In this document: in pieces, positions 1 through 64,000 of the stretch | Layout of the letters: each line of letters begins with the position of its first letter | How positions within the stretch are numbered: position 1 is the stretch's first letter | DNA from: Synechococcus sp. CS-1330 | GTDB lineage: Bacteria > Cyanobacteriota > Cyanobacteriia > PCC-6307 > Cyanobiaceae | Assembly: GCA_025128025.1 (NCBI GenBank) | Contig: JAHLYR010000002.1 | Location: forward strand, 1-64,000 | Length of the DNA: 64,000 nucleotides | Direction: 5' to 3' | Notes under the pieces: model-generated | Told to the model about the DNA's origin: nothing | Databases searched by the model: none | What the model saw: the letters and a program-made list of their open reading frames with translations, nothing else | Program-made: the position numbers and the translations under genes

Positions 1-140
1 AGCCTAAAAAACCAGCCCAAAGTGGCTGAACATGAGACCAAAAGTCCTCAGAAAATGGCCTCAGAGGCAATTCTCGGTCAAAGGCACTCTTTCCTGCTCA
101 CTGCCTCCGCTCAAGCCCCGTTTGTCCAGAGATTCCCTAA

Positions 141-986
141 TTAAATCAGTGGTGCTGGGGCCTGTTTACGGCTGGCGTACAGCAGGGCGTGGAGTTCGGG
201 ATCTTGCATGGTGCGCAGGATGCGGCGGGGGTAGTCGAGCTTGCCGTTGTGGAGGTAGGCCAGGGTGGCTAGGGCCTTGGCGTCACGGGGGTTGCCGCTG
301 GCCTGCAGGGGGCGCTGGGGCAGCTCGAGGGCGCGGCTGAGGCGAGCGAATTTGCCCACAAGCAGCACCACGTTGCGTTCGGGATCGAGCAGCTGGTTGC
401 GGGCCTCGGTGATTTCGGCTTCGGAGGCATTGGCCGGCAGCAGGCCCTGGTGCACCATTTCGCCCAGGCTTAGCTGGGCGGGGCCATGGGTGCTGAATAA
501 GCCGGAATGGGCCGCCAGGGGCAGATCTTCGCCCGGTTTGGCGTGCCGCATTTCGTCAAACAACACTGCCGTCACCAACACGGGATTGATCTTCTGGCGC
601 CGGGATTCGGCCAGGATCAGGGGACGAAGCTCGACCAAGCGCCCCAGGGTGTGGCTGCGCAGCGGCTCTAATTGGTCAATACCACTGGTGAATAACTGGG
701 CCAGGCGTGGCTGAGGTCCGTGGACACCAAAGCGGCGCTGCAGCTCCTTAAGTTCGTCTGGTGAAAATTGCAGCGGATCTGCAAGTTGCCCCGAGCCAGC
801 AGCGGAGCTGATGCTGCCGCTGAGACCGGGATCAAGCAGCAGCAGGGGCGTTTTTGGACCGTTAGAAAGCTGGAAGCTTGCAACAGCCAGCAGGACTGCT
901 GTGAGGCCGGTGAGACGCCGAACCCCTACCAGCCGCTTGCCTAGGGCAAGCCAGCGCGGATAGCTGGTGGGATTAGGCACAAACAC
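141..986 (-). CDS. secreted lysozyme-like (DUF1402-like) protein
   Basis: A 281-residue protein with an N-terminal hydrophobic stretch (about residues 25-40) after several Arg/Lys residues, so probably exported or membrane-anchored. The segment around residues 122-180 (RQKINPVLVTAVLFDE, then a Pro/Gln-rich turn GPAQLSLGEM) resembles the catalytic half of soluble lytic transglycosylase-like folds; Glu145 would be the candidate acid. By inference it may act on peptidoglycan in the periplasm. It is divergent from pgi with about 150 bp between the genes. The start at 986 is the only ATG that leaves the hydrophobic segment near the N terminus. The family name is a judgement from motif shape; a conserved hypothetical is the alternative. 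Confidence 0.6.
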   Translation of the reverse strand: MFVPNPTSYPRWLALGKRLVGVRRLTGLTAVLLAVASFQLSNGPKTPLLLLDPGLSGSISSAAGSGQLADPLQFSPDELKELQRRFGVHGPQPRLAQLFTSGIDQLEPLRSHTLGRLVELRPLILAESRRQKINPVLVTAVLFDEMRHAKPGEDLPLAAHSGLFSTHGPAQLSLGEMVHQGLLPANASEAEITEARNQLLDPERNVVLLVGKFARLSRALELPQRPLQASGNPRDAKALATLAYLHNGKLDYPRRILRTMQDPELHALLYASRKQAPAPLI

Positions 987-1141
987 TTATTGATGATTGA
1001 TTGATCTTAAGGAATTTTTCCTGGTTAGTCCCCTGACTACGGAACGGTCTTCCGTCCGGCACTGGGTCTCGTGTTGGGGCTGGTGCTGGGACGGGGTCAG
1101 ATCTAAGTTCTGGCGACGAGAGCGGCTTGAGCCGCAAGCCC

Positions 1142-2737
1142 ATGCTTGCCAATTTTGATGGCTCCAACGCCCAGATCCAATGGCATCGCTTCTGCGACTT
1201 GCTTTGGTATGAAAGCGATCTTGGTATCTGGCTTGATGTGAGTCGCATGGCGATCGGCCAGGCCGATCTCGATGCCTTGGCTCCCCGATTCGACATGGCC
1301 TTTGCAGCGATGGCGGCCCTGGAAGGTGGTGCGATCGCAAATCCGGATGAACAGCGCCAGGTTGGCCACTACTGGCTGCGCACCCCAGAGCTGGCACCAG
1401 ACGCCGCCACCACCGCGCACATCAACGCCGAGGTGGAGCGGATTGAGACCTTTGGCCGCGAGGTGCTCGACGGCAGCCTCTGTGCTCCCAATGGCCAGCC
1501 TTTTACCGACGTGCTTTGGATCGGTATTGGCGGTTCCGGCCTCGGCCCGCTGCTGATGGTGCGCGCCCTGCAGGAAGAGGGTCAGGGTCTCCCCTTCCAC
1601 TTCTTCGACAACGTTGACCCCGCCGGCATGAGCCGCACCTTGGCGGCCCTTGACGGTCGCCTAGCCACCACCTTGGTGGTGGTGGTGAGCAAGTCGGGCG
1701 GTACCCCTGAGCCCCATATCGGCATGGAGCAAGCCCAGGCGCGGCTAGAGGCCCGGGGCGGGCAGTGGGCCGGTCAGGCTGTGGCGGTCACCATGCTCGA
1801 CAGCAAGCTCGATCAGGTGGCCGTGGCAGGTCAGTGGTTGCGCCGCTTTGACATGTTCGATTGGGTGGGCGGCCGCACCAGCATCACCAGTGCCGTTGGC
1901 CTGCTGCCCGCGGCCCTGGTGGGTGCCGATCTGCGCGGCTTTCTGGCCGGCGCCGCCCGAATGGATGCCCTGACCCGGGAGTCAGATCTGCTACGTAACC
2001 CGGCTGCCCTGATGGCTGCAGCGTGGTTTGTGGCCGGCCATGGCCAGGGCAAGCGCGACATGGTTGTGCTCCCCTATCGCGATCGGCTGGAGGTGTTCAG
2101 CCGTTATCTCCAACAGTTGGTGATGGAGAGCCTCGGTAAGAAGCACGACCGCGGCGGCGAGGTGGTGCACCAGGGCATTGCCGTTTACGGCAACAAGGGC
2201 TCGACCGACCAGCACGCCTACGTGCAGCAGCTGCGCGATGGCATCGACAACTTCTTTGTGACCTTCATCGAGGCCTTGGAAGAGCCCAGTGATATCCCCC
2301 CAATCGGTGATGAGATCCCTGGCGACTTCCTCGATGGCTTTCTGCAGGGCACCCGCTCGGCCCTGATGGAAGGGGGCCGCCAGAGCCTCTCGATCACTCT
2401 GCGCCGCTTTGATGCCACAGCCCTCGGTGCCCTGATCGCCCTGTTTGAGCGCGCCGTCGGTCTCTACGCCGAACTGGTAAATGTCAACGCCTACGACCAG
2501 CCGGGGGTGGAGGCCGGCAAAAAGGCAGCAGCCCTGATTCTGGCCCTGCAGGAGCGGCTCGAAGCCCTGCTCAGCGATGGCCAGGAGCGCAGTTTGCAGG
2601 AGTTACAGCTGGCCTTGGGTACGGACAGCCCAGAGAGCCTTTTCTGGATCCTGCGCCACCTCTGCGCCAATCCCCGCGGCTATCAGGTGAATGGTGACTG
2701 GGGTTCTCCGGCGGCGATGAAGTTCGCCAAGGTCTGA
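1142..2737 (+). CDS. pgi: glucose-6-phosphate isomerase
   Basis: Interconverts glucose-6-phosphate and fructose-6-phosphate in the cytosol, linking glycolysis, the oxidative pentose phosphate route and glycogen turnover. The product is about 531 residues, near the length of this cyanobacterial family. Visible are the SIS-type phosphosugar motif IGIGGSGLGP (about residue 130), a second sugar-phosphate motif GGRTSITSAVG, and the PGI signature region GNKGSTDQHAYVQ. The start is taken as ATG 1142 because SNAQIQWHRF then sits near the N terminus as is usual in this family; an in-frame TTG at 1127 would add five residues. recQ follows after 14 bases, so the two may be cotranscribed. Confidence 0.96.
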   Translation: MLANFDGSNAQIQWHRFCDLLWYESDLGIWLDVSRMAIGQADLDALAPRFDMAFAAMAALEGGAIANPDEQRQVGHYWLRTPELAPDAATTAHINAEVERIETFGREVLDGSLCAPNGQPFTDVLWIGIGGSGLGPLLMVRALQEEGQGLPFHFFDNVDPAGMSRTLAALDGRLATTLVVVVSKSGGTPEPHIGMEQAQARLEARGGQWAGQAVAVTMLDSKLDQVAVAGQWLRRFDMFDWVGGRTSITSAVGLLPAALVGADLRGFLAGAARMDALTRESDLLRNPAALMAAAWFVAGHGQGKRDMVVLPYRDRLEVFSRYLQQLVMESLGKKHDRGGEVVHQGIAVYGNKGSTDQHAYVQQLRDGIDNFFVTFIEALEEPSDIPPIGDEIPGDFLDGFLQGTRSALMEGGRQSLSITLRRFDATALGALIALFERAVGLYAELVNVNAYDQPGVEAGKKAAALILALQERLEALLSDGQERSLQELQLALGTDSPESLFWILRHLCANPRGYQVNGDWGSPAAMKFAKV

Positions 2738-2751
2738 TTAGGGTAATACCC

Positions 2752-4617
2752 ATGCCAGAGCCTGTTGCGGCGAGCCCGGTCTCTCCCGGGCAGGTGCTGC
2801 GCGAGGTTTTTGGCTACGGCGCTTTTCGCGGTCCCCAGCAGGAAATTGTTGAGCATGTGGTGGCTGGTGGCTCGGCCCTGGTGCTGATGCCCACCGGTGG
2901 GGGCAAATCGCTTTGCTACCAGATCCCGGCCCTCTGCCGAGCGGGAACGGCGGTGGTGATTTCGCCCCTGATCGCCCTGATGCAAGATCAGGTTGAGGGG
3001 CTGCGTCAGGCGGGGGTGCGGGCTGCGGCGCTGCACTCGGGCTGTAGTGCTGAGGAAACCGCCAACACCTGGCGCCTGCTGCGGGCGGGCCAACTGGATT
3101 TGGTCTATTTATCTCCCGAGCGCTTGCTGGCGGGGGACACCCTCGAGCGGCTTGCTGCCCTACCCCTGGCTCTGTTTGCCATTGATGAGGCCCACTGCGT
3201 TTCCCAGTGGGGGCATGACTTCCGCCCGGAATACCTGCAGCTTTCGGTGCTGGCCCAGCGATTTCCAGCCGTGCCGAGGCTGGCACTCACCGCTACGGCC
3301 GATCCCCGCACCCGAGACGAGATCCGCGCCCGGTTGCAGTTGGAGCAGGGGCGAGTGTTTCTGGCCAGCTTTGATCGCCCCAACATCCGCTATTTGCTGC
3401 GCGATAAGGACGACGTCCGCCGCCAATTGCTTGAGCTGCTCGCCGATCACCGCGGCGCCTCAGGGATTGTGTACGCCCGCTCCCGCAACCGGGTGGATGG
3501 CTTCTGCCGCGACCTGCAGGCAGCGGGATATGACGCCGTTGCGTATCACGCCGGATTGGATGGGGCGGTGCGCAGCGCCGCTCTGGAGCGCTTCCGGCGC
3601 GAAAGCGGCGTGGTGGTGGTTGCCACGGTCGCTTTTGGCATGGGCATCGACAAGCCGGATGTGCGCTTTGTGGCCCACGTGGACCTGCCCAAAAGCCTGG
3701 AGGCCTACTACCAGGAAACCGGCCGCGCCGGCCGGGATGGCCTGCCGGCCCTGGCCTGGATGGTGCATGGCGGCGGCGACGTGCCCCAGCTGCGCCGCTT
3801 CATCGACGACTCCGACGCGGAGCAGCAGCAAAAACGGGTTGAGCATGGCAAACTCGATTCGCTGATTGGCTTCACCGAGGCGAGCGGCTGCCGCCGTCAG
3901 GTGTTGCTCAGCCACTTCGGCGAGGCCCTGCCCGAGCCCTGTGGCAATTGCGATCTCTGCCTTGAGCCAGATACGGCCGTCGATGCCACCGAGTCGGTGC
4001 GCAAGGCCCTATCGGCTGTGTACCGCACGGGCAGCCGCTTTGGTGCCGCCCATTTGGTGGATGTGCTGCTGGGGGCAGATACGGCCCGAATTCGCGAGCT
4101 CGGCCACCAGCAGCTTGGTGTGTATGGCATTGGCAAGGAGCTTGATCGCGGCCAGTGGCGCAGCCTGTTTCGCCAGCTGGTGGCCCAGGGGTTGCTGCAG
4201 GCCGACTCCGAGCGCTACGGGGCTCTGGGATTCGGCGAGGACGGGCGGCTCAAGCCGTTGCTGCGGGGTGAGGCTCAACTGCTGCTGCGGCTGCCGCCAG
4301 CGAAGCGAGAGCGCCGCCGCCAGCCTGGGGTGAGCCCGGCTCCTGCTGCGGCAGAGCTGAACCCTGATGAGGCGCCCGTGTTGCAAGCGCTGAAGGATTG
4401 GCGCCGCGAGCAAGCGCGGCAGCAGGGAGTGCCGCCCTACGTGGTGTTTCACGACCGCACCCTGGTGGAGGTGGTGGCCCGCCGGCCCCGCTCCCTGGAG
4501 CAGCTGGCCGGGATCGGCGGTGTGGGCCAGGCCAAGCTCGATCGCTATGGCGTGGCGCTGCTGGCGAGCTTGGAAGCTGCGCTTTTGCATCAAGAGACAC
4601 AAACGCCGGCTTCATGA
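2752..4617 (+). CDS. recQ: ATP-dependent DNA helicase RecQ
   Basis: A 3'-5' DNA helicase of recombination and replication-fork repair. The 621 residues show Walker A MPTGGGKS (about 46-53), the DEAH box in FAIDEAHCVSQW (about 143-154), helicase motif VI QETGRAGRDG, the RecQ zinc-binding cysteines (C near 379 and CGNCDLC near 397-403), a winged-helix RQC region, and a C-terminal HRDC domain (about 540-621) ending in a helix-hairpin-like IGGVGQAKLDRYG. The length is typical of full RecQ with RQC and HRDC. It follows pgi by 14 bases; the first hli gene starts 40 bases downstream with its own upstream signals. Confidence 0.96.
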   Translation: MPEPVAASPVSPGQVLREVFGYGAFRGPQQEIVEHVVAGGSALVLMPTGGGKSLCYQIPALCRAGTAVVISPLIALMQDQVEGLRQAGVRAAALHSGCSAEETANTWRLLRAGQLDLVYLSPERLLAGDTLERLAALPLALFAIDEAHCVSQWGHDFRPEYLQLSVLAQRFPAVPRLALTATADPRTRDEIRARLQLEQGRVFLASFDRPNIRYLLRDKDDVRRQLLELLADHRGASGIVYARSRNRVDGFCRDLQAAGYDAVAYHAGLDGAVRSAALERFRRESGVVVVATVAFGMGIDKPDVRFVAHVDLPKSLEAYYQETGRAGRDGLPALAWMVHGGGDVPQLRRFIDDSDAEQQQKRVEHGKLDSLIGFTEASGCRRQVLLSHFGEALPEPCGNCDLCLEPDTAVDATESVRKALSAVYRTGSRFGAAHLVDVLLGADTARIRELGHQQLGVYGIGKELDRGQWRSLFRQLVAQGLLQADSERYGALGFGEDGRLKPLLRGEAQLLLRLPPAKRERRRQPGVSPAPAAAELNPDEAPVLQALKDWRREQARQQGVPPYVVFHDRTLVEVVARRPRSLEQLAGIGGVGQAKLDRYGVALLASLEAALLHQETQTPAS

Positions 4618-4620
4618 GAC

Positions 4621-4628
4621 GTTACAAT
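4621..4628 (+). promoter_or_regulatory. possible HLR1 half-site upstream of first hli gene
   Basis: GTTACAAT matches one half of the HLR1 consensus (KTTACAWW) bound by the light-stress regulator RpaB in cyanobacteria. The second half-site is degenerate (CTCACGTT, three bases further on). It lies about 30 bases before the hli start and only 3 bases after the recQ stop. The assignment is weaker than for the second hli gene. Confidence 0.35.
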
Positions 4629-4657
4629 AACCTCACGTTTCCTTAAGGATCCTTTTC

Positions 4658-4801
4658 ATGGCTGACTCCGCTTCCCGCTTCGGCTTCGTTGCCTTCGCCG
4701 AAACCTGGAATGGCCGCCTGGCCATGCTCGGTTTCGTGATCGGTTTGGGCACCGAGCTGCTTACTGGCCAGGGCATCCTGGGCCAGCTCGGTCTGGGCTG
4801 A
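4658..4801 (+). CDS. high-light-inducible protein (Hli/SCP)
   Basis: A 47-residue single-helix thylakoid protein of the light-harvesting-like family. The core FAETWNGRLAMLGF holds the ExxNGRxAMxGF chlorophyll-binding motif, followed by one membrane helix ending TGQGILGQLGLG. Such proteins bind chlorophyll and carotenoid, protect photosystem assembly intermediates and quench excess energy. A good ribosome binding site (AAGGAT) lies about 8 bases before the ATG. It is nearly identical to the second copy at 11453-11596 and differs mainly in the first residues and the tail. Its position directly behind recQ with its own upstream element suggests independent light-stress expression. Confidence 0.95.
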   Translation: MADSASRFGFVAFAETWNGRLAMLGFVIGLGTELLTGQGILGQLGLG

Positions 4802-4828
4802 GTCTCGATCGGGCCTGAGCAGCTGGCT

Positions 4829-5392
4829 TCACAGCCACTGCATGCCCGGGGTTTCCAGCATTTCCTGGCTGGGCCAGGCACCTAGACCTGCAAAGGCTGT
4901 CCCTAGGGCAGCCCATATCCCCTTACCGCTGGACAGCTCCTGTTCAGCGGCCCATTCGGCTTCAGCCACTTCAGATTCGCTCAGGCCAAGGGATTCCACC
5001 AGCTGCCGGTAAAGGGCTTTTTCTGCTGAGTTGATCGGCGAACTGTCCTGAGGACGTTGGCCCACTTTGGCCATCATGTAGCTGAGCTTCAGGGCTAGAG
5101 CACGGTCTTCCCCGCTAGTCAGCCTGGGAATCACTTCCGCCAGCACGGATGAGTCGACTGTCCAGGCAGCTAGCTGACGCGCAGCTTCCTGGTTTGCCCC
5201 CGAGCCATCTCCACAGGGGAAGTACTTGGCCACGAGTTTCTCCAGCAGCCGCTTTTCATCTGCGGAAACATCGCCATCGGCCCAGGCCACGCAGCAAACC
5301 ACCCTGAGCAGGTCAAGTTGACGGTCTCGCTGCGAGAGGCCTGACTCAGAGCTAGTGATCTCAGAGCTACTGGGCCCAGTTTCAAGGGTCAT
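4829..5392 (-). CDS. TerB-like (tellurite-resistance/DUF533-type) protein
   Basis: A 187-residue cytosolic, helix-rich protein. Residues about 24-60 (LLRVVCCVAWADGDVSADEKRLLEKLV) carry the acidic TerB-type pattern ADGDVSxDE seen in the helical TerB/DUF533 fold, which may bind metal. The middle holds further amphipathic helices and the tail is Trp/Gly-rich. The role of TerB domains in cyanobacteria is not settled. It is convergent with the upstream hli gene (27 bases apart). The start at ATG 5392 is the only reasonable one. Function unknown beyond the fold. Confidence 0.65.
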   Translation of the reverse strand: MTLETGPSSSEITSSESGLSQRDRQLDLLRVVCCVAWADGDVSADEKRLLEKLVAKYFPCGDGSGANQEAARQLAAWTVDSSVLAEVIPRLTSGEDRALALKLSYMMAKVGQRPQDSSPINSAEKALYRQLVESLGLSESEVAEAEWAAEQELSSGKGIWAALGTAFAGLGAWPSQEMLETPGMQWL

Positions 5393-5522
5393 GGCGCAGG
5401 AGATGGCTTTTGCGCCATTTTGACCAGCCCTTGGCTTGTTTCAGCGGAAATCACCCCCGGATGGGGGCATACAAGGGCAGCAATCCAGAAGATGATGAAT
5501 TGAACACAGAACGAGGTGGGCC

Positions 5523-5711
5523 ATGGTCCACACCACCCAAGTTTTGACAACCAGCTGCCTGGGACGCACCTGCCTCAAATGGCAGCCTGATGGCGAGCTC
5601 ACCGCCCTTGATCTGCAGCTAGTGCTCGAGCGCCTGGCCCAGGTCGACGAAGATGTGGTCGCCATCCTGGATCGCACTGTCGACGAGATCCCATGTCCCT
5701 CGATCAGCTGA
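5523..5711 (+). CDS. small hypothetical protein upstream of Nif11 gene
   Basis: A 62-residue protein of unknown function with a short Cys-containing N-terminal part (TTSCLGRTCLKWQ) and an acidic helical middle (ALDLQLVLERLAQVDEDVV). Its last 19 bases overlap the start of the Nif11-type gene in another frame, the usual geometry of a translationally coupled pair. A 5-bp CCCCC/GGGGG hairpin lies about 60 bases upstream (5454-5467). No family recognised. The amino-acid composition looks protein-like, not like a shadow frame. Confidence 0.5.
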   Translation: MVHTTQVLTTSCLGRTCLKWQPDGELTALDLQLVLERLAQVDEDVVAILDRTVDEIPCPSIS

Positions 5712-5908
5712 AGGCCTTCCTGGGCAAGGTTCAGGATGACCAGTCGCTCCGGCAAGCCGTGCAAGCCGCTGCTACTGCTGATGATGTGGCCCAGATCGGG
5801 GCAGGCCTGGGCTTTGAATTTTCTGGCGACGAGCTGCTGCGGCTCTCAGGCAAAAAAGTAGGCCGCGTAACGGTCATTAAGCAGGACCTGCCCGGTGAAT
5901 ACAACTAG
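5693..5908 (+). CDS. Nif11-family small protein
   Basis: A 71-residue protein whose first 50 residues (MSLDQLKAFLGKVQDD, then IGAGLGFEFSGDEL) match the helical Nif11 domain, known as a leader peptide of ribosomal natural products and also found as free-standing proteins in picocyanobacteria. There is no double-Gly cleavage site and no Cys/Ser/Thr-rich core after it. The tail is short and ends in LPGEYN, so this looks like a stand-alone Nif11 protein, not a prochlorosin-type precursor. No lanthipeptide synthetase lies nearby. It overlaps the preceding 62-residue gene by 19 bases. Confidence 0.8.
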   Translation: MSLDQLKAFLGKVQDDQSLRQAVQAAATADDVAQIGAGLGFEFSGDELLRLSGKKVGRVTVIKQDLPGEYN

Positions 5909-5969
5909 CTGCCGTGCCGTGGGCTTCGTTCGCGGTTAGACCACCTCTAGTAAACGCAGCAACAACACC

Positions 5970-6680
5970 ATGGGCAAGCGAGCGGAACTGATTTCGGCGA
6001 TTGGCTTAGGGCTCGTCGTAGCAGCTGCGGGCAGCTTCACCGCTCTGGCCCGCCCCATGGGTGGTGGTGGCTTTGGCGGACCGGGCTCCGGTGCGGGGGT
6101 GCGTCCAGGGGCGGGCTGGGGTGCCCCTGGCGCCGGAATGAGACCGGGGGCTGGTGTGGGAGCACCCGGAGTAGGGGCGCCCGGAATAGGTGCACCCGGA
6201 GCGGGGGCTCGCCCTGGTGTGGGCTGGGGTGCCCCTGGCGCTGGTCTCACCCGCGCCCCAGGGGCCTCTGCCTGGAATCCGGCCTGGGGCCGCCAAGGCG
6301 GTTACTGGTCGTCGCGCACCTGGAGCACCGGCTGGTACCGGCCCTATCCAGCGGCCTGGCCCTGGTGGGGAGCCAGTTCGGTGGCCTGGGGAGTGGGCAG
6401 CTTGGCCACGGCTGCTGCAATCACCAGTGCTGTCGACGCAGCTGCTTATCAGCAGTCAACCGTGATCGTGGTGCCCCAAACCAGCCTGCAGCTCGACTAC
6501 GGCTCGGTTCAAGCCCTGCCACCTAATCGAGTTCAGTTTGCCTACGGCGTTGCCGGTATGCCCCTGATGACAGCAACCAGCGATTGCAAGCAGGGGCTGA
6601 TCAATGGCATGGCACCGACCACGGCTGACCAGGCCCAGGTGCTCAATGCCAGCTGCCACATCGCCTACGGCTCCAACTGA
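5970..6680 (+). CDS. secreted Gly/Pro-repeat protein
   Basis: A 236-residue protein with a Sec-type signal (MGKRAELISAIGLGLVVAAAGSFTALA, cleavage near residue 27-28). About 70 residues follow of Gly/Pro/Ala repeats (GAPGAGMRPGAGVGAPGVGAPG) with two near-copies of the DNA unit GGGCTGGGGTGCCCCTGG. Then comes a Trp/Tyr-rich stretch (SWYRPYPAAWPWWG-like), an Ala/Val-rich hydrophobic segment (about 140-165), and a compact C-terminal part ending in a Cys pair (SDCKQG, NASCHIAYG) that could form a disulfide. Probably a cell-envelope or surface protein. The repeat tract is low complexity and likely variable among strains. Function unknown. Confidence 0.7.
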   Translation: MGKRAELISAIGLGLVVAAAGSFTALARPMGGGGFGGPGSGAGVRPGAGWGAPGAGMRPGAGVGAPGVGAPGIGAPGAGARPGVGWGAPGAGLTRAPGASAWNPAWGRQGGYWSSRTWSTGWYRPYPAAWPWWGASSVAWGVGSLATAAAITSAVDAAAYQQSTVIVVPQTSLQLDYGSVQALPPNRVQFAYGVAGMPLMTATSDCKQGLINGMAPTTADQAQVLNASCHIAYGSN

Positions 6681-6701
6681 GCGGGATGGCCCCATCCCCT
6701 T

Positions 6702-6925
6702 TTGCGGATTCGGGCGCTGGAAAAGGGCGATCTCGCCGACGTCATCGCCTGGGCCCGCGCTGAACACTTCGCGCCGGGCCAGGGAGACGAAGCCATTTAC
6801 CGCCATACCGACGCTGCTGCAGTTGGGCTTTGCGATGGTCCCATGGCACTGATGATGTATCGGGGCAGCCTGCCGGTGGTCCCCTGGGCGATGTCTACGG
6901 GTTGGCCTGCCTGGAGCTGGGCTGA
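6702..6925 (+). pseudogene. decayed GNAT acetyltransferase remnant
   Basis: From TTG 6702 the frame reads MRIRALEKGDLADVIAWAR, then HFAPGQGDEAIYRHTD, the typical N-terminal part of a GNAT N-acetyltransferase. After about 45 residues the similarity stops. A different frame then gives GDVYGLACLELG followed by TGA at 6923-6925, which resembles the end of a GNAT protein. The middle of the domain, including the acetyl-CoA loop, is absent. The simplest reading is an internal deletion plus frameshift in a former gene of about 150 codons. It lies 20 bases after the Gly/Pro protein and runs into the 3' end of the opposing gene. Confidence 0.5.
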
Positions 6926-7251
6926 GCGCGGCGGGCGGCGAGGCCAGCCTCTGTTGCAGTAACAACTGCCAGCAGCAGCAGGCCGCCTAGCCCGATCAGT
7001 TGATTTTGCTGCACCAAATCGGGCATCAACACCGCGTCTACGTTTTGGCCCAATACGCCTCCCGCCACAAACCAGGCCGTTGCCAGGCCTGAGCTGATCC
7101 AGTAAGCCCGCCAGCGGCGTTGATAGATGTATCCCGTACCTAAACCAGGCACCAGGTTGAGCACTACAGCCACCCAGGGACTGGAGGCGGCCAGAATTAC
7201 TTCTTGGCTGATTTCCTGGCTGGCTTGATCTGAATTGCTGGTTGGGGTCAT
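6895..7251 (-). CDS. small integral membrane protein, unknown function
   Basis: A 118-residue protein with two or three membrane segments: PWVAVVLNLVPGLGTGYIY (about 25-43), YWISSGLATAWFVAGGVLG (about 50-68), and IGLGGLLLLAVVTATEAGLA (about 86-105). The first segment with its PGLGTGYIYQRRWRAYW loop recalls TM2-type small membrane proteins, but the match is loose. It is divergent from and overlaps the start of the TspO-like gene by about 17 bases, so at least one of the two starts may be internal. Conserved-hypothetical quality. Confidence 0.65.
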   Translation of the reverse strand: MTPTSNSDQASQEISQEVILAASSPWVAVVLNLVPGLGTGYIYQRRWRAYWISSGLATAWFVAGGVLGQNVDAVLMPDLVQQNQLIGLGGLLLLAVVTATEAGLAARRAQPSSRQANP

Positions 7252-7771
7252 TTTTGGGGTGGCCTGGTTTGCTGCATCTGGGGCGTTGAACCTGCAGGCT
7301 GGAGTGCCGCTGATTCTTATTGCAGTGCTCGCCGCCCTGGTGATTCTGTTGGTGATTGTGGCGGTGGCGTGGAGCCTGAATCCAAGCCGGCAGGATTTTG
7401 CCTGGTTTATCCGGCTGCGCCGCCCCCGCTGGCTGGTGTTTGAGGGTTTGATTCCCGTGATTTGGTTGCTGATCTACGCCTGCTTCTACATCTCGGCTTG
7501 GCTCACCTGGCAGGCCAGCTGGAGCGGCCTCTGGATGGCGGCTTTCTTGGTGCAGTTGGTGTTGGTGCAGAGCTACACGCTTGTGATCTGCCGTAGCCGC
7601 AGCCTGGGTAGGGGCACGGTCATTGGCTTTGCTGGCTGGGTGTGGGGCATTGCCCTCACCCTCGCTGTGGCTAGCGAGAGTTTGCTGGCGGCTGCTTTGC
7701 TGCTGCCTTACTTGCTCTGGAGCCCGGTGGGCACCTGGGTTACCTGGCAGATGCGTCAGCTCAACCGCTAG
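7235..7771 (+). CDS. TspO/MBR-like membrane protein
   Basis: A 178-residue, multi-helix Trp-rich membrane protein. The block FIRLRRPRWLVFEGLIPVIW followed by an aromatic-rich helix resembles TspO/MBR proteins, which bind tetrapyrroles and sense or regulate porphyrin and oxygen-dependent processes in phototrophs. The N terminus here carries an extra hydrophobic segment before that block. The start (TTG 7235) overlaps the divergent neighbour and is uncertain; the protein may begin a few codons later. It is convergent with the rhomboid gene, leaving a 6-base gap. Family membership is likely, though the sequence is diverged. Confidence 0.6.
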   Translation: MLVGVIFGVAWFAASGALNLQAGVPLILIAVLAALVILLVIVAVAWSLNPSRQDFAWFIRLRRPRWLVFEGLIPVIWLLIYACFYISAWLTWQASWSGLWMAAFLVQLVLVQSYTLVICRSRSLGRGTVIGFAGWVWGIALTLAVASESLLAAALLLPYLLWSPVGTWVTWQMRQLNR

Positions 7772-7777
7772 TCCTGG

Positions 7778-8359
7778 TCACCTAGGCGACTCGCGAGCCA
7801 CGGCCAGGGCAGCCAGCAGGCCGCCGCCAAAACCGCTGAAGTGGCCAATCCAGCTCACCCCTGGCGGTGAAAAAATTGGCAGCAGGCTTGGCAGCACCCC
7901 CGCATAGGTGACCAGGGCCAGCACCGAGAGGAGCAAGGAGAGGGGCCGCTTCTCTAGCCAGCCGATCAGCAGCAGGTAGCCCAGCAGCCCGTAAACGACC
8001 CCGGAGAGTCCGTGACTGCCATTGGGCCAGAGCAGCCATACGGGAATAGCCGTGGCATAAACCCCCAACCAAACGGCCAGATAGTCGCGGCGGCCGCGCA
8101 GCAATACCAGCCAGGAGAGGGGCAGAAAGGTAAGCGAATTGGCCAGGAGATGGCCAAAACCGCTATGGCTGAAGGGGGCTGTCAGCACCTCGAGGAAGGA
8201 GCCTCCGGGCGTCATCGGCAGGTTCCAGTTGCCACCGAAAACCAGCTGGTCCACCAGCTCCTGCAGCCAGGGAATCAGCAAGATCAGCGGCGGAAGCAGC
8301 AGATTGAAACCGGCTCGCGCGATCCAGCGATCCAGACGTTGGGGTAGAGATTCGCTCAC
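7778..8359 (-). CDS. rhomboid-family intramembrane serine protease
   Basis: Polytopic membrane protease of about 193 residues that cleaves transmembrane substrates. Seen in order: the HxxxN motif in HLLANSLTF, the catalytic serine in GLSGVVYGLLGY and the catalytic histidine in IGHFSGFGGGLLA, all inside hydrophobic helices. The start is taken at GTG 8359, whose last bases form GTGA with the stop of the upstream gene; GTG 8368 would add three residues. It is the last gene of a three-gene run in which each start overlaps the previous stop, so expression is probably coupled to the PPC-glutaredoxin fusion. Substrate unknown. Confidence 0.88.
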   Translation of the reverse strand: MSESLPQRLDRWIARAGFNLLLPPLILLIPWLQELVDQLVFGGNWNLPMTPGGSFLEVLTAPFSHSGFGHLLANSLTFLPLSWLVLLRGRRDYLAVWLGVYATAIPVWLLWPNGSHGLSGVVYGLLGYLLLIGWLEKRPLSLLLSVLALVTYAGVLPSLLPIFSPPGVSWIGHFSGFGGGLLAALAVARESPR

Positions 8360-8922
8360 GGCTCGCACTTGAAGCTGCAGCGCAGCATGGCAAGGGCTTC
8401 ATCAGGCAGGCCCAGCAGGCGATCCAGCCAGGGGGCGCCGCACGGCGGCACACTCGCCACCCCCACCAGCAGGGCCGTGCCATCGGCGCTAAGGGGCTGG
8501 CCCACAGCCCGGTGGCGTTGCCCCTGCGCCGAACCCGTGCTCAGCAGGGTGTCGATCAGCAGGTCGGGGGCGCGGTAGAGCCCAGCAATGCGGAAGCGAA
8601 AGCGGGCCCGGAAGCGCAGCTGCACAGCACCAGTTGCTGAATCGATGCTGCCCGCGAGCTGCTCAGGGGCGATGGCGATCTCCAAGCCCGGGGGCAGGGG
8701 CAGTCCCAGCACCCGAGTGGTGCGCCAGTTGAGCGGAGGAATCAACAGGGTTGAGGGCTCGAAGCTCACGGTTCGCGGGCCGTCAGCTGGTCCTGGGCCG
8801 AGCTCGCCGATTCCGCCGCCGCCGCTGGCGTCGTAGCTGAAGTGGGGATAGGCGCCGATGGCCAGGCCACAACCCTTACTGGTGCATAGCTGCAGCGTGG
8901 CAACCTCTAACTCAGGGCTCAC
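8356..8922 (-). CDS. conserved hypothetical protein, middle gene of coupled operon
   Basis: A 188-residue protein that I do not recognise. It begins at GTG 8922, forming a GTGA overlap with the stop of the PPC-glutaredoxin gene. A longer open frame extends upstream to 9102 but reads as an Arg/His-rich shadow of that gene. Visible features: an early Cys pair (LCTSKGCGLAIG), a Gly run (ASGGGGIGELG), and a beta-rich middle with alternating charged and hydrophobic residues (LRFRARFRFRIAGLY). A C-terminal helix contains the last Cys residues. Probably a soluble beta-barrel-like protein. Its genetic coupling to a redox-domain protein and an intramembrane protease is the best clue to its role. Confidence 0.65.
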   Translation of the reverse strand: MSPELEVATLQLCTSKGCGLAIGAYPHFSYDASGGGGIGELGPGPADGPRTVSFEPSTLLIPPLNWRTTRVLGLPLPPGLEIAIAPEQLAGSIDSATGAVQLRFRARFRFRIAGLYRAPDLLIDTLLSTGSAQGQRHRAVGQPLSADGTALLVGVASVPPCGAPWLDRLLGLPDEALAMLRCSFKCEP

Positions 8923-9494
8923 AGGCTGCGCAGCACGTCTAATTCGCCGCGGCTGTGCAGTTCGGCCAGTTCGTTGTAGCCACCAATAGAAACGCCATCG
9001 ATGAAGAGCTGGGGCACCGGACCCGTCTCTTCGGGTTCGATTTCCACGAAGGCAATGCCCAGGGTGCGCAGCATGCGCAGGGCCCGGCGCGAGAAGGGGC
9101 ATTCCGGTCTGCCGGCGATTTCAACTCGCGGTTCCCTGCTGGCTGATGCAGTAGGTGCACCCGTGTCGGTGCTGAGTAGGCCCACCAGCAGGTCGGCGCC
9201 GCGCAGCACCAGGGTGCCGTGCTCGAGGTGGCCGCCCCACACTTGGCAGCTGGCATCGGAGAAGCTCAAGTGCAGGTGCACCCCATCCGGGCTGATCGTG
9301 CCCTGCAGGGTGATGATCTCCAGCTCACCAGCCAAAACCGTGGGTGCGCTTTTGCCGGGGCAGGCAAAGGCGGCTTGGGAGAGGTTGCCCACCACACTCA
9401 GCACAAATCCGCCGGCGTTGTGATCAAGGGCCAGCTGCTCCAGGCTGCGGCGCACATCACTGCCGGCTTCGAGGTGCAGCGGCACGGCACGCAT
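8919..9494 (-). CDS. PPC (DUF296)-glutaredoxin fusion protein
   Basis: A two-domain protein of 191 residues. Residues about 1-110 resemble the PPC/DUF296 fold: a beta-rich core with HLHLSFSD (about 73-80) and GGHLEHG (about 87-93), the conserved His-containing pattern seen in bacterial PPC proteins and plant AT-hook PPC domains. After a short linker, residues about 123-191 form a glutaredoxin: the active site is CPFS (Cys132, Ser135), the cis-proline segment is VPQLFIDG, and the GSH-binding GG follows (about 171-172). CPFS lacks the second cysteine, so a monothiol mechanism or Fe-S/GSH binding is plausible. First gene of a coupled run with the 188-residue protein and rhomboid. Domain order is seen directly; function is inferred. 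Confidence 0.8.
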   Translation of the reverse strand: MRAVPLHLEAGSDVRRSLEQLALDHNAGGFVLSVVGNLSQAAFACPGKSAPTVLAGELEIITLQGTISPDGVHLHLSFSDASCQVWGGHLEHGTLVLRGADLLVGLLSTDTGAPTASASREPRVEIAGRPECPFSRRALRMLRTLGIAFVEIEPEETGPVPQLFIDGVSIGGYNELAELHSRGELDVLRSL

Positions 9495-9558
9495 TGCAGA
9501 TACAGCAAGAAGAGCGCAAGGCTACGCCGGCCCATGCTGGTGAGGTTGCCCTGTTGCC

Positions 9559-10395
9559 ATGGCCCCGGATTCCGCCCTCGCTGCGCTCAACCTGGCGGTA
9601 GTGGGTCATGTGGAGTGGGTGAGCTTTGTGGCCGTGGAGCAGCTGCCAGTTGCTGGCTCGATCGACCGGGCCACAACTTTTCTGGAGGAACCCGCCGGTG
9701 GTGGGGCGGTGGTGGCGGTGCAGCTGGCCCGTCTCAGTGGCAAGCGGGTGAGGTTTTTCACCTCCCTGGGCCGGGACGCCACCGGCGAGCGCTCAGCGGA
9801 GCGACTCACTGAGCTGGGCCTTGATCTGGAGGTGGCCTGGCGGGATGCCCCAACCCGCCGGGGCGTGAGCTTTGTGGATCGGGCCGGTGACCGCAGCATC
9901 ACCGTGATCGGCGAGCGACTGGCCCCTTTGGCTAGGGATCCACTCCCCTGGGCTGATCTGGCTGGCTGCGATGGCGTCTTTGTGACCGCGGCCGACGCGG
10001 CAGCCCTGCAGCACTGCCGCCGGGCCCGGCTGCTCGGCGTTACGCCACGGGTTGGCTTGCCGCTATTAGAGGCCAGCGGGGTGAGCTGCGATGCCTTGAT
10101 CGGCAGCGCCCTCGATCCTGGTGAGCAGGTGCCTGCTGGCGCTCTATCGCGCCCCCCGCGACTGCGCATCGCCACCGAAGGGGCTGCTGGTGGCTGGAGC
10201 GAACCCGGCGGGCGCTTCGCAGCCCAGGCCCTGGAGGCCCCGCCGGTCGACAGTTATGGCTGCGGCGACAGCTTTGCAGCCGGGGTGATGGCAGGACTGG
10301 CGGCTGGTTGGAGCGCAGCCGCAGCAATAGGCCTGGGTGCCCGCTGCGGCGCCGAGTGCGCCGTTGCCTTTGGTCCCTACAACCGCCCTAACTGA
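9559..10395 (+). CDS. PfkB-family carbohydrate kinase
   Basis: A 278-residue ribokinase-like sugar kinase, somewhat short for the family (usually about 300). The N terminus (LAVVGHVEWVSFVAVEQLP) starts the Rossmann core, GGGAVVAVQLARLSG is the sugar-contact helix region, and DSYGCGDSFAAGVMAGL near residue 232 is PfkB signature 2. In that signature the final Asp is the catalytic base and GCGD replaces the usual GAGD. The N-terminal GGN motif reads AGGG. The substrate cannot be told from sequence. It is divergent from the PPC-glutaredoxin operon and convergent with the VOC gene, with an 8-base overlap of the 3' ends. Confidence 0.85.
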   Translation: MAPDSALAALNLAVVGHVEWVSFVAVEQLPVAGSIDRATTFLEEPAGGGAVVAVQLARLSGKRVRFFTSLGRDATGERSAERLTELGLDLEVAWRDAPTRRGVSFVDRAGDRSITVIGERLAPLARDPLPWADLAGCDGVFVTAADAAALQHCRRARLLGVTPRVGLPLLEASGVSCDALIGSALDPGEQVPAGALSRPPRLRIATEGAAGGWSEPGGRFAAQALEAPPVDSYGCGDSFAAGVMAGLAAGWSAAAAIGLGARCGAECAVAFGPYNRPN

Positions 10396-10801
10396 CCTGG
10401 TTTTGCACCAGCAGCAGCAGCCTGTTTGCCTCCGGATCCAGCAGCCAGGCCTCCACTCCGAAGTCCTCCTGGCGCGGACCGTCCAGTAGCGAAGCGCCCA
10501 GACCAATGGCGCTCGCCAGCCAGGCCTGCAGCAGGTCCATGGCAGCTTCCTGGTCGTTGCCGGCAGGCACGCTGCGCTGCAGGCACGTTGCCAGCCGGCC
10601 TGGTTGCCTCGCTTGGGGCCGGCTCTGGGATGGGGCATAGATCTCCAGGAAGCCACCGGCGGGCCAGGGCACCCGCCAATGGCCGGCACCAAACCCCTGC
10701 AGGGGCTCTACCGCCAGCAAATCGGCGTAAAACCTGGCTAGCGCTGAGGGATTGTCTGCAGCCAGCACCAGAGAGCTGCTCAGGTTTGGGATGTCTTGCA
10801 C
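10388..10801 (-). CDS. VOC-superfamily (glyoxalase-like) protein
   Basis: A 137-residue protein with the vicinal-oxygen-chelate fold pattern: a first half beginning SLVLAADNPSALARFYADLLAVEP (trimmed in the middle here) and a second half ending VEAWLLDPEANRLLLLVQ, matching the beta-alpha-beta-beta-beta module with its terminal DPEGN-like strand. The metal ligands of true glyoxalases are not clearly present, so substrate and chemistry are unknown. Its 3' end overlaps the convergent PfkB gene by 8 bases, and the fibrillin gene lies 5 bases upstream on the same strand, so the pair is probably one transcript. Confidence 0.75.
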   Translation of the reverse strand: MQDIPNLSSSLVLAADNPSALARFYADLLAVEPLQGFGAGHWRVPWPAGGFLEIYAPSQSRPQARQPGRLATCLQRSVPAGNDQEAAMDLLQAWLASAIGLGASLLDGPRQEDFGVEAWLLDPEANRLLLLVQNQVS

Positions 10802-10806
10802 CGTTT

Positions 10807-11394
10807 TTATTGCTTGTCAAAAAAGTCTGCAACGGCAAGATCGGGGCGGCGCAGCAGGGCAAAAATTGTGCCGGCGTTGCCACGGCACAGCCGCAGCTCC
10901 TGGGTGAGCACGGTGATGTCGAGCCAGGCTGGAAAGCTTTGCTGTACCGCACGTTGCAGCTGCAAGCGTGAGCTGCCAAACCGGGGCCCGCGCCAGCCAC
11001 CCCGCTGGAAGCGCACCTGCACGCGCTGCTGTGGAGTTGGGCTGTTATCGCCAGGTTTTGATTCGAGCTGGATGCCGGCCTCTACAGCTATGCCACCCAG
11101 GCTGGCCAGCTGCCCTGGCGGCCTCAACAGATTCAGGGCTAGCCCCCGGGATGGAGCCAGTATCTGCAGGTTTTCCAGCCATGGCACAGCCTGGAGATAG
11201 GGCTGGCTGCTGCTGCTCCAGCGCAACTCCCAGACCCCCTCCAGCAGTTCGAGGGCACCTGGGGCAGCTAGATCTACTGGTGAGGTGCGCTCGAGCTCGA
11301 CAATCAGCTCCCGCATCCGCGGCCCCTCGCGTTGGGCTTCCCCTCTGGCGCCACGACGCAACAGGGCCAGCAGCTCTTCTCTTGCTTCCAACAT
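10807..11394 (-). CDS. PAP/fibrillin (plastid-lipid-associated) family protein
   Basis: A 195-residue lipocalin-like protein of the family found in plastoglobules of plants and thylakoids of cyanobacteria, linked to carotenoid/lipid binding and photoprotection. Recognisable blocks are the helical N terminus with LEAREELLALL, then LLEGVWELRWSSSSQPYL, the family's conserved 'G.W.L.y.s.' strand, and the terminal strand motif LRLCRGNAGTIFALLRR. The gene is divergent from the second hli gene. The 58-base spacer carries an HLR1-like element, so both could respond to high light. The VOC gene follows 5 bases downstream. Confidence 0.82.
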   Translation of the reverse strand: MLEAREELLALLRRGARGEAQREGPRMRELIVELERTSPVDLAAPGALELLEGVWELRWSSSSQPYLQAVPWLENLQILAPSRGLALNLLRPPGQLASLGGIAVEAGIQLESKPGDNSPTPQQRVQVRFQRGGWRGPRFGSSRLQLQRAVQQSFPAWLDITVLTQELRLCRGNAGTIFALLRRPDLAVADFFDKQ

Positions 11395-11411
11395 CTGGGC
11401 CGGCCGGCGTC

Positions 11412-11429
11412 TTTACAGTCAGTTATAGT
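11412..11429 (+). promoter_or_regulatory. HLR1-like direct repeat (RpaB box) before second hli gene
   Basis: TTTACAGT, two bases, then GTTATAGT: two tandem 8-mers matching the HLR1 consensus KTTACAWW-NN-KTTACAWW at 7/8 and 6/8 positions. HLR1 is the RpaB binding element of high-light-responsive cyanobacterial promoters, including hli genes. It sits 24 bases before the hli ATG and 18 bases outside the divergent fibrillin start. The second repeat contains TATAGT, which could also serve as a -10 box. Confidence 0.6.
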
Positions 11430-11452
11430 TGCTGAAACAATCCTCAACACAA

Positions 11453-11596
11453 ATGACTGAATCCACTCCCCGCTTCGGTTTTGTTGCTTTTGCCGAAACC
11501 TGGAACGGCCGCTTGGCCATGATGGGCTTTGTAATTGGTCTTGGCACCGAGCTGCTCACCGGCCAAAGCATCGCTGCTCAACTGGGCCTGGGCTGA
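11453..11596 (+). CDS. high-light-inducible protein (Hli/SCP), second copy
   Basis: A 47-residue one-helix protein nearly identical to the copy at 4658-4801. It has the same chlorophyll-binding core FAETWNGRLAMMGF and the same helix, differing in residues 2-6 (TESTP here, ADSAS there), one Leu/Met exchange in the core and the tail TGQSIAAQLGLG. A thylakoid photoprotection protein. An HLR1-like box lies 24 bases upstream and a strong terminator about 140 bases downstream, so it is a monocistronic stress-type gene with its own control signals. Confidence 0.95.
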   Translation: MTESTPRFGFVAFAETWNGRLAMMGFVIGLGTELLTGQSIAAQLGLG

Positions 11597-11735
11597 TCGC
11601 CATGGGCATTGGTAGTTGTGCTCACCCGCATGACTACCAATCCTCTGAGAAGCCCAAGCGTCCTCACTTCTAATTTTTAATTATCTCTGGCCGTTGATTA
11701 CCTCTGATTAACTTCTCAGGAACTCCATTTTTAAT

Positions 11736-11769
11736 AAAAAGCCCGGAGCAAAAACTCTGGGCTTTTTTG
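11736..11769. terminator. bidirectional intrinsic terminator
   Basis: Arms GCCCGGAG and CTCTGGGC (one G-U pair) around a CAAAAA loop, flanked by A5 on the left and T6 on the right. The hairpin plus U-tract works in both directions, ending the hli transcript on + and the desaturase transcript on -. Confidence 0.88.
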
Positions 11770-11787
11770 TGCAATAAGTTGCTAGAT

Positions 11788-12987
11788 CTAGCTAGATCGT
11801 ATGGATTGATAGAAGAAGCCACCATCGATTCCCCTTTGGCTAACTACGGTGCAGCGAGTTGCAACCCGCCACAAGGCGCGATGAATAGGAGTCGGGTCGT
11901 AGCGAACTAGCTCGGGAAAACGCTGCTTGAGCAAGGCGCTGGCCCGCCAAGCGTTGTAGTGAGGAATTTTCGGGTTGATGTGATGGCACACATGGGTTGA
12001 GCCGATGCCGTGATGCAGCAGGTTCAGCAGGGGGCCATAGGGACGATCAACCGTCTGTAGAGCACCTTTTGCCCAATTCCAGTCACTGGTGGAGAAGTGG
12101 GGAATATCGGTATCGGTGTGCTGCAGCCAGGTGTAACCAACTAACCAAGCATTGATAACCAGATAGGGCAGGCCGTACACCAGCAGCACTCTCGTCGGAG
12201 AGAAGTGGATAGAGGCCCATACCAGGGCCGCCACCATCGCCAGCAGGCCGAGGTTGGAGATCACCATCAGGCGACGGCAGGAGTCGGGAAATAGCTGGCG
12301 CCCACCGTTGCGAAAGGGTGCGGCCGTAGTGAAATGGGAGGTGGGGCTGCCGTACTCTTCGCCGCCGGCCACACCAAACATCAGATAAAGGGGCCAGCCC
12401 AGCACCAAGTGGGTAAACAGGGAGGCCACGCCGTAGAAGCCTTGTCCAAGCATCCGTTTTGCTCCGGCCACGAAGCGTCCAGCGCTGGAATCTGAGCGAG
12501 GCGGCACATGGGTTTCACCAGCCTCGAGGTGGTTGCAGTTGGCGTGGTGCACCGCATGGCTGCGCTGCCAGCTGAAGTAGGGCACAAGCAGCAAGCTGTG
12601 CAGCACAAATCCCACCACGGCTTCGACGCGGGGGTTGGGATGGAAGGCACGGTGACCGCACTCATGGGCAATTACCCAGCAACCTCCCGCCACTGTTCCA
12701 GTGACCACGGCGTAGAGCAGCCAGAGGGGCGCAGCGCTGAGCTGCAAGGGGATCAGGGTTCCCACGCCATAGGCCAAAACAGATAGGCCCAGGGACATGG
12801 CCAGACTTCCCCAGGCTTTAGCCGGGTTGATCTGGGTTAGCTCAGATGGCAGGCAGGCAAGCAGCTCAGCTTTGCTGGGATAGGTGGCTGCTGGCGTGGC
12901 GACCTGCACGGTGGCGAGGGACGGCAGGGAAACAGGTGGAGTCAATGAAGCTGCCGCAGGACAAGGGGGAAATGGAAGCGGCCCCAA
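11788..12987 (-). CDS. membrane fatty acid desaturase (omega-6/FAD2-like)
   Basis: A di-iron acyl-lipid desaturase in the thylakoid/plasma membrane, 399 residues. Three histidine boxes are present: HECGH (108-112), HAVHH (144-148) and HVCHH (about 332-336), with hydrophobic helix pairs between them. Spacing and surrounding words (VGFVLHSLLLVPYFSWQRSH) resemble the plant/algal FAD2-type delta-12 group more than Synechocystis DesA (HDCGH type), so an omega-6 activity is the likeliest but unproven. The N-terminal 35 residues are Pro/Ala-rich and the true start could be internal. Divergent from the K+ channel gene with a 100-bp promoter spacer; a bidirectional terminator lies just beyond the stop. 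Confidence 0.9.
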   Translation of the reverse strand: MGPLPFPPCPAAASLTPPVSLPSLATVQVATPAATYPSKAELLACLPSELTQINPAKAWGSLAMSLGLSVLAYGVGTLIPLQLSAAPLWLLYAVVTGTVAGGCWVIAHECGHRAFHPNPRVEAVVGFVLHSLLLVPYFSWQRSHAVHHANCNHLEAGETHVPPRSDSSAGRFVAGAKRMLGQGFYGVASLFTHLVLGWPLYLMFGVAGGEEYGSPTSHFTTAAPFRNGGRQLFPDSCRRLMVISNLGLLAMVAALVWASIHFSPTRVLLVYGLPYLVINAWLVGYTWLQHTDTDIPHFSTSDWNWAKGALQTVDRPYGPLLNLLHHGIGSTHVCHHINPKIPHYNAWRASALLKQRFPELVRYDPTPIHRALWRVATRCTVVSQRGIDGGFFYQSIRSS

Positions 12988-13087
12988 TAGGCCTTTGAGA
13001 CCTTAGGTATCAGCACCCTGCTGCCGCGCCTTGGCAGTCACATCCACCTCTCCTTAACGTTCAGCTTGTCTCAAGCGCATTAGGGAA

Positions 13088-13945
13088 ATGACTGGCTCAG
13101 AGCTCCGCCAGCGAGTTTGGGAGCTCCTGGATGTCAGCGAGGATCCTCAAAGCGGGGTGGCCGATTGGGATTGGGTCGATGTTTTCCTGCTCGCGCTGAT
13201 TCTTTTAAATGTGCTTGCGGTGATACTGGAGACTGTCAATAGCCTGCAACTGCGCTTCGGCACGGCTTTTTGGGCGTTTGAGGTCTTTTCAGTAGCGGTT
13301 TTTAGCGTCGAATACGCAGCGAGGATTTGGTCTTGTACGGCTGATCCGTGCTACCGGCAGCCGATTGTTGGCCGGCTGCGCTATGTGAGCAGTTTCTTTG
13401 GCGTGGTCGATTTTTTAGCCATTTTGCCGTTTTACATCACGCTCGCCGTACCTGCCTCCGCTTTAGATCTGCGGATACTCCGAGTTCTTCGGCTACTGAG
13501 ATTCGCACGGGTGCTGAAATTGGGCCGCTATTCGGATTCCATCGGTCGCATGAAGCGTGTGATCGGTGCACGGCGCGGTGATCTTGGCGTGGCACTCGCA
13601 GCTGTTGTGGTCATACTCGTGCTTGCTTCGAGTGCTATCTACTACGTTGAGTCTGATAGCCAGCCAGAGGTGTTTACAAGTATTCCTGCGGCGATGTGGT
13701 GGGGAATTTCAGCGCTTACAACTGTTGGATACGGTGACATGGCTCCAGTTACACCGTTTGGCAAATTCCTAGGCGGTATAATTCAGCTGCTGGGGATTGC
13801 TATCTTTGCGCTACCGGCTGGCATTATTGCAGCTGGCTATGAAGAAGAAACCCGCCGTGGTAGGACTGATAAGGGGATTTGTAGCTCCTGCGGGCGCCCA
13901 TTCGGCCTCGAGAGTGAGCCTGACCAATGCATAGATAGGGAGTGA
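13088..13945 (+). CDS. voltage-gated-type potassium channel with C-terminal Cys motif
   Basis: A six-helix cation channel subunit of 285 residues. S1-S3 fall in about 30-120. S4 has regularly spaced arginines (LRILRVLRLLRFARVLKLGR, 128-147), the filter is TTVGYGD (211-217), and S6 follows (about 225-248). The short cytoplasmic tail carries CSSCGRPFG (Cys265, Cys268) and Cys281, half of a zinc-ribbon-like motif. It would pass K+ across the plasma or thylakoid membrane and so tune membrane potential. Base composition is visibly more AT-rich than its neighbours (for example TTTTTTAGCCATTTTG-type runs), hinting at transfer. The start ATG 13088 follows GGGAA. Confidence 0.92.
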   Translation: MTGSELRQRVWELLDVSEDPQSGVADWDWVDVFLLALILLNVLAVILETVNSLQLRFGTAFWAFEVFSVAVFSVEYAARIWSCTADPCYRQPIVGRLRYVSSFFGVVDFLAILPFYITLAVPASALDLRILRVLRLLRFARVLKLGRYSDSIGRMKRVIGARRGDLGVALAAVVVILVLASSAIYYVESDSQPEVFTSIPAAMWWGISALTTVGYGDMAPVTPFGKFLGGIIQLLGIAIFALPAGIIAAGYEEETRRGRTDKGICSSCGRPFGLESEPDQCIDRE

Positions 13946-13957
13946 GTTTTACCAGGT

Positions 13958-14716
13958 TCATTCAACCCTGAAGGTCACGGCCATCACAGCAGTGATGTCC
14001 TTCTCGATTGTGCGGGTGTCGTAGGAGCCACTGTCACTGGTCTCCGTTGAGTTGGGGGAGGTGATCTGGAACGAGCCGGTGTCGGCGTTGGTGATCGCAC
14101 CGATGCCGGCGCCGGCCTCCCAGGCTATGGCCCGCGCCCGTGCCCGGGCGTCCTTAGTGGCCTTGGCCAGCATGTCGACCCGCTTCTCCGCAAGCTTGGT
14201 GTAGGTGTAAGCCGGCTCGTTGATTGTCAGAGGCACTCCCTTGCCGATCAACTGCCCAATCTGACCAGAGATCTTGTAGATCTTGGCGACGTTCCAGCTG
14301 CCGATTAGCACCGCTTGGGTGGTGGTCCAGGTGGTGGAGCGCAACTCCCCGGTGCGGGGATCGCGTACTTCCTCTTTTTGGGATTTGACCGAGTCGAGCT
14401 CCATCTCATCGGCCTCGATGCCTTGGGCCTTGAGGAAGGCCACGGTTTGTTCCACTGCAGGCTGCAGCCCTTGGTAAGAAGCTTGCTTGCTGGCCCCGCT
14501 CTGGGAGACCTGCACCGACCAGTCGACGTAGTCGGATGTAATTCGCTCGGTGCTGGCTCCAGTAACTGTGATGGTGTCGTTGGCAGTGCGGATGCCCCTC
14601 ACCAGTACGCCACTGGCGCTGGTGAGCCCGAGTCCAAGCACCGCCATAGCAAATACCAGCGTTGGCGTCCGCTTGAGAAAATTCCAGCTGCTCAGCGCCC
14701 AACTCTGCATATTCAC
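13958..14716 (-). CDS. SIMPL (DUF541) domain periplasmic protein
   Basis: A 252-residue protein with an N-terminal signal/anchor (about 16-38: PTLVFAMAVLGLGLTSASGVLV). A full SIMPL domain follows, recognisable by ITVTGASTERITSDYVDW at its start, the helical SGASKQASYQGLQP, the central ITSPNSTE region and the terminal VMAVTFRVE. SIMPL proteins such as BP26 form ring-like oligomers in the envelope; their function is unclear, with links to oxidative stress and the cell surface. Convergent with the K+ channel gene (12 bases apart). A truncated VWA-type remnant precedes it on the same strand. Confidence 0.88.
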   Translation of the reverse strand: MNMQSWALSSWNFLKRTPTLVFAMAVLGLGLTSASGVLVRGIRTANDTITVTGASTERITSDYVDWSVQVSQSGASKQASYQGLQPAVEQTVAFLKAQGIEADEMELDSVKSQKEEVRDPRTGELRSTTWTTTQAVLIGSWNVAKIYKISGQIGQLIGKGVPLTINEPAYTYTKLAEKRVDMLAKATKDARARARAIAWEAGAGIGAITNADTGSFQITSPNSTETSDSGSYDTRTIEKDITAVMAVTFRVE

Positions 14717-14747
14717 TCGTCTTGAAAGCAGCTGAATTCACCCTATT

Positions 14748-15128
14748 GAGCTGTCGCTTGCCTGTCTCCAAGCTGCTGCGCAGCACGTCTTGGCGCAGGC
14801 GTTTGAGGCTGAGGTTGCGGTCGCTGGGGAGCAACTGGCGTTGTTCGGCCAAGCGCTGGCGCTCGTGGCTGATGCTGCTGCTCTGGGGCATGGCCGCCAG
14901 CTCGATATCGATCGACTGCAAGCTGGCTAATGCGGCGTTTTGATCACCGCGATCGAGAGCCTCGATGACTCTGCGGCGGTCGCGGCTTGCCTGCAGCAGA
15001 GCCAGCTGTTCGGCTACCTCCAGATCCACATCCAGCTCTCTGAGTTCAGCAGCGGGCAACACCGGCAGGATCAGCTGCTGGCGTAGTTCCTGGCGGCGGC
15101 ACAAAGGCCCTCGGGCTGAAGCCTCCAT
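14748..15128 (-). pseudogene. C-terminal remnant of a VWA-domain protein
   Basis: The frame from ATG 15128 gives about 127 residues that resemble the tail of cyanobacterial von Willebrand A proteins: VDLEVAEQLALLQASRDRRR, EALDRGDQNAALASLQS and a final RLRQDVLRSSLETGKR-like end. The metal-ion-dependent VWA domain (DxSxS) that should precede it is missing because SelO starts immediately divergent at 15173. The frame then runs without a stop into the SIMPL gene. It is best read as a 5'-deleted pseudogene, although expression of a short tail protein cannot be excluded. Confidence 0.55.
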
Positions 15129-15172
15129 CCCTAGCCTCGATTGATCCCTGTCGGCCAGATCCCGCGAGCCCC

Positions 15173-16858
15173 GTGACCACTATCCCGATCACATCCTTCG
15201 CTGAGTTCGCGCAACGGGCTGATTATTCGCTACTGGAGGCGCTGCAGCCAGATCCCCAGGCCACGCTGGATGGCCATGATCACCGGCCCCGCCAGGTGTT
15301 CTCGGGCCATTACGTGCCGGTCACACCCACGCCCCTGCCCGTGCCCGCCTACCTGGCGCACAGCTCCGCCCTTTTTCAGGAGCTGGGCCTGAGCGACGCC
15401 CTGGCCCACGACGAGGCCTTCCTGCGGCTGTTTTCCGGCGACATCAGCGTGGCGCGGCAGCCAATGCGCCCCTACGGCTGGGCCACCGGCTATGCCCTCT
15501 CGATCTACGGCGCTGAATACATCCAGCAGTGTCCGTTTGGCACCGGCAACGGCTACGGCGATGGCCGGGCCATCTCCGTGTTTGAAGGCGTGTTCAACGG
15601 CCAGCGCTGGGAGCTGCAAATCAAGGGCGGCGGCCCCACGCCCTACTGCCGCGGCGCCGATGGCCGGGCCGTGCTGCGCTCCAGCGTGCGCGAATTTCTG
15701 GCCCAGGAGTTCATGCACGCCCTGGGTGTTCCCACCTCCCGCTCGCTGACCCTCTACGGATCCGGCGCCGAAACCGTGCGCCGGCCCTGGTACGCGCCGA
15801 ACTCCACGTCGTTCGATCCCGACATCCTGGTTGACAACCCAGCGGCCATCACAACCCGGGTGGCGCAGTCATTCCTGCGGGTGGGCCAGCTGGAGCTGTT
15901 TGCCCGCCGCGTTCGCCGTCAGGCCCATCCCGGAGCGCTGGAGGAGCTGCGCCTGATCGTGGCCCATCTGATTGAGCGCAACTACCGGCCGGAGATTAAT
16001 CGGAGCCTGGCCTTCAGCGACCAAGCGCTTGAGCTGGCGCGCCTGTTCCGGGGACGCCTCACCGCCCTGGTGGCCCACTGGATGCGGGTGGGCTACTGCC
16101 AGGGCAATTTCAACAGCGATAACTGCGCCGCCGGTGGTTACACCCTCGACTACGGCCCGTTTGGTTTCTGTGAACGGTTCGATCCCGGCTTCCAGCCCTG
16201 GACCGGTGGCGGCGAGCACTTCAGCTTCTTCAACCAGCCCGTGGCCGCTGGAGCCAATTACCAGATGTTCTGGTCGGCCCTGCGGCCGCTGTTATCTGAC
16301 AACAGCGAGGCCCTGGCGCTGCTGGATTCCATCCGTGATGGCTTTGCCGGCGCGATGAACCAGGAGCTCGAGGCGATGTGGGCCCGCAAGCTTGGCCTGG
16401 CCGCTCCTGATGCGGCTCTGGTGAACGAGCTGCTCGAGCTGATGCTGCGCTCCCAGGCGGATTACACGATCCTGTTCCGAAAGTTGTCGGAGATTCCTGC
16501 CACCACCACCGAGCACCTCTCAGCTCTCAAGCAGAGCTTCTATGAGCCGAGTTCGGAAGGCCTCGACGCGGCATGGAGCGGCTGGCTGGAGCGTTGGCGT
16601 GCCCAGATTGGCGACCTGCTCGAGACATCAGCAGCGATGAAACGCTGCAACCCAGCAATCACCTGGCGCGAGTGGTTGGTCGCGCCTGCCTATCAACAGG
16701 CGGAGCAGGGTGACACCAGCCTGATTCAGGAGCTGCAGGCCGTGTTCAGCCATCCCTACGAGGATCCTTCCCCAGAGTTGGCGGCGACCTACGACCGCCT
16801 CAAGCCCAGGGAGTTCTTCAACGCCGGTGGGGTGTCGCACTACAGCTGTTCGTCTTAG
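15173..16858 (+). CDS. SelO/YdiU family protein adenylyltransferase
   Basis: A pseudokinase-fold enzyme that transfers AMP from ATP to protein Ser/Thr/Tyr and is linked to redox stress in other organisms. The 561 residues show the family blocks [23 protein letters not shown], the Gly-rich [24 protein letters not shown] nucleotide region (shown here in part), [18 protein letters not shown], and the metal/catalytic stretch [21 protein letters not shown]. Many SelO proteins end in a selenocysteine or Cys; this one ends HYSCSS, so the Cys is present near the C terminus. Start GTG 15173. Divergent from the VWA remnant. Confidence 0.9.
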
Positions 16859-17511
16859 ACACACTTGCCGCCAGGGGCGTTGATCACCACCTCATCGCCG
16901 AGCTTCACGGCCGAGAGCAGGAGCTTCAAATCTGGCTCGGCCACGTTCACGCAGCCGCCGGTCACCTTTTGACCGATGCGGTTGTCGTCGTTGCTGCCGT
17001 GAATGGCGAAGCTGTACCAGCGAAACTTGCCGTCATAGGTGTTGAAAGCGAAGGGCTGCTTGACGCTGTCCACCGGCTCCAGGCTCACGTAGCCGCTGCC
17101 GTATTCGCCGCTCTCGCCATCGCCGTCGAAGTCGATGGCGTTCATGTTGCCAAAAAGCATTTTGCGCAGCTCGGCCTCGCTCTTGCCTGACTTGGCGATC
17201 AGGGCGGGATCCATCACAAAGGTGGTGCCGCTGAGGATGGCATTCACCCGGAAGCGGCCCAGGGGTGTGTAGCCCTCCTCGAAGCGGCTGCCGGCGCAGG
17301 TGATGCCGTTGCGGCCGAAGCCCACCTTGAAAATGGTGCGCTCCTCGCCCCGTGGCAACACCCCGAAGCTCCTGGAGGGATCCTTTGGGTCGAGCTCGAT
17401 CCGGATGGGACCGGTAACGCCGGCCGGTACTGGTTTGGGTTGCTTGTTGGTGCCGCAGCCGAAGAGCCCCGTAGCCAGAGCGAGCAGAGCGAGTGTGGAG
17501 AAAGGGCGCAT
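16855..17511 (-). CDS. L,D-transpeptidase-family lipoprotein
   Basis: A 218-residue envelope protein. The start is ATG 17511, giving a lipoprotein signal ([19 protein letters not shown]) whose LFGC lipobox makes Cys19 the lipidated residue; an upstream in-frame extension to 17682 lacks such a signal. The C-terminal half has the YkuD-type catalytic arrangement: [10 protein letters not shown], then [16 protein letters not shown], where His in HGS and the Cys of GGCVN would form the dyad. It probably makes or modifies 3-3 peptidoglycan links or attaches proteins to the wall. Stop overlaps the SelO stop region (convergent). The NTF2-like gene lies 19 bases upstream on the same strand. Confidence 0.82.
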
Positions 17512-17530
17512 CACGGTTCCTGCAGCTGCC

Positions 17531-17950
17531 TCAGCCCACAAAGCGCTTGTAAAGCCAGCGCACAAAGCCACCGAGCACAGGCACCGGCCCGAAGGTGGGG
17601 CCCACGAAGTCGAAGTAGTCGCGGTGGTCGCAGATCTTGCCCTCGCTGTTGAAAAGCAGCCGGGAGGTGCCTGGATACACAAACTCGATGCCCTTGATCT
17701 TCAGACCCATCTCCCACTCCACGAAGGCCGAATCGGCTTCGATCGCGATCGCGCCGGTGGTGAGGTAGGTGTCGTCACAGCGTTTCAGCAGGCCCTCCTG
17801 GGCTTTGATGTAGGCCGAAATTCCATCTCGCTCCTGGGTGGGATCGCTGAAGTGCACGTCCTCGGCGTAAAGCTGCCGCCATTGCGCTTCGCTTGGGCCG
17901 GGGGCGCCGTAGGGCTTGTTGAACAAGGCGCGCAGCTGGGCAGTGTCCAC
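17531..17950 (-). CDS. NTF2/SnoaL-like domain protein
   Basis: A 139-residue protein with the cone-shaped NTF2/SnoaL pattern: an N-terminal helix pair (DTAQLRALF, EAQWRQLYAEDVHFSDP), the DGISAYIKAQEGLLKRCDD helix, and a curved sheet (AFVEWEMGLKI, GTSRLLFNSEGKICDHRDYFDF). The region VHFSDPTQERDG matches the common 'F.DP...y.G' signature of the fold. It may be a small enzyme or ligand carrier; no active site can be assigned. It lies 19 bases upstream of the L,D-transpeptidase lipoprotein and is probably cotranscribed with it. Confidence 0.75.
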   Translation of the reverse strand: MDTAQLRALFNKPYGAPGPSEAQWRQLYAEDVHFSDPTQERDGISAYIKAQEGLLKRCDDTYLTTGAIAIEADSAFVEWEMGLKIKGIEFVYPGTSRLLFNSEGKICDHRDYFDFVGPTFGPVPVLGGFVRWLYKRFVG

Positions 17951-18174
17951 CGCGGATAGATCAAGGGCTCAACCCAGGATGCCGCAGGCCCAGTGGTGAG
18001 CAAAGTCCCAGGGCGATATCCGTGCTGTGGGCCTTTGCGCTCAAATTCTTTGAAAATTTGATTTGATCAGTTTCATGCTCAAATCTATCGGATTTTGCCT
18101 ATTTGATCATGGAGCAAACGGCTGGGGTCTCCAGGGTCGACTAGGATGGATGGGCTCGCAATAATTCAACTAAT

Positions 18175-18930
18175 TTGACGACCGTTAGCGTCATTACTCC
18201 GACCAGGCTTTTGCCCGATCGATTGCCTATGCTGAGCAACCTTAATCGTAGCCTGAACGAGAATAATTGCAGTGTTGAACATGTGATTGTCGTTGATGGC
18301 AACGACCTCGAAGCCCTGCCTGCCGAGCTTGCAGCCAACGCCACAGTGATTGCTTCTGCCCGGCCGATTGGTCAGGCGGCTGCTCGCAATCTTGGCCTGC
18401 TTGTTGCTCGGGGGGAGTGGATCACCAGCGCCGACGACGACGACTGGCTTTACCCCCATTCCATCGACAAGCGCCTGGCCGCAATTAATGGCCAGGCAGG
18501 GGCCCTGTGGGCGGCCGGTTATTGCACTGACGATCTCAAAAACGATCCTGCAATTGTGGCCGCTGGACCATGTCTGGCAGGTGATGTTTGGCGAGCCTGG
18601 CCATCCCCCCATGACAGCATTCCCTTGGGGCCAACCACGCTGCTTGTACAGGCCGCCCTACTCAAGCGTGTCGGTGGCTGGATGGGCCTGCCACAAGGTG
18701 AAGATGTAGGCATGATGATCGCGGTTACAAGTAGTGCTGCAGGCGTACTAATTTCTGATTATGTCTATCACATACGCCTCCATGTTGGTCAGATGACAAA
18801 ATCGGCGTGGTTTGATGATTTGGAGCTTTTATCGCGTCGATCTGCTTGGGAGCGCGGTCAAACCATCCTTTCGCAGCAACTTGCAAGTTCCTCAGTGCCG
18901 CTGATTCGTCAGCGCATTGCCACGCTTTGA
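18175..18930 (+). CDS. family 2 (GT-A) glycosyltransferase
   Basis: A 251-residue GT2-type enzyme that adds a sugar from a nucleotide donor. The start region VSVITPTRLLPDR is the first Rossmann strand, HVIVVDGND is the donor-binding Asp region, and GEWITSADDDDWLYP holds the DxD metal motif (DDDD at about 86-89). GEDVGMMIA further on is the usual ED acceptor-base site. The start is TTG 18175; no in-frame ATG exists nearby. Both the gene and its leader (18040-18174) are visibly richer in A+T than the surroundings. Followed immediately by a GH57 gene that may act on the same polysaccharide. Confidence 0.85.
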   Translation: MTTVSVITPTRLLPDRLPMLSNLNRSLNENNCSVEHVIVVDGNDLEALPAELAANATVIASARPIGQAAARNLGLLVARGEWITSADDDDWLYPHSIDKRLAAINGQAGALWAAGYCTDDLKNDPAIVAAGPCLAGDVWRAWPSPHDSIPLGPTTLLVQAALLKRVGGWMGLPQGEDVGMMIAVTSSAAGVLISDYVYHIRLHVGQMTKSAWFDDLELLSRRSAWERGQTILSQQLASSSVPLIRQRIATL

Positions 18931-18943
18931 CTATCTCAAACCT

Positions 18944-20395
18944 GTGAGCAACCCTTCCCTGCCGCCGATCGCTGGCCGCGAAGCTGAAATCCTCGCCCTG
19001 GTGCAGCAGCAGCAGCCGGTATTTCTGCCCACCACCAATCTCCATCTGGAGCAGCTTCGTTCAGGCTTCGCCTGTGCCCTGCACATGCACCAGCCCACGA
19101 TTCCAGCCGGTGCCAATGGAGAGCTGATCTCCCACCTCCAATACATGGTTGAGCATCCCGGCGAGGGGGACAACCACAACGCTGAAGCCTTCGCCCATTG
19201 CTATCGGCGTTTGGCTGACATCATCCCCCAGTTGATTGCTGAGGGCGCTAATCCGCGGATCATGCTGGATTACTCCGGCAATTTGCTGTGGGGATTCCAG
19301 CAGATGGGTCGCCAAGACATTCTCGATGCGCTGCAGCGGCTGGCCTGTGATCCTGCCCTTCAACTCCATGTGGAGTGGCTTGGCACCTTTTGGAGCCATG
19401 CCGTTGCCCCCTCCACGCCAATCCCCGATCTCAAGCTGCAGATCCTGGCCTGGCAGCATCACATTGCGGCGATGTTTGGTGATGCGGCCCTGCAGCGGGT
19501 GAAGGGGTTCTCGCCGCCGGAGATGCATCTGCCCAACCACCCAGACACGCTCTATGAATTCATCAAGGCCCTGCGGGAGTGCGGCTACCGCTGGCTGCTT
19601 GTGCAGGAGCACAGCGTTGAGAATCCCGATGGTTCCGCCCTCAGCCAGGAGCAGAAACTGGTGCCCAACCAATTGGTGGCACGCAGCTCCAGTGGTGAGG
19701 TGGCGTCGATCACGGCGCTGATCAAAACCCAGGGCTCCGACACCAAGCTGGTGGGTCAGATGCAGCCCTATTACGAAGCCCTGGGGCGTGGCCCCATACC
19801 CCTTGGCGGCATGTCCGTGCCGGCCCTCGTCTCCCAGATCGCCGATGGCGAGAACGGTGGCGTGATGATGAACGAATTCCCCCAGGCCTTCATCCAGGCC
19901 CACCAGCGCATCGCCGCCGACGGCGGTGGTGCTGGCACGGTGGCGATTAATGGCAGCGAATATTTAGAGATGCTTGAGGCCGCCGGTGTGTCTGCCGGCG
20001 ACTATCCGCCGATTCAGGCGGTGCAGCAACACAAGCTTTGGCAGCAGCTGGGCGACTCACCCAGCGCTGCAAATGTGGAGGTGGCCATCGCCGAGCTCCA
20101 GGCCCGTGATTCCTCCTTCTCGATGGCCGGTGCCTCCTGGACCAACAACCTCAGCTGGGTGGAGGGCTACGCCAACGTGCTGGAGCCGATGACCAGCCTC
20201 AGTGCGGCCTTTCACCAGCATTTCGATCCCCTGGTGGCGGCCGATCCCTCAGTTACCCAGACTCAGCCCTACAAGCAAGCGCTACTGCATTTGCTGTTGC
20301 TGGAAACCAGCTGCTTTCGCTACTGGGGCCAGGGGGTCTGGACCGACTACGCCAGCGAGATTCACCGGCGCGGCGTCGTCAGCCTGGGCTCTTGA
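18944..20395 (+). CDS. glycoside hydrolase family 57 protein
   Basis: A GH57-type enzyme of about 483 residues; relatives are alpha-amylases, 4-alpha-glucanotransferases and branching enzymes acting on glycogen-like alpha-glucans. The first conserved motif is clear (ALHMHQPTIPAG), followed by the substrate-loop words NLLWGFQQMG and VEWLGTFWSH, and the later block GFSPPEMHLPNH, typical of the motif containing the nucleophile region. GTG 18944 is preferred since SNPSLPPIAGREAE then heads the protein; TTG 18917 would overlap the glycosyltransferase by 14 bases. Located 13 bases after the GT2 gene, probably in the same transcript. Confidence 0.85.
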   Translation: MSNPSLPPIAGREAEILALVQQQQPVFLPTTNLHLEQLRSGFACALHMHQPTIPAGANGELISHLQYMVEHPGEGDNHNAEAFAHCYRRLADIIPQLIAEGANPRIMLDYSGNLLWGFQQMGRQDILDALQRLACDPALQLHVEWLGTFWSHAVAPSTPIPDLKLQILAWQHHIAAMFGDAALQRVKGFSPPEMHLPNHPDTLYEFIKALRECGYRWLLVQEHSVENPDGSALSQEQKLVPNQLVARSSSGEVASITALIKTQGSDTKLVGQMQPYYEALGRGPIPLGGMSVPALVSQIADGENGGVMMNEFPQAFIQAHQRIAADGGGAGTVAINGSEYLEMLEAAGVSAGDYPPIQAVQQHKLWQQLGDSPSAANVEVAIAELQARDSSFSMAGASWTNNLSWVEGYANVLEPMTSLSAAFHQHFDPLVAADPSVTQTQPYKQALLHLLLLETSCFRYWGQGVWTDYASEIHRRGVVSLGS

Positions 20396-20401
20396 GCGGT
20401 A

Positions 20402-21067
20402 TTACCAAGGCAGAAGGGTGCCGTTGGCGTGCCAGAAGCCGCCGCTGGTTGCCAGGCTGAGAGCATCAATCCTGTCCAGCAGGCCCCGCACCGCCTCCTC
20501 GGGGCTGATGCCCTGGGGGTTGAAGTTGACCATGCGGGTGCTCACCAGCCCCGGGTGCAGCAGTGCCACGGCGATGCCGCGGGGTCGCAGGTCGATCGCA
20601 AGGGATCGCCCCGCCATGTTCAGCGCCACCTTTGACATCCGGTAGCCGTAGGAGGAGCCGGAGCTGTTGTCGTCAATCGAGCCCATGCGGCTGGTCATCA
20701 GCGCCAGCTTGGAACCGGGCTGCAGATTCGGCAGCAGGGCGGCCACGAGCAGCAGGGGCGCCATGGCATTCACCTCAAACTGTCGCCTGAGGCTGTCGCT
20801 GTCGAGATGCTCCAGGCGGTTTGTTTCAAGGATGCCGGCGTTGAGGATCACCCCGTCAAGCGGCTGGCCAACTAGCCGTTGCTGCAGAGAATCAAGATCT
20901 GCTTCGGCGGTGAGCTCGATCCCCGCCTCGAGGCGCACCCCCAGCGCCTCCAGCTCCGGCGACGGCGTGCGGCAGACGGCGATCACCTGATCGCCGCGGG
21001 CCTTTAGTTGTCTGCAGTACTCGAGGCCAATGCCGCGGTTGCTGCCGGTAACGAGGAAAGTTGGCAT
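20402..21067 (-). CDS. short-chain dehydrogenase/reductase (SDR)
   Basis: A 221-residue NAD(P)-dependent oxidoreductase. FLVTGSNRGIGLEYC is the TGxxxGIG nucleotide-binding motif, LDGVILNAGI is the NNAG-type motif (here LNAG), and the catalytic Ser-Tyr-Lys appears as MTSRMGSIDD ... YGYRMSKVALN (Tyr and Lys in YxxxK). HPGLVSTRM is the usual post-active-site PG motif. The protein is a little shorter than classical SDRs (about 250) and resembles the cytosolic C-factor/sniffer group. Substrate unknown. Convergent with GH57 (6-base gap). A second SDR lies at 53782-54537. Confidence 0.9.
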   Translation of the reverse strand: MPTFLVTGSNRGIGLEYCRQLKARGDQVIAVCRTPSPELEALGVRLEAGIELTAEADLDSLQQRLVGQPLDGVILNAGILETNRLEHLDSDSLRRQFEVNAMAPLLLVAALLPNLQPGSKLALMTSRMGSIDDNSSGSSYGYRMSKVALNMAGRSLAIDLRPRGIAVALLHPGLVSTRMVNFNPQGISPEEAVRGLLDRIDALSLATSGGFWHANGTLLPW

Positions 21068-21112
21068 TGCTGGCCTTTGCAGTTGCTCAAGACTGGCTGA
21101 TATCAGCCAGCA

Positions 21113-21922
21113 TCAGCGCCGTCCGTTGACGATCACCGAGTTGCCGCTCCCCCCAGGGGTACCAGGCAGGGCCGGCACCACGGAGGTCTGGCCATCCCAC
21201 TTGTCGAGGAAGAGCTTGTAGAGCACCTGGTCATCGAGGCTTGAGTTGAGCGTTTCGTAGCGCTTGGCTTCCTGCTCGGCGATCAAGACCTCGGTCTGGG
21301 CTCGCAATAGCTGCTGTTCGGCAATCTGTTTCTGTTCGATCGCGGCGCGGTATTCCTCGGCGATTTGCAGGCCTGTGAGATCGAGTCCCTGCACGCTCAC
21401 GTAATCAAACTTGCGCAGTTCCTCCGCCACCTTCTCCTGCACCAGTTCCGAAATGGAGTTCCATTCGGTGGCGATAGTCACCAGCTCGTACTGCGAAAAG
21501 ACTGATTTGAGTGCCTTCAGTAGCGATGGTTGGATCACGCGGGGATAGATCTGCTGGTCGTCGGTAGCGATCGTCTCGTAGATCCGCCCAGCTTCTGCAG
21601 GCTTCATGGCGTATTTCACCGTGGCGGTGGCCTGGATCACCTGGAGATCCTTGGTGAGAGTCGAAAACTGCTCCGGTCGCACCTGGGTGCGCACGTCAAA
21701 CAACGAAGTGTTCTGCACCAGGGGTGCCTTGATGTTGGCGCCGGGGCTGCGGGGGGTACCGGTGACCTTGCCCAGGGTTGTGACAACGGCCACGTTGCCC
21801 GCCGGCACGATGAAAACGGTTTGGCTGAGCAGGATCGCGATCCCCACCAAAACGGCCGCAATCAGGCTGAGGGTGGCTCCAGGCCCATCGGGACTGCCAG
21901 CTGAGCGAAGGGGCGACTGCAT
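21113..21922 (-). CDS. prohibitin-like SPFH-domain membrane protein
   Basis: A membrane-anchored SPFH protein of 269 residues. One N-terminal helix (LSLIAAVLVGIAILLSQTVFIV) is followed by the prohibitin-type band-7 domain, recognisable from VPAGNVAVVTTLGKV through TKDLQVIQATATVKY. A coiled coil then includes AIEQKQIAEQQLLRAQTEVLIAEQEAKR (quoted in part), ending in a Pro/Gly tail. Such proteins form large ring oligomers and scaffold membrane proteases or lipid domains. The start is ATG 21922, which begins just outside the racemase stop; an upstream ORF start at 21973 would overlap it. Probably the third gene of the DUF1611-racemase transcript. Confidence 0.87.
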   Translation of the reverse strand: MQSPLRSAGSPDGPGATLSLIAAVLVGIAILLSQTVFIVPAGNVAVVTTLGKVTGTPRSPGANIKAPLVQNTSLFDVRTQVRPEQFSTLTKDLQVIQATATVKYAMKPAEAGRIYETIATDDQQIYPRVIQPSLLKALKSVFSQYELVTIATEWNSISELVQEKVAEELRKFDYVSVQGLDLTGLQIAEEYRAAIEQKQIAEQQLLRAQTEVLIAEQEAKRYETLNSSLDDQVLYKLFLDKWDGQTSVVPALPGTPGGSGNSVIVNGRR

Positions 21923-21948
21923 GAAGGGGCCATTACCAATTGCGAACC

Positions 21949-23028
21949 CTAGGCAGGTCCTCCTATGAAACAACGGCTCACAAATGGAGAAGTCATGGCC
22001 CGCAGCAGGCTGCTGTAGCTGACCTGGAAGCGCTGTTCATCACCCACCACCAGCGCCTCTACCGCTCCGCTCACCACTAAGTGGTCGCTGGATGCGCCCT
22101 CGATGCTGATCCCAGGGGCACTAAGACCGGCTGGATCGGCATCCTGTTCGCCCAGGGCAAGTAGGGCTCGCATGGCCATGGGTTGCTCTGGTTGCTTTTG
22201 GGGAGCGACTGGCCCTTTGGCAAAACTGGTGCAGTGACGCGTTCCCCAGGCACGGCTGGGCTTGCGCTTGGACTCGATCACCTCTGCCACCAGGGTGATG
22301 GCATCTGTATACAGCCCTGGTATCGCTGTGCGGGTGAGGGGCTCTCGCCCCAGCAGTAGGGCCTCGCCGAGGCGCAGGTGGTTGATGCGGCCCGGATCAC
22401 CGCCACCAGTCAGCCAGGGAATATTGGCCGAATTACCTCCAGAGCACCACTCGAGCCTGATGCCAAAACGCCTTTCCAGGCCATCGATCAGACGCGATAG
22501 CTCGGCCATATTGGCTTCATCTGGGGCAACGCCGTTTTGACAGCCCAGATTGGTGCCGATGCCCAGCAGCAGCAGGTTTGGCAGGGCAAGGGTAAGCAAC
22601 ACCATCGCCTCCAGGTCTGCCGCGAGAATTCCCTCGCGCAGATCCCCTAACTCCACCATCAGCAGCACTCCGTGGCGCACCCCCTGGCAATGGGCTGCAG
22701 CTGCCAAGGCCTTGAGCACCACCGCCTCGCTGTTGCAGCTAATCGCTGCATGGGCCACCACCCGATCCACCTGGCTGAGCATCGGTGAGCGAACCAGCAG
22801 CAGGGGCACGCCAAGCTCGCAGCGGCTAAGCGATTCGATTGATTCGATTCGCGATTCACCGATGGAATGCACCCCTGCCGCCACCCAGGAGCGCACAATT
22901 TCCGGCAGTCCCAGGGTTGCCTTGCTGACCCCGGTCACCTTGATTCCTTGGCGAGCAAGCCGATTCACCATGGTGGTGGCGTTGTGCTGCAGGTGCTCGA
23001 GATGGATCTCCAGCCGCGGTGCGCTCAA
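21949..23028 (-). CDS. alanine/ornithine racemase-family PLP enzyme
   Basis: A fold-type III PLP enzyme of 359 residues. LEIHLEHLQHNATTM and GIKVTGVSKATLG place the PLP lysine (VSKA, near residue 34), as in the alanine racemase/ornithine racemase N-terminal barrel; SGGNSANIPW and NHLRLGEALLLG are the phosphate-binding and later barrel words typical of the ornithine racemase-like branch. It should interconvert L- and D-forms of an amino acid; ornithine, alanine or another residue is possible. The start is TTG 23028, overlapping the stop of the DUF1611 gene as TTGA, so the two proteins are translationally coupled. Confidence 0.85.
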   Translation of the reverse strand: MSAPRLEIHLEHLQHNATTMVNRLARQGIKVTGVSKATLGLPEIVRSWVAAGVHSIGESRIESIESLSRCELGVPLLLVRSPMLSQVDRVVAHAAISCNSEAVVLKALAAAAHCQGVRHGVLLMVELGDLREGILAADLEAMVLLTLALPNLLLLGIGTNLGCQNGVAPDEANMAELSRLIDGLERRFGIRLEWCSGGNSANIPWLTGGGDPGRINHLRLGEALLLGREPLTRTAIPGLYTDAITLVAEVIESKRKPSRAWGTRHCTSFAKGPVAPQKQPEQPMAMRALLALGEQDADPAGLSAPGISIEGASSDHLVVSGAVEALVVGDEQRFQVSYSSLLRAMTSPFVSRCFIGGPA

Positions 23029-24167
23029 AGCTTCCCGTCAGTTGATCCGCACAACTCGGGGAAAGCCCGCAGCACCATTGCCACCAGAGCAGAGGGTGCA
23101 CGGCTCACCGCATCGGTGACAGGAATGGCGAGCTCGGCGGCATAGAGGGCGATTGCGGCACTCACCTCGGCGTCATCCATGCCTTCATGGTTCAGGGTTA
23201 GGCCGATTACTCGGGTTGGTGCGAAGGATTCGATCAGGCGAATTTCACTGGCAGGCGTGGGCATCGGCATAAACGGAAAGTCGCTGAGCTGCCGGCGTGC
23301 CGGCGCGTGCTGCAGCACCACCGCCTGGGGCTGGCTGCCCCGCAGGATGAAGCTGGAAGAGAGGTAGGCGGGATGGCTGAGGGCCCCTTGGCCTTCAATC
23401 ACGATCACCGCAGGTTTTTCCGTGCAGTAGGCCTCCACCACAGCGGCCTCCACCTCCCCTGAGCAAAACTGCGACGGAATGGCATCAAGCGGAATGCCAT
23501 AGCGGCCCCCTTGAATTAATCCGGTTTGGCCCGTGCTCACCAAAACGGCGCGGATGCCGCTGGCGTTTAGGGCTTGAACCAGAAGCGTGGCCGTGGTGCG
23601 CTTACCGATGGCGCCATCGGTGCCGAGCACGGCGATTCGAATGCAGCGTGCCTTGGTGATCGAACCATTGAATAGGCGAAGATCCTTCAAGGCAGGTGGA
23701 CGACGCACATCCCGAATTGAGACTTGATGACGGATGGCCGCCAGGGCAAATTCACTATCGTCGTTGAGGAATTCGCGCATGCCGCTGACCAGATTCAGGC
23801 CAGCTGCCATGGCCAGCAGCAGAGCCCGGCGATCGTCTTTGCCATAGAGACCATTTGCAGGCGCCATGCCATAGATGAAGGTGCTGGCGCGGGGCCCTGG
23901 CAGGGCGAGAGCCCTATCTAGATCAGCCACGATGGGAATGCCGTTGCTGATGCCGTCTAATAGAAGACCTGCATCATTCCCAGCTGATTGGCTGTCAATA
24001 ATTGCCCTGATTTCGAAGGCTTCACAGAAGCGCACGAGTCCGTGGGCGGTTTTGCCGTCGAGCCCCGCGAAGTTTCCTTCGCAGTAAACAACTGCAGCTG
24101 ATTTGACCGCAACTTGATGCGGTGAAATCGAAATGGTCAGGTCATTGACCTGTTTTAGAAATGCCAA
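23025..24167 (-). CDS. DUF1611 P-loop protein (DgcN-like)
   Basis: A DUF1611 protein of 380 residues. It has an N-terminal Rossmann-like half (AAVVYCEGNFAGLDGKTAHGLVRF) and a C-terminal P-loop domain with LGTDGAIGKRTTA (about 208-220) and VIVIEGQGALSHPAY. DUF1611 members include DgcN, which takes part in D-glutamate catabolism through N-acylation, and are often next to amino-acid epimerases or racemases; here the partner is the racemase, overlapped by TTGA. No dipeptide epimerase (DgcA-like) is nearby. First gene of the operon; the AT-rich spacer 24168-24260 should hold its promoter. Confidence 0.82.
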   Translation of the reverse strand: MAFLKQVNDLTISISPHQVAVKSAAVVYCEGNFAGLDGKTAHGLVRFCEAFEIRAIIDSQSAGNDAGLLLDGISNGIPIVADLDRALALPGPRASTFIYGMAPANGLYGKDDRRALLLAMAAGLNLVSGMREFLNDDSEFALAAIRHQVSIRDVRRPPALKDLRLFNGSITKARCIRIAVLGTDGAIGKRTTATLLVQALNASGIRAVLVSTGQTGLIQGGRYGIPLDAIPSQFCSGEVEAAVVEAYCTEKPAVIVIEGQGALSHPAYLSSSFILRGSQPQAVVLQHAPARRQLSDFPFMPMPTPASEIRLIESFAPTRVIGLTLNHEGMDDAEVSAAIALYAAELAIPVTDAVSRAPSALVAMVLRAFPELCGSTDGKL

Positions 24168-24260
24168 ATAAGCCAGGACCCATCATTTGCCCAGGCTTGC
24201 AATAAGTCTGAGGTGGTGATTTCAGGGCTCAGAATTGGCCGCTGAAGGGCGTGGATATAT

Positions 24261-25280
24261 TTATTCTAGGGCGCTTTCTGCTTCAAGGGGGTCAGCCAGT
24301 ATTTCAGCGATCTGGTTATGGCCATTGCCCTGGGCCAGGAATAGGGCCCGTTCGGCCCGAAGCAGGGCATCGAGGGGCTGGCGATCGGCTGGGGCAAGCA
24401 GGGTCAGGCCGCCACTGGCGGTTAGCTGGTGGCCGCTGGCCGAAAAGACCCCCCTCAACTCGCTGATGCCAGCGCGGATGGCATCGGCCCGTTCGATGGC
24501 TGTGGCCAGGTCAACATTCACCATCAGCAGGGCGAATTCCTGGTCGCCGATTTGACCCACCAGGTCCTGCGCGCATTGCTGGGAGCGCAGTAGGCCGGCG
24601 ACGTCAAGAACAGCTCGATCGGAGGCCTGCAGACCCCAGCGGTTCTTGATCTGGTCAAAGTGGTCGAGCTGCAGGGCCAGCACGGCAAGGTTTTCACCTG
24701 CCTGGCGCGCCCGCAGTAGCTCAGGCTCAGCTTGCTCCAAGAAGCTTTCTCGGGTGGCTAAAGCGCTCACAGGATGGACGGTGGTGAGTCGGCGCAGTTC
24801 AAGCTCACGCAGCACCAGCTGGGCTAGATCTTCGAGCAGTCGCACCTGGCTGGAGCTGAAGTGGCGCGGCTGCCTGTCAATTACGCACAGGGTGCCCAGA
24901 TTGTGGCCGTCACGACTCTGCAGCGGGGTGCCTGCGTAGAAGCGCACCTTTGGGTCCTGAATAACCAGGGGATTGGTGCAGAAACGGGGGTCCTGGCGCG
25001 CATCTGGCACCACCAGGGTTTCATCACCGGCAATGGCGTGGGCGCAAAAGGCCATCTTCCGCGGCGTTTCGGTGCTGTCTATGCCGTGGTGGGCAAGGAA
25101 CCACTGGCGGTCGCCATCCACCAGGGAGATGAGCGCGATCGGGGTTTCCAGCACAGTTGAAGCGAGCCGCACCAGTCGCTCGAAATGCTCATCGCCTGGA
25201 TGGTTGAGTACCCCGAGGCGCTCTAAATCCCTTTGGCGCTGGGATTCGTCTGCCGGAATCGGGTAGTCGGGATACGGCAT
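24261..25280 (-). CDS. GAF and degenerate GGDEF domain protein
   Basis: A signalling protein of about 339 residues. The N-terminal GAF domain (about 20-160) has the DGDRQWFLAHHGID and PRKMAFCAHAI words common in GAF proteins of this type. A GGDEF-fold domain follows (about 175-330) with LQLDHFDQIKNRWG as the usual first helix. Where diguanylate cyclases carry GGDEF, this protein reads GDQEF (about 245-249), so the catalytic/metal residues are changed and cyclase activity is doubtful; it may be a c-di-GMP or GTP sensor. ATG 25280 is preferred because MPYPDYPIPADESQ is a typical start; ATG 25346 would add 22 residues. Confidence 0.85.
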   Translation of the reverse strand: MPYPDYPIPADESQRQRDLERLGVLNHPGDEHFERLVRLASTVLETPIALISLVDGDRQWFLAHHGIDSTETPRKMAFCAHAIAGDETLVVPDARQDPRFCTNPLVIQDPKVRFYAGTPLQSRDGHNLGTLCVIDRQPRHFSSSQVRLLEDLAQLVLRELELRRLTTVHPVSALATRESFLEQAEPELLRARQAGENLAVLALQLDHFDQIKNRWGLQASDRAVLDVAGLLRSQQCAQDLVGQIGDQEFALLMVNVDLATAIERADAIRAGISELRGVFSASGHQLTASGGLTLLAPADRQPLDALLRAERALFLAQGNGHNQIAEILADPLEAESALE

Positions 25281-25387
25281 GGACTGAGCCGATAATGCCA
25301 ATTCTAGGAAGTCCACGGCCAGCCATCCGGGCTTCGCAAGGGCCATGATTTAGTCATTCCCAACAGACCTTCCCAACAGCCCTTCCC

Positions 25388-25708
25388 ATGGCCCTCGACC
25401 AAGAAAGCTGTCTCCCCTGCCGCGATGGGGCCCCGCTCCTGAATGCAGCTGAACTAGCCGAATTGCTGGCCCAGCTGCCCGGTTGGCTGGTTGTGGATGG
25501 ACACCACTTGCAAAAGTCCTGGAGCTTCGCTGATTTTCAGCAGGCTCTCGATTGGCTCAACCGGGCTGGGGCGATCTGCGAAGCAGAGGGTCACCATGCT
25601 GAATTCAGCCTTGGCTGGGGTCACGCAAGCGCTGAGGTGTACTCCCACAAGGTGGATGGCCTAACCCGCGCCGACGCAGTTTTGGCCGCCAAGCTTGATG
25701 GGGCCTAG
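25388..25708 (+). CDS. 4a-hydroxytetrahydrobiopterin dehydratase (pterin carbinolamine dehydratase)
   Basis: A small enzyme of 106 residues that regenerates reduced pterins by removing water from 4a-hydroxytetrahydrobiopterin. LLAQLPGWLVVDG and KSWSFADFQQALDWL are the family's first helix-strand segments. The pterin site contains EGHHAEFSLGWGHASAEVYSHKVDGLT (quoted in part: EGHHAE, SHKVDGLT), with the conserved HH and the later His. Cyanobacterial genes of this family sometimes have a structural or regulatory role as well. Divergent from the GAF/GGDEF gene. The 3' end overlaps the mutarotase 3' end by four bases (convergent). Confidence 0.9.
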   Translation: MALDQESCLPCRDGAPLLNAAELAELLAQLPGWLVVDGHHLQKSWSFADFQQALDWLNRAGAICEAEGHHAEFSLGWGHASAEVYSHKVDGLTRADAVLAAKLDGA

Positions 25709-26556
25709 CAGGCGCTAGCGGCGTAACGAGTCTGCAGCCGGCAGGTTTCGCTAGGCGCAATTTCAAGCTTGCCATCGCCACTGATCAGAGCCTGGCGAGG
25801 TCCAGTCCAGGGCTCCAGGCAGACCATTGGACGGGGCGGTTCGGTCCAGAGCACCACCATGTTGAACGGGGCGCTGAGCTGCAGATCAAGGGCCAGGCCG
25901 GCTTCCGGATCCAGCAAGCGCACGTCACCAGTGGGACGGACCAACAGGTCAATGCCGTCGTCCAGTCGCGCCATTTGTTCGGCCGTGTCGGCCTCGGCCA
26001 TTGATAGGTGGTTTAGGCAGCGCTCCGGTAGCCCTTCAAAGCGGGGAGATTTGAGGTTGCTAAGGTTGAAGTAGGGGTGGAGGCCGAAGCTGAATGGCAT
26101 CTGCTCCTGGCTACGGTTCTGCACCGAGGTGTCGATTTCGAGGGCCCCTGGCACCAGGCGTAGCTCAAGCCTCAGCAGAAAGCTGAAGGGATAGCTCGTC
26201 AAGGTGGTCTCGCTGTCTTTGAGTTCAAGGGCGATGCCTTGGCCATCCTCGAGAGCTGTTAACTGCCATGGCAGCTGTCGGGCGAAGCCGTGCTGGCCTA
26301 GGGGAAAGTTCCCCTGGGGTAGGGGCAAGGTGTTGTCCGGCAGGCCGCCGCAGATCGGGAAGAGGATGGGAATACCGCCCCGCACCGATTGGGCTGGGTC
26401 AAGAAAGCGTTCAAGATCGAGATAGATCAGCTCCTTGCCGTTGCAGCACCAGCCGGTCACCAGACCGCCGCGCTCAGGCACCACCCGCAGCAGATCCCCT
26501 GATTCGCTGGCGAACTCCCAGTGGGGATATGGAGTGTCGCGGTGAACTAGGGCCAC
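25705..26556 (-). CDS. aldose 1-epimerase/hexose-6-phosphate mutarotase family
   Basis: A 283-residue beta-sandwich enzyme that interconverts alpha and beta anomers of a hexose or hexose phosphate. GGIPILFPICGGLPDN is the substrate-entry region, GQHGFARQLPW holds the first catalytic His (HGFAR), and FSFGLHPYFNLS holds the second (LHPYF); the general-base Glu is expected in MVCLEPWTGP. This pattern matches the YeaD/HxPP-mutarotase branch, frequent in cyanobacteria. Start ATG 26556. It may support glycogen or glucose-6-phosphate flux alongside pgi, but the exact sugar is not determined by sequence. Confidence 0.9.
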   Translation of the reverse strand: MALVHRDTPYPHWEFASESGDLLRVVPERGGLVTGWCCNGKELIYLDLERFLDPAQSVRGGIPILFPICGGLPDNTLPLPQGNFPLGQHGFARQLPWQLTALEDGQGIALELKDSETTLTSYPFSFLLRLELRLVPGALEIDTSVQNRSQEQMPFSFGLHPYFNLSNLKSPRFEGLPERCLNHLSMAEADTAEQMARLDDGIDLLVRPTGDVRLLDPEAGLALDLQLSAPFNMVVLWTEPPRPMVCLEPWTGPRQALISGDGKLEIAPSETCRLQTRYAASAC

Positions 26557-26702
26557 GGAGCTCGAGCGGGATTGGCCTATTTAGGCCTGCGGCCGGCCTC
26601 TGGGCGGGTGTTCCTTCACACAATCTTCCATTGAAAAAGATCAGAGCCGGTCTCGATCCCCTGATCCATTCCATAGGGTCTTGCAAACCGCGAGTACCAG
26701 TT

Positions 26703-26879
26703 ATGAATTGCCCAGAGGACAGCGGGCCAGGCCAGGAATTATTTGAGCCTCGCAGCTTGGAATGGCAGGAAAATGGCGAGTTGGCCAGCACCGAGATGTT
26801 CGAGCTGGTCAAGCGTCTGCGGGCTGTGGAATCAGGAAAAACCGTCAACGAGCTTTGGCGGCTCAGCCAGAAAGCCTGA
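26703..26879 (+). CDS. small hypothetical protein (58 aa)
   Basis: A 58-residue acidic protein starting MNCPEDSGPGQELFEP and ending in an amphipathic helix FELVKRLRAVESGKTVNELW. The composition is protein-like, the ATG is the first in frame, and the gene fits the gap between the mutarotase and the next small gene. No family recognised. It may be an accessory small protein of this lineage. Another small gene begins 77 bases downstream in a different frame. Confidence 0.5.
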   Translation: MNCPEDSGPGQELFEPRSLEWQENGELASTEMFELVKRLRAVESGKTVNELWRLSQKA

Positions 26880-26956
26880 GGCTGGTTTTCGCACCAACAC
26901 TCCCCCTTGCCATCCCAGGCCTGCTTTGGTTGATTGCAGTGGTCGCATTGCGTGCC

Positions 26957-27160
26957 ATGCCTGATTCTTCTGCCATAGCGGAGTGGCGACATCGAGGCTG
27001 CAGCGTGCGCTTGATTAGCCGCTGCCCAGCTGCAGAGGCATACCGCATACAGCACTGCAGTGGCATGCCCATGGGTTCGGTAGCCAGCCTTGAAGAGGCT
27101 CGCACCCTTATTGACGACCACATTCAATTACTAAGGCAGCGCCTTGTAGCCAGCGCTTAG
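26957..27160 (+). CDS. small hypothetical protein (67 aa)
   Basis: A 67-residue soluble protein from ATG 26957: a Cys-containing beta-like half (WRHRGCSVRLISRCP, IQHCSGMPMG) and a C-terminal helix (LEEARTLIDDHIQLLRQRL). The pattern resembles small conserved picocyanobacterial proteins, but I cannot name it. The open frame continues upstream to 26762, yet that part overlaps the 58-residue gene and ends in a hydrophobic stretch unlikely to be translated. Convergent with the 51-residue membrane protein, leaving three bases between them. Confidence 0.5.
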   Translation: MPDSSAIAEWRHRGCSVRLISRCPAAEAYRIQHCSGMPMGSVASLEEARTLIDDHIQLLRQRLVASA

Positions 27161-27163
27161 TTT

Positions 27164-27319
27164 TCAGGGCAAAACCCCAACCAAGCCGCGGCGCTGAAGT
27201 TCCTGCTGGAATTCATTGCTGAGCGGATCAAGGCGCCATTGCCGCTGACTCCACTGCCACAGGGCCTGTAGCCGCCAGCCCAACCACAGAAGGTACAGTA
27301 CCAGGCCCAGCCAACGCAT
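27164..27319 (-). CDS. small single-helix membrane protein (51 aa)
   Basis: A short frame from ATG 27319 to TGA at 27164-27166 reading MRWLGLVLYLLWLGWRLQALWQW, then a charged tail (SNEFQQELQRRGLVGV). The N-terminal hydrophobic helix flanked by Arg and Trp residues is typical of small membrane proteins of cyanobacteria. No family recognised, and only the composition and spacing support it. Confidence 0.4.
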   Translation of the reverse strand: MRWLGLVLYLLWLGWRLQALWQWSQRQWRLDPLSNEFQQELQRRGLVGVLP

Positions 27320-27618
27320 CTATAGGTCCACGGAACCCACCTTCTTTAAGAACGGACTACCCTCCTGGCGAGGGGGTCGGCAAGACATTGACACAAGTCG
27401 CCAAGGGTCATGGCCTCGACTCAATTGATTTGCTCCCCCTGACAGAGTTAGGTCCGCGCTAGCCCTGAGCGCCCGCTGGGGAGCGCCTGGAATCAGCTCT
27501 TGCAAGCAATACCTGCCCTGGTCGCCTGCTCCCCGGGCGTGGCGATCTGCTGACACGGGTCCAAAAACAGGCCCAGAATCCATGAAGATCAGCGGAGTTT
27601 CTTCGGAAAGCAGCTGTC
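27320..27618. other. intergenic region upstream of the DUF4912 gene
   Basis: About 300 bases with no convincing gene; a minus-strand frame of 87 residues reads as unstructured shadow. It contains a CCCTC/GAGGG hairpin near 27360-27377, a G/C-rich segment around 27470-27540, and should hold the promoters of the divergent small membrane protein and the DUF4912 gene. I see no tRNA or known riboswitch. Confidence 0.35.
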
Positions 27619-28746
27619 ATGACTACGTCAGGTTTTCCGATTTCAGGTGATGAAGACGCCAACGACCTGACTTTGCGTCAACTGCGCCAGATGGCGAGCA
27701 ACCTCGGCATCGGCCGCTACAGCCGGATGCTGAAGGATCAGCTGCTGCGGGCTATTGAGCGCAAGTCAGACTCCCAGCCCGCATCCAGCCAGCCAGGAGG
27801 CGATGCGCCAGAGGGTGTGGATCTGCGCAGCATTGAAGCTGAGATGAGCTCTGCTCCCAGGCCGGACTCCCAAACTGCAGTTGTATTTCTGCCCAGGGAT
27901 CCCCAGTGGGCCTACGTGTTTTGGGAGCTCTCCGACTCCGACCGTCGCCAGGCGATGGACGACGGTGCCAGCCAGTTGGTACTTCGGGTTGTTGATGTAA
28001 CCGGTCTTGGTGCTGGTGCTGCTCACCAGCACACCATGCAGGAAGTAGTGGTCAACAGCCATGCCACCGAGTGGTACCTGCCCGTTCCCCTCAGCGACAG
28101 GGACTATCGGGTTGAACTGGGCTACCGGCTCGCTGGTGGCGGTTGGCGTTCATTGGCCTTCTCCTCGGTGGCTCGGGTACCTGCCCTCCATCCCAGTGAG
28201 CAGATCCTTGATCAGTTTGTGCCCTTCTCCCTAGAGGCCGCCGCACCTGCTGCAGCTAGTGGTGCAGCCGTTATGCCGACTGCAGCTCCAGGTATTCACG
28301 AGCGGGTTTATCAGGCTGCCACCACCACTTGGCGGGCCGTAGGCCGCGGATCTGAGGCTTTCCACGAAGTGGATTCTAATTCCGACCACAATCACGGTCT
28401 GAATGCTTCCGGTGCCGGTCTTTGGGCCAGCGGCCGCAACGAGTCGGGTGCTGGTGGTGTGGCTAGTCGTCAGCGGGCCTTCTGGCTAGTAGCCGACGCT
28501 GAATTGATTGTTTATGGCGCTACTGATCCGGCGGCAACCCTGCGGATTGGTGATGAAGTCGTGCCCCTTGGCGAAGACGGAACCTTCCGGCTTCAGGTTC
28601 CCTTCCGTGATGGACAGCAGTTGTACCCCATCACTGCGGTAGCAGCTGACGGTGAACAACGGCGTAACATCACTCTTGAATTCGTCCGCACTACCCCGGA
28701 CGCCAATGTCAACACCGCTGAGGAAGCGGTGGCTGAGTGGTTCTAG
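27619..28746 (+). CDS. DUF4912 protein with SAP/Rho-N-like N terminus
   Basis: A protein of 375 residues. Residues about 16-48 ([28 protein letters not shown], quoted in part) form a SAP/Rho-N-like helical nucleic-acid-binding motif. The DUF4912 core (about 85-195) starts [20 protein letters not shown] low-complexity Ala/Gly/Asn region (about 205-285) separates it from a C-terminal beta domain ([26 protein letters not shown]...), the usual companion of DUF4912 in cyanobacteria. Function is unknown; the architecture suggests a link between nucleic acid and an immunoglobulin-like module. Convergent with leuS, overlapping by four bases. Confidence 0.85.
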
Positions 28747-31382
28747 GGCACCAGATTCACCAGCTTTCCAGGCACCACTATTATCCGGCTGGGGGGCTTG
28801 CCCTCCAGCCATTTTTGTGCGATTTCGCTGCTGAGTGCCAGCTGTTCAAGGGTTGCTTTATCAGCGTTGGCGGGCACCGCCAGGCTGCCTCGCATCTTGC
28901 CCTTGACTTGAATAACCAGGTCAATAGTTTCGCGCACTAGGGCTGCAGGGTCTGGCTGCGGCCAGCTCTGAGCGTGGATGCTGCAGTTGTTATCTGGATT
29001 GGCGCCCAAACGCAGCCAAAGCTCCTCCGCCAGGTGGGGGGCAAATGGAGCCAGGAGAACCAACAAAGTGTGCAATGCCTCTTTAGCTACAGGCGCAGAG
29101 GCCGCCTCGAGATGTTCAGCCATCACATTGCTGAGCTTCATTAACTCAGAAATGGCGGTATTGAACTGATATTCACCATCGAGGTCCGCGCTGATCTCGG
29201 CTATGGCCGTGTGCACTGCCCGGCGCAGCTCCAGCTCAGATGCCGTCAGCGTCGTGTTGGCAAACTGGGTTGCAGCTAGCTCAACCACCCCCTCCACCCC
29301 TGCTAGCTGCAGGTCCCGGGCGCAGGCTCCATCCACGAGCCGCCAAAGGCGCTGCAAAAAGCGGAACTGGCCTTCCACATCGGCGTCATCCCATTCCAGA
29401 TCTTTTTCCGGTGGGGCCTTGAACAGGATGAACATCCTGGCCGTATCAGCGCCATACTTATCAATTACCTGGGCTGGGTCGACGCCGTTATACTTCGACT
29501 TCGACATTTTTTCGTAAAAAGTCTCTAGTACTTCGCCACTGATTGGATCACGGGGGTCGCTTGGATCGGCAACATCGCCCGGAGCGATGTATTTGCCGGA
29601 GTGGGGGTTCTTGTAGGTAATGCCCTGAACCATCCCCTGGGTAAGTAGGTGGGTGAAGGGTTCATCGAATCCCAGCAGGCCCCGATCGCGCAGCACTTTG
29701 GTGAAGAAGCGGGCATAGAGAAGGTGGAGGATCGCGTGCTCGATCCCACCCACGTATTGATCAACCGGCAACCAGCGGTCCACGGCCTCGCGTGTAAACG
29801 GAAGATCTGTGTTGTGGGGATCGCTGTAGCGCAGGAAATACCAGCTGGAGCACATGAAGGTGTCCATGGTGTCGGTCTCACGCTTCGCTGGCTTGCCGCA
29901 GCAGGGGCAGTCCACGTTCACCCAGCTCTCTAATTGTGCTAGGGGCGATCCACCCTTGCCCTCAAGGTTGGCCCCCACCGGCAGCTCCACCGGCAGCTCT
30001 TCGGCCGGTACGGGCACCACACCGCAGCTCTCGCAGTGGATCACCGGGATCGGACAGCCCCAGTAGCGCTGGCGCGAGATCAGCCAGTCGCGCAGTCGGA
30101 ACTGCACCTTGGCATTGCCCCAACCCTGACCCGCAGCAGCCTCGGTGATCGCCCTTTTGGCTTCACCGCTTGGTAAACCATCGAAGCAACCGGAGTGGAT
30201 CAAAACCCCGGCTTCTGTCCAGGCACCACCTTCGAAGGCGTGCTCGTCGCTGCCCTGGGGAATGATCACCTGCTGCACCGGCAATTCGTACTGCCGCGCG
30301 AATACGAAGTCGCGCTGGTCGTGGGCAGGGACCCCCATCACCGCGCCGGTGCCGTAGTCGGCGAGGACGTAGTCGGCGATCCAGAGGGGGATAAGGGCGC
30401 CATTGGCTGGGTTGCGCACCCGGGCACCGATTGGCACACCCCGTTTGGGTTTGTCGTCGGCCGTGCGCTCAAGCTCGCTTTGGCGGCTCACTAGATCACA
30501 GAAGGCCTGAACGTGGATCTCGTGCTCGGTGGTGGTGAGACCAGTTACCCGGGGGTGTTCGGGGGCCAGCACCAAGTAGCTGACGCCAAAGATGGTGTCC
30601 GGGCGAGTTGTGAACACGGTGATCTGTTCACCGGTGCCAACGCCAGATGAATCCACAACCTCAAAGTGCAGCTCGGCGCCCGTACTGCGGCCAATCCAGT
30701 TGGCTTGCATGGTGCGCACCCGCTCCGGCCAACCCTCGAGCTTGGGCAGATCGTCCAGCAGTTGGTCGGCGTAGGCGGTGATCTTGAGAAACCACTGGCG
30801 CAGCTTGCGTTTCTCTACCAGGGCTCCGGAGCGCCAGGAGCGGCCCTCGCCGTCCACCTGTTCATTGGCAAGCACCGTTTGGTCGATGGGATCCCAGTTG
30901 ACGCTTGCGTCCTTCTGGTAGGCGAGACCAGCATCTAGAAACTGCAGAAATAACCACTGGGTCCAGCGGTAGTAGTCGCTATGGCAAGTAGCCAGTTCTC
31001 GATCCCAGTCGATGGAGAGGCCAAGTCGCTTCAGCTGCTCCCGCATTGAAGCGATGTTTTGATCGGTCCAGATGCCGGGTTCAATTCCCCGCTCGATGGC
31101 CGCATTTTCAGCTGGTAAACCAAAGGCATCCCAACCCATCGGATGCAGCACCTGCTTGCCACGCAAACGTTGTACCCGGGCGATCACATCGGTGATCACG
31201 TAATTGCGTACATGACCCATGTGCAGGTTCCCCGATGGATAGGGGAACATCGACAGGGCGTAATAGCTGTCGCCACAGGACCCATCCAGCTTGGCTGGTG
31301 TGCGGTGCTGAGCCGCGCTATCCCAGTGCTGTTGCCAGCGCGATTCGATGGCCTGGGGTTGGTAGCGGGGGGCGTCGCTCAC
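28743..31382 (-). CDS. leuS: leucyl-tRNA synthetase
   Basis: Charges tRNA-Leu with leucine in the cytosol. The 879 residues contain the class I HIGH motif as HMGH (54-57), the editing (CP1) domain with [20 protein letters not shown] (about residue 250), and the KMSKS loop (about 624-628). C-terminal anticodon-binding helices and a leucyl-specific end domain follow. A CxxC pair near the zinc region ([15 protein letters not shown]) is intact. The length is typical for bacterial LeuS. Stop overlaps the DUF4912 stop by four bases. An Hfq-like gene lies 58 bases upstream on the same strand. Confidence 0.97.
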
Positions 31383-31440
31383 GGCAGCCAGGCTGGATCA
31401 GAGCTTTGATCGTGCCACAGCCCAGTTGGAAGACTGCCGC

Positions 31441-31680
31441 TCAGCCGAGCGCACGGATCGTCGCCGCAGACCCACGACTGATCAGGGTGAGTGGGCGGTT
31501 TTCGTCCTGCTTGAGCGCCAGGTAGTGGATGTCCTGCCAATGCAGGATTCCCTCAAGCTCCCCCACACCCAGCACCTGGACCGCCACCGGGGTTTTATGG
31601 CGAATCAGATCCTGCAAATGCCGAATGCTGGGTTGCGAGGTATCGAGGGCGGTGGTCCGCTTCTCGAAAAAGCTCTGCAT
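31441..31680 (-). CDS. hfq: cyanobacterial Hfq-like RNA-binding protein
   Basis: A 79-residue Sm-fold protein. TSQPSIRHLQDLI is the conserved N-terminal helix of cyanobacterial Hfq, followed by the Sm1 strands (VAVQVLGVGELEGILHWQDIHYLAL, quoted in part) and a short Sm2 (RPLTLISRGSAATI). Cyanobacterial Hfq differs from enterobacterial Hfq: it lacks the canonical YKH RNA-binding motif and works with type IV pili through PilB rather than mainly with sRNAs. Divergent from dapF with 11 bases between starts and upstream of leuS. Confidence 0.83.
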   Translation of the reverse strand: MQSFFEKRTTALDTSQPSIRHLQDLIRHKTPVAVQVLGVGELEGILHWQDIHYLALKQDENRPLTLISRGSAATIRALG

Positions 31681-31691
31681 AAGATCTAGCT

Positions 31692-32825
31692 GTGGCTGCG
31701 CTCGCCCCCATCGTGCTCCAGTTCAGCAAATATCAAGGCCTGGGAAATGATTTCCTCATGCTTGATGGCAGGGGAGCCTCCAGCACCGATGCCAGCTACG
31801 GCCTCACCTCGGAACGAATCCAGCGTCTGTGTGACCGCCGCTTCGGCGTTGGCGCTGACGGGGTGATCCTGGCCCTGCCGCCCCGGCAGGGCGGTGAGTT
31901 GCGCATGCGGATCTTCAATGCCGATGGCACGGAGCCGGAGATGTGTGGCAATGGCATGCGCTGCCTGGCCCGCTTCCTGGCCGATAGCGATGGCGATCTT
32001 CCCGGGCGGCAATGGCAGATCGAAACCTTGGCGGGCCGCATCGTTCCCGAGCTGCTTCAGGACGGCAGCATCCGAGTCGACATGGGAGCTCCCTTTCTCG
32101 ATTCTGAATCCATTCCCACCACCTTGACTTGTGGCGAAAACGGGCTTGCCCAGGGCAACTTGGAAGTGGCTGGCAGCTCGTTTGCGGTCGGGGCGGCCGG
32201 CATGGGCAATCCCCACGTTGTGATCCCCGTTGACGACGTTGAGGCGGTGGATTTGGAGCGTTACGGCGCGGCATTCGAGGTTCACCCCGCCTTCCCCGCC
32301 CGCACCAACGTTCATTTCGTCCAGGTAATCAGCCCCACTCACCTGGTGATGCGGGTGTGGGAGCGCGGTGCGGGCCCCACCTTGGCCTGCGGCACCGGAG
32401 CTTGCGCCACCCTCGTGGTTACCCATCTGTTGGGGCTGGCTGAACGCTGCGCGCGCCTCGACCTCCCAGGCGGGCCCCTGGAAATTGATTGGGATCAAGC
32501 CAGTGGTCATGTATTTATGGCGGGCCCCGCTGTGGCTGTTTTTGACGGCGTCGTGACCCCCGAGCTCTGGGGTGATGAGCCCTTTGAACTCGAGGCCCCC
32601 GCTCCGGTGCAACAGCAACCAGACGCTTCGCCTGCAGTCGACTGCGCCAGCGTCTGCACCAGTGGCTGCATCCGGCCGGAAGCCTGCCCTTCAGCCGAAG
32701 CCCGGGCCAGGGTTGATGCCCTGCTCAACGGCAGCTCCCTAGACGACCTGGTGGCCTTGGCCACCAATTCGCTTGAATCGCGGATTCGCTCCCGCTTTGA
32801 GCGGGATACGGCTCAGGGAGGCTAG
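31692..32825 (+). CDS. dapF: diaminopimelate epimerase with C-terminal extension
   Basis: Converts LL- to meso-diaminopimelate in the lysine and peptidoglycan pathway. The two catalytic Cys are in MCGNGMRC (near residue 84) and ACGTGAC (near 233), with GNPHVVI and the F.KYQGLGNDF start typical of DapF. The enzyme proper ends near residue 293 (VVTPELW). About 84 more residues follow, unusual for a family of about 280: a Glu/Pro/Gln linker, then four Cys (CASVCTSGCIRPEACP, about 317-332), then two helices (ARARVDALLNG, LDDLVALATNSLESRIRSRF). Start is GTG 31692. A cysteine desulfurase begins immediately after the stop. Confidence 0.92.
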   Translation: MAALAPIVLQFSKYQGLGNDFLMLDGRGASSTDASYGLTSERIQRLCDRRFGVGADGVILALPPRQGGELRMRIFNADGTEPEMCGNGMRCLARFLADSDGDLPGRQWQIETLAGRIVPELLQDGSIRVDMGAPFLDSESIPTTLTCGENGLAQGNLEVAGSSFAVGAAGMGNPHVVIPVDDVEAVDLERYGAAFEVHPAFPARTNVHFVQVISPTHLVMRVWERGAGPTLACGTGACATLVVTHLLGLAERCARLDLPGGPLEIDWDQASGHVFMAGPAVAVFDGVVTPELWGDEPFELEAPAPVQQQPDASPAVDCASVCTSGCIRPEACPSAEARARVDALLNGSSLDDLVALATNSLESRIRSRFERDTAQGG

Positions 32826-34010
32826 GTGGGCCATTCGGGCAGTGAAGTGCCAGCACTGGCTAGCTACTTCGACACCAGCGCCACCACTCCCACCGCTACT
32901 GAGGTGCTTGAGGCAATGGCCCTGGCCCAGGCCACGGCATGGGCTAACCCCTCAAGCCTCCACGCCCCTGGCCTTGAAGCAGCAGAGCAGCTCGAACGCT
33001 CGCGCCTGAGCCTGGCCGAGGGGCTGGGCTGCGAGCTCGATGAACTGGTGGTGACCTCCGGTGGTACCGAGGCCATTCATCTGGCCCTGCTCGGTGCTGC
33101 TGCTGGCCTCACCCCCGGCCGGTTGGTGATATCGGCGGTCGAGCATCCCGCCACGCTGGCGGCAGCTGCCCAACTGGAGCAGCGCGGTTGGAGCGTCCAA
33201 ACCGTGCCGGTGGATAGGCAGGGATTGCTTGATTTCGACGCCCTCGCTGGCTTGCTGGTGCCTCCAACCCGTCTGGTCTCCGTGATCTGGGGGCAAAACG
33301 AGGTTGGCAGCCTCCAGCCGATTGAGGCGATCGGGGCACGCTGCCGGCGGGCGGGGGTGCTGCTGCATGTTGATGCGGTGCAGGTTCTGGGCCACCTGCC
33401 GATCACTTTTCGCCAGCTGCCCATTGATTTTTTAAGTGGAGCGGCCCACAAGCTGCAGGGCCCCAGGGGGGTTGGGCTGCTGCTGGTGCGGCGTGGCCTC
33501 GCCCTCCAGGCCCAGCTTGGTGGTGGCGGCCAAGAGGGCGGCAGGCGGGGCGGCACCGAACCGGTGGTGCTGTTGAGCGGCTTTGCCAAGGCCCTGGAGC
33601 TCAGCTGTGCCACCCCCTCGCTGGCACCCCTGCGCGACTCCCTGCTACCTCGGCTTTTAACCCTTCCCGGGGTGCGGTTGAGCGGTCCGCCCCCGGGCGA
33701 CTCCCGCCTGCCTCACCACCTCAGTCTGCTGGTGGCTAGTGAGGCTGGCCTGCCGCTTTCCGGCCGCAACCTGGTTCGTGAGCTCTCCCGCCAGGGCTTC
33801 GCCCTGAGCAGCGGTTCGGCCTGCAGCAGCTCTGGATCGGCTGCCAGCCCCGTGCTCCGTGCCCTGGGCTACAGCGAGTCCGACGCCGCAAGTGGCCTGC
33901 GCATCAGCCTCGGGCCCTGGCACCGTGCCGCCGATCTAGACGCCCTGGTCCAGGCGTTGCAGATGGCGCTTGCGGCCTCGGTAGCGTCTGATCACCTGTT
34001 GACGGCCTAA
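32826..34010 (+). CDS. cysteine desulfurase (NifS/IscS family)
   Basis: A PLP enzyme of 394 residues that removes sulfur from cysteine for Fe-S clusters and other thio-cofactors. The PLP lysine is in SGAAHKLQGPRG (about residue 208), and the catalytic Cys in SSGSACSSSG (about 333) lies on the flexible loop typical of group I desulfurases. HPATLAAAA gives the co-factor His. Start GTG 32826 abuts the dapF stop, so translation is probably coupled. The stop overlaps the start of the DUF1995 gene (TAATG). It may serve the Fe-S demand of photosynthesis; the exact acceptor is unknown. Confidence 0.93.
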   Translation: MGHSGSEVPALASYFDTSATTPTATEVLEAMALAQATAWANPSSLHAPGLEAAEQLERSRLSLAEGLGCELDELVVTSGGTEAIHLALLGAAAGLTPGRLVISAVEHPATLAAAAQLEQRGWSVQTVPVDRQGLLDFDALAGLLVPPTRLVSVIWGQNEVGSLQPIEAIGARCRRAGVLLHVDAVQVLGHLPITFRQLPIDFLSGAAHKLQGPRGVGLLLVRRGLALQAQLGGGGQEGGRRGGTEPVVLLSGFAKALELSCATPSLAPLRDSLLPRLLTLPGVRLSGPPPGDSRLPHHLSLLVASEAGLPLSGRNLVRELSRQGFALSSGSACSSSGSAASPVLRALGYSESDAASGLRISLGPWHRAADLDALVQALQMALAASVASDHLLTA

Positions 34011-34702
34011 TGCTCCCCCCCGATCTGCGCAGCGCCGAAGCTGAAGCACTGGCGGCGATTCAGAGCGCCTTAGCTGCAGGAGCCAAGGGGCTGTGGAGTG
34101 TCGAGCTCCGGTTTGAGGGTCTGCGATTACTCCCCTTGGCCCTGCGATTGCAGGCTGGACTCAGTCCCGCCGCACCCAGCCTGAGGCTGCTTTGTGCCGA
34201 TGCCGGCGCCACCGCCCTGGCCCAGCGCGATGCCCCTGATTTCGCAACTCGAATCGCCAGCCTGCGCGAGCAGATGCGCCTTCAGCAGGCTGGTGGCGGC
34301 AGCGAGGGCGTGCTGCTGCTGGTGGCACCTTCCCCTGCCGACTACGAGGAGGTGGAGCAGGTATGCGCCCTGCACCGCGGTGTTGTCTTGCTGTTAAACG
34401 GCAACCTCGAGGATGCGGCCATCGGCATCGGCAGCGTGGCTCGGGAGCGGCGCAAGGGTTTTCTGGCCGGCTGGCAGAGCGCCTATGCCCTGATTCCAAC
34501 GGGCGATGGGGCCCTGCGTCGGGCCTGTCCGGGGATGTGGGAGCTGTATCGCTGCGATGCCGATGGCTATCGCTTTGTTTGCAATTTCGACCAGAAGCCA
34601 GATATGGAGCAACGGGCGTTAGCAATGGCGGGTGAGGCCGGCCTGGGGCTCGGTGCAAACCTCAAAGTGATGGACGCTTTCATTGAAGGCCTGCGCAGCT
34701 AG
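34010..34702 (+). CDS. DUF1995 domain protein
   Basis: A DUF1995 protein of 230 residues, a family of plants and cyanobacteria with a Rossmann-like fold (LPPDLRSAEAEALAAIQSALAAG opening, ending NFDQKPDMEQRALAMAG). Plant members such as LPA3-like proteins associate with photosystem II assembly. The middle word YEEVEQVCALHRGVVLLLNGNLEDAA matches the nucleotide-like core. The start ATG 34010 overlaps the cysteine desulfurase stop by one base, so it belongs to the same transcript. A role in thylakoid protein assembly is plausible by family only. Confidence 0.82.
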   Translation: MLPPDLRSAEAEALAAIQSALAAGAKGLWSVELRFEGLRLLPLALRLQAGLSPAAPSLRLLCADAGATALAQRDAPDFATRIASLREQMRLQQAGGGSEGVLLLVAPSPADYEEVEQVCALHRGVVLLLNGNLEDAAIGIGSVARERRKGFLAGWQSAYALIPTGDGALRRACPGMWELYRCDADGYRFVCNFDQKPDMEQRALAMAGEAGLGLGANLKVMDAFIEGLRS

Positions 34703-34775
34703 CTCCCAGCGGACCCACTTGCACTGGATCTAAGCGGCCAGCCTCCGTACACTTCGCCAAACGCAAACCCTGCCG

Positions 34776-35315
34776 ATGGCTTCCGAGAGCGACCAGAGCC
34801 CTGTCGCAAAAGGTCGCTCCTGGAGCTTGGTTGACATCGGCGCCGGAGTTGCGGTGCTCCTGGCTGCCGCAGGGGTGATCTGGAGCCCCAAGCTGAGCGG
34901 AGCGGTGGCTCAGGCCACCGGTGGCCTCACCCCAGTAACCGTGCTGGTGGATGTCCGTGGCGTGCCGGTGGCTGATCCCGGGGCCTTGATTCAGGCCGCC
35001 CAGGAGGAGGGCAAGGTTGCAATCGTGATCCGCAACCAGCCCCATGGCTTGGTGGCGCTCAAGCAGGTATTGCCCCTGCAGCGGCGCCTGGTGGCTGTCC
35101 AACCCAACGGATCGGTGGTGACAGCTGTGGACCCCAACCAAGCAACTCTCGGCAGCCTCGATGCTCGTTTTGTGCTCCAGGGTCAGGGCCGCAAGAGCGC
35201 TGGTGGTGTGGTTTTTGGCAACCAAACCCTCAAGATTGGTGCCCCAGTGGAAATTGAGGGGGAGCAGTTCCGCGTTGGCGGCACGGTTAGTGGCCTCCAA
35301 GTTGGAGGTGGCTGA
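34776..35315 (+). CDS. DUF4330 membrane-anchored protein
   Basis: A 179-residue protein with one N-terminal transmembrane segment (WSLVDIGAGVAVLLAAAGVIWSP). A beta-rich soluble domain follows (VTVLVDVRGVPVADPGALIQAA, then KVAIVIRNQPHGLVALKQVLP) that matches DUF4330, a family of cyanobacterial proteins. The soluble part may face the periplasm or lumen. It lies 73 bases after the DUF1995 gene and 1 base before dacB, so it is probably coexpressed with the penicillin-binding protein and might be involved in wall metabolism. Confidence 0.78.
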   Translation: MASESDQSPVAKGRSWSLVDIGAGVAVLLAAAGVIWSPKLSGAVAQATGGLTPVTVLVDVRGVPVADPGALIQAAQEEGKVAIVIRNQPHGLVALKQVLPLQRRLVAVQPNGSVVTAVDPNQATLGSLDARFVLQGQGRKSAGGVVFGNQTLKIGAPVEIEGEQFRVGGTVSGLQVGGG

Positions 35316-35316
35316 G

Positions 35317-36627
35317 ATGGCCCCTCTCAAAACCCCTGCTAAGCGTCAGCTTCTGCTGCGCCTTTCTGGTGTGCATGCACTTGGGCTCGCTTTGGCGGTT
35401 GCGCCAGCCACTGCCTTGGCCCAGCAGGTGCCCCTGGCCGAGCAGGTGCCCCTGGCGTCCCTACCGCCCCTGCCCCCACCGGTTGGCCTGCCCCAGCTTC
35501 AGGCTCAGCTGAGCTGTCCGGCCCTGCAGCAGCGGCTGCTTGCCACCGTGGCTGGCGAGGCTTCTGTGTGGAGCATCACCATTGCCGATGCCCAGGGCCG
35601 CCTGCTGGCCGATCTCAACGGCAACCGGCCCCGCATTCCCGCTTCCAACCAGAAGCTGGTGAGCACGGCCTATGCATTGGACAGATTGGGGCCTGACTAC
35701 CGCCTTAATACCCAGCTCTGGCGGCTGGGGGATGGCAGCTTCCGACTCACCGGTGAGGGTGACCCCGACCTGGCCCTGCCCCAGCTGCAGCGCTTCGCCA
35801 TGTTGGCGCTGGGATCGGGTGGCAGCAGTGGTGAGACGCCTTCGCTGGTGCGGTTGCAGATCGCTGAGGAGCCTCGCCAGGCCTGGTGGCCCCAAGGTTG
35901 GCACCCTGACGATCGCTATTACGCCTACGGCGCCCCGATCACCCGGCTAGCTGTCACCAGCAATGCCATTAACGAGGCGGTGATGAATCCGCCTTCGCGG
36001 CTTCAGACCCTGCTGCAAAAAACCATGGTTCAGCGGGGGGCCAAGGTGCAGGTGTCGCTGGTCTCGGCCCGCATTCCCCTGCCCGGTGATGCGGTGTTGC
36101 TGCATCAGGAGCCATCGGCGCCGATGCACAACCTGCTGAGCCTGGCCAACACCGAAAGCCACAATTTCACCGCCGAAGTACTGCTGCGACAGGGCGCGGG
36201 CACTTGGGATCTTGGCCGAGCTACCCAGCTTCAGACGCTTTGGCTCACCGAACAGGGCCTGCCTATGCAGGGGGTTCGAGTTGCCGATGGCAGCGGCCTG
36301 GACCGCGCCAACAGACTCACCAGCCGCTTCTTGGCTGCGTTGCTTTTGCGCATGGATCAGCACCCCTACGGCCGCGCCTATCTGGCGTCGATGGCGGTTG
36401 CGGGCCAGCGGGGCACCCTGCGCAACCTTTATGTGGGCACTCCCCTGCAGGGACAGTTCTATGGCAAAACAGGCACGATCAGCGGTGTGCGCTCCATCAG
36501 TGGCGTGCTGATGACGGGGGCCGGGCCCCGCTACGTAAGCGCCATCAGCAATGGCGCCAGCTCGCCTAACGACACTATTGGCAGGGTGCTGCGCCAAGCG
36601 CAAAACAGCCAGCTGTGCCCCCCCTAG
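35317..36627 (+). CDS. dacB: D-Ala-D-Ala carboxypeptidase/endopeptidase (PBP4, S13)
   Basis: A low-molecular-weight penicillin-binding protein that trims or hydrolyses peptidoglycan cross-links. About 436 residues from ATG 35317, with a signal peptide (SGVHALGLALAVAPATALAQQ) and a tandem VPLAEQVPLA segment after it. The active-site serine lies in SNQKLVS (SxxK, near 110-113), SHN in NTESHNFTAE gives the SxN motif, and YGKTGTISG near 384 is KTG. An upstream in-frame extension to 35161 lies inside the DUF4330 gene and lacks a signal sequence. The stop overlaps the 3' end of the DivIVA-like gene by four bases. Confidence 0.93.
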   Translation: MAPLKTPAKRQLLLRLSGVHALGLALAVAPATALAQQVPLAEQVPLASLPPLPPPVGLPQLQAQLSCPALQQRLLATVAGEASVWSITIADAQGRLLADLNGNRPRIPASNQKLVSTAYALDRLGPDYRLNTQLWRLGDGSFRLTGEGDPDLALPQLQRFAMLALGSGGSSGETPSLVRLQIAEEPRQAWWPQGWHPDDRYYAYGAPITRLAVTSNAINEAVMNPPSRLQTLLQKTMVQRGAKVQVSLVSARIPLPGDAVLLHQEPSAPMHNLLSLANTESHNFTAEVLLRQGAGTWDLGRATQLQTLWLTEQGLPMQGVRVADGSGLDRANRLTSRFLAALLLRMDQHPYGRAYLASMAVAGQRGTLRNLYVGTPLQGQFYGKTGTISGVRSISGVLMTGAGPRYVSAISNGASSPNDTIGRVLRQAQNSQLCPP

Positions 36628-37496
36628 CCCGCTAGCTGCTTGAGAGTGTTGGCTACCCGGCGGCGGCGGCCCGTCGTTTCCTCGACAGCTGGCGCGGTGG
36701 CTTCTGGCCCTTGGAGTCGCACCAGCTCGCGGCGGCCCCCCAGTACCACCTGGCTCATCTCCTTCAACCTGCCCTCGAGCTCGCCCAGCACCTGCTCGGC
36801 GTAGCGGTTGGCTCCTTCTTGAATGGTGGCCGACTCCTGGCGGCTGCGGCTCACCAGGGCGTCGCATTGCTGCTGGGTCTGCTGGCGGAACTGCAGGGCG
36901 TCGTTGTGCACCCGCTCCGCTTCTACCTGGTTATCGCGCTGCACTCTCACTCCCTCCTGGCGGATTTGCTCAAGTTCGGCCATCGCCTGTTGACGATTGC
37001 GATCGTGCTGCTCGAGCAGCTGGCGGTTGCGCTCGGCCGTTTCCTGTTCGAGCTGCTGACGGCGGATTGCAAATTGCTGCTCCATCTGGGCCATGCGCGC
37101 CTGGTGCTCCTGTTCAGCCTGGGCAACCTGCTGGCGGGCTTGCAACATCAGCTGCTCGCATTGCTGGCGGGCCTGATCCCGCAATTCACCCACCTGCCGC
37201 TCCGCCTCCTGACGTATGGCGGCAGAGTTGATCAGCTGCTCCCGCTCCCTTTTGCCAGCAGCAATAATCTCGTCGGACTGCTGGCGGGCCTGGCCAATAA
37301 ATTCCTCACGCTGGCGGATGAGCGCTACGGCCTGCTGCAGCTGGCCCGGCAACGATTCCCGCAGGGCATCCATCACTTCAATGGCGTCCTGCTCATTGAC
37401 CAGCCGTCCGCCGCTGAACGGAATGCGGCTGCCCTCCAGCACGATCTCCTCCAGCTGATCGAGCTGATCCAGCACGGTGATGGTGGGCTCGGCCAT
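36624..37496 (-). CDS. DivIVA-like coiled-coil protein (Cdv3-like)
   Basis: A long coiled-coil protein of 290 residues. Residues 1-50 (LDQLDQLEEIVLEGSRIPFSGGRLVNEQDA, in part) form the compact N-terminal module of the DivIVA-like cyanobacterial protein Cdv3, followed by about 180 residues of Gln/Glu/Arg-rich heptads (QQLEQETAERNRQLL). The tail is basic (RRRRVANTLKQL). Cdv3 is needed for normal division-septum formation in Synechococcus. The match is by architecture, so other cytoskeletal coiled coils are possible. Followed 8 bases upstream by coaD on the same strand. Confidence 0.65.
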   Translation of the reverse strand: MAEPTITVLDQLDQLEEIVLEGSRIPFSGGRLVNEQDAIEVMDALRESLPGQLQQAVALIRQREEFIGQARQQSDEIIAAGKREREQLINSAAIRQEAERQVGELRDQARQQCEQLMLQARQQVAQAEQEHQARMAQMEQQFAIRRQQLEQETAERNRQLLEQHDRNRQQAMAELEQIRQEGVRVQRDNQVEAERVHNDALQFRQQTQQQCDALVSRSRQESATIQEGANRYAEQVLGELEGRLKEMSQVVLGGRRELVRLQGPEATAPAVEETTGRRRRVANTLKQLAG

Positions 37497-37504
37497 GTAC
37501 AGCT

Positions 37505-37990
37505 CTAAACAGATGCCCGATTAAAAAGCCTGCACAGGTCTTCCGCCACTCCGGGGGGCACCATGTGACGCACATCGCCGCCAAAGCGAGCCACCTCCTT
37601 CACCACTGAACTGCTCAGGAAGCTGTGGTGCACAGCAGTAGCAAGAAAGAGGGTTTCCACCTGGGGGGCCAGGCTTTTGTTGGTATGGGCGATCTGCAAC
37701 TCGAACTCAAAGTCGCTCAGGGCCCGCAGGCCCCGCAGAATCACCTGGGCCTGGCAACGACTGGCGAAATCGACGGTGAGGCCATCAAAACTGCCCACTT
37801 CAACCCCCGGGAGATGGGCCGTGGCGGTGCGGATCTGCTCCAGGCGCTGCTCGAGGCTAAAGGCCGGCTGCTTGCTGGGGTTTTGCAGCACCGCCACCAC
37901 CACGCCGTCAAACAGGCGTGCTGCCCTCTCGATCAGGTCGAGGTGGCCCAGGGTGAGGGGATCGAAGCTGCCGGGGTAGAGGGCGCGCAT
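37505..37990 (-). CDS. coaD: pantetheine-phosphate adenylyltransferase
   Basis: Transfers AMP from ATP to 4'-phosphopantetheine, the penultimate step of CoA synthesis. The 161 residues begin [21 protein letters not shown], the nucleotidyltransferase motif with the catalytic TxxGH (TLGH). The pattern ends with the ISSS-like signature ([16 protein letters not shown]), with [11 protein letters not shown] as the substrate loop. The length is typical for bacterial CoaD. It is divergent from the flavin reductase gene, 65 bases apart, and upstream of the DivIVA-like protein. Confidence 0.96.
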
Positions 37991-38055
37991 CGGGCCAGCC
38001 TATGGGTGCCCCAGACGTTTCTAGGGTGGGTCTAGTTCCCCGCGCCCTTGCCGCC

Positions 38056-38550
38056 ATGGCCCTTAACACCGCCCTCAACGCCGAAGCCAAGAAAACCCTG
38101 CTGCGCAAAATCCCCCATGGCGTGTTCATCTGCGGCGTAGCGGAGGGGGATGAGGTCAATGGCTTCACCGCCAGCTGGGTGACCCAGGGCTCCTTTGAGC
38201 CGCCTTTGGTGGTGATGGCTGTGCGGGCCGACAGCACCAGCAACGGCATCATTCAGCGCACCAAGAAATTTTCCCTGAACGTGCTTGCCGCTGACCAGAA
38301 GGACCTGGCCGCCGTTTTCTTCAAACCCCAAAAAGGCATGGGCGGTCGCTTCGATGCAGCCCCCTTCAGCCTCGGTGAGCTGGGCTTGCCGATTCTCGAC
38401 AACGCCCTGGGTGCGGTGGAATGTGAGCTGGTGGGTCAGGTGGCCCATGGTGACCACACCGTGTTTGTGGGCGAAGTGAAGACGGCCAACCTGCACCGCG
38501 ATGGTGCTGCCCTTGAGCTCGGCAGCACCGGCTGGCAATACGGCGGTTGA
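38056..38550 (+). CDS. flavin reductase-like (FMN-binding split-barrel) protein
   Basis: A 164-residue FMN-binding barrel protein. [30 protein letters not shown] and [17 protein letters not shown] match the flavin reductase/HpaC-like family; short diflavin-like members in cyanobacteria are often related to Flv C-terminal modules. The start is ATG 38056, since an upstream frame from 38002 reads through non-coding leader. The stop overlaps the uvrC start as TTGA, so the two genes are translationally coupled. A role in reducing flavin for other enzymes is plausible but not shown. Confidence 0.85.
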
Positions 38551-40508
38551 GCCTGCCCCTGCTGCAGCAACCCGAACGCCTCAAGGTCCGGCTCAAGGAG
38601 GTGCCCTCGGAGCCGGGCTGCTATTTGCTGCGCGACGCCAGCGATCGCATCCTCTACATCGGCAAGGCCAAGGTGCTGCGCAATCGGGTGCGCAGTTATT
38701 TCCAAAGTGGTAGCGGCCATGGCCACAGCCCGCGCATCTCCCTGATGGTGCGCCAGGTGTGTGAGATTGAATTCATCGTCACCGACAGTGAAGCCGAGGC
38801 GCTGGCGCTTGAATCCAACCTGATCAAGCAGAACCAGCCGCACTTCAATGTGCTGCTGAAAGACGACAAGAAATATCCTTACCTATGCATCACCTGGAGT
38901 GAGGCCTACCCGCGCATCTTCATCACCCGGCGGCGGCGGTTTCGCTCGCCCCTGGATCGCTTTTACGGTCCCTATGTCGATGTGGGCCTACTGCGCCGCA
39001 CCCTCACCCTGGTGAAGCGGGTGTTCCCGCTGCGCCAGCGACCCCAGCCGCTCTACAGGGAGCGCACCTGCCTCAATTACGACATCGGCCGCTGCCCAGG
39101 GGTGTGCCAGGAAAAGATCAGCTCCGAGGCCTACCACCTCACCCTGCGCCAGGTGGCGATGGTGTTTCAAGGGCGCAACGAGGAGCTGCTCGAGCTGCTG
39201 AATGAGCAGATGGGCAAGTACGCCGAGCGGCTTGATTTTGAGAGCGCCGCGCGGGTGCGCGACCAGCTGCAGGGCATCGACACCCTCACCGCCGACCAGA
39301 AAATGAGCCTCGGCGACAGCTCGGTGAGCCGTGATGTGGTGGCCTTAGCCGCCGATGAGCGCGTTGCGGCAGTGCAGCTGTTCCAGATGCGGGCCGGCAA
39401 GCTGGTGGGGCGGCTTGGCTTCACCGCTGATGCCGTAGGCGCCGATGGCCACCCCCTGGAGCCCGGCCGCATCCTGCAGCGGGTGGTGGAGGAGCACTAC
39501 AGCCAGGTGGAGCCGGTGGAGATTCCCCCCGAGCTGCTGCTGCAGCACGCCCTACCCCAGCAGCCCCTGATCGAGGAGTGGCTGGCGGAGCGCCGCGGCC
39601 GCAAGGTGAAACTTGCCGTGCCCCAGCGGCAGCAGAAAGCTGATCTGATCGAGCTGCTGGAGCGCAATGCCAGCTACGAGCTGCAGCGGGCCCAGCGTGG
39701 CGCCGAGCAACAACTGCTCGCCACTGAAGACCTGGCCCAGCTGCTGGAGCTGCCAACCCCCCCACGCCGCGTCGAGGGCTACGACATCAGCCACATCCAG
39801 GGCAGCGACGCTGTGGCCTCCCAGGTGGTGTTTATCGATGGGCTGCCGGCCAAGCAGCACTACCGCAAATACAAGATCCAAAGCAGCTCGATCCGCTCCG
39901 GCCACTCCGACGACTTCATGGCGATGGCCGAGATCATGCGCCGCCGCTTCCGCCGCTGGGCCCAGGCCAAGGCCGAGGGTGCCGACCTGGGTGAGCTGAG
40001 GCGGGCCGCTATTACCACGCTCCACACCGGTGGCCTCAATGATTGGCCCGATGTGGTGATGATTGACGGCGGCAAGGGTCAGCTCTCGGCAGTGATGGAG
40101 GCCCTGCGGGAGCTGAATCTGCACGAAGAGCTGGTGGTGTGTTCCTTGGCCAAGCAGCGGGAGGAGGTGTTTATGCCAGGGGCCAAGCAGCCCTTGGAGA
40201 GTGAGCCCGACCAGCTGGGTGTGCAGCTGCTGCGCCGCCTGCGCGATGAGGCCCACCGCTTCGCTGTGAGCTTCCATCGCCAGCAGCGGGGCGAGCGGAT
40301 GAAGCGCTCGCGCCTTTCCGATATCGCTGGCTTGGGACCAAAACGGGTCAAGGAGTTGTTGGCCCACTTCCGCTCGATTGATGCCATCCAGTTGGCCAGT
40401 CCTGAGCAGATTGCCGCTGCCCCGGGAGTTGGTCCGGCCCTGGCCCGCCAGGTGTGGGATTACTTTCATCCCAGTGACGAGCCCGCCGGAGAGGAGTTGG
40501 CCAGTTGA
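38547..40508 (+). CDS. uvrC: UvrABC system protein C (excinuclease)
   Basis: The dual-incision nuclease of nucleotide excision repair, acting with UvrA and UvrB on UV lesions. The 653 residues carry the GIY-YIG domain (about 14-95: [21 protein letters not shown]), the UVR domain (about 205-240, PEBL-like [11 protein letters not shown]), the RNase-H-like C-terminal nuclease ([29 protein letters not shown]), and helix-hairpin-helix motifs at the end ([27 protein letters not shown]). Start TTG 38547 overlaps the flavin reductase stop; the following secreted-protein gene overlaps its stop in the same way. Confidence 0.97.
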
Positions 40509-40816
40509 AGCGTCTGGCTTCCCTGCTGCTACTGCCCTTGGCCCTGGGGCTGCTGCTGCTTTTTTCACCTGCCCTAACGCCGCCGGCCCTTGGCGCCCCC
40601 GGCATCTGCGTTGGGCCCGTCTGTGGTGATGAGATCCACCGCAGCGCTAAGCATCACTGGCAGCTGCGGCTGCGGGTAAACGACCAGCAGGGTCAGCACG
40701 AGCGTCTGGTGGTGGATTGCCGCAATGGGGTGCTCAGCCCCCTGGCTGGTCCGGTGGAGCGGGGCTATGCCGCGGCCGTAGCCCGCCGTGCCTGCCGCCT
40801 GGCTGGGGAGGCCTGA
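40505..40816 (+). CDS. small secreted protein
   Basis: A 103-residue protein with an N-terminal signal ([24 protein letters not shown], cleavage near ALG-A). A short mature part follows with an N-terminal Cys pair ([13 protein letters not shown]) and two further Cys, likely disulfide-bonded outside the cytoplasm. I do not recognise the family. TTG 40505 overlaps the uvrC stop as TTGA, and the photolyase-family gene begins 2 bases after its own stop, so it sits inside a UV-repair transcript although it is predicted to be exported. Confidence 0.65.
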
Positions 40817-40818
40817 GC

Positions 40819-42330
40819 GTGATTGGCGTCTGGGTGCTGGGCGACCAGCTGGACCCCCTCCAGGCAGCTTTGGCAGCCCACACCCCCGCAACCGCCCGGG
40901 TATTGCTGATTGAGAGCAGCTCGGTGCTGCAGCAACGCCGCTATCACCGCCAGAAGCTGGTGCTGGTCTGGAGTGCCATGCGCCACTTCGCGGCCGAGTT
41001 GCGCCAGCGGGGTTGGACGGTGGACCTGCTTGAGACCTCGACCTTTGCTGAGGCGCTAGAGGATTGGCTGGCTGAGCACGAGATCAGCGAGCTGCACCTG
41101 ATGGAGCCAGCCGAGCGCCCCTTTCGGGAAGCGATTGAACGGTTGCCCCTGCCTACGCCCCTGGTGTGGCACCACTCCAATGCCTTTCTCTGGAGCCGGG
41201 ATGATTTCGGCGCCTGGGCTGCTGCTTACAAGCAGTTGCGCATGGAATTGTTCTATCGGGAGGGCCGCAAACGTTTTGACGTACTGATGAGCGATGACGG
41301 CCAGCCGCTTGGTGGCCAGTGGAACTACGACCAGGAGAATCGCAAGGCACCGCCCAAGGGGCTGGTGGGGCCAGAGCCCTTGGTGTTTGAGCCAGATGCA
41401 ATCACCCGGGCCGTGATTGCCAAGGTGGACCAGCTGGCCCAGGAGCTTGAGGCCGATGCTGACCCTGGCTTACCAGGGAGCAGTGCGCCGTTCGGCTGGG
41501 CAGTTAGCCGCAGCCAGGCGCTGGAGGTGCTGGAGCATTTCATCGATACGCGCCTCGATGGCTTCGGCCCGTTCCAGGACGCCATGGTCAGCGGCCAGCC
41601 CACCCTGTGGCACGCCCTGCTCTCCCCTTATCTCAACATTGGCCTGTTGCATCCGCTTGAGGTGATCCGCAGGCTGGAGCAGGCAGGGCTGGAGCGGGGT
41701 ACGCCCCTGGCCTGCCTGGAAGGGGTGATTCGCCAGATCCTGGGCTGGCGCGAATACACCCACGGCCTCTACTGGTGGTTTGGCGCCGACTATCCAGCCC
41801 GAAATCACTTCGGCGCTAATCGTCCGTTGCCCGCCTGGCTGAAGCAGCTGGGCGGCAGTGGCATGGCCTGCATGGACACGGTGCTGGCCGAGCTCGAGGT
41901 AAGTGGCTACGCCCACCACATCCAGCGCTTGATGGTGCTAGCCAACTACGGCTTGATCGCCGGCCTCGATCCCCAGGCCTTCACCGCTTGGTTTCACCGC
42001 ATGTTTGTTGATGGCTACGACTGGGTGATGCAAACCAACGTTCTCGGCATGGGGGTGTTTGCCGATGGCGGCTTGCTGGCCAGCAAGCCTTACGCCGCCA
42101 GCGGTAATTACATCAATCGGATGAGCAGCTACTGCAAGGGCTGCCGCTACAACCCCAAGCAGCGCACTGGAGCGGATGCCTGTCCCTTCAACGCTCTCTA
42201 TTGGGATTTCCTGGCTCGCAACCAAGAGGGTCTGCGCCGCAATCACCGCATGGGGCTGGTGATGAAGCAGCTCGAGAAGATCCCCGCCGAGGAGCTGGCG
42301 GCGATCCGGGCCACCGCTGCGGCCCACTGA
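40819..42330 (+). CDS. FeS-type bacterial cryptochrome/(6-4) photolyase-related protein
   Basis: Flavoprotein of the FeS-BCP/PhrB group, which repairs UV (6-4) photoproducts using light, or senses blue light. The 503 residues start VIGVWVLGDQLDPLQAALA (antenna Rossmann domain), continue with the FAD-binding helical part (WREYTHGLYWWFGADYPARNHF), and hold cysteines in YCKGCRYNPKQRTGADACP (about 439, 442, 453). Together with an upstream Cys these form the 4Fe-4S site described for PhrB. GTG 40819 starts 2 bases after the small secreted protein. Its place behind uvrC suggests a shared UV-damage function. Confidence 0.9.
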   Translation: MIGVWVLGDQLDPLQAALAAHTPATARVLLIESSSVLQQRRYHRQKLVLVWSAMRHFAAELRQRGWTVDLLETSTFAEALEDWLAEHEISELHLMEPAERPFREAIERLPLPTPLVWHHSNAFLWSRDDFGAWAAAYKQLRMELFYREGRKRFDVLMSDDGQPLGGQWNYDQENRKAPPKGLVGPEPLVFEPDAITRAVIAKVDQLAQELEADADPGLPGSSAPFGWAVSRSQALEVLEHFIDTRLDGFGPFQDAMVSGQPTLWHALLSPYLNIGLLHPLEVIRRLEQAGLERGTPLACLEGVIRQILGWREYTHGLYWWFGADYPARNHFGANRPLPAWLKQLGGSGMACMDTVLAELEVSGYAHHIQRLMVLANYGLIAGLDPQAFTAWFHRMFVDGYDWVMQTNVLGMGVFADGGLLASKPYAASGNYINRMSSYCKGCRYNPKQRTGADACPFNALYWDFLARNQEGLRRNHRMGLVMKQLEKIPAEELAAIRATAAAH

Positions 42331-42373
42331 GCACTGCGGGCCTAGTTTGTGGACCCCTGCTTGAACTACCGCC

Positions 42374-42964
42374 ATGCCCTTATTGACCCTGAGCTGGCCC
42401 GCCGAGGCCTACCTCTGGTTCAAGACTCTCCACATTGTGGGGGTGGTGGTGTGGTTTGCCGGGCTTTTCTATCTGGTGCGGCTGTTCATCTATCACCGCG
42501 AGGCTGAGGAGCTGGAGGAATCCCTGCGGCCGGCTTTCCAGGCCCAGTACGGCTTGATGGAGCGCCGTCTGGCCAACATCATCACCACCCCCGGCATGGT
42601 GGTCGCTGTGGTGTGTGCGGCTGGCCTGCTGAGCGTGAATCCCGCCTGGCTGCAGCAGGGCTGGATGCACGCCAAGCTTGCCTTTGTGGCGGCCCTGCTG
42701 GCCTATCACGCCTTTTGCTATCGGCTGATGGGTCAGCTCAACAGGGGAGCCTGCAGCTGGAGCCCGAAGCAATTGCGGGCCTTAAACGAGTTGCCCACCC
42801 TGCTGCTGGTGATCGTGGTGATGCTGGTGGTGTTCAAAAACCAATTCCCCACCGGCGCCGCCACCTGGTTCATCGTGGCCCTGGTGGTGTTCATGGCCGC
42901 GTCGATTCAGTTCTATGCCCGCTGGCGGCGGCTTCGGGCGGAGCGGTTGTCCCCGAGTGCCTGA
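42374..42964 (+). CDS. hemJ: protoporphyrinogen IX oxidase HemJ
   Basis: Membrane enzyme that oxidises protoporphyrinogen IX to protoporphyrin IX for haem and chlorophyll. The 196 residues have the family's conserved His in LHIVGVVVWFAGLFYLVRLF (first helix), then YGLMERRLANIITTPGM, and three further helices with HAFCYRLM and FPTGAATWFI. The length is typical. It follows the photolyase gene by 43 bases. Its stop overlaps the PHP gene start by eight bases. Confidence 0.95.
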   Translation: MPLLTLSWPAEAYLWFKTLHIVGVVVWFAGLFYLVRLFIYHREAEELEESLRPAFQAQYGLMERRLANIITTPGMVVAVVCAAGLLSVNPAWLQQGWMHAKLAFVAALLAYHAFCYRLMGQLNRGACSWSPKQLRALNELPTLLLVIVVMLVVFKNQFPTGAATWFIVALVVFMAASIQFYARWRRLRAERLSPSA

Positions 42965-43607
42965 TCACCCTTTGCGGCAGGTGCTCCGGCAACTGACGCC
43001 GGCCTGTTGCCCTAGCCGGGTCAATTTCCACTGCCACACCCTCTGCAGCGACGGCAGCCTGAGCCCCCTTGAGCTGGCCCAGCAGGCCCTAGACCTCGGC
43101 CTGGAACACCTAGCGATCACCGATCACCACAGCCTGGCCGCCCACGGGCCTGCCATGGAGGTGTTTAAGGCGGCGGCTAGCGAGGGCCGTGCCGTGCCCA
43201 GCTTCTGGCGGGGGGTGGAAATCAGCTGCTTGCTCGAGGGTTGTTTGGTGCATGCGCTGGTTCTTGGTTTTGATGCCGATCACCCCAGCCTTGAGCCTTA
43301 CCTGCAGGGCCGGGCCCTGGTGGGGCCAGCGCTTCAGGCTGAGGCGGTGCTCGAAGCGGGGCGCCAAGCGGGGGGCCTGCTGCTGCTTGCCCATCCCGCC
43401 CGCTACCGCCTGCCCTTCCAACGGTTGATTGCCGCCGCCGATCGCCTCGGTTTTGATGGCGCCGAGGCTTGGTACGACTACCAGATGCAACCGCGCTGGA
43501 CACCAACGCCTCTGGTGTGCGATGCGATCGCCGCTGAGTTGCAGCAACGTGGCCTTTTGATGAGTTGCGGTACCGATACCCATGGACTAGCGCTTGGCGG
43601 CCGCTAG
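42957..43607 (+). CDS. PHP-domain phosphoesterase
   Basis: A metal-dependent hydrolase of the PHP superfamily, 216 residues. Metal ligands appear as VNFHCHTLCSDGSLSP, LAITDHHSL, WRGVEISCL, LLAHPARYR and GTDTHGLALGG, so the whole set is intact. Relatives hydrolyse nucleoside 3',5'-bisphosphates (NBP phosphatase, RnmA) or related phosphoesters. GTG 42957 lies inside the hemJ end and is chosen because PDHPLRQVLRQL then leads into the domain; an ATG 42915 would lie deeper in hemJ. The substrate cannot be told from sequence. Confidence 0.88.
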   Translation: MPDHPLRQVLRQLTPACCPSRVNFHCHTLCSDGSLSPLELAQQALDLGLEHLAITDHHSLAAHGPAMEVFKAAASEGRAVPSFWRGVEISCLLEGCLVHALVLGFDADHPSLEPYLQGRALVGPALQAEAVLEAGRQAGGLLLLAHPARYRLPFQRLIAAADRLGFDGAEAWYDYQMQPRWTPTPLVCDAIAAELQQRGLLMSCGTDTHGLALGGR

Positions 43608-43636
43608 GGTTTCCTGACGCTTACCCCTGGCAGACG

Positions 43637-44203
43637 ATGGGTTTGTTTGATCGCCTGTTCGCCACCCGCGCCGGCAACGCCGCCGCCCCGAAGACCCCCC
43701 AGCCCAAAAAGGAGGTTGAGACCTTCTTCCTGGACGCCGATGCTTCCAGCAGCATGGGCAACGTTGATTTCATGCGGCGCTCCAACACCATTCGCCGCAC
43801 CTTCCCGGGCACGGCTGACAGCCCCGGCAACAAGGAGATGGTGGCAGAGGTGGCTTCTATGGAGTCGCGGCTGGAGCGGGTCTCTGATGGCTTGGGTGGG
43901 CAGACCAGCCAGCCGGAACCAGCCTTTGATCTCACCCGTGGTGTCCCAAAACCAGTCAAGAAGACCTTCGCCCAAACCATGTCCCAGGCGGAGCTTGATC
44001 AGCGCATGAAAGGTTCTGCCATGGGCGTGAACGTGCCTGGTGGTAGCGCAGCGATCAAGCAGGAGCAGGAGCAGGCTCAAGCTCAGGCCCAGGCCCAAGC
44101 CGCTGCAATGGCAAGGTCGCAGCCCCAGGTCAGCCAGCAGGCCAGCGGCAAAGCTGGCGACATTGATCCCTTCAAGCGCATGAGCAGAGAATTGAAAGGT
44201 TGA
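43637..44203 (+). CDS. hypothetical protein, Gln/Ala-rich linker
   Basis: A 188-residue protein of unknown function from ATG 43637 (MGLFDRLFATRAG), placed after a short leader with an in-frame upstream extension that overlaps the PHP gene. It has no signal or membrane helix. A middle region with MGNVDFMRRSNTIRRTFPG looks ordered, while the last third is a Gln/Ala repeat (EQEQAQAQAQAQAAAMA) followed by a basic tail ending FKRMSRELKG. It may be a scaffold or linker protein. It is convergent with cobN, leaving about 20 bases. Confidence 0.65.
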   Translation: MGLFDRLFATRAGNAAAPKTPQPKKEVETFFLDADASSSMGNVDFMRRSNTIRRTFPGTADSPGNKEMVAEVASMESRLERVSDGLGGQTSQPEPAFDLTRGVPKPVKKTFAQTMSQAELDQRMKGSAMGVNVPGGSAAIKQEQEQAQAQAQAQAAAMARSQPQVSQQASGKAGDIDPFKRMSRELKG

Positions 44204-44222
44204 GCAAGCTGGCTTGGTTGCT

Positions 44223-47200
44223 TTAGCGCTGCTCAATCAGACTTTCGCTATCAAGAACCAGCTGGCGCAACTGCTCCAGCTGGTTTTTTTGTGCCCCTTC
44301 CCATAGACCCCTGTTGTGGGCTTCCAGTAGCCGTTCAGCCATGTCGCGCAGGGCCCAGGGATTGCTCTGCACCAGGAAATCACGCACTGTCTGATCCCCG
44401 AGCCACTGGTCGCAGATGGCGCCGTAGCCCCAGTCAGGCACTCGGCCGGTACTGGCGTCGTAGGCAAACAAATAATCGAGGCTGGCAGCCATTTCGAAGC
44501 CGCCTTTGTAGCCGTGGCCTTTCATCGCTTCGATCCAGCGGGGGTTGAGCACGCGGCTGCGCAGCACCTTGTCAAATTCCCGCTCCAGCCGGTGCAGCCG
44601 AGGCCGGGCAGCTCGGGAATGGTCGCCAAACCAAAGTGCCGGGCGCTGCCCTGAGACCCGCTCCACCGCTGCACTCAAGCCTCCCTGAAACTGGTAGTAG
44701 TCGTCCGAGTCGAGCAGATCGTGCTCCCGGTTGTCCTGGTTGTGCAACACCACCTGCACCGCCTTGAGCCGTTGCTCCAGGCCGCTCCGGTCGGCCTGGG
44801 CTTCGATTCCAGCCTGCCCAGCAGCCCCGGCTTGGCTGTCGTAACGCCAGCTGCTCCAGTTCAAAAAAGCCTCGCCCAGGTCAGCCCGCTCCTCCCAGTG
44901 GCCGCTGTCGATCAGGCCCTGCAGTCCTGCCCCGTAGGCCCCTGGCGCTGAGCCGTAGACGCGGGCGCTGTGGCCTTCGCGGCGGTAGGCGGCGGCGAGG
45001 GGATTGTCTGCCTCTGGTTCGGCTAGAGCGGCTACCAGTTCAGTGGCCCGGTTAACCCACCCCACCAGCTGGGGGAAGGCGTCGCGGAACAGTCCTGAGA
45101 TGCGCAGGGTCACGTCCACCCGCGGACGGCCCAGCAGGCTGAGGGGAATCACCTCCAGATCAACCATGCGGCGGGTGGGTCCATCCCAAATCGGTCTAAC
45201 GCCAAGTAAGGCCAGGGCCTGGGCGATGTCTTCGCCGCCATTCCGCATCGTTGCCGTGCCCCAAACCGATAGGGCCAAGCTGCTCAGGTGCTCCCCCTGC
45301 TCCTGAAGGTGCAGTTCCAGCAGCAACTCGGCGCTGCGGCGGCCCAGGTCCCAGGCCGCTTCGGTGGGTAGCCCGCGCAGGTCGACGCTGTAAAAGTTGC
45401 GCCCCGTCGGCAGCAGGTCTGGACGGCCGCGGGTGGGGGCGCCGGAGGGTCCTGCGGCAATGCGCTCCCCCTCCAGGCCCCGCAGGAAGGCTTCCCGCTC
45501 GGCACGGCCGCAGGCCAGTAGGGGGGGCATCAGGGCCTGGCGCAGGTGCATCAGCGCCTTCGCCAGGCTGGGTCCAGGCAATGGCGAAGGCTTGGCTTGG
45601 CTTTGTTGCTCACCGGCTAGTTCCTGCTCCACTAAGGCCAGTGCTTGCGCTTCCAACAGCGCTACCCCATCTCCCACCAGACGCGGCAGCTCTCCGCCAA
45701 AGGCGGCCTGGAGCCGTTGCTGGTCTGGCTGGCCCAGGGGCGTGCTGTCTTCATCGCCCCAGGGGTCGAAACTGAGCTGTAGGTCGTGCGCCAGGGCCTG
45801 GGTGAGGCCGGGTTGCGCTGCCAACGGACAGCGGGCAAGGCAGAGCAGCAGCTCCGCCAGCCGATCGGGCTCCGGCAGGGTGCCGAAGGTGTGGAGCCCC
45901 AGGCGGATCTGGGCTTCCTTGAGCTCGCATAGATAGCCATCGGCGGCATCGAGCCGGCTATCAAGCTCCGCGCCGCCGCCGAGGGGTAGCTCCAGGTTCT
46001 CGAGCTGCTCGGCCAGGGTCTGGCGCAGGGGACCTGCCCGTTCACTGCCGAGTTGGCAGGCTTCCCAGTATTCATCCAGCAGCACCTCAAGTCGCTGCAG
46101 CGCGCCATGCAGGCCTGCTCGTCCAAGGGGCGGCGTGAGGTGATCGAGGATCACCGCCTGGCTGCGGCGCTTGGCCTGGGAGCCCTCGCCGGGATCGTTG
46201 ACGATGAAGGGATAAAGGTGTGGCAGCGGCCCAAGGGCCGATTCCGGAAAACAACTGTCCGAGAGCCCCAAGCCCTTGCCTGGCAGCCATTCCAGGTTGC
46301 CGTGCTTGCCCACATGCACCACCGCATGGGCGCCAAACTCCTGGCGCAGCCAGAGGTATTGGGCTAGGTAGGCGTGGGTGGGGGGCAGGTCGGGGCTGTG
46401 GTAGCTGAGGGCTGGATCCCTGTCGTAACCGCGGTCGGGCTGGATCAACACACTCACATGCCCCAGCTGCAAGCCACGGATCGGGAAGCCGGGTATAGCT
46501 CCGGCGGCGCTAACCAGAGCGACATCGAGTTCAGGCGGTCCCCAAACCGCCTCGAGCCTTTGGCGGCCCTCGCTGGGGAGGCAGGCATACCAGTCTTGGT
46601 ATGTGGCAAGGGGCAGCAGGGTCAGGGCGGGTCGGTGCTCGCTTTCCGGATCGTTGCTGCGTCCAGCCAGCAGCATCTGGATCAGGGCCTCGCCATCGAT
46701 AGGCACTGGGCCCTGCAACGTGTAGCCAGCCCCGGCAAGCCACTGCAACATCAAGGCCGTTGAGGCCGGCGTATCGAGTCCAACGCCATTGGCGAGGCGG
46801 CTGTTGCGGGTTGGGTAATTGGCCAGGACAAGCGCAACGCGGCGTTCGGCAACTGGGGTTTGGCGCAGCCGGATCCAGTTTGCACAGAGCTGGGCGATCC
46901 AGGTCAGCCGTTCCGGATCCGGTTGGTAGCGCTGCAGGGCCGAAGCCAGACGCTCGCTGGCGCCCACGGTCTCCTTAAAGGCGCCAATGCGGGTAGTGAG
47001 CCGCCCGTCCAACTCTGGTAAGGCCACCTGGAGGGTGAGGTCGGTTGGGCCTAAGCCGATGCTGCTGGTCTGCCAGCGGCTGCGGGGCTGGCTACTGCAA
47101 AGCAGCTGAAGCACCGGCACACCAAGTTGCTCCCATAGCGGCGCCCCTAGGCCTGCCTCCTCAAACTGCACTGAGGCAAAGGAGGTGCTGCACAACACGG

Positions 47201-47951
47201 CCTGGACTCCCTCCCGCTGCAGCAGGTCGGCCACGCCCCGCTGCACCGCCCCATCCCGTAGACCGCTTACCCACAGCGCCCGCGGGCACAGTCCTGCCTG
47301 GCGCAGGGCCTGCAGGGTGGCGTCCATCAGGGCCAGGTCACCGGCCTGTAACAGGGCCCGATAGGCGATCACGCCTATGCGAGGGCCTGGCTCCTGCTGC
47401 CAATCATGGGGTAGTGGATCGGCGAGGGGCTCGGCTCGTGGCGCCGCTGGGGATCCACCTTCAAGCAGACCCTGCAAAGCCTGTAGCAGTTGGCGCAGGT
47501 TGGCGGGTCCCCCCTCCCGCAGGCAGCGGGCCAGGCCGATTGCTAACTCAGGATCAACGGTGCCCAGCCCCGCCAGCACCTGCTCCTCATCGGCCGTGCC
47601 AGCCAGCACGAGCAATTGGTGTCCTGGAGCTGAGCCTGCCCAACTCTGGAGCTGCTCCAAGCCATAACTCCAGTGGCCCCTTCCACCCAGTAACCGCACA
47701 ATCACCAGCCGGGCGTGGCGCACCGTGGAATTGAGGTAGTGGTCGATTTGGGCCGGGTGGGCCAGGGCCGCCAGGTTTAGGCCGCGCAGCTCAGCTCTCA
47801 GCAGCTGGGGTTCCCGCTCAAGCAGCTGGTCAATGGCCAGCAGGTCGGTGTCGGCACTGCTGAGCAGCAGCACAGGCGCGGCAGGCTGCTCCACCAGGGC
47901 GCCGATGTCGGCTGCTGCTCCTCCCCCAGGTATCGATGCCAAGCGATGCAT
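44223..47951 (-). CDS. cobN: CobN-type cobaltochelatase large subunit
   Basis: Large subunit of the aerobic cobaltochelatase that inserts cobalt into hydrogenobyrinic acid a,c-diamide in cobalamin synthesis. About 1242 residues from ATG 47951, matching the CobN/ChlH family. Visible words include GPTDLTLQVALPELDGRL, HVGKHGNLEWLPGKG, PFIVNDPGEGSQAKRRSQAVI and the C-terminal GFEMAASLDYLFAYDA, ending LDSESLIEQR. An upstream extension to 48038 overlaps ilvE and lacks support. In cyanobacteria CobN is thought to work with the Mg-chelatase ChlI/ChlD subunits, and no cobS/cobT is seen here. Divergent from ilvE-metH. Confidence 0.94.
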   Translation of the reverse strand: MHRLASIPGGGAAADIGALVEQPAAPVLLLSSADTDLLAIDQLLEREPQLLRAELRGLNLAALAHPAQIDHYLNSTVRHARLVIVRLLGGRGHWSYGLEQLQSWAGSAPGHQLLVLAGTADEEQVLAGLGTVDPELAIGLARCLREGGPANLRQLLQALQGLLEGGSPAAPRAEPLADPLPHDWQQEPGPRIGVIAYRALLQAGDLALMDATLQALRQAGLCPRALWVSGLRDGAVQRGVADLLQREGVQAVLCSTSFASVQFEEAGLGAPLWEQLGVPVLQLLCSSQPRSRWQTSSIGLGPTDLTLQVALPELDGRLTTRIGAFKETVGASERLASALQRYQPDPERLTWIAQLCANWIRLRQTPVAERRVALVLANYPTRNSRLANGVGLDTPASTALMLQWLAGAGYTLQGPVPIDGEALIQMLLAGRSNDPESEHRPALTLLPLATYQDWYACLPSEGRQRLEAVWGPPELDVALVSAAGAIPGFPIRGLQLGHVSVLIQPDRGYDRDPALSYHSPDLPPTHAYLAQYLWLRQEFGAHAVVHVGKHGNLEWLPGKGLGLSDSCFPESALGPLPHLYPFIVNDPGEGSQAKRRSQAVILDHLTPPLGRAGLHGALQRLEVLLDEYWEACQLGSERAGPLRQTLAEQLENLELPLGGGAELDSRLDAADGYLCELKEAQIRLGLHTFGTLPEPDRLAELLLCLARCPLAAQPGLTQALAHDLQLSFDPWGDEDSTPLGQPDQQRLQAAFGGELPRLVGDGVALLEAQALALVEQELAGEQQSQAKPSPLPGPSLAKALMHLRQALMPPLLACGRAEREAFLRGLEGERIAAGPSGAPTRGRPDLLPTGRNFYSVDLRGLPTEAAWDLGRRSAELLLELHLQEQGEHLSSLALSVWGTATMRNGGEDIAQALALLGVRPIWDGPTRRMVDLEVIPLSLLGRPRVDVTLRISGLFRDAFPQLVGWVNRATELVAALAEPEADNPLAAAYRREGHSARVYGSAPGAYGAGLQGLIDSGHWEERADLGEAFLNWSSWRYDSQAGAAGQAGIEAQADRSGLEQRLKAVQVVLHNQDNREHDLLDSDDYYQFQGGLSAAVERVSGQRPALWFGDHSRAARPRLHRLEREFDKVLRSRVLNPRWIEAMKGHGYKGGFEMAASLDYLFAYDASTGRVPDWGYGAICDQWLGDQTVRDFLVQSNPWALRDMAERLLEAHNRGLWEGAQKNQLEQLRQLVLDSESLIEQR

Positions 47952-48036
47952 CGCCCCATCCTGCTTGCTGCGGTGAGAAGATCGGTTCATACCGGCCCCA
48001 GGCCGCCGCGCCAGCACCGCCCGCTTCGCCCTCACC

Positions 48037-48954
48037 ATGCACCAGTTCCTGCCCTACGCCTGGTTCGGTGGCCGATGCGTGCCCTTTGCCGAAGCCACTC
48101 TGTCGGTGGCCACCCACGCCCTCCACTACGGCACTGGAGCCTTTGGCGGCATGCGGGCCCTGCCCAATCCCAGCGACCCGGCTGAGATCCTGCTTTTCCG
48201 CGCCGATCGCCACACCCGCCGGCTCAGCCAGAGTGCCCGGCTGCTGCTCACTGAGCTACCCGAAGAAACCATCCACGACGCGATCGTGACCTTCTTACGC
48301 GCAAATAAACCAACTTGCCCTGTTTATTTGCGCCCGTTTGTTTACACCAGTGATCTGGGTATCGCACCCCGGCTACACAATATTGAGACCGATTTTCTCA
48401 TCTACGGACTGGAGTTGGGCGACTACCTCTCCCCTGAGGGTGTGAGCTGCCGCATCTCCTCTTGGACCCGCCAGGAAGACCGCTCCCTGCCCCTGCGCGG
48501 CAAAATTAGTGGTGCCTACATCACCAGCTCCCTGGCTAAAACAGAAGCTGTAAAAAGTGGTTTTGATGAGGCCCTGCTGCTCAACAGTCGCGGCAAGGTA
48601 AGTGAGGCCAGCGGCATGAATCTTTTTATTGTTCGAGATGGCGTATTGATTACCCCTGGGGTTGATCAGGACATCCTTGAAGGCATCACCCGCGCCAGCG
48701 TGCTGGAACTGGCCAAGGCCATGGGCATTCCCACCCTGGAGCGCCCTGTCGATAAGAGTGAGCTCTTTGTAGCCGATGAGGTGTTCCTCAGCGGCACCGC
48801 CGCCAAGGTCACCCCGGTGCGCCGGGTGGAGACCACCGACATGCCTGCCCAGCGGCCGATAATGAACGCTATTCGTGAGCGCCTAACAGCAATCACAGAA
48901 GGCCGCGATTCCGCCTATGACCACTGGGTGACCCGGATTCGCGTAGACGGTTGA
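48037..48954 (+). CDS. ilvE: branched-chain amino acid aminotransferase
   Basis: A fold-type IV PLP enzyme of 305 residues that makes the last step of Leu, Ile and Val synthesis. [14 protein letters not shown] is the N-terminal substrate helix, [13 protein letters not shown] is the mid-domain strand, the PLP lysine is in [13 protein letters not shown] (near 156), and [14 protein letters not shown] is the phosphate-binding part. The length is typical. Residues about 87-99 are encoded by a perfect 12-bp inverted repeat (48299-48333) without disturbing the frame. It is divergent from cobN and overlaps metH start codons. Confidence 0.94.
48299..48333. repeat. 12-bp perfect inverted repeat inside ilvE
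   Basis: GCGCAAATAAAC (48299-48310), an 11-base spacer, then GTTTATTTGCGC (48322-48333): arms complementary at all 12 positions. The arms are AT-rich against the surrounding GC-rich coding sequence. They are in frame and encode [13 protein letters not shown], so no coding break results. A stable hairpin in the mRNA or a protein-binding site is possible; chance is a less likely explanation. Confidence 0.85.
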
Positions 48955-48959
48955 TCAAC

Positions 48960-51900
48960 ATGACCGCGGCAGTAGCACCCCAGATGGTTAAGCGAATCGG
49001 CTTTCTTGAGCGCCTGCATGGGCCTGAGAGGCCGGTGCTGGTGTTTGACGGTGCCACAGGCACCTCGCTGCAGCAGATGGATCTGGGCCCCGATGATTTC
49101 GGCGGCGCCGCCCTTGAGGGCTGCAATGAAAATCTTGTATTAACTCGCCCCGATGCGGTGCAGGCAGTGCATCGCCAGTTTTTGGAGGCGGGCTGCGATG
49201 TGATTGAAACCGACACCTTCGGGGCCACCTCGCTGGTGCTGGCTGAATACGACATCGCCGACCAGACCTTTGCCCTTAACAAGAGGGCGGCAGAGCTGGC
49301 CCGCGAAGTGGCCGCTGCTTACTCCACCGCAGACAAGCCGCGCTTCGTGGCTGGCTCTATGGGGCCGACCACCAAGCTGCCGACCCTGGGCCACATCGAT
49401 TTCGACACGATGAAGGCATCGTTTGCTGAGCAGGCCGAAGGGCTGCTGGCGGGAGATGTGGATTTATTTATCGTGGAGACCTGCCAGGACGTGCTGCAGA
49501 TCAAGGCAGCCCTGCAGGGTATTGAGGACGCCTTCGCCAAGACCGGCCAGCGGCGTCCGTTGATGGTGAGCGTGACGATGGAGACCACCGGCACAATGTT
49601 GGTCGGCTCCGATATAGCTGCTGTGGTGGCGATCCTGGAGCCATTCCCGATTGATGTGCTGGGGCTCAACTGCGCCACGGGACCTGAGCAGATGAAGGAG
49701 CACATCCGCTACCTGAGCAAGCACAGTCCGTTTGTGGTGAGCTGTATCCCAAACGCCGGCCTGCCAGAAAACATCGGCGGTGTAGCCCACTACCGCTTGA
49801 CCCCGCTCGAAATGAAGATGCAGTTGCTGCACTTCGTTGAAGATCTAGGCGTGCAGGTGATCGGTGGCTGCTGCGGCACCACCCCTGCCCACATCGCCGC
49901 ATTGACCGAGTTGGCAGCCGAGATGCATCCAGCTGCTCGACCGGTGCGCACCCCCCAGATCCAGCACGCCCGTCCCCTGCTGCAGGGTGAGCCTGCCGCG
50001 GCCTCGATCTACAGCACCACGCCCTACCACCAGGACAATTCCTTCCTGATCATTGGTGAACGGCTTAACGCCAGCGGCAGCAAGAAAGTGCGCGAGCTGC
50101 TAGCTGAGGAGGATTGGGATGGCCTGGTGGGAGTGGCGCGGGGTCAGGTGAAGGAGAACGCCCACGTGCTCGACGTCAACCTCGATTACGTCGGTCGCGA
50201 TGGTGAACGGGACATGCATGAGCTGGTGAGCCGTCTTGTCACCAACGTCAACCTGCCGTTGATGCTTGACTCCACCGAGTGGCAGAAGATGGAGGCCGGG
50301 CTCAAGGTGTCCGGTGGTAAATGCATTCTCAATTCCACCAACTATGAAGATGGGGATGAGCGTTTCTTCAAGGTGCTCGAGCTTGCCAAGGCCTATGGCG
50401 CCGGGGTGGTCGTGGGCACCATCGACGAAGAGGGCATGGCACGCACAGCCGAGCGCAAGTTTGCTATTGCCCAGCGCGCCTACCGAGACGCGGTTGAGTT
50501 TGGCATTCCTGCTCACGAGATTTTCTACGACCCCCTAGCCCTACCGATATCCACGGGCATTGAGGAAGATCGGCTCAATGGAGCAGCCACGATTGAGGCA
50601 ATCCGCCGCATTCGCACAGACCTACCAGGGGTGCATGTGGTGCTGGGCGTCAGCAACGTCAGTTTCGGACTGTCGCCGGCGGCTCGGATTGTCCTCAATT
50701 CGGTGTTTCTGCACGACTGCTGCGAAGCCGGCATGGATGCGGCGATCATTAGCCCCGCCAAGATTCTGCCCCTTGCAAAGATCAGTCCAGAGCATCAGCA
50801 GGTGTGCCGCGATCTGATTTACGACCGGCGTCGCTTCGAGACTAATGAGCCGGGTGCTATTTGCAGCTACGACCCGCTCACAGTGCTCACCACCTTGTTT
50901 GAAGGGGTGAGCGCCAAAGAGGCCAGGGCCTCAGGCCCATCCCTCGCTGACCTGAAGGTGGAGGAGCGGCTCAAGCAGCACATCATTGATGGTGAGCGCA
51001 TCGGGCTTGATGCCTCCCTAAACGAAGCGCTTGCCACTTACCCACCCCTGCAGATCATTAATACCTTTTTGCTCGACGGCATGAAGGTGGTGGGCGAACT
51101 CTTCGGTTCTGGCCAGATGCAATTGCCCTTCGTACTACAGAGCGCCGAAACCATGAAGGCGGCGGTAGCCCATCTCGAGCCCCACATGGAAACGGCCGAG
51201 GGAGAAAGCTCGGCCAAGGGTAAATTCCTGATCGCCACTGTTAAAGGTGATGTTCATGATATCGGCAAAAATCTTGTAGATATTATTCTCACTAATAACG
51301 GCTATGAGGTTGTCAATCTAGGTATCAAGCAGAGCTGCGAGGCTATTATTGATGCCCAGCAGAAGCATCAAGCAGACTGCATTGCCATGAGCGGTCTGCT
51401 TGTGAAATCGACGGCCTTCATGAAAGACAATCTGGAAGCCTTTAATCAGGCTGGTATTGCCGTGCCGGTAATACTTGGCGGAGCAGCACTTACGCCTAGG
51501 TTTGTTAATGGCGATTGCCGGGCCGCCTATCAAGGTCAGGTTATCTACGGTCGCGACGCATTTGCCGATCTGCGTTTCATGGACGCCCTGATGGAGGCGA
51601 AGGCAGCTGGTGATTGGGATGACCTACAAGGTTTCCTTGGAACGATTCCGGAGGGGCTTGGCATCGCCTGCCCTCAGTCCCCCGCAGAAGAGCCTGCCAA
51701 AGCGGATGGGGCGATTGAAGCAGTAGCTATTTCGACACCAGAAGCCACTCCCAGCTCCGAAGCAAATGATCAGAATCCTAATGATCAGCGCTCTACGGCT
51801 GTGGCCGAGGAGAGCGCCCTTGAGCCACCTTTCTGGGGTAGCCAGGTTTTGACAGAGCAGGAGATCGACCTGCAGGAAGTATTCGCTTACCTAGATCGAA

Positions 51901-52637
51901 ACGCCCTGTTTGCGGGCCAGTGGCAGCTGCGTAAGACCCAGCAGCAGAGCCGCGAAGACTACGAAGTCATGCTGGCCGAGAAGGCGGAGCCCGTTCTTAA
52001 GCAGTGGATGGGGCGCTGTCTCGAGGAGGGCCTGCTTTCACCCCGGGTTGCCTACGGCTATTTCCCCTGCGGCCGTAGTGGCAACGCCGTGGTCTTGTTT
52101 GACCCAGCTAGGCGGCAGCAACAATTAGGACGCTTTGAACTGCCCCGCCAGCGCTCAGGCAACCGCTACTGCATCGCTGATTTCTACCGAGATCTCGCAA
52201 TCGCAGCCGATGGTTCGTCGCTGCCAACCGATGTGTTGCCGATGCAGGCCGTAACCATGGGCGAAGGCGCCACCAGCTTTGCCCAGCAGCTTTTCAAGGC
52301 CGATCAATACACCGATTACCTCTATTTCCATGGACTTGGAGTCCAGATGGCTGAGGCTTTGGCCGAATGGGTGCATGCGCGCATCAGGCGTGAGCTTGGT
52401 TTTGCTGATCCGACCGCGATGCCGCTGCGCGACGTGCTGGCCCAGCGCTATCGCGGTAGCCGCTACTCCTTTGGCTATCCCGCCTGCCCAAACGTGGCCG
52501 ACTCCCGCCAGCAGCTCGCCTGGCTCGGTGCCGAGCGGATTGGTCTGTCGATGGATGAGAGCGACCAACTCGAACCAGAGCAGAGCACCACTGCCCTGGT
52601 GGCCCTCCACAGCCAAGCCCGTTACTTCTCAGCCTGA
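48960..52637 (+). CDS. metH: cobalamin-dependent methionine synthase
   Basis: Transfers the methyl group of 5-methyltetrahydrofolate to homocysteine through cobalamin. The 1225 residues show four modules in order: homocysteine barrel (about 1-325) with zinc cysteines in GLNCATGP and [10 protein letters not shown]; pterin-binding barrel (about 355-615); B12 domain (about 650-900) with the DVHDIGKN motif near 763; and, after an acidic linker (about 905-955), the AdoMet reactivation domain (about 960-1225) with SFGYPACPN. Length matches the full enzyme. ATG 48960 follows the ilvE stop by 5 bases; a TTG at 48951 overlaps it. The B12-domain stretch near 51220-51500 is visibly AT-rich. Confidence 0.97.
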
Positions 52638-52686
52638 GTAGGGGGGCGGCGGCTTCTAGCCTGGCCAATCACCTTGCAAAACGGCT

Positions 52687-52959
52687 ATGGCCATTGCCGG
52701 TCCAGGCGGCGTTGATGCCGCAATCGCCTCGGGCATCGACCTTGATGGCACCCCAATCCCCGCCGAGATGATCGCTCTTTACACGGAGGTAATGGATCTT
52801 GAAAGCCAGCGGGCCCGCAGCGGCGTCAAGAAATCGATGCGCAATCGCATCGTCAAGACAGGCTCGAAGCATTTCGACCAAGCCAGCCTTGATGAGCGGC
52901 TTAAGGCCGCCGGTTGGGATGGCTTGAAAGCTAAGGAGATTGCTTTTTTCTACTCCTGA
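52687..52959 (+). CDS. small conserved hypothetical protein (90 aa)
   Basis: A 90-residue protein from ATG 52687: a flexible N terminus (MAIAGPGGVDAAIASG), then a helical core (PAEMIALYTEVMDLESQRARSG, NRIVKTGSKHFDQASLDERLKAAGWDGLKAKEIAFFYS, quoted in parts). The style is that of small picocyanobacterial proteins conserved across strains. I do not know its function. It is convergent with the 75-residue gene, three bases apart. Confidence 0.7.
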   Translation: MAIAGPGGVDAAIASGIDLDGTPIPAEMIALYTEVMDLESQRARSGVKKSMRNRIVKTGSKHFDQASLDERLKAAGWDGLKAKEIAFFYS

Positions 52960-52962
52960 GCT

Positions 52963-53190
52963 CTAGCTGCAAAGCTCTTCAAGGGCGTCGATCACCTCCT
53001 GCTGAAACTCCTCCAGGTTGGAGGAGTCGCTCAGGTCGATGCCTTCGCCAGCGGCGTTCTGGGTGAGTTCCTGGAAATGGAAAGCTCCTTCGCCGTGGGC
53101 GAGGAATTCCATGGCGGAGGGTTCACCGCTTTCTTTGTACGCGTCGCAGAGGGCCAGAAAGGCCGCGTCTTCGGAGAATTCCCAGCTCAT
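52963..53190 (-). CDS. small acidic hypothetical protein (75 aa)
   Basis: A 75-residue, very acidic helical protein starting MSWEFSEDAAFLALCDAYKESGEPSAMEFLAHG and ending in EEFQQEVIDALEELCS (quoted in part), with a Cys at the C terminus. The composition is protein-like and the ATG is well placed. No family recognised; it looks like a conserved small protein of the lineage. Convergent with the 90-residue gene. Confidence 0.65.
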   Translation of the reverse strand: MSWEFSEDAAFLALCDAYKESGEPSAMEFLAHGEGAFHFQELTQNAAGEGIDLSDSSNLEEFQQEVIDALEELCS

Positions 53191-53389
53191 GAAGGGGGCC
53201 GCGCTGAAAGACAGGGTGAACGCGCTCTTCGACCTTTAACGCCTCCCCCCCGGAATCCGTCAACTACCCAGCCCAACATTGTGCGGGTGTGTTGCCTTTC
53301 ACATAGCTCTGAAGCTTGTGCTTAGAGCAGTGCTGCAAGCTCCGAACTGCCTGGCCAGACTGGAGCTATTCCCATTTTCCCCGGTTCCC

Positions 53390-53773
53390 GTGAGCGATTC
53401 CAGCCAGCCTGCCCCCGCTTCGCTAAATGTGCTGGGTGAACCCTTGGTGGTGTGCGGCTGCCAACCAATGACAGGTTGGTTCCGCGACGGTCATTGCCGC
53501 ACCAATGCCGCCGACCTGGGACGTCACAGCGTCTGCTGCGTCGTTAGCGATGCCTTCTTGCGGTACAGCCAGGCCCAGGGAAACGACCTAAGTACCCCGG
53601 CGCCCGCCTACGGCTTCCCCGGTCTCAAGCCTGGAGACCATTGGTGTGTATGCGCGCCGCGTTGGCTTGAGGCCTACGAGGACGGCATGGCACCACCGGT
53701 GCGCCTGGAGGCCACGGAGGACTCCGCTCTGGAGGTGATTTCCCTATCAATTCTGCAAGCAAACGCTGCTTGA
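53390..53773 (+). CDS. DUF2237 family protein
   Basis: A 127-residue cysteine-containing protein of the DUF2237 family: LNVLGEPLVVCGCQPMTGWFRDGHC is the conserved N-terminal word, HSVCCVVSDAFLRYSQAQGNDLSTP the middle, and FPGLKPGDHWCVCAPRW the end (all quoted in part). The five-plus Cys residues at fixed places suggest a metal or redox role, not yet defined. Start GTG 53390; an upstream in-frame stretch from 53279 reads as leader. Convergent with the SDR gene, nine bases apart. Confidence 0.82.
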   Translation: MSDSSQPAPASLNVLGEPLVVCGCQPMTGWFRDGHCRTNAADLGRHSVCCVVSDAFLRYSQAQGNDLSTPAPAYGFPGLKPGDHWCVCAPRWLEAYEDGMAPPVRLEATEDSALEVISLSILQANAA

Positions 53774-53781
53774 TTTCAGAG

Positions 53782-54537
53782 CTACCAGGCGATTTGCTGG
53801 CCATCCCAGGCCCAGAACTGCCCAGTTTGTTGCGGCCCAAGTACCGCCAATACGTCGAGCAGCTGCTGAGCAGCGCGCTCTGGGCTGAACAACCGATCTG
53901 GCGGCACACCGGCCTGGAAGGGAGCGGAGAGGCCCGTGGCCGTGGTTCCGGGGTGCAGCAGGCTCACACACCCCTTGGGCTTTCTGCGAGCCCATTCCAG
54001 GGCCAGGGTGTGCAGCATCTGATTTTGGGCAGCCTTGGCGGCCCGGTAGGCATACCAGCCACCGAGTTGGTTGTCGCCAATGCTTCCCACCCGGGCCGAA
54101 AGGCTGGCGAAATGAAATGGGTCTGCGGGGCTAAACAGTGGTTCGATCGCCTGGGCCAGCAGCAGGGGTGCAAAGGCATTCACCTCAAAGCTGCGCTCTA
54201 GGGCCTGGCGATTCACCTGACTTAGCCGCTTTTCCGGTTGGAGCAGGGGACCATGCAGCAGGCCGGCCGTATTGATCACCAGCCGAAGGGGGGGGCGATT
54301 CTCAAGGCTTGTTGCCAACCCCGAAAGGCTGGAGTCGTCGGTGAGATCCAGCGCTAAAAACTCGACCTCGCGCCACAGGGGATCCCCCGGCAAACGCCAG
54401 TCCTGGCGTGAGGCTCCCACAAGCTGCAGCCCCGGGGCGATTCGGCCCAGCTCCTGGAGCAGGGCCTGGCCGATACCGCCACACCCCACCACTAGGCCTG
54501 TGCCATGCCAGTCCTGCCAGGGCGAAGCTGAGCTCAT
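53782..54537 (-). CDS. short-chain dehydrogenase/reductase (second SDR)
   Basis: A 251-residue SDR. The start (ATG 54537) gives MSSASPWQDWHGTGLVVGCGGIGQALLQEL: the Gly-rich GCGGIGQ replaces the usual TGxxxGIG. LVINTAGLLHG is the NAG motif, ASLSARVGSIGDN carries the catalytic Ser, and YAYRAAKAAQN carries YxxxK, so the enzyme should be active. Convergent with DUF2237 and divergent from gpsA, with an 84-base spacer. It resembles the SDR at 20402-21067 in its C-factor-like words but is clearly distinct. Substrate unknown. Confidence 0.88.
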   Translation of the reverse strand: MSSASPWQDWHGTGLVVGCGGIGQALLQELGRIAPGLQLVGASRQDWRLPGDPLWREVEFLALDLTDDSSLSGLATSLENRPPLRLVINTAGLLHGPLLQPEKRLSQVNRQALERSFEVNAFAPLLLAQAIEPLFSPADPFHFASLSARVGSIGDNQLGGWYAYRAAKAAQNQMLHTLALEWARRKPKGCVSLLHPGTTATGLSAPFQAGVPPDRLFSPERAAQQLLDVLAVLGPQQTGQFWAWDGQQIAW

Positions 54538-54621
54538 TGCCACAAAAATTCCAGAGCTGAAGCCGCACCCTTGGGCCTGCCGCATGATGGCAGTGCCTAC
54601 CTGCCTGCTGCTTCGGAGTCG

Positions 54622-55545
54622 ATGGGCATTCGCATCGCCGTGTTGGGCCTGGGGGCTTGGGGGCAGACCCTGCTCGAGCGCTGGGGTCAGCAAGGTCACA
54701 TCGTCACGGGTTGGTCCCGACGCTCTGGCAGCAGTCCAGTGGGCCTGCTTGCTAACCAGGATCTGGTGGTTTCGGCGGTAGCCATGGCAGGGGTCCAGCC
54801 CCTGGCTGAGCAGCTGGCTCCCCATTGGCCCGCCGGACTGCCCCTATTGAGCTGCAGCAAGGGGTTGGACCTCCAGCTGCTGGCTACTGCCACCCAGCTC
54901 TGGTCAAGCCAGTTGGCGGATGCCCCCTTACTGGTGCTGAGTGGGCCGAATCTGGCAACCGAGGTGCGCCAAGGGCTACCCGCGGCCAGCGTGATCGCAG
55001 CTGCGGATCAGGATCTAGCCCGCCGCTTTCAGCAACAGCTCAGCGACACTTCGCTGCGGCTTTACACAAACACAGATCCGATTGGCACCGAGGCCGCAGG
55101 GGCACTTAAAAACGTTATGGCCGTAGCGGCCGGCATCTCCGATGGTCTGGCTTTAGGTGCGAACGCCAAGGCCTCCCTGCTCTGCCGGGGTCTAGCCGAG
55201 ATTGGTGTGGTGTTGGAGGGTTTAGGCGGTGCCACCAGCACTCTCTACGGCCTGGCTGGCTTGGGTGATCTGTTGGCCACCGCCAACAGCAGCCTCAGCC
55301 GCAACTATCGCTGTGGTGTGCTTCTGGCCGAGGGCTGCAGCGAAAAGCAGGCAAGCGAGAGGATCTCGGCAACCGTTGAGGGTCCACGCACGGCCAGAGC
55401 GGCCCTGCAACTTGCCAGTCACAAAGGCTGGCATCTGCCGATCTGTGAGCAGGTTGTGCTGGTGCTCGAAGGCCACAGCACCCCTGCAGCCGCCGTCAAG
55501 GCTCTGATGGAGCGCGATCTGCGGCCCGAGTGGCAGCAATCATGA
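54622..55545 (+). CDS. gpsA: glycerol-3-phosphate dehydrogenase [NAD(P)+]
   Basis: Reduces dihydroxyacetone phosphate to sn-glycerol-3-phosphate, the backbone for membrane lipids. The 307 residues begin GIRIAVLGLGAWGQTLLER (NAD-binding Rossmann GxGxxG). VLSGPNLATEV is the hinge word, GALKNVMAVAAGISDGLALG has the catalytic Lys, and the C-terminal helical domain follows. ATG 54622 is preferred over an upstream in-frame ATG at 54571, which reads through the promoter region. The stop overlaps the PhzF-like start as ATGA, so translation is coupled. Confidence 0.95.
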   Translation: MGIRIAVLGLGAWGQTLLERWGQQGHIVTGWSRRSGSSPVGLLANQDLVVSAVAMAGVQPLAEQLAPHWPAGLPLLSCSKGLDLQLLATATQLWSSQLADAPLLVLSGPNLATEVRQGLPAASVIAAADQDLARRFQQQLSDTSLRLYTNTDPIGTEAAGALKNVMAVAAGISDGLALGANAKASLLCRGLAEIGVVLEGLGGATSTLYGLAGLGDLLATANSSLSRNYRCGVLLAEGCSEKQASERISATVEGPRTARAALQLASHKGWHLPICEQVVLVLEGHSTPAAAVKALMERDLRPEWQQS

Positions 55546-56474
55546 GCTTGCCTGGTGCTGCCGTCGTGCCCATTGTCGCCCGGCCAGCTGTGCTGGTTGA
55601 GGCCTTTGCTGATGGACCTTGTTGCGGCAACGGTGCGGCCGTGGTGCATCTAGACCAGCCCATGGGCGATGTTGCCCTGCAGGCCATAGCCCGCAGTCTC
55701 AACCAGTCTGAGACGGCTTTTTTGCTGCAGCAGCAAGGCCGCTGGACCCTGCGCTGGTTCACCCCCAGCTGCGAAGTCCCCCTCTGCGGCCATGCCACCC
55801 TCGCCGCACTGCTGGCCTTGGGCCACTGGCAGCACCTGGCGCCAGGGCAGGGGGTGGAGCTGGTTACCCGCAGCGGCCCCCTGGCGGTAGCCCTTGATGC
55901 CAGCGGCAGCTCAGGGCAGTTGGTGCTGCCCAGCGCCGGTCTGCTTCCGTCCGAGCCAGCGCCAGCGCTGATACGGATACTTCATATACGCCTAGGGGCC
56001 TCACCCCTGGCCTACTGGAGCTCAGGCCTCGGTTATCGGGTGGCCTTGCTAGCACCAGAGGTCGCGCTGGCCCAGTTGCCTGGCCTGGCAGCGGAATTAG
56101 AGGGTCCTGATCGGGCCGGCCTGGTGTTGATGCAGGCCATCGAGACCGGCTCGATAAACGACCGTCCCTGCGTGCTTGGACGGCCAGCGCACTACCAGCT
56201 GCGTTTCTTCGCTCCAGGCCTTGGCATTGATGAGGATCCGGTAACCGGATCTGCCCACGCGCTGGTTGCCCCTTTTTGGCTCGATCGCCTAGGCCGCAGC
56301 TCCGTGGTGGGTTGGCAGTGCTCGCCGCGGCCGGGGGGGATGGTGTGCGAAAGCGCTTCTTCGGGCATGATCCGACTTAGCGGTTCGGGCCATCTCCTTT
56401 GGAACGGCACATTGCGGGTGCAGGCCGATGGCTCAGGAGCCGACTCCTGGGCTTCCCTGATCGCCTGCGCCTGA
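55542..56474 (+). CDS. PhzF-family isomerase/epimerase-like protein
   Basis: A 310-residue DapF-fold-like protein of the PhzF family. AFADGPCCGNGAAVVHLDQP is the first conserved turn, LRWFTPSCEVPLCGHATLAALLAL has the catalytic-side words, and DEDPVTGSAHALVAPFW is the classic DPVTGSAH motif. PhzF enzymes isomerise small dienes; most homologues in non-phenazine bacteria have unknown substrates. It overlaps gpsA by four bases. The SpoIID gene begins within its 3' end or just beyond. Confidence 0.88.
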   Translation: MSLPGAAVVPIVARPAVLVEAFADGPCCGNGAAVVHLDQPMGDVALQAIARSLNQSETAFLLQQQGRWTLRWFTPSCEVPLCGHATLAALLALGHWQHLAPGQGVELVTRSGPLAVALDASGSSGQLVLPSAGLLPSEPAPALIRILHIRLGASPLAYWSSGLGYRVALLAPEVALAQLPGLAAELEGPDRAGLVLMQAIETGSINDRPCVLGRPAHYQLRFFAPGLGIDEDPVTGSAHALVAPFWLDRLGRSSVVGWQCSPRPGGMVCESASSGMIRLSGSGHLLWNGTLRVQADGSGADSWASLIACA

Positions 56475-56551
56475 ATCAGGGGCTACTCCAGAACATAGAA
56501 CTACTCCAGAAAAGAGGTCTACGCCTGCATGGTCTCTTCAGCCGCAGACTG

Positions 56552-57505
56552 ATGCTGGCTGGTCCCATGGCCGTTGTGGCCGTGGCGTTGGGATTTGCGG
56601 CCCAGGGCCTAGCACCCCGGCCCTATAGGGCCGCCCAAGGCGAGTTGCTGGATGCCCTTATTGATACACCGCCCCCCGCACAAGACACCACTAGCGCAGC
56701 TGAGCAATTGCGCCGTCTCGAGGCGCGCCGGGCCACACCTCAAGCAACTTCCCCTGCCAATCCCAGCCTCGGCCTGGTTGAGCCCGAAGCGGGTCCGGGA
56801 GTCGATCTAGAAATCCGCGTCGCCCTGCTCGGCACCGGTTCCAAGCCCGATCTCTCCGCCAGCGGAGCCTGGCAGGTGGTCAGCCGTGACGGCCAGCTGC
56901 TCCAACAGGGCGGCGCTGGCAGTTCGGTGAACCTCAGTGAACTCTGGCTCCAGGGCCCAGAAGCCTGGCTGCAGACCAGTGGGAGCTCCTTACTGGTTAA
57001 CGGCCACCCCTATGGAGGTCGCCTGCGTCTGATTCCGGAGAGTGGCGGGCTCAGGGTGGTCAATCACGTTGGTCTCGAGACCTACATCGGTGCCGTGGTT
57101 GGAGCTGAGATGCCTAGCAGCTGGTCGCTAGAGGCTCTGCGTGCCCAGGCCGTAGCCGCCCGCTCCTATGCCCTCGCCCACATGGCTCGCCCAGCCAACC
57201 GTCACTGGCATCTTGGTGACACAACCCGCTGGCAGGCCTACAAGGGCCTCTCCAGCAGCAACGAACGCACCCGCCAGGCTGCCGCTAGCACCGCCGGCAT
57301 GATCCTCAGCTATCAGGGCGCCATCGTGGAAAGTCTTTATGCCGCCAACCGCCAGATATCCCTGGAAGCCCATGGCCATCTCGGCGCAAGCATGAGCCAG
57401 CACGGCGCCCATGATCTGGCTAAGCAGGGCTATCGCTACAACCAGATTCTTGGTCACTACTACCAGGGAGCATCCCTGGCCCGCCTCAAGGCTGGTGCGA
57501 GCTGA
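56552..57505 (+). CDS. SpoIID/LytB-domain protein
   Basis: A SpoIID/LytB-type protein, a peptidoglycan-stripping or amidase-enhancer family in the envelope. ATG 56552 gives about 317 residues with an N-terminal hydrophobic segment (GPMAVVAVALGFAAQGL); TTG 56399 is the only other start and would overlap PhzF by 76 bases while adding Arg residues in front of the helix. The domain is clear: VNHVGLETYIGAVVGAEMPSSWSLEALRAQAVAARSYAL (in part) and the final LSYQGAIVESLYAANRQ. The typical SpoIID middle Cys are not seen. Followed by the Ap4A-type gene with an 11-base overlap. Confidence 0.82.
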   Translation: MLAGPMAVVAVALGFAAQGLAPRPYRAAQGELLDALIDTPPPAQDTTSAAEQLRRLEARRATPQATSPANPSLGLVEPEAGPGVDLEIRVALLGTGSKPDLSASGAWQVVSRDGQLLQQGGAGSSVNLSELWLQGPEAWLQTSGSSLLVNGHPYGGRLRLIPESGGLRVVNHVGLETYIGAVVGAEMPSSWSLEALRAQAVAARSYALAHMARPANRHWHLGDTTRWQAYKGLSSSNERTRQAAASTAGMILSYQGAIVESLYAANRQISLEAHGHLGASMSQHGAHDLAKQGYRYNQILGHYYQGASLARLKAGAS

Positions 57506-58334
57506 ACGCATCTGGCAGCTGGCGCTGCAGTTATCCAGCCAGGTGGAGGCCAGCGGATCCCTGGTTCCGCTAGCTACCGAGGTCCTGGCAGCCCCGCAGC
57601 AGCAGCCATTTGTGTTGCGGCGTTTGCTGAGCACCACCCCCAAACACCTACGCCGTGGCGGCCCCAAGCCCAATCCCTTTTTGCCCTGGGAGCAAGCCCT
57701 GGAAGTGGAAAGGCTCAGCAGTGGCCATGTGGTGCTGCTCAACAAATATCCAGTGCAGGTGGGCCACCTGCTCCTGATCACAGACTCCTGGCAACCGCAA
57801 TCCGGCTGGCTTTCTGCGGATGACTGGCGCGGGGTCTCCCTTCTGGCCAGTGACACCGGTGGGTTGTGGTTCTTCAATAGTTGTGCCGCCTCCGGCGCCA
57901 GCCAGCCCCACCGGCATCTGCAGCTGCTGCCCCGCCGAGTTGGAGAGGCCAGCACGCCCCTGGCTGCGGCAATCCAAGCTCAGCTGGATAGGGGCGAGCG
58001 GCCCTGGCCCTGGGCCTATCGGCTGAGTCGCCGCAACGATGTCCTCGGGGGTAGGGATCTACCCGCTCTTTACCTGGAGCATGCCGAGCAGCTGGGCTTG
58101 GGCCATCCCCGCCAGGACCCCCAGCCCAGGCATCCATACAACCTGCTCTTCGACGACAACTGGCTGCTCACCGTGCGGCGCACCCAGGAACATTGCGCTG
58201 GTTTCAGCCTCAATGCTCTTGCCTTTGCTGGCTATTTGCTGGCCACGGAAAGTTCCGATCTCCAGCTACTGGAGCGAGAGGGCCCTTGGGCCCTACTGCA
58301 GGCGGTTGCCGCTGCCCCCGACAAGCGCCTGTGA
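57495..58334 (+). CDS. ATP adenylyltransferase (Ap4A phosphorylase)-like protein
   Basis: HIT-superfamily enzyme of 279 residues that phosphorolyses diadenosine tetraphosphate to ATP and ADP. FVLRRLLSTTPKHL, NPFLPWEQALEVE and HVVLLNKYPVQVGHLLLITDSW form the N-terminal half. SGASQPHRHLQLLPR contains the HxHxQ catalytic triad, and HPYNLLFDDNWLLTVRR is the C-terminal strand pair. GTG 57495 lies inside the SpoIID 3' end, a typical overlap. It may remove Ap4A made by tRNA synthetases under stress. It precedes the sigma factor by about 95 bases. Confidence 0.88.
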   Translation: MRAERIWQLALQLSSQVEASGSLVPLATEVLAAPQQQPFVLRRLLSTTPKHLRRGGPKPNPFLPWEQALEVERLSSGHVVLLNKYPVQVGHLLLITDSWQPQSGWLSADDWRGVSLLASDTGGLWFFNSCAASGASQPHRHLQLLPRRVGEASTPLAAAIQAQLDRGERPWPWAYRLSRRNDVLGGRDLPALYLEHAEQLGLGHPRQDPQPRHPYNLLFDDNWLLTVRRTQEHCAGFSLNALAFAGYLLATESSDLQLLEREGPWALLQAVAAAPDKRL

Positions 58335-58428
58335 TCGACATTCAGTAATTTTTCGGTTGCGCCCTAGGGCCTCGCCGCGGCTGTTTGGAAGGAAGGGAAC
58401 GAAAACCCTGCCAACCCAATTTCAGTCC

Positions 58429-59229
58429 ATGACCCAATCGATCAAAACCCAATCCCTCTGCCGCCGCGCCCTGCAACAACGCAACCAGCGGGTGAACCAG
58501 TACCGCGCTCTGGTGACCCCAATTGCTGTGCACTATTGCCGCCGCTGTCCCGAGCCCCTCGATGACCTGGTTCAGGTTGGTCTGATGGGCCTGCTAAGAG
58601 CCGCCGAGCTCTATAAACCGCAAACAGCGACCCCTTTCGAAGCCTTTGCTAGACCCCACATCCGTGGTGCCATCCTGCATTACCTGCGCGATTCGGCATT
58701 GGCCGTGCGCTTACCGCGCCGGCAGATGGAGCTGCACGACAAGGTGCGTCAATTGAAGGCCAGCTGGAGCAGTTGTCATGGGCAGGAGCCCAGCTCCGAA
58801 GATCTGCGCCTGGCTCTGCAGCTCAGCCTCGAACAATGGCAAGAACTGCTGAGTGGTCAAGCTATGGCCAGGCCTCTGGACCTGGAGACTGGCTACGAGG
58901 AGACCAGGCTTCAAGGTGATGAAGGAGGCATGCTTTGGGAGTCTGAAAGCACGGGTGCAGATGACTGGGAGCATCAAGGGGCTGAAGTGCGTCAGCAACT
59001 TGCTTGCCTTGAGCCCGGATTACGTCGTGTAATCCAGAAGGTCGTGCTCTCGGGCTGGAGCTACCGGCGCACGGCAGCCCTTCTACAGGTGAGTCCGATG
59101 ACGGTGCAGCGGAGACTTAAGCAGGGCTTGGCAAAGCTGCGCTCGGCCCTGCTAATTGCAGACGCGTTGTCAACTCTCAGCTGCCAGCCGAGGTCCCATC
59201 CCGCTCCATCTGTCGCTCCAACGTGCTGA
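58429..59229 (+). CDS. sigma-70 family alternative sigma factor (group 3 type)
   Basis: RNA polymerase sigma factor of about 266 residues. Region 2 is clear: RNQRVNQYRALVTPIAVHYC, LDDLVQVGLMGLLRAAELY and FEAFARPHIRGAILHYLRD. Region 3 is shorter and diverged, with an acidic insertion (about 150-180). Region 4 (LEPGLRRVIQKVVLSGWSYRRTAALLQVSPMTVQRRLKQGLAKL, in part) carries the helix-turn-helix for the -35 element. It matches alternative (group 3/SigF-B-G-like) factors, which in cyanobacteria act in stress and motility. ATG 58429 is used; a longer frame to 58039 overlaps the Ap4A gene. Confidence 0.87.
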   Translation: MTQSIKTQSLCRRALQQRNQRVNQYRALVTPIAVHYCRRCPEPLDDLVQVGLMGLLRAAELYKPQTATPFEAFARPHIRGAILHYLRDSALAVRLPRRQMELHDKVRQLKASWSSCHGQEPSSEDLRLALQLSLEQWQELLSGQAMARPLDLETGYEETRLQGDEGGMLWESESTGADDWEHQGAEVRQQLACLEPGLRRVIQKVVLSGWSYRRTAALLQVSPMTVQRRLKQGLAKLRSALLIADALSTLSCQPRSHPAPSVAPTC

Positions 59230-59371
59230 TCGAGGCATTCACGGCTGCCAGCTGACGTTCCACGCCGTCCCGCCAGAACTGCAGCATGCGCAGCTTGCGC
59301 TCTTGATGACGCCTCCAGCTACCAGCACCGACGTCGTCAACGCTGCCACAGCAGCCTAGGAGGGGAAGCAT
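59177..59371 (-). CDS. small coiled-coil protein (about 64 aa)
   Basis: A short protein whose clear part is ERKLRMLQFWRDGVERQLAAVNASISTLERQM (quoted in part), an amphipathic helix of a kind seen in small picocyanobacterial proteins. The N-terminal 20 residues (MLPLLGCCGSVDDVG) may not be translated if the ATG at 59287 is used. It overlaps the last 53 bases of the convergent sigma factor. Conserved-looking but of unknown function. Confidence 0.45.
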   Translation of the reverse strand: MLPLLGCCGSVDDVGAGSWRRHQERKLRMLQFWRDGVERQLAAVNASISTLERQMERDGTSAGS

Positions 59372-59589
59372 GAGAAAGTAGGGAAGTTCTTGAAGGTTCT
59401 AGCGAGCCTGAAGGGTTTGCCGAGTGTCGTGTTTCTCCCCCAGCGATGGCCCCGGAACACCCTTTGGTCAGCTCAATTTCCAACCCTTGTACGAGCTCTC
59501 AATCTGGGTTTGCAACCGACTGCCCGTCATACCATTGTGGTGTCGGGGCAATTGCACTCAAGCCCAACACCCTGATTTCCAGATTTCCG

Positions 59590-61200
59590 TTGCGGCCGAT
59601 CAAATTGCTGATAGCAGCTGCCTTGGGGGTTCCCCTCGGCCTGTTGCAGGCGCTGCCAGCGGCCGCTTACGTGGCCTTAATGGCGGGACAACAGGCTCGT
59701 CCCCTAAATGGCACCTTCAACAAGGTGCCTGTTCTGCACTCGAACCAGCCGGAGGAGGTGGAAGGCCCCGGAATCCTGATCAACACTGCACCGGGATACG
59801 CCTACGCCGAAGAGACTGGCCAGCCATTGCGCAATGCCGAATTCACCTTCAACGGTGATTTTGGAGTGCACATGCACCACAAGTATTTTCCCCCCAACCG
59901 CCGCCAGCTGTCTCCCTCTGCCAGGCGTCCTGAACTCACCCTAGGGCTGATTCTTATCAATCCAGGCCTGCGGGCAGTGCACATCCGCTTTGAAAACGGT
60001 GCAGTGCGGAACAGCTTTGAGGCGCCTTACCTTATCAATCACAAGATGGGAGTTAGACCTCTAGGGCCTCGCCCTTGGAATACCGGCCCTGGAGATGCAA
60101 CCGCTGTGCAGGTTCTGCGCGGTCGCCTAGACCCAAAACTCAATCAGGAAATTATTGTTCCTGCTCGCAGCCGCATTGTTTTATTTCAGACTCAGCTGCC
60201 TGCGCTCGGCATCGCCAATGCATTGCTTAAAGGCCGCAGTGATGGCCCTTTTCAGATGGCTGTTGTTGCTGCCAAGGAATCCAATAGTGACTGGGATTTA
60301 ATCTCTATTTTGGATCGTGGCCGGCTTGCTCCGGGCAGGGTCTATTTGAACCGCATTGCTGATATCAAAGGCAGGCGCATTTTTTCGCGCGTAGGTGGAA
60401 TTGCCATTGGAGATGCCTATCAAGCCAGCCTCAGCCACAACCTTGACCAGCAAGGCCCATTACATGTACCGCTAACGAGCACTAATCGTCATAACTTTGG
60501 TACCCGCGAGGTGCAGGTAAATCCACTCGTCAGCCGCATGGTGGATTCATCTCTAGACAATGTAGGCACCTACGGCGTTCGATTTGATGTGGATCTGAAT
60601 CTCAAGGGGTCTGGCCCCTATGAGCTAGTTCTCAGCCATCCCACCGCCTCAGGTAGTGGTAAACCTTTCACCGCCTTCAGGGGATCACTTCAGGTACGTA
60701 CCGAGGAAGGGCTACAAGAAATGCATGTTGGCATGCGCTCCGGCCAAAGCTTGCCCCTCACTACCTTAAATCTTCAAGGAGGAATATCCAACCCAGTTCG
60801 GATCAGCTTGGTATATCCTGCCGATGCCACCCCTGGGCACCTACTGAGCATCGTGCCAGCCAGTCAGGTCGCCATGGTGAAGGAGCGAGAGCGTTTGCTC
60901 GAGCTTGCTCGCAACACAGCTTCCCCCGCGGCGATGACGCCCCCCCAGTCCCTGCCTGCGATTCCAGATCAAGACCGTGAAGGACAGGATTATCCAGAAG
61001 TGATAACCCCGTTGGTGCTGCAGCCACGCTTCCCTAGCCTCCCGCCGCTAAGAGCAAATCCACTGCCTCCACCCCCAGTTTCTCAGCCGCGTTATTCCCC
61101 AAACCAGACCTCAACTCCTGGCAGTCAATCCTTGCTTGATCGCTACCAGCAGGCCCTGGACGCGCAGCAGGAAATGATGCGCAGACTGATGGGCCGTTAG
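59590..61200 (+). CDS. DUF3370 exported protein
   Basis: A DUF3370 protein of about 536 residues. TTG 59590 gives a clean Sec signal (MRPIKLLIAAALGVPLGLLQALPAAAY, cleavage after AAA; quoted beyond the motif only in part); ATG 59446 would put 48 extra residues before it. The family domain runs from LMAGQQARPLNGTFNKVPVLHSNQP to about residue 420, rich in Asn/Gly turns and beta strands. A Pro-rich linker (PPPPVSQPRYSPNQTS) and a terminal helix (LLDRYQQALDAQQEMMRRLMGR) end it. Probably a cell-surface protein of cyanobacteria with unknown role. Two bases separate it from the RHH-J gene. Confidence 0.82.
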   Translation: MRPIKLLIAAALGVPLGLLQALPAAAYVALMAGQQARPLNGTFNKVPVLHSNQPEEVEGPGILINTAPGYAYAEETGQPLRNAEFTFNGDFGVHMHHKYFPPNRRQLSPSARRPELTLGLILINPGLRAVHIRFENGAVRNSFEAPYLINHKMGVRPLGPRPWNTGPGDATAVQVLRGRLDPKLNQEIIVPARSRIVLFQTQLPALGIANALLKGRSDGPFQMAVVAAKESNSDWDLISILDRGRLAPGRVYLNRIADIKGRRIFSRVGGIAIGDAYQASLSHNLDQQGPLHVPLTSTNRHNFGTREVQVNPLVSRMVDSSLDNVGTYGVRFDVDLNLKGSGPYELVLSHPTASGSGKPFTAFRGSLQVRTEEGLQEMHVGMRSGQSLPLTTLNLQGGISNPVRISLVYPADATPGHLLSIVPASQVAMVKERERLLELARNTASPAAMTPPQSLPAIPDQDREGQDYPEVITPLVLQPRFPSLPPLRANPLPPPPVSQPRYSPNQTSTPGSQSLLDRYQQALDAQQEMMRRLMGR

Positions 61201-61202
61201 GC

Positions 61203-62261
61203 ATGTCTAAGCCGGCAGATACCAATCGACGTCGCTTCAGTCTGGAGCTGCCTGTCGATTTGCTCGATAAAATTGATGCGCTGAGGGCGGAGTGGGGAAT
61301 CCGCAGTCGCGGAGATATTTTTGAGCGTCTGCTACAAGAGATCTTCCCAAATAGTGAGGAAGCTGAAACCTCTGGTCTTGCTTACGAAAGCAATCACCAG
61401 CCTGATGGCTTTCTGAGCGGACAAAAAAGCCTGGAATCAACCTTCAACGAGCAGGGGGCGTTGGTGCTGATGACCCGGGGCTCCGGGGGAGACTTGTGCC
61501 TAGATCGGGAATCAGCTGATCCTGAATGTGCCTTCAACTTCGATGTTGATGCGTCGATGGCAGCGGAATTGCGCCCTCGTCAGAGCGGCATTGACCTACC
61601 TGGCTTTGTGAGGCGTCAATCTGACCAGCTCAAGCGCAGTCTGCAGCCCCTACGCCAACCCATGGATCTGGCGCAAGAACCCCTCCCCCATATAGGCGGT
61701 GATGTGCTTAACCGCTCCCTGGCCAGAGCTCGTGACCACTGGCTTGAGCTCTACGGCAAGGTTGCCAATGAGGCGGTAGTGGAAGCCGCAATGGTGTGGT
61801 TAGCTCAGGACATTTGGGCCCAGAGTGATCAGAGTGAGGGTCGCCCTTTTACTTGGTCGCTTGCCTGCGATGTGGTGGCCAATACGGCTCCCAGCTGGGG
61901 CAGGGAACCCGCAACTTTTGAGCGAGTCATGGTGATGGCAGGTTTGTTGGAGGATCCCTTCAGCACTTCCACCCTGGAACTGCGCTTACCAACGCTGATC
62001 AGGCGCTTTGTTCATCGTTTCCGCAAGCGACGTAAAGGCACCTCGTTCCAGACCCTGGAACACACCATGACCCTGCATGGAGCCTTGAAGCTGCTGCAAC
62101 TGCCAACGGCACCAGGGCAGCGTCTCACCTTGCGACAAATACGGGAGGCTTACCGCGAGTTGGCGATGAGCCATCACCCCGACTCTGGCGGCACGGAAGA
62201 AACCATGCGGCGCCTTAACGAGGCTTACCAGTTGCTGAAAGAGCTGTACCGCAACGAATAG
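61203..62261 (+). CDS. RHH-like and J-domain fusion protein
   Basis: A 352-residue protein with an unusual order. Residues about 9-50 (RRRFSLELPVDLLDKIDALRAEWGIRSRGDIFERLL, quoted in part) look like a ribbon-helix-helix DNA-binding module. A long middle part of unknown fold contains an Arg-rich helix (LIRRFVHRFRKRRKGT). The end (about 305-350) is a clear J-domain: LTLRQIREAYRELAMSHHPDSGGTEETMRRLNEAYQLLKEL, with the HPD tripeptide near residue 323. It may recruit Hsp70 (DnaK) to a DNA-bound or envelope-related target. It follows the DUF3370 gene by two bases, so the pair is one unit. Confidence 0.75.
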   Translation: MSKPADTNRRRFSLELPVDLLDKIDALRAEWGIRSRGDIFERLLQEIFPNSEEAETSGLAYESNHQPDGFLSGQKSLESTFNEQGALVLMTRGSGGDLCLDRESADPECAFNFDVDASMAAELRPRQSGIDLPGFVRRQSDQLKRSLQPLRQPMDLAQEPLPHIGGDVLNRSLARARDHWLELYGKVANEAVVEAAMVWLAQDIWAQSDQSEGRPFTWSLACDVVANTAPSWGREPATFERVMVMAGLLEDPFSTSTLELRLPTLIRRFVHRFRKRRKGTSFQTLEHTMTLHGALKLLQLPTAPGQRLTLRQIREAYRELAMSHHPDSGGTEETMRRLNEAYQLLKELYRNE

Positions 62262-63071
62262 GTCCGTACGCCCTTCTCGACTGGGACTCTTAATGGGTCC
62301 TGTGATAATTCTTAGTTGAGATTAGCGATTTGGAATTTTTTGGATTCCTTGGGCCCCTGACCTGAACAACCCTCAACAGGTTGATCGGGCAAATGCGTGA
62401 CAGAGATCGATTATCTCGTCCCATTTGAGATTTATTATTGGTCTTGAAAAGATTCCGTATTGAGAAGTGCGCGATTTTACATTCTTGGCTCGATCGGTCT
62501 TGTCTTGCGATGGGACCATGCAAGAGTCTCAACTAGGACCTCTGCGACACTTTCAGGCAGATGTCTTCTCCTGGTCGGTGATGCTTTGTTGGTTTGATTT
62601 CGAATTTTTCCGTGTTTCTGGCTGCATGCCCTCATGGCTTGGCCTTTATGGGTCCTTTGTTGGTGTGGACAGATAACGGGCTGAACAGCATGTCCAGTCA
62701 CCTGAAGTGAGCTGGTCCAGATGGCTCGGCTGGCTTCTAAAGCTATGCAGCACAGTGGTTGGTAGACCTGCGTCACTGTGTCATACACAGGTACGCAAGT
62801 TCTGCTGACCATTCATGAGGCTTGTTCAAGCTCCAGAACTTGCCAGCTGGTGAGGGGCCCAAGCAACTGGCCGTGGATCACCAGGCATCTCATCATGGAC
62901 ACTTGCCAAGACTTCATATGCGTCTTAGGCGAGACTTCAAATAAAGGGGGCTGGGCATGGTGCGAGCTCCCGCCGGCAGAGATCAAAACTTGAACAACGC
63001 CCTGCAGCTCCATCCGTGAGGGCAAGCGTCGATTCTCTTGCGTCTCGCCTGGGACGCGTTAATGGTCCAAT
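62262..63071. other. AT-richer intergenic region, no recognised gene
   Basis: About 810 bases without a convincing gene. It is visibly more AT-rich than its neighbours, especially 62290-62500. Short stem-loops occur at 62332-62348 (GGAAT/ATTCC) and 62403-62417 (GAGAT/ATCTC). Candidate short frames (52 residues from 62518 on +, 111 on the minus strand 62477-62812) show no family motif and unusual composition. It may hold a non-coding RNA, decayed genes or promoters; I cannot name one. Confidence 0.35.
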
Positions 63072-63109
63072 AAAAAGACCCGGGCGAAACAGGTGCTCCT
63101 CCGGGTCTT
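63072..63109 (-). terminator. intrinsic terminator downstream of apcD
   Basis: AAGACCCGG (63075-63083) pairs perfectly with CCGGGTCTT (63101-63109), with a 17-base loop. Read on the minus strand it is followed by five T residues (63076-63072). It ends the apcD transcript about 24 bases past the stop. Confidence 0.88.
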
Positions 63110-63132
63110 GCGGCTTGTTGGGATTGTCTGAA

Positions 63133-63627
63133 TCAGGTGCTGGTTTGCATGCCCTGGATCAGAAAGTCGAAGTAAGGGCCCGCAAGGGAAGCCTGGTCTG
63201 TGCTCAGCAGGGCTAGCGAGGCTTCCTTCATGGTGCGCATTGCGTCCACCATGCCTGGCATGGGGACGCCGAGGCTGTTGTACATCTCACGGGCACCGAC
63301 CAGGCCAATCTGTTGAATCATCTCGGTGCTCCCGGCGAGAACGCCGTAGGTCACGAGGCGCAGATACCAGCTGTAGTCACGCAGGCACTGGGCCCGCTGC
63401 TTTTGGCCGTAGGCATTGCCACCGGGGGCCACGTAATCGGGGTTGCGCTGGAAGAGCTGCTTAGCCGACTCATCAACAATTTTTTTCTCGTTGTCGGTAA
63501 GAAGCCGCACAACTGCCAGCCTTTCGGCTCCCCGGCTGAGGTACTCCACCATGGAGCGCAACTCGCCGCCACTGGGATACCGCAGCTGATCATCAGCCTG
63601 AAGGATCAGATCCCGAACGACGCTCAT
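63133..63627 (-). CDS. apcD: allophycocyanin alpha-B subunit
   Basis: Terminal-emitter subunit of the phycobilisome core that passes energy toward the photosystems. The 164 residues start SVVRDLILQADDQLRYPSGGELRS (as in ApcD), with the chromophore Cys in RAQCLRDYSWYLRL, PDYVAPGGNAYGQ before it, and GLVGAREMYNSLGVPMPGMVDAM later. ATG 63627 is preferred to ATG 63639 because MSVV is the family start. Its presence shows a phycobilisome-containing cyanobacterium. A strong terminator follows. The upstream spacer on the minus strand contains CGATACAGTGATG, a possible -10 region. Confidence 0.94.
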   Translation of the reverse strand: MSVVRDLILQADDQLRYPSGGELRSMVEYLSRGAERLAVVRLLTDNEKKIVDESAKQLFQRNPDYVAPGGNAYGQKQRAQCLRDYSWYLRLVTYGVLAGSTEMIQQIGLVGAREMYNSLGVPMPGMVDAMRTMKEASLALLSTDQASLAGPYFDFLIQGMQTST

Positions 63628-63741
63628 CGCAGCGACCACACGCGAGCATCACTGTATCGACTCCGCAGCAAGATCAACGTGCACCGCCGCAAGGTGTAAC
63701 GCCCCTTTGCACGGCGTAGGGTGAAGGATTGGTAGGCGGGC

Positions 63742-64000
63742 GTGGGCACTAAGAGCTTTGGCAACGGCGCGGGTGGTGGCATGAGCTGTGACGTTGAGCT
63801 GTCCACCGGCATGACCGTGACGGTGGACATCACCGGCCTATCCCATGACGGGCAGGGTGTGGCCCGTCTCGCAGATCGGGTTCTGTTTGTAGCTGGTGCC
63901 CTGCCTGGGGAGCAGGCGAAGGTACGCCTCACCCATAAGGCGCGTCGCCACTGGCTGGCTGAGCTGCAACAGGTGCTTGAGCCGGCACCGGAGCGGCGAC
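63742..64000 (+). CDS. TRAM-domain RNA methyltransferase (RlmD/RumA-like), N-terminal part
   Basis: The window ends inside this gene. The 86 visible residues from GTG 63742 (or ATG 63781, MSCDVELSTG) contain a TRAM-type RNA-binding module: MTVTVDITGLSHDGQGVARLADRVLFVAGALPGEQAKVRLTHKARRHWLAEL (in parts). This opening is typical of 23S rRNA or tRNA uracil-C5-methyltransferases of the RumA/TrmA family; the catalytic domain with its Cys and AdoMet site lies beyond the window, so the exact target is not decided. Divergent from apcD. Confidence 0.78.
   Translation, partial: MGTKSFGNGAGGGMSCDVELSTGMTVTVDITGLSHDGQGVARLADRVLFVAGALPGEQAKVRLTHKARRHWLAELQQVLEPAPERR

Follow-up and report, generated by a model that had tools for sequence, protein, structure and literature searches.

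Proteins that carry both a PPC (PCC/DUF296) domain and a glutaredoxin have been noticed before, as Alves et al. 2009 (PMC2679010) list a DUF296-GRX architecture. In its passages on this architecture, that study describes a protein like the one reported here (both domains, bacteria only, a class CPYC glutaredoxin), words it in terms of a 'CPYC class' and a 'zinc finger like motif', and suggests gene regulation via DNA binding; the same passages hold no mention of a cysteine pair, a lost PPC tail or pocket, a restriction to one family, or a loss of glutaredoxin helix alpha2. Each half also has described relatives of its own. Stand-alone prokaryotic PPC proteins (PF03479; 2p6y, 2hx0, 2nmu, 2h6l, 2dt4, 3htn, 3hwu) share with the fusion their fold, three histidines, a GGH motif, and D13, E59 and G65, and class I glutaredoxins (EcGrx3, Synechocystis GrxA ssr2061 and the genome's own CPFC glutaredoxin) share its thioredoxin-like fold, CPxS/C active site, cis-proline and GG motif. 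Plant class III ROXY9 (PMC11724882) offers a works-like analogy only: its helix 2 and loop are altered, it scaffolds glutathione poorly and it acts in regulation and not as a general oxidoreductase, but it differs in its CC-type site, is plant-specific and is not close by sequence. In peroxiredoxin-glutaredoxin fusions, too, the glutaredoxin is covalently attached to the cysteine-containing protein it serves, though the partner here is a PPC domain and not a peroxidase. Our literature search found nothing on the fusion gene in Prochlorococcus, nor any study of the fusion protein. Judged by the literature searched, the two cysteines confined to the fused form, the PPC domain's loss of its pocket and tail, the limitation to one family, the glutaredoxin without alpha2 and the drift of its active site appear to be new.

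The fusion gene and its distribution

Within the window, by which we mean the whole 64,000-nucleotide stretch of Synechococcus sp. CS-1330 DNA analysed here, the minus-strand open reading frame running from 9494 to 8919 is one gene of 191 aa, with its ATG at 9494 and its TGA at 8921-8919. The earlier note had read this protein as an N-terminal PPC/DUF296 domain joined to a C-terminal glutaredoxin, and the profile searches that it proposed bear this out above curated cut-offs: PF03479 (PCC) matches residues 3-104 (E 1.5e-20, 74.1 bits against a gathering cut-off of 25) and PF00462 (glutaredoxin) matches residues 124-153 (E 7.1e-7, 29.8 bits against 22.9). NCBIfam glutaredoxin-3 models match residues 124-188, under their equivalog cut-offs. 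The motifs that the note had named are present as well (C132-P-F-S, cis-proline P161, G171-G172), such that the C-terminal half combines the class I profile match with a CPx[CS] site, a cis-proline and a GG pair, and DUF296 and a CPYC-class glutaredoxin lie within one bacterial protein. The features are as follows.

8919..9494, minus strand: PPC(PCC/DUF296)-glutaredoxin fusion gene, 191 aa (ORF; Pfam PF03479 and PF00462; family-wide conservation)
9183..9488, minus strand: PPC/PCC domain, residues 3-104 (PF03479; model residues 1-111 align to 2p6y, Z 11.6)
9360..9362, minus strand: Cys45 codon (F-x-C-P-G), invariant in the fused form (69/69 fused; never Cys in 27 stand-alone PPCs)
9246..9248, minus strand: Cys83 codon (SDxxC-x-V-x-GGH), invariant in the fused form (69/69 fused; Gly in 27/27 stand-alone)
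9228..9278, minus strand: His73-x-His75...Gly87-Gly88-His89, putative metal site (H73, H75 and H89 invariant in fused and stand-alone forms)
9132..9173, minus strand: variable Ala/Pro/Ser/Thr-rich linker, residues 108-121 (length 7-34, mean entropy 3.18 bits)
8922..9131, minus strand: short-form glutaredoxin domain, residues 122-191 (Pfam/NCBIfam; pLDDT 81-88 over 121-180; glutaredoxin structure matches)
9090..9101, minus strand: active site C132-P-F-S135 (sequence; Cys 69/69, fourth position S/C/T)
9024..9041, minus strand: site of about 12 missing residues (helix alpha2) relative to marine/Prochlorococcus-like fusions (alignment; AlphaFold model)
8356..8922, minus strand: next gene, family not recognised; its GTG start overlaps the TGA of the fusion (GTGA) (sequence)

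To evaluate the domain pair across picocyanobacteria, a survey the note had also called for, we searched 300 genomes of the same GTDB family, 269 of which gave a match at E <= 1e-3. About 239 of the 300 carry a fusion relative, Prochlorococcus-like genomes included, as counted on the basis of E below 1e-25, the level attained by fused proteins. Named relatives are Cyanobium and Synechococcus strains, and the genomes of group g18 (1.6-1.7 Mb) are Prochlorococcus-like, as we infer from their size. Five further relatives whose match ends near residue 120 are fusions with longer linkers. A sequencing error joining two genes was rejected as an explanation because the single open frame recurs family-wide, from 96% down to ~35-40% identity. 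Beyond the family, a 386-genome sample of the phylum yielded no fusion, its matches covering the PPC half only or the glutaredoxin half only, and as a statement on the genomes sampled the fusion looks specific to the family. The family looks to be Cyanobiaceae, to which Earth's most abundant phototrophs belong, and even its streamlined, Prochlorococcus-size genomes retain the fusion.

Two side results concern its absences and its origin. All nine listed genomes of genus group g9, most of them at least 95% complete, are without the fusion, as are several genomes of groups g19 and g24. A phage or plasmid origin was considered and rejected, as viral contigs hold no relative and phage and plasmid records give stand-alone PPC matches only, none of which spans 80% of the query.

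Fused-only cysteines and a rebuilt PPC half

We compared 69 distinct fused sequences, reaching down to ~35-40% identity, with 27 stand-alone PPCs, some of them cyanobacterial and the others taken from Burkholderiales, Paracoccus and Vibrio. C45, C83, H73, H75, D80, G88 and H89 are invariant across the aligned fusions. Position 45, Cys in every fusion, is F/L/Y/W or another residue in the stand-alone proteins, and position 83 is Cys in every fusion versus Gly in every stand-alone protein. Both cysteines recur in 5 additional long-linker fusions and are missing also from further glutaredoxin-less PPCs of the same family. Bar pieces cut at contig ends, we met no fusion without C45/C83, and no cysteine-type PPC without a glutaredoxin in genomes lacking the fusion, which hold the stand-alone type only. 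Exactly three cysteines (C45, C83, C132) are found in 39 of the 69 fusions, the window protein among them. With this cysteine pair, which only fusions have, the loose idea of a 'redox regulator' becomes testable at C45, C83 and C132.

The remainder of the PPC half has been partly kept and partly rebuilt. H73, H75, H89 and the GGH motif are common to fused and stand-alone proteins, so the three histidines typical of prokaryotic PPCs persist, and E91 is nearly invariant (68/69) in the fused form only. Stand-alone PPCs, by comparison, hold an essentially invariant R44, A46, T98, T99 and E101 together with a C-terminal tail (R..D..TG[YF].EL), whereas in fused PPCs these five positions are for the most part Q/A, P, K/R, G and D and the tail is missing, which leaves them without the marks (R44, T98-T99, E101, tail) of the stand-alone prokaryotic subfamily. 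As the aligned rows are relatives, these counts represent lasting constraint and not many independent origins: the cysteine gain, the tail loss and the fusion may each be one old event, their association thus being one evolutionary case followed by later constraint. A PPC domain rebuilt after fusion may help reveal what prokaryotic PPC domains do.

Structure prediction, with the window protein and 7 relatives as input, placed these residues on a PPC fold. Over residues 1-111 the AlphaFold model, which is weak in this half (block pLDDT 51-77), aligns to 2p6y (Z 11.6), 2hx0 (Z 9.7) and 2h6l (Z 9.3). Cys45 stands at the end of a strand, and Cys83 at the turn of a hairpin further on. The PPC strand arrangement is printed as b1-a-b3-b7-b4-b5-b6-b2 (PMC4209074); if this is the sheet order, it does not place C45 and C83 adjacent within one subunit, and a simple intra-subunit disulfide between them is therefore doubtful. 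The pair may instead form a disulfide across subunits, act as two separate sites of glutathionylation or ligate a metal; a direct meeting of C45 and C83 is the weakest step of the mechanism proposed below.

A drifted, shortened glutaredoxin half

The linker that joins the halves is rich in A/P/S/T, runs to more than its usual 7-34 residues in some fusions, and is far more variable than the domains that it connects, whose mean entropies are 1.06 and 1.44 bits (the latter for the glutaredoxin half). Beyond it, C132, P161, G171 and G172 are invariant in all 69 fusions, and the active site otherwise drifts: position 134 is Trp, Phe or Tyr, position 135 is Ser in 50, Cys in 17 and Thr in 2, and the forms seen are CPWC, CPWS, CPFS, CPYS, CPYT and CAWS. 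The earlier description of a monothiol-like CPFS site stands as to the residues, but the site is best described as a drifted class I (CPxC/S) form; marine relatives have the dithiol CPWC, and none of the fusions seen has CGFS. Class II (CGFS) glutaredoxins also have a lengthened loop ahead of the Cys and a WP motif; membership of that class is further contradicted by the missing WP motif and by Grx4 equivalog models that score far under their cut-off.

A further departure from class I lies between strand beta2 and the cis-proline, a stretch that holds 25 residues in 34 sequences and 12-13 in the other 35, the window protein included. What is missing is helix alpha2 and most of the loop preceding the cis-proline, a basic loop that, like the helix, is present in the window genome's own CPFC glutaredoxin. 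The AlphaFold model, firmer here than in the PPC half, has the order strand-helix-strand-strand-strand-helix-helix and shows no helix between the strands at 149-152 and 162-165; over 69-72 residues it aligns, at Z about 10, to glutaredoxins of solved structure, some with glutathione bound. The note had spoken of intact cis-Pro and GG motifs, which holds, but the domain as a whole is not complete, as the helix and basic loop are missing.

On a tree built with the alpha2 columns left out, the deletion requires two changes and the CxxC form changes once. A single clade of deleted forms gives p-AU 0.433, such that a strictly single loss is neither shown nor rejected by these sequences. The basic pair of the genome's own glutaredoxin (RRSVP) is lost in most of the family, and in the window's clade the helix is lost too. 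Most fusions, alpha2 present or absent, have Ala at the beta1 Tyr position. In the alignment with EcGrx3, the genome's own CPFC glutaredoxin leads to the same conclusion as EcGrx3. In EcGrx3 it is beta1 Tyr6 that contacts alpha2 Arg46 (PMC12199019).

The glutathione scaffold site requires thioredoxin-fold helix 2 and the basic loop (PMC7138851, PMC11724882), and what remains of the glutathione contacts in the window's clade is the cis-proline backbone and the GG-x-[D/N] end. This loss of helix and loop suggests that glutaredoxins of the clade have given up general deglutathionylation and may act mainly on their own PPC partner. On our inference, ordinary glutathionylated substrates would be used poorly and the glutaredoxin would have a specialised partner, for which the tethered PPC half is the simplest candidate. 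The window genome also has separate glutaredoxins, including canonical CPFC and CGFS ones, and general duties are therefore covered. A lysine before the active site was tried as a marker of lost glutathione binding and set aside, as the genome's own CPFC glutaredoxin also lacks it. The family thus offers natural variants of the scaffold site (alpha2 present or absent, CxxC or CxxS) within one orthologous protein. A PF03479 scan of the genome returned the fusion and, on a different contig (2309-2485), a single stand-alone copy that is broken: it has an internal TAA, and its N-terminal 40 residues are unmatched.

Candidate mechanism, alternatives and gene neighbourhood

To interpret these features together, our best reading, held tentatively, is a tethered and mostly monothiol glutaredoxin that services the cysteines of its own PPC domain. 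The PPC half would probably be trimeric, as known prokaryotic PPC proteins are, with a three-histidine metal site kept, the old pocket (R44, T98-T99, E101 and the C-terminal tail) presumably dismantled, and C45 and C83 added. C132 of the glutaredoxin, borne on a linker that would be flexible, would make and break mixed disulfides at C45/C83, whether by glutathionylation or by a disulfide within or between subunits, and the state of the trimer (metal, ligand or partner binding) would follow the cellular glutathione/redox poise. The resolving thiol would have to be glutathione or a PPC cysteine because the glutaredoxin is monothiol in most members. A more specific version, which we consider possible though rather improbable, makes the alpha2-less glutaredoxin a dedicated intramolecular or cross-subunit partner whose resolving cysteine moved from the CxxC site to the PPC domain, giving a glutathione-gated three-thiol switch; the same version would limit the switch to Prochlorococcus, marine Synechococcus and Cyanobium. 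The note had proposed a redox-sensing or Fe-S/GSH-dependent regulator, and the two invariant fused-only cysteines favour the redox part of that proposal.

Should C45 and/or C83 instead join the three histidines, and perhaps the fused-only E91, in a site of the PPC trimer, the protein would be a metal or Fe-S cofactor protein to which the glutaredoxin and glutathione deliver, or with which they share, the cofactor. We regard this as unlikely. The conservation of H73, H75, H89 and E91 would suit it, as would the title 'metal-containing protein' of the solved PPC relative AF0104 (2h6l), and some class I glutaredoxins without the second active-site cysteine do bind [2Fe-2S] (PMC7138851), but the marine members are CPWC and a second cysteine usually prevents cluster binding (PMC7138851), the glutaredoxin lies outside the CGFS class with its WP motif, and the alpha2 loss takes away the glycine-carboxylate contacts of glutathione. 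In Prochlorococcus-like genomes genes for a ferritin and for an ABC-transporter ATPase are found at a distance of 2.5-5 kb, although this linkage is loose, with opposite-strand genes between, and is not found in the window's lineage.

An enzyme for glutathione-linked substrates, with the PPC domain as metal-dependent catalyst and the glutaredoxin removing or accepting the glutathionyl group, seems quite unlikely to us. The three-histidine site is kept, and the invariant polar set of stand-alone PPCs (R, T-T, E, R..D..T..E) resembles a pocket and not a basic DNA face; however, the polar residues other than the histidines are exactly those that the fusion lacks, which makes an inherited catalytic role unlikely, and we found no conserved metabolic operon. 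A redox-sensing DNA-binding regulator, a reading along the lines of the earlier note and of Alves et al. 2009 in which the state of the glutaredoxin would control DNA binding by the PPC half, we judge very unlikely. PPC proteins are annotated 'DNA-binding' and plant PPC domains adjoin AT-hooks and contact transcription factors (PMC4209074), but in the plant study it is the AT-hook that contacts DNA, the PPC domain serving in nuclear localisation and in contacts with proteins (PMC4209074). The PPC half here is acidic (net -5 in the window protein, family mean -4.8; protein pI 5.2), has lost residues invariant in stand-alone PPCs, and stands apart from AT-hook/PPC (AHL) proteins, as the window protein has no AT-hook-like motif and the 69 family members show one chance-like match, which leaves the suggested DNA target unsupported. 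Least probable of all is a glutaredoxin half drifting as a passenger without redox function: its fourth active-site residue and helix alpha2 do vary or decay, the helix being lost in a large clade, but four residues are invariant, its mean entropy is near that of the PPC half, and it is kept in streamlined genomes.

Gene neighbourhoods were compared for functional partners of the fusion. In the window the fusion gene and a pfkB-type kinase gene (9559-10395) point away from each other, and downstream of the fusion follow the 8356-8922 gene, for which we found no Pfam or NCBIfam match, and then a rhomboid gene. Of 28 loci, 12 have the 8356-8922 gene close to the fusion, arranged in three different ways, a count of linkage alone. 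The kinase and rhomboid linkages do not extend to Prochlorococcus-like genomes, where pgsA, the ABC ATPase and the ferritin are among the neighbours, together with a GNAT acetyltransferase in most of them and a gene that by eye resembles endonuclease III. Among the loci compared there is no operon partner conserved family-wide, in keeping with the note, which named no partner.

Several minor observations were made nearby and in relatives. The window holds a remnant of a GNAT two-domain acetyltransferase gene (6702-6922, plus strand) in which the first ~38 and last ~25 residues are recognisable and the middle is gone; the gene is intact in a close relative (locus L084, 2958-3836, 292 aa). At 5970-6680 (plus strand) lies a Gly/Pro/Ala-repeat-rich protein (GAPGAGxRPG repeats) without a Pfam match; next to it, at 5693-5908, is a gene for a Nif11-type peptide. 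In several same-family genomes the stand-alone PPC genes lie within long open frames (about 331-335 aa at loci L086 and L135), and the L086 frame runs from an N-acetyltransferase-like segment into the PPC domain, as a fusion or a tight overlap. Lastly, a GlmU frame (nucleotidyltransferase and hexapeptide; locus L087, 418-2343, genome G466, also G585) runs into a C-terminal stand-alone-type PPC, an apparent GlmU-PPC fusion seen in two genomes of one genus.
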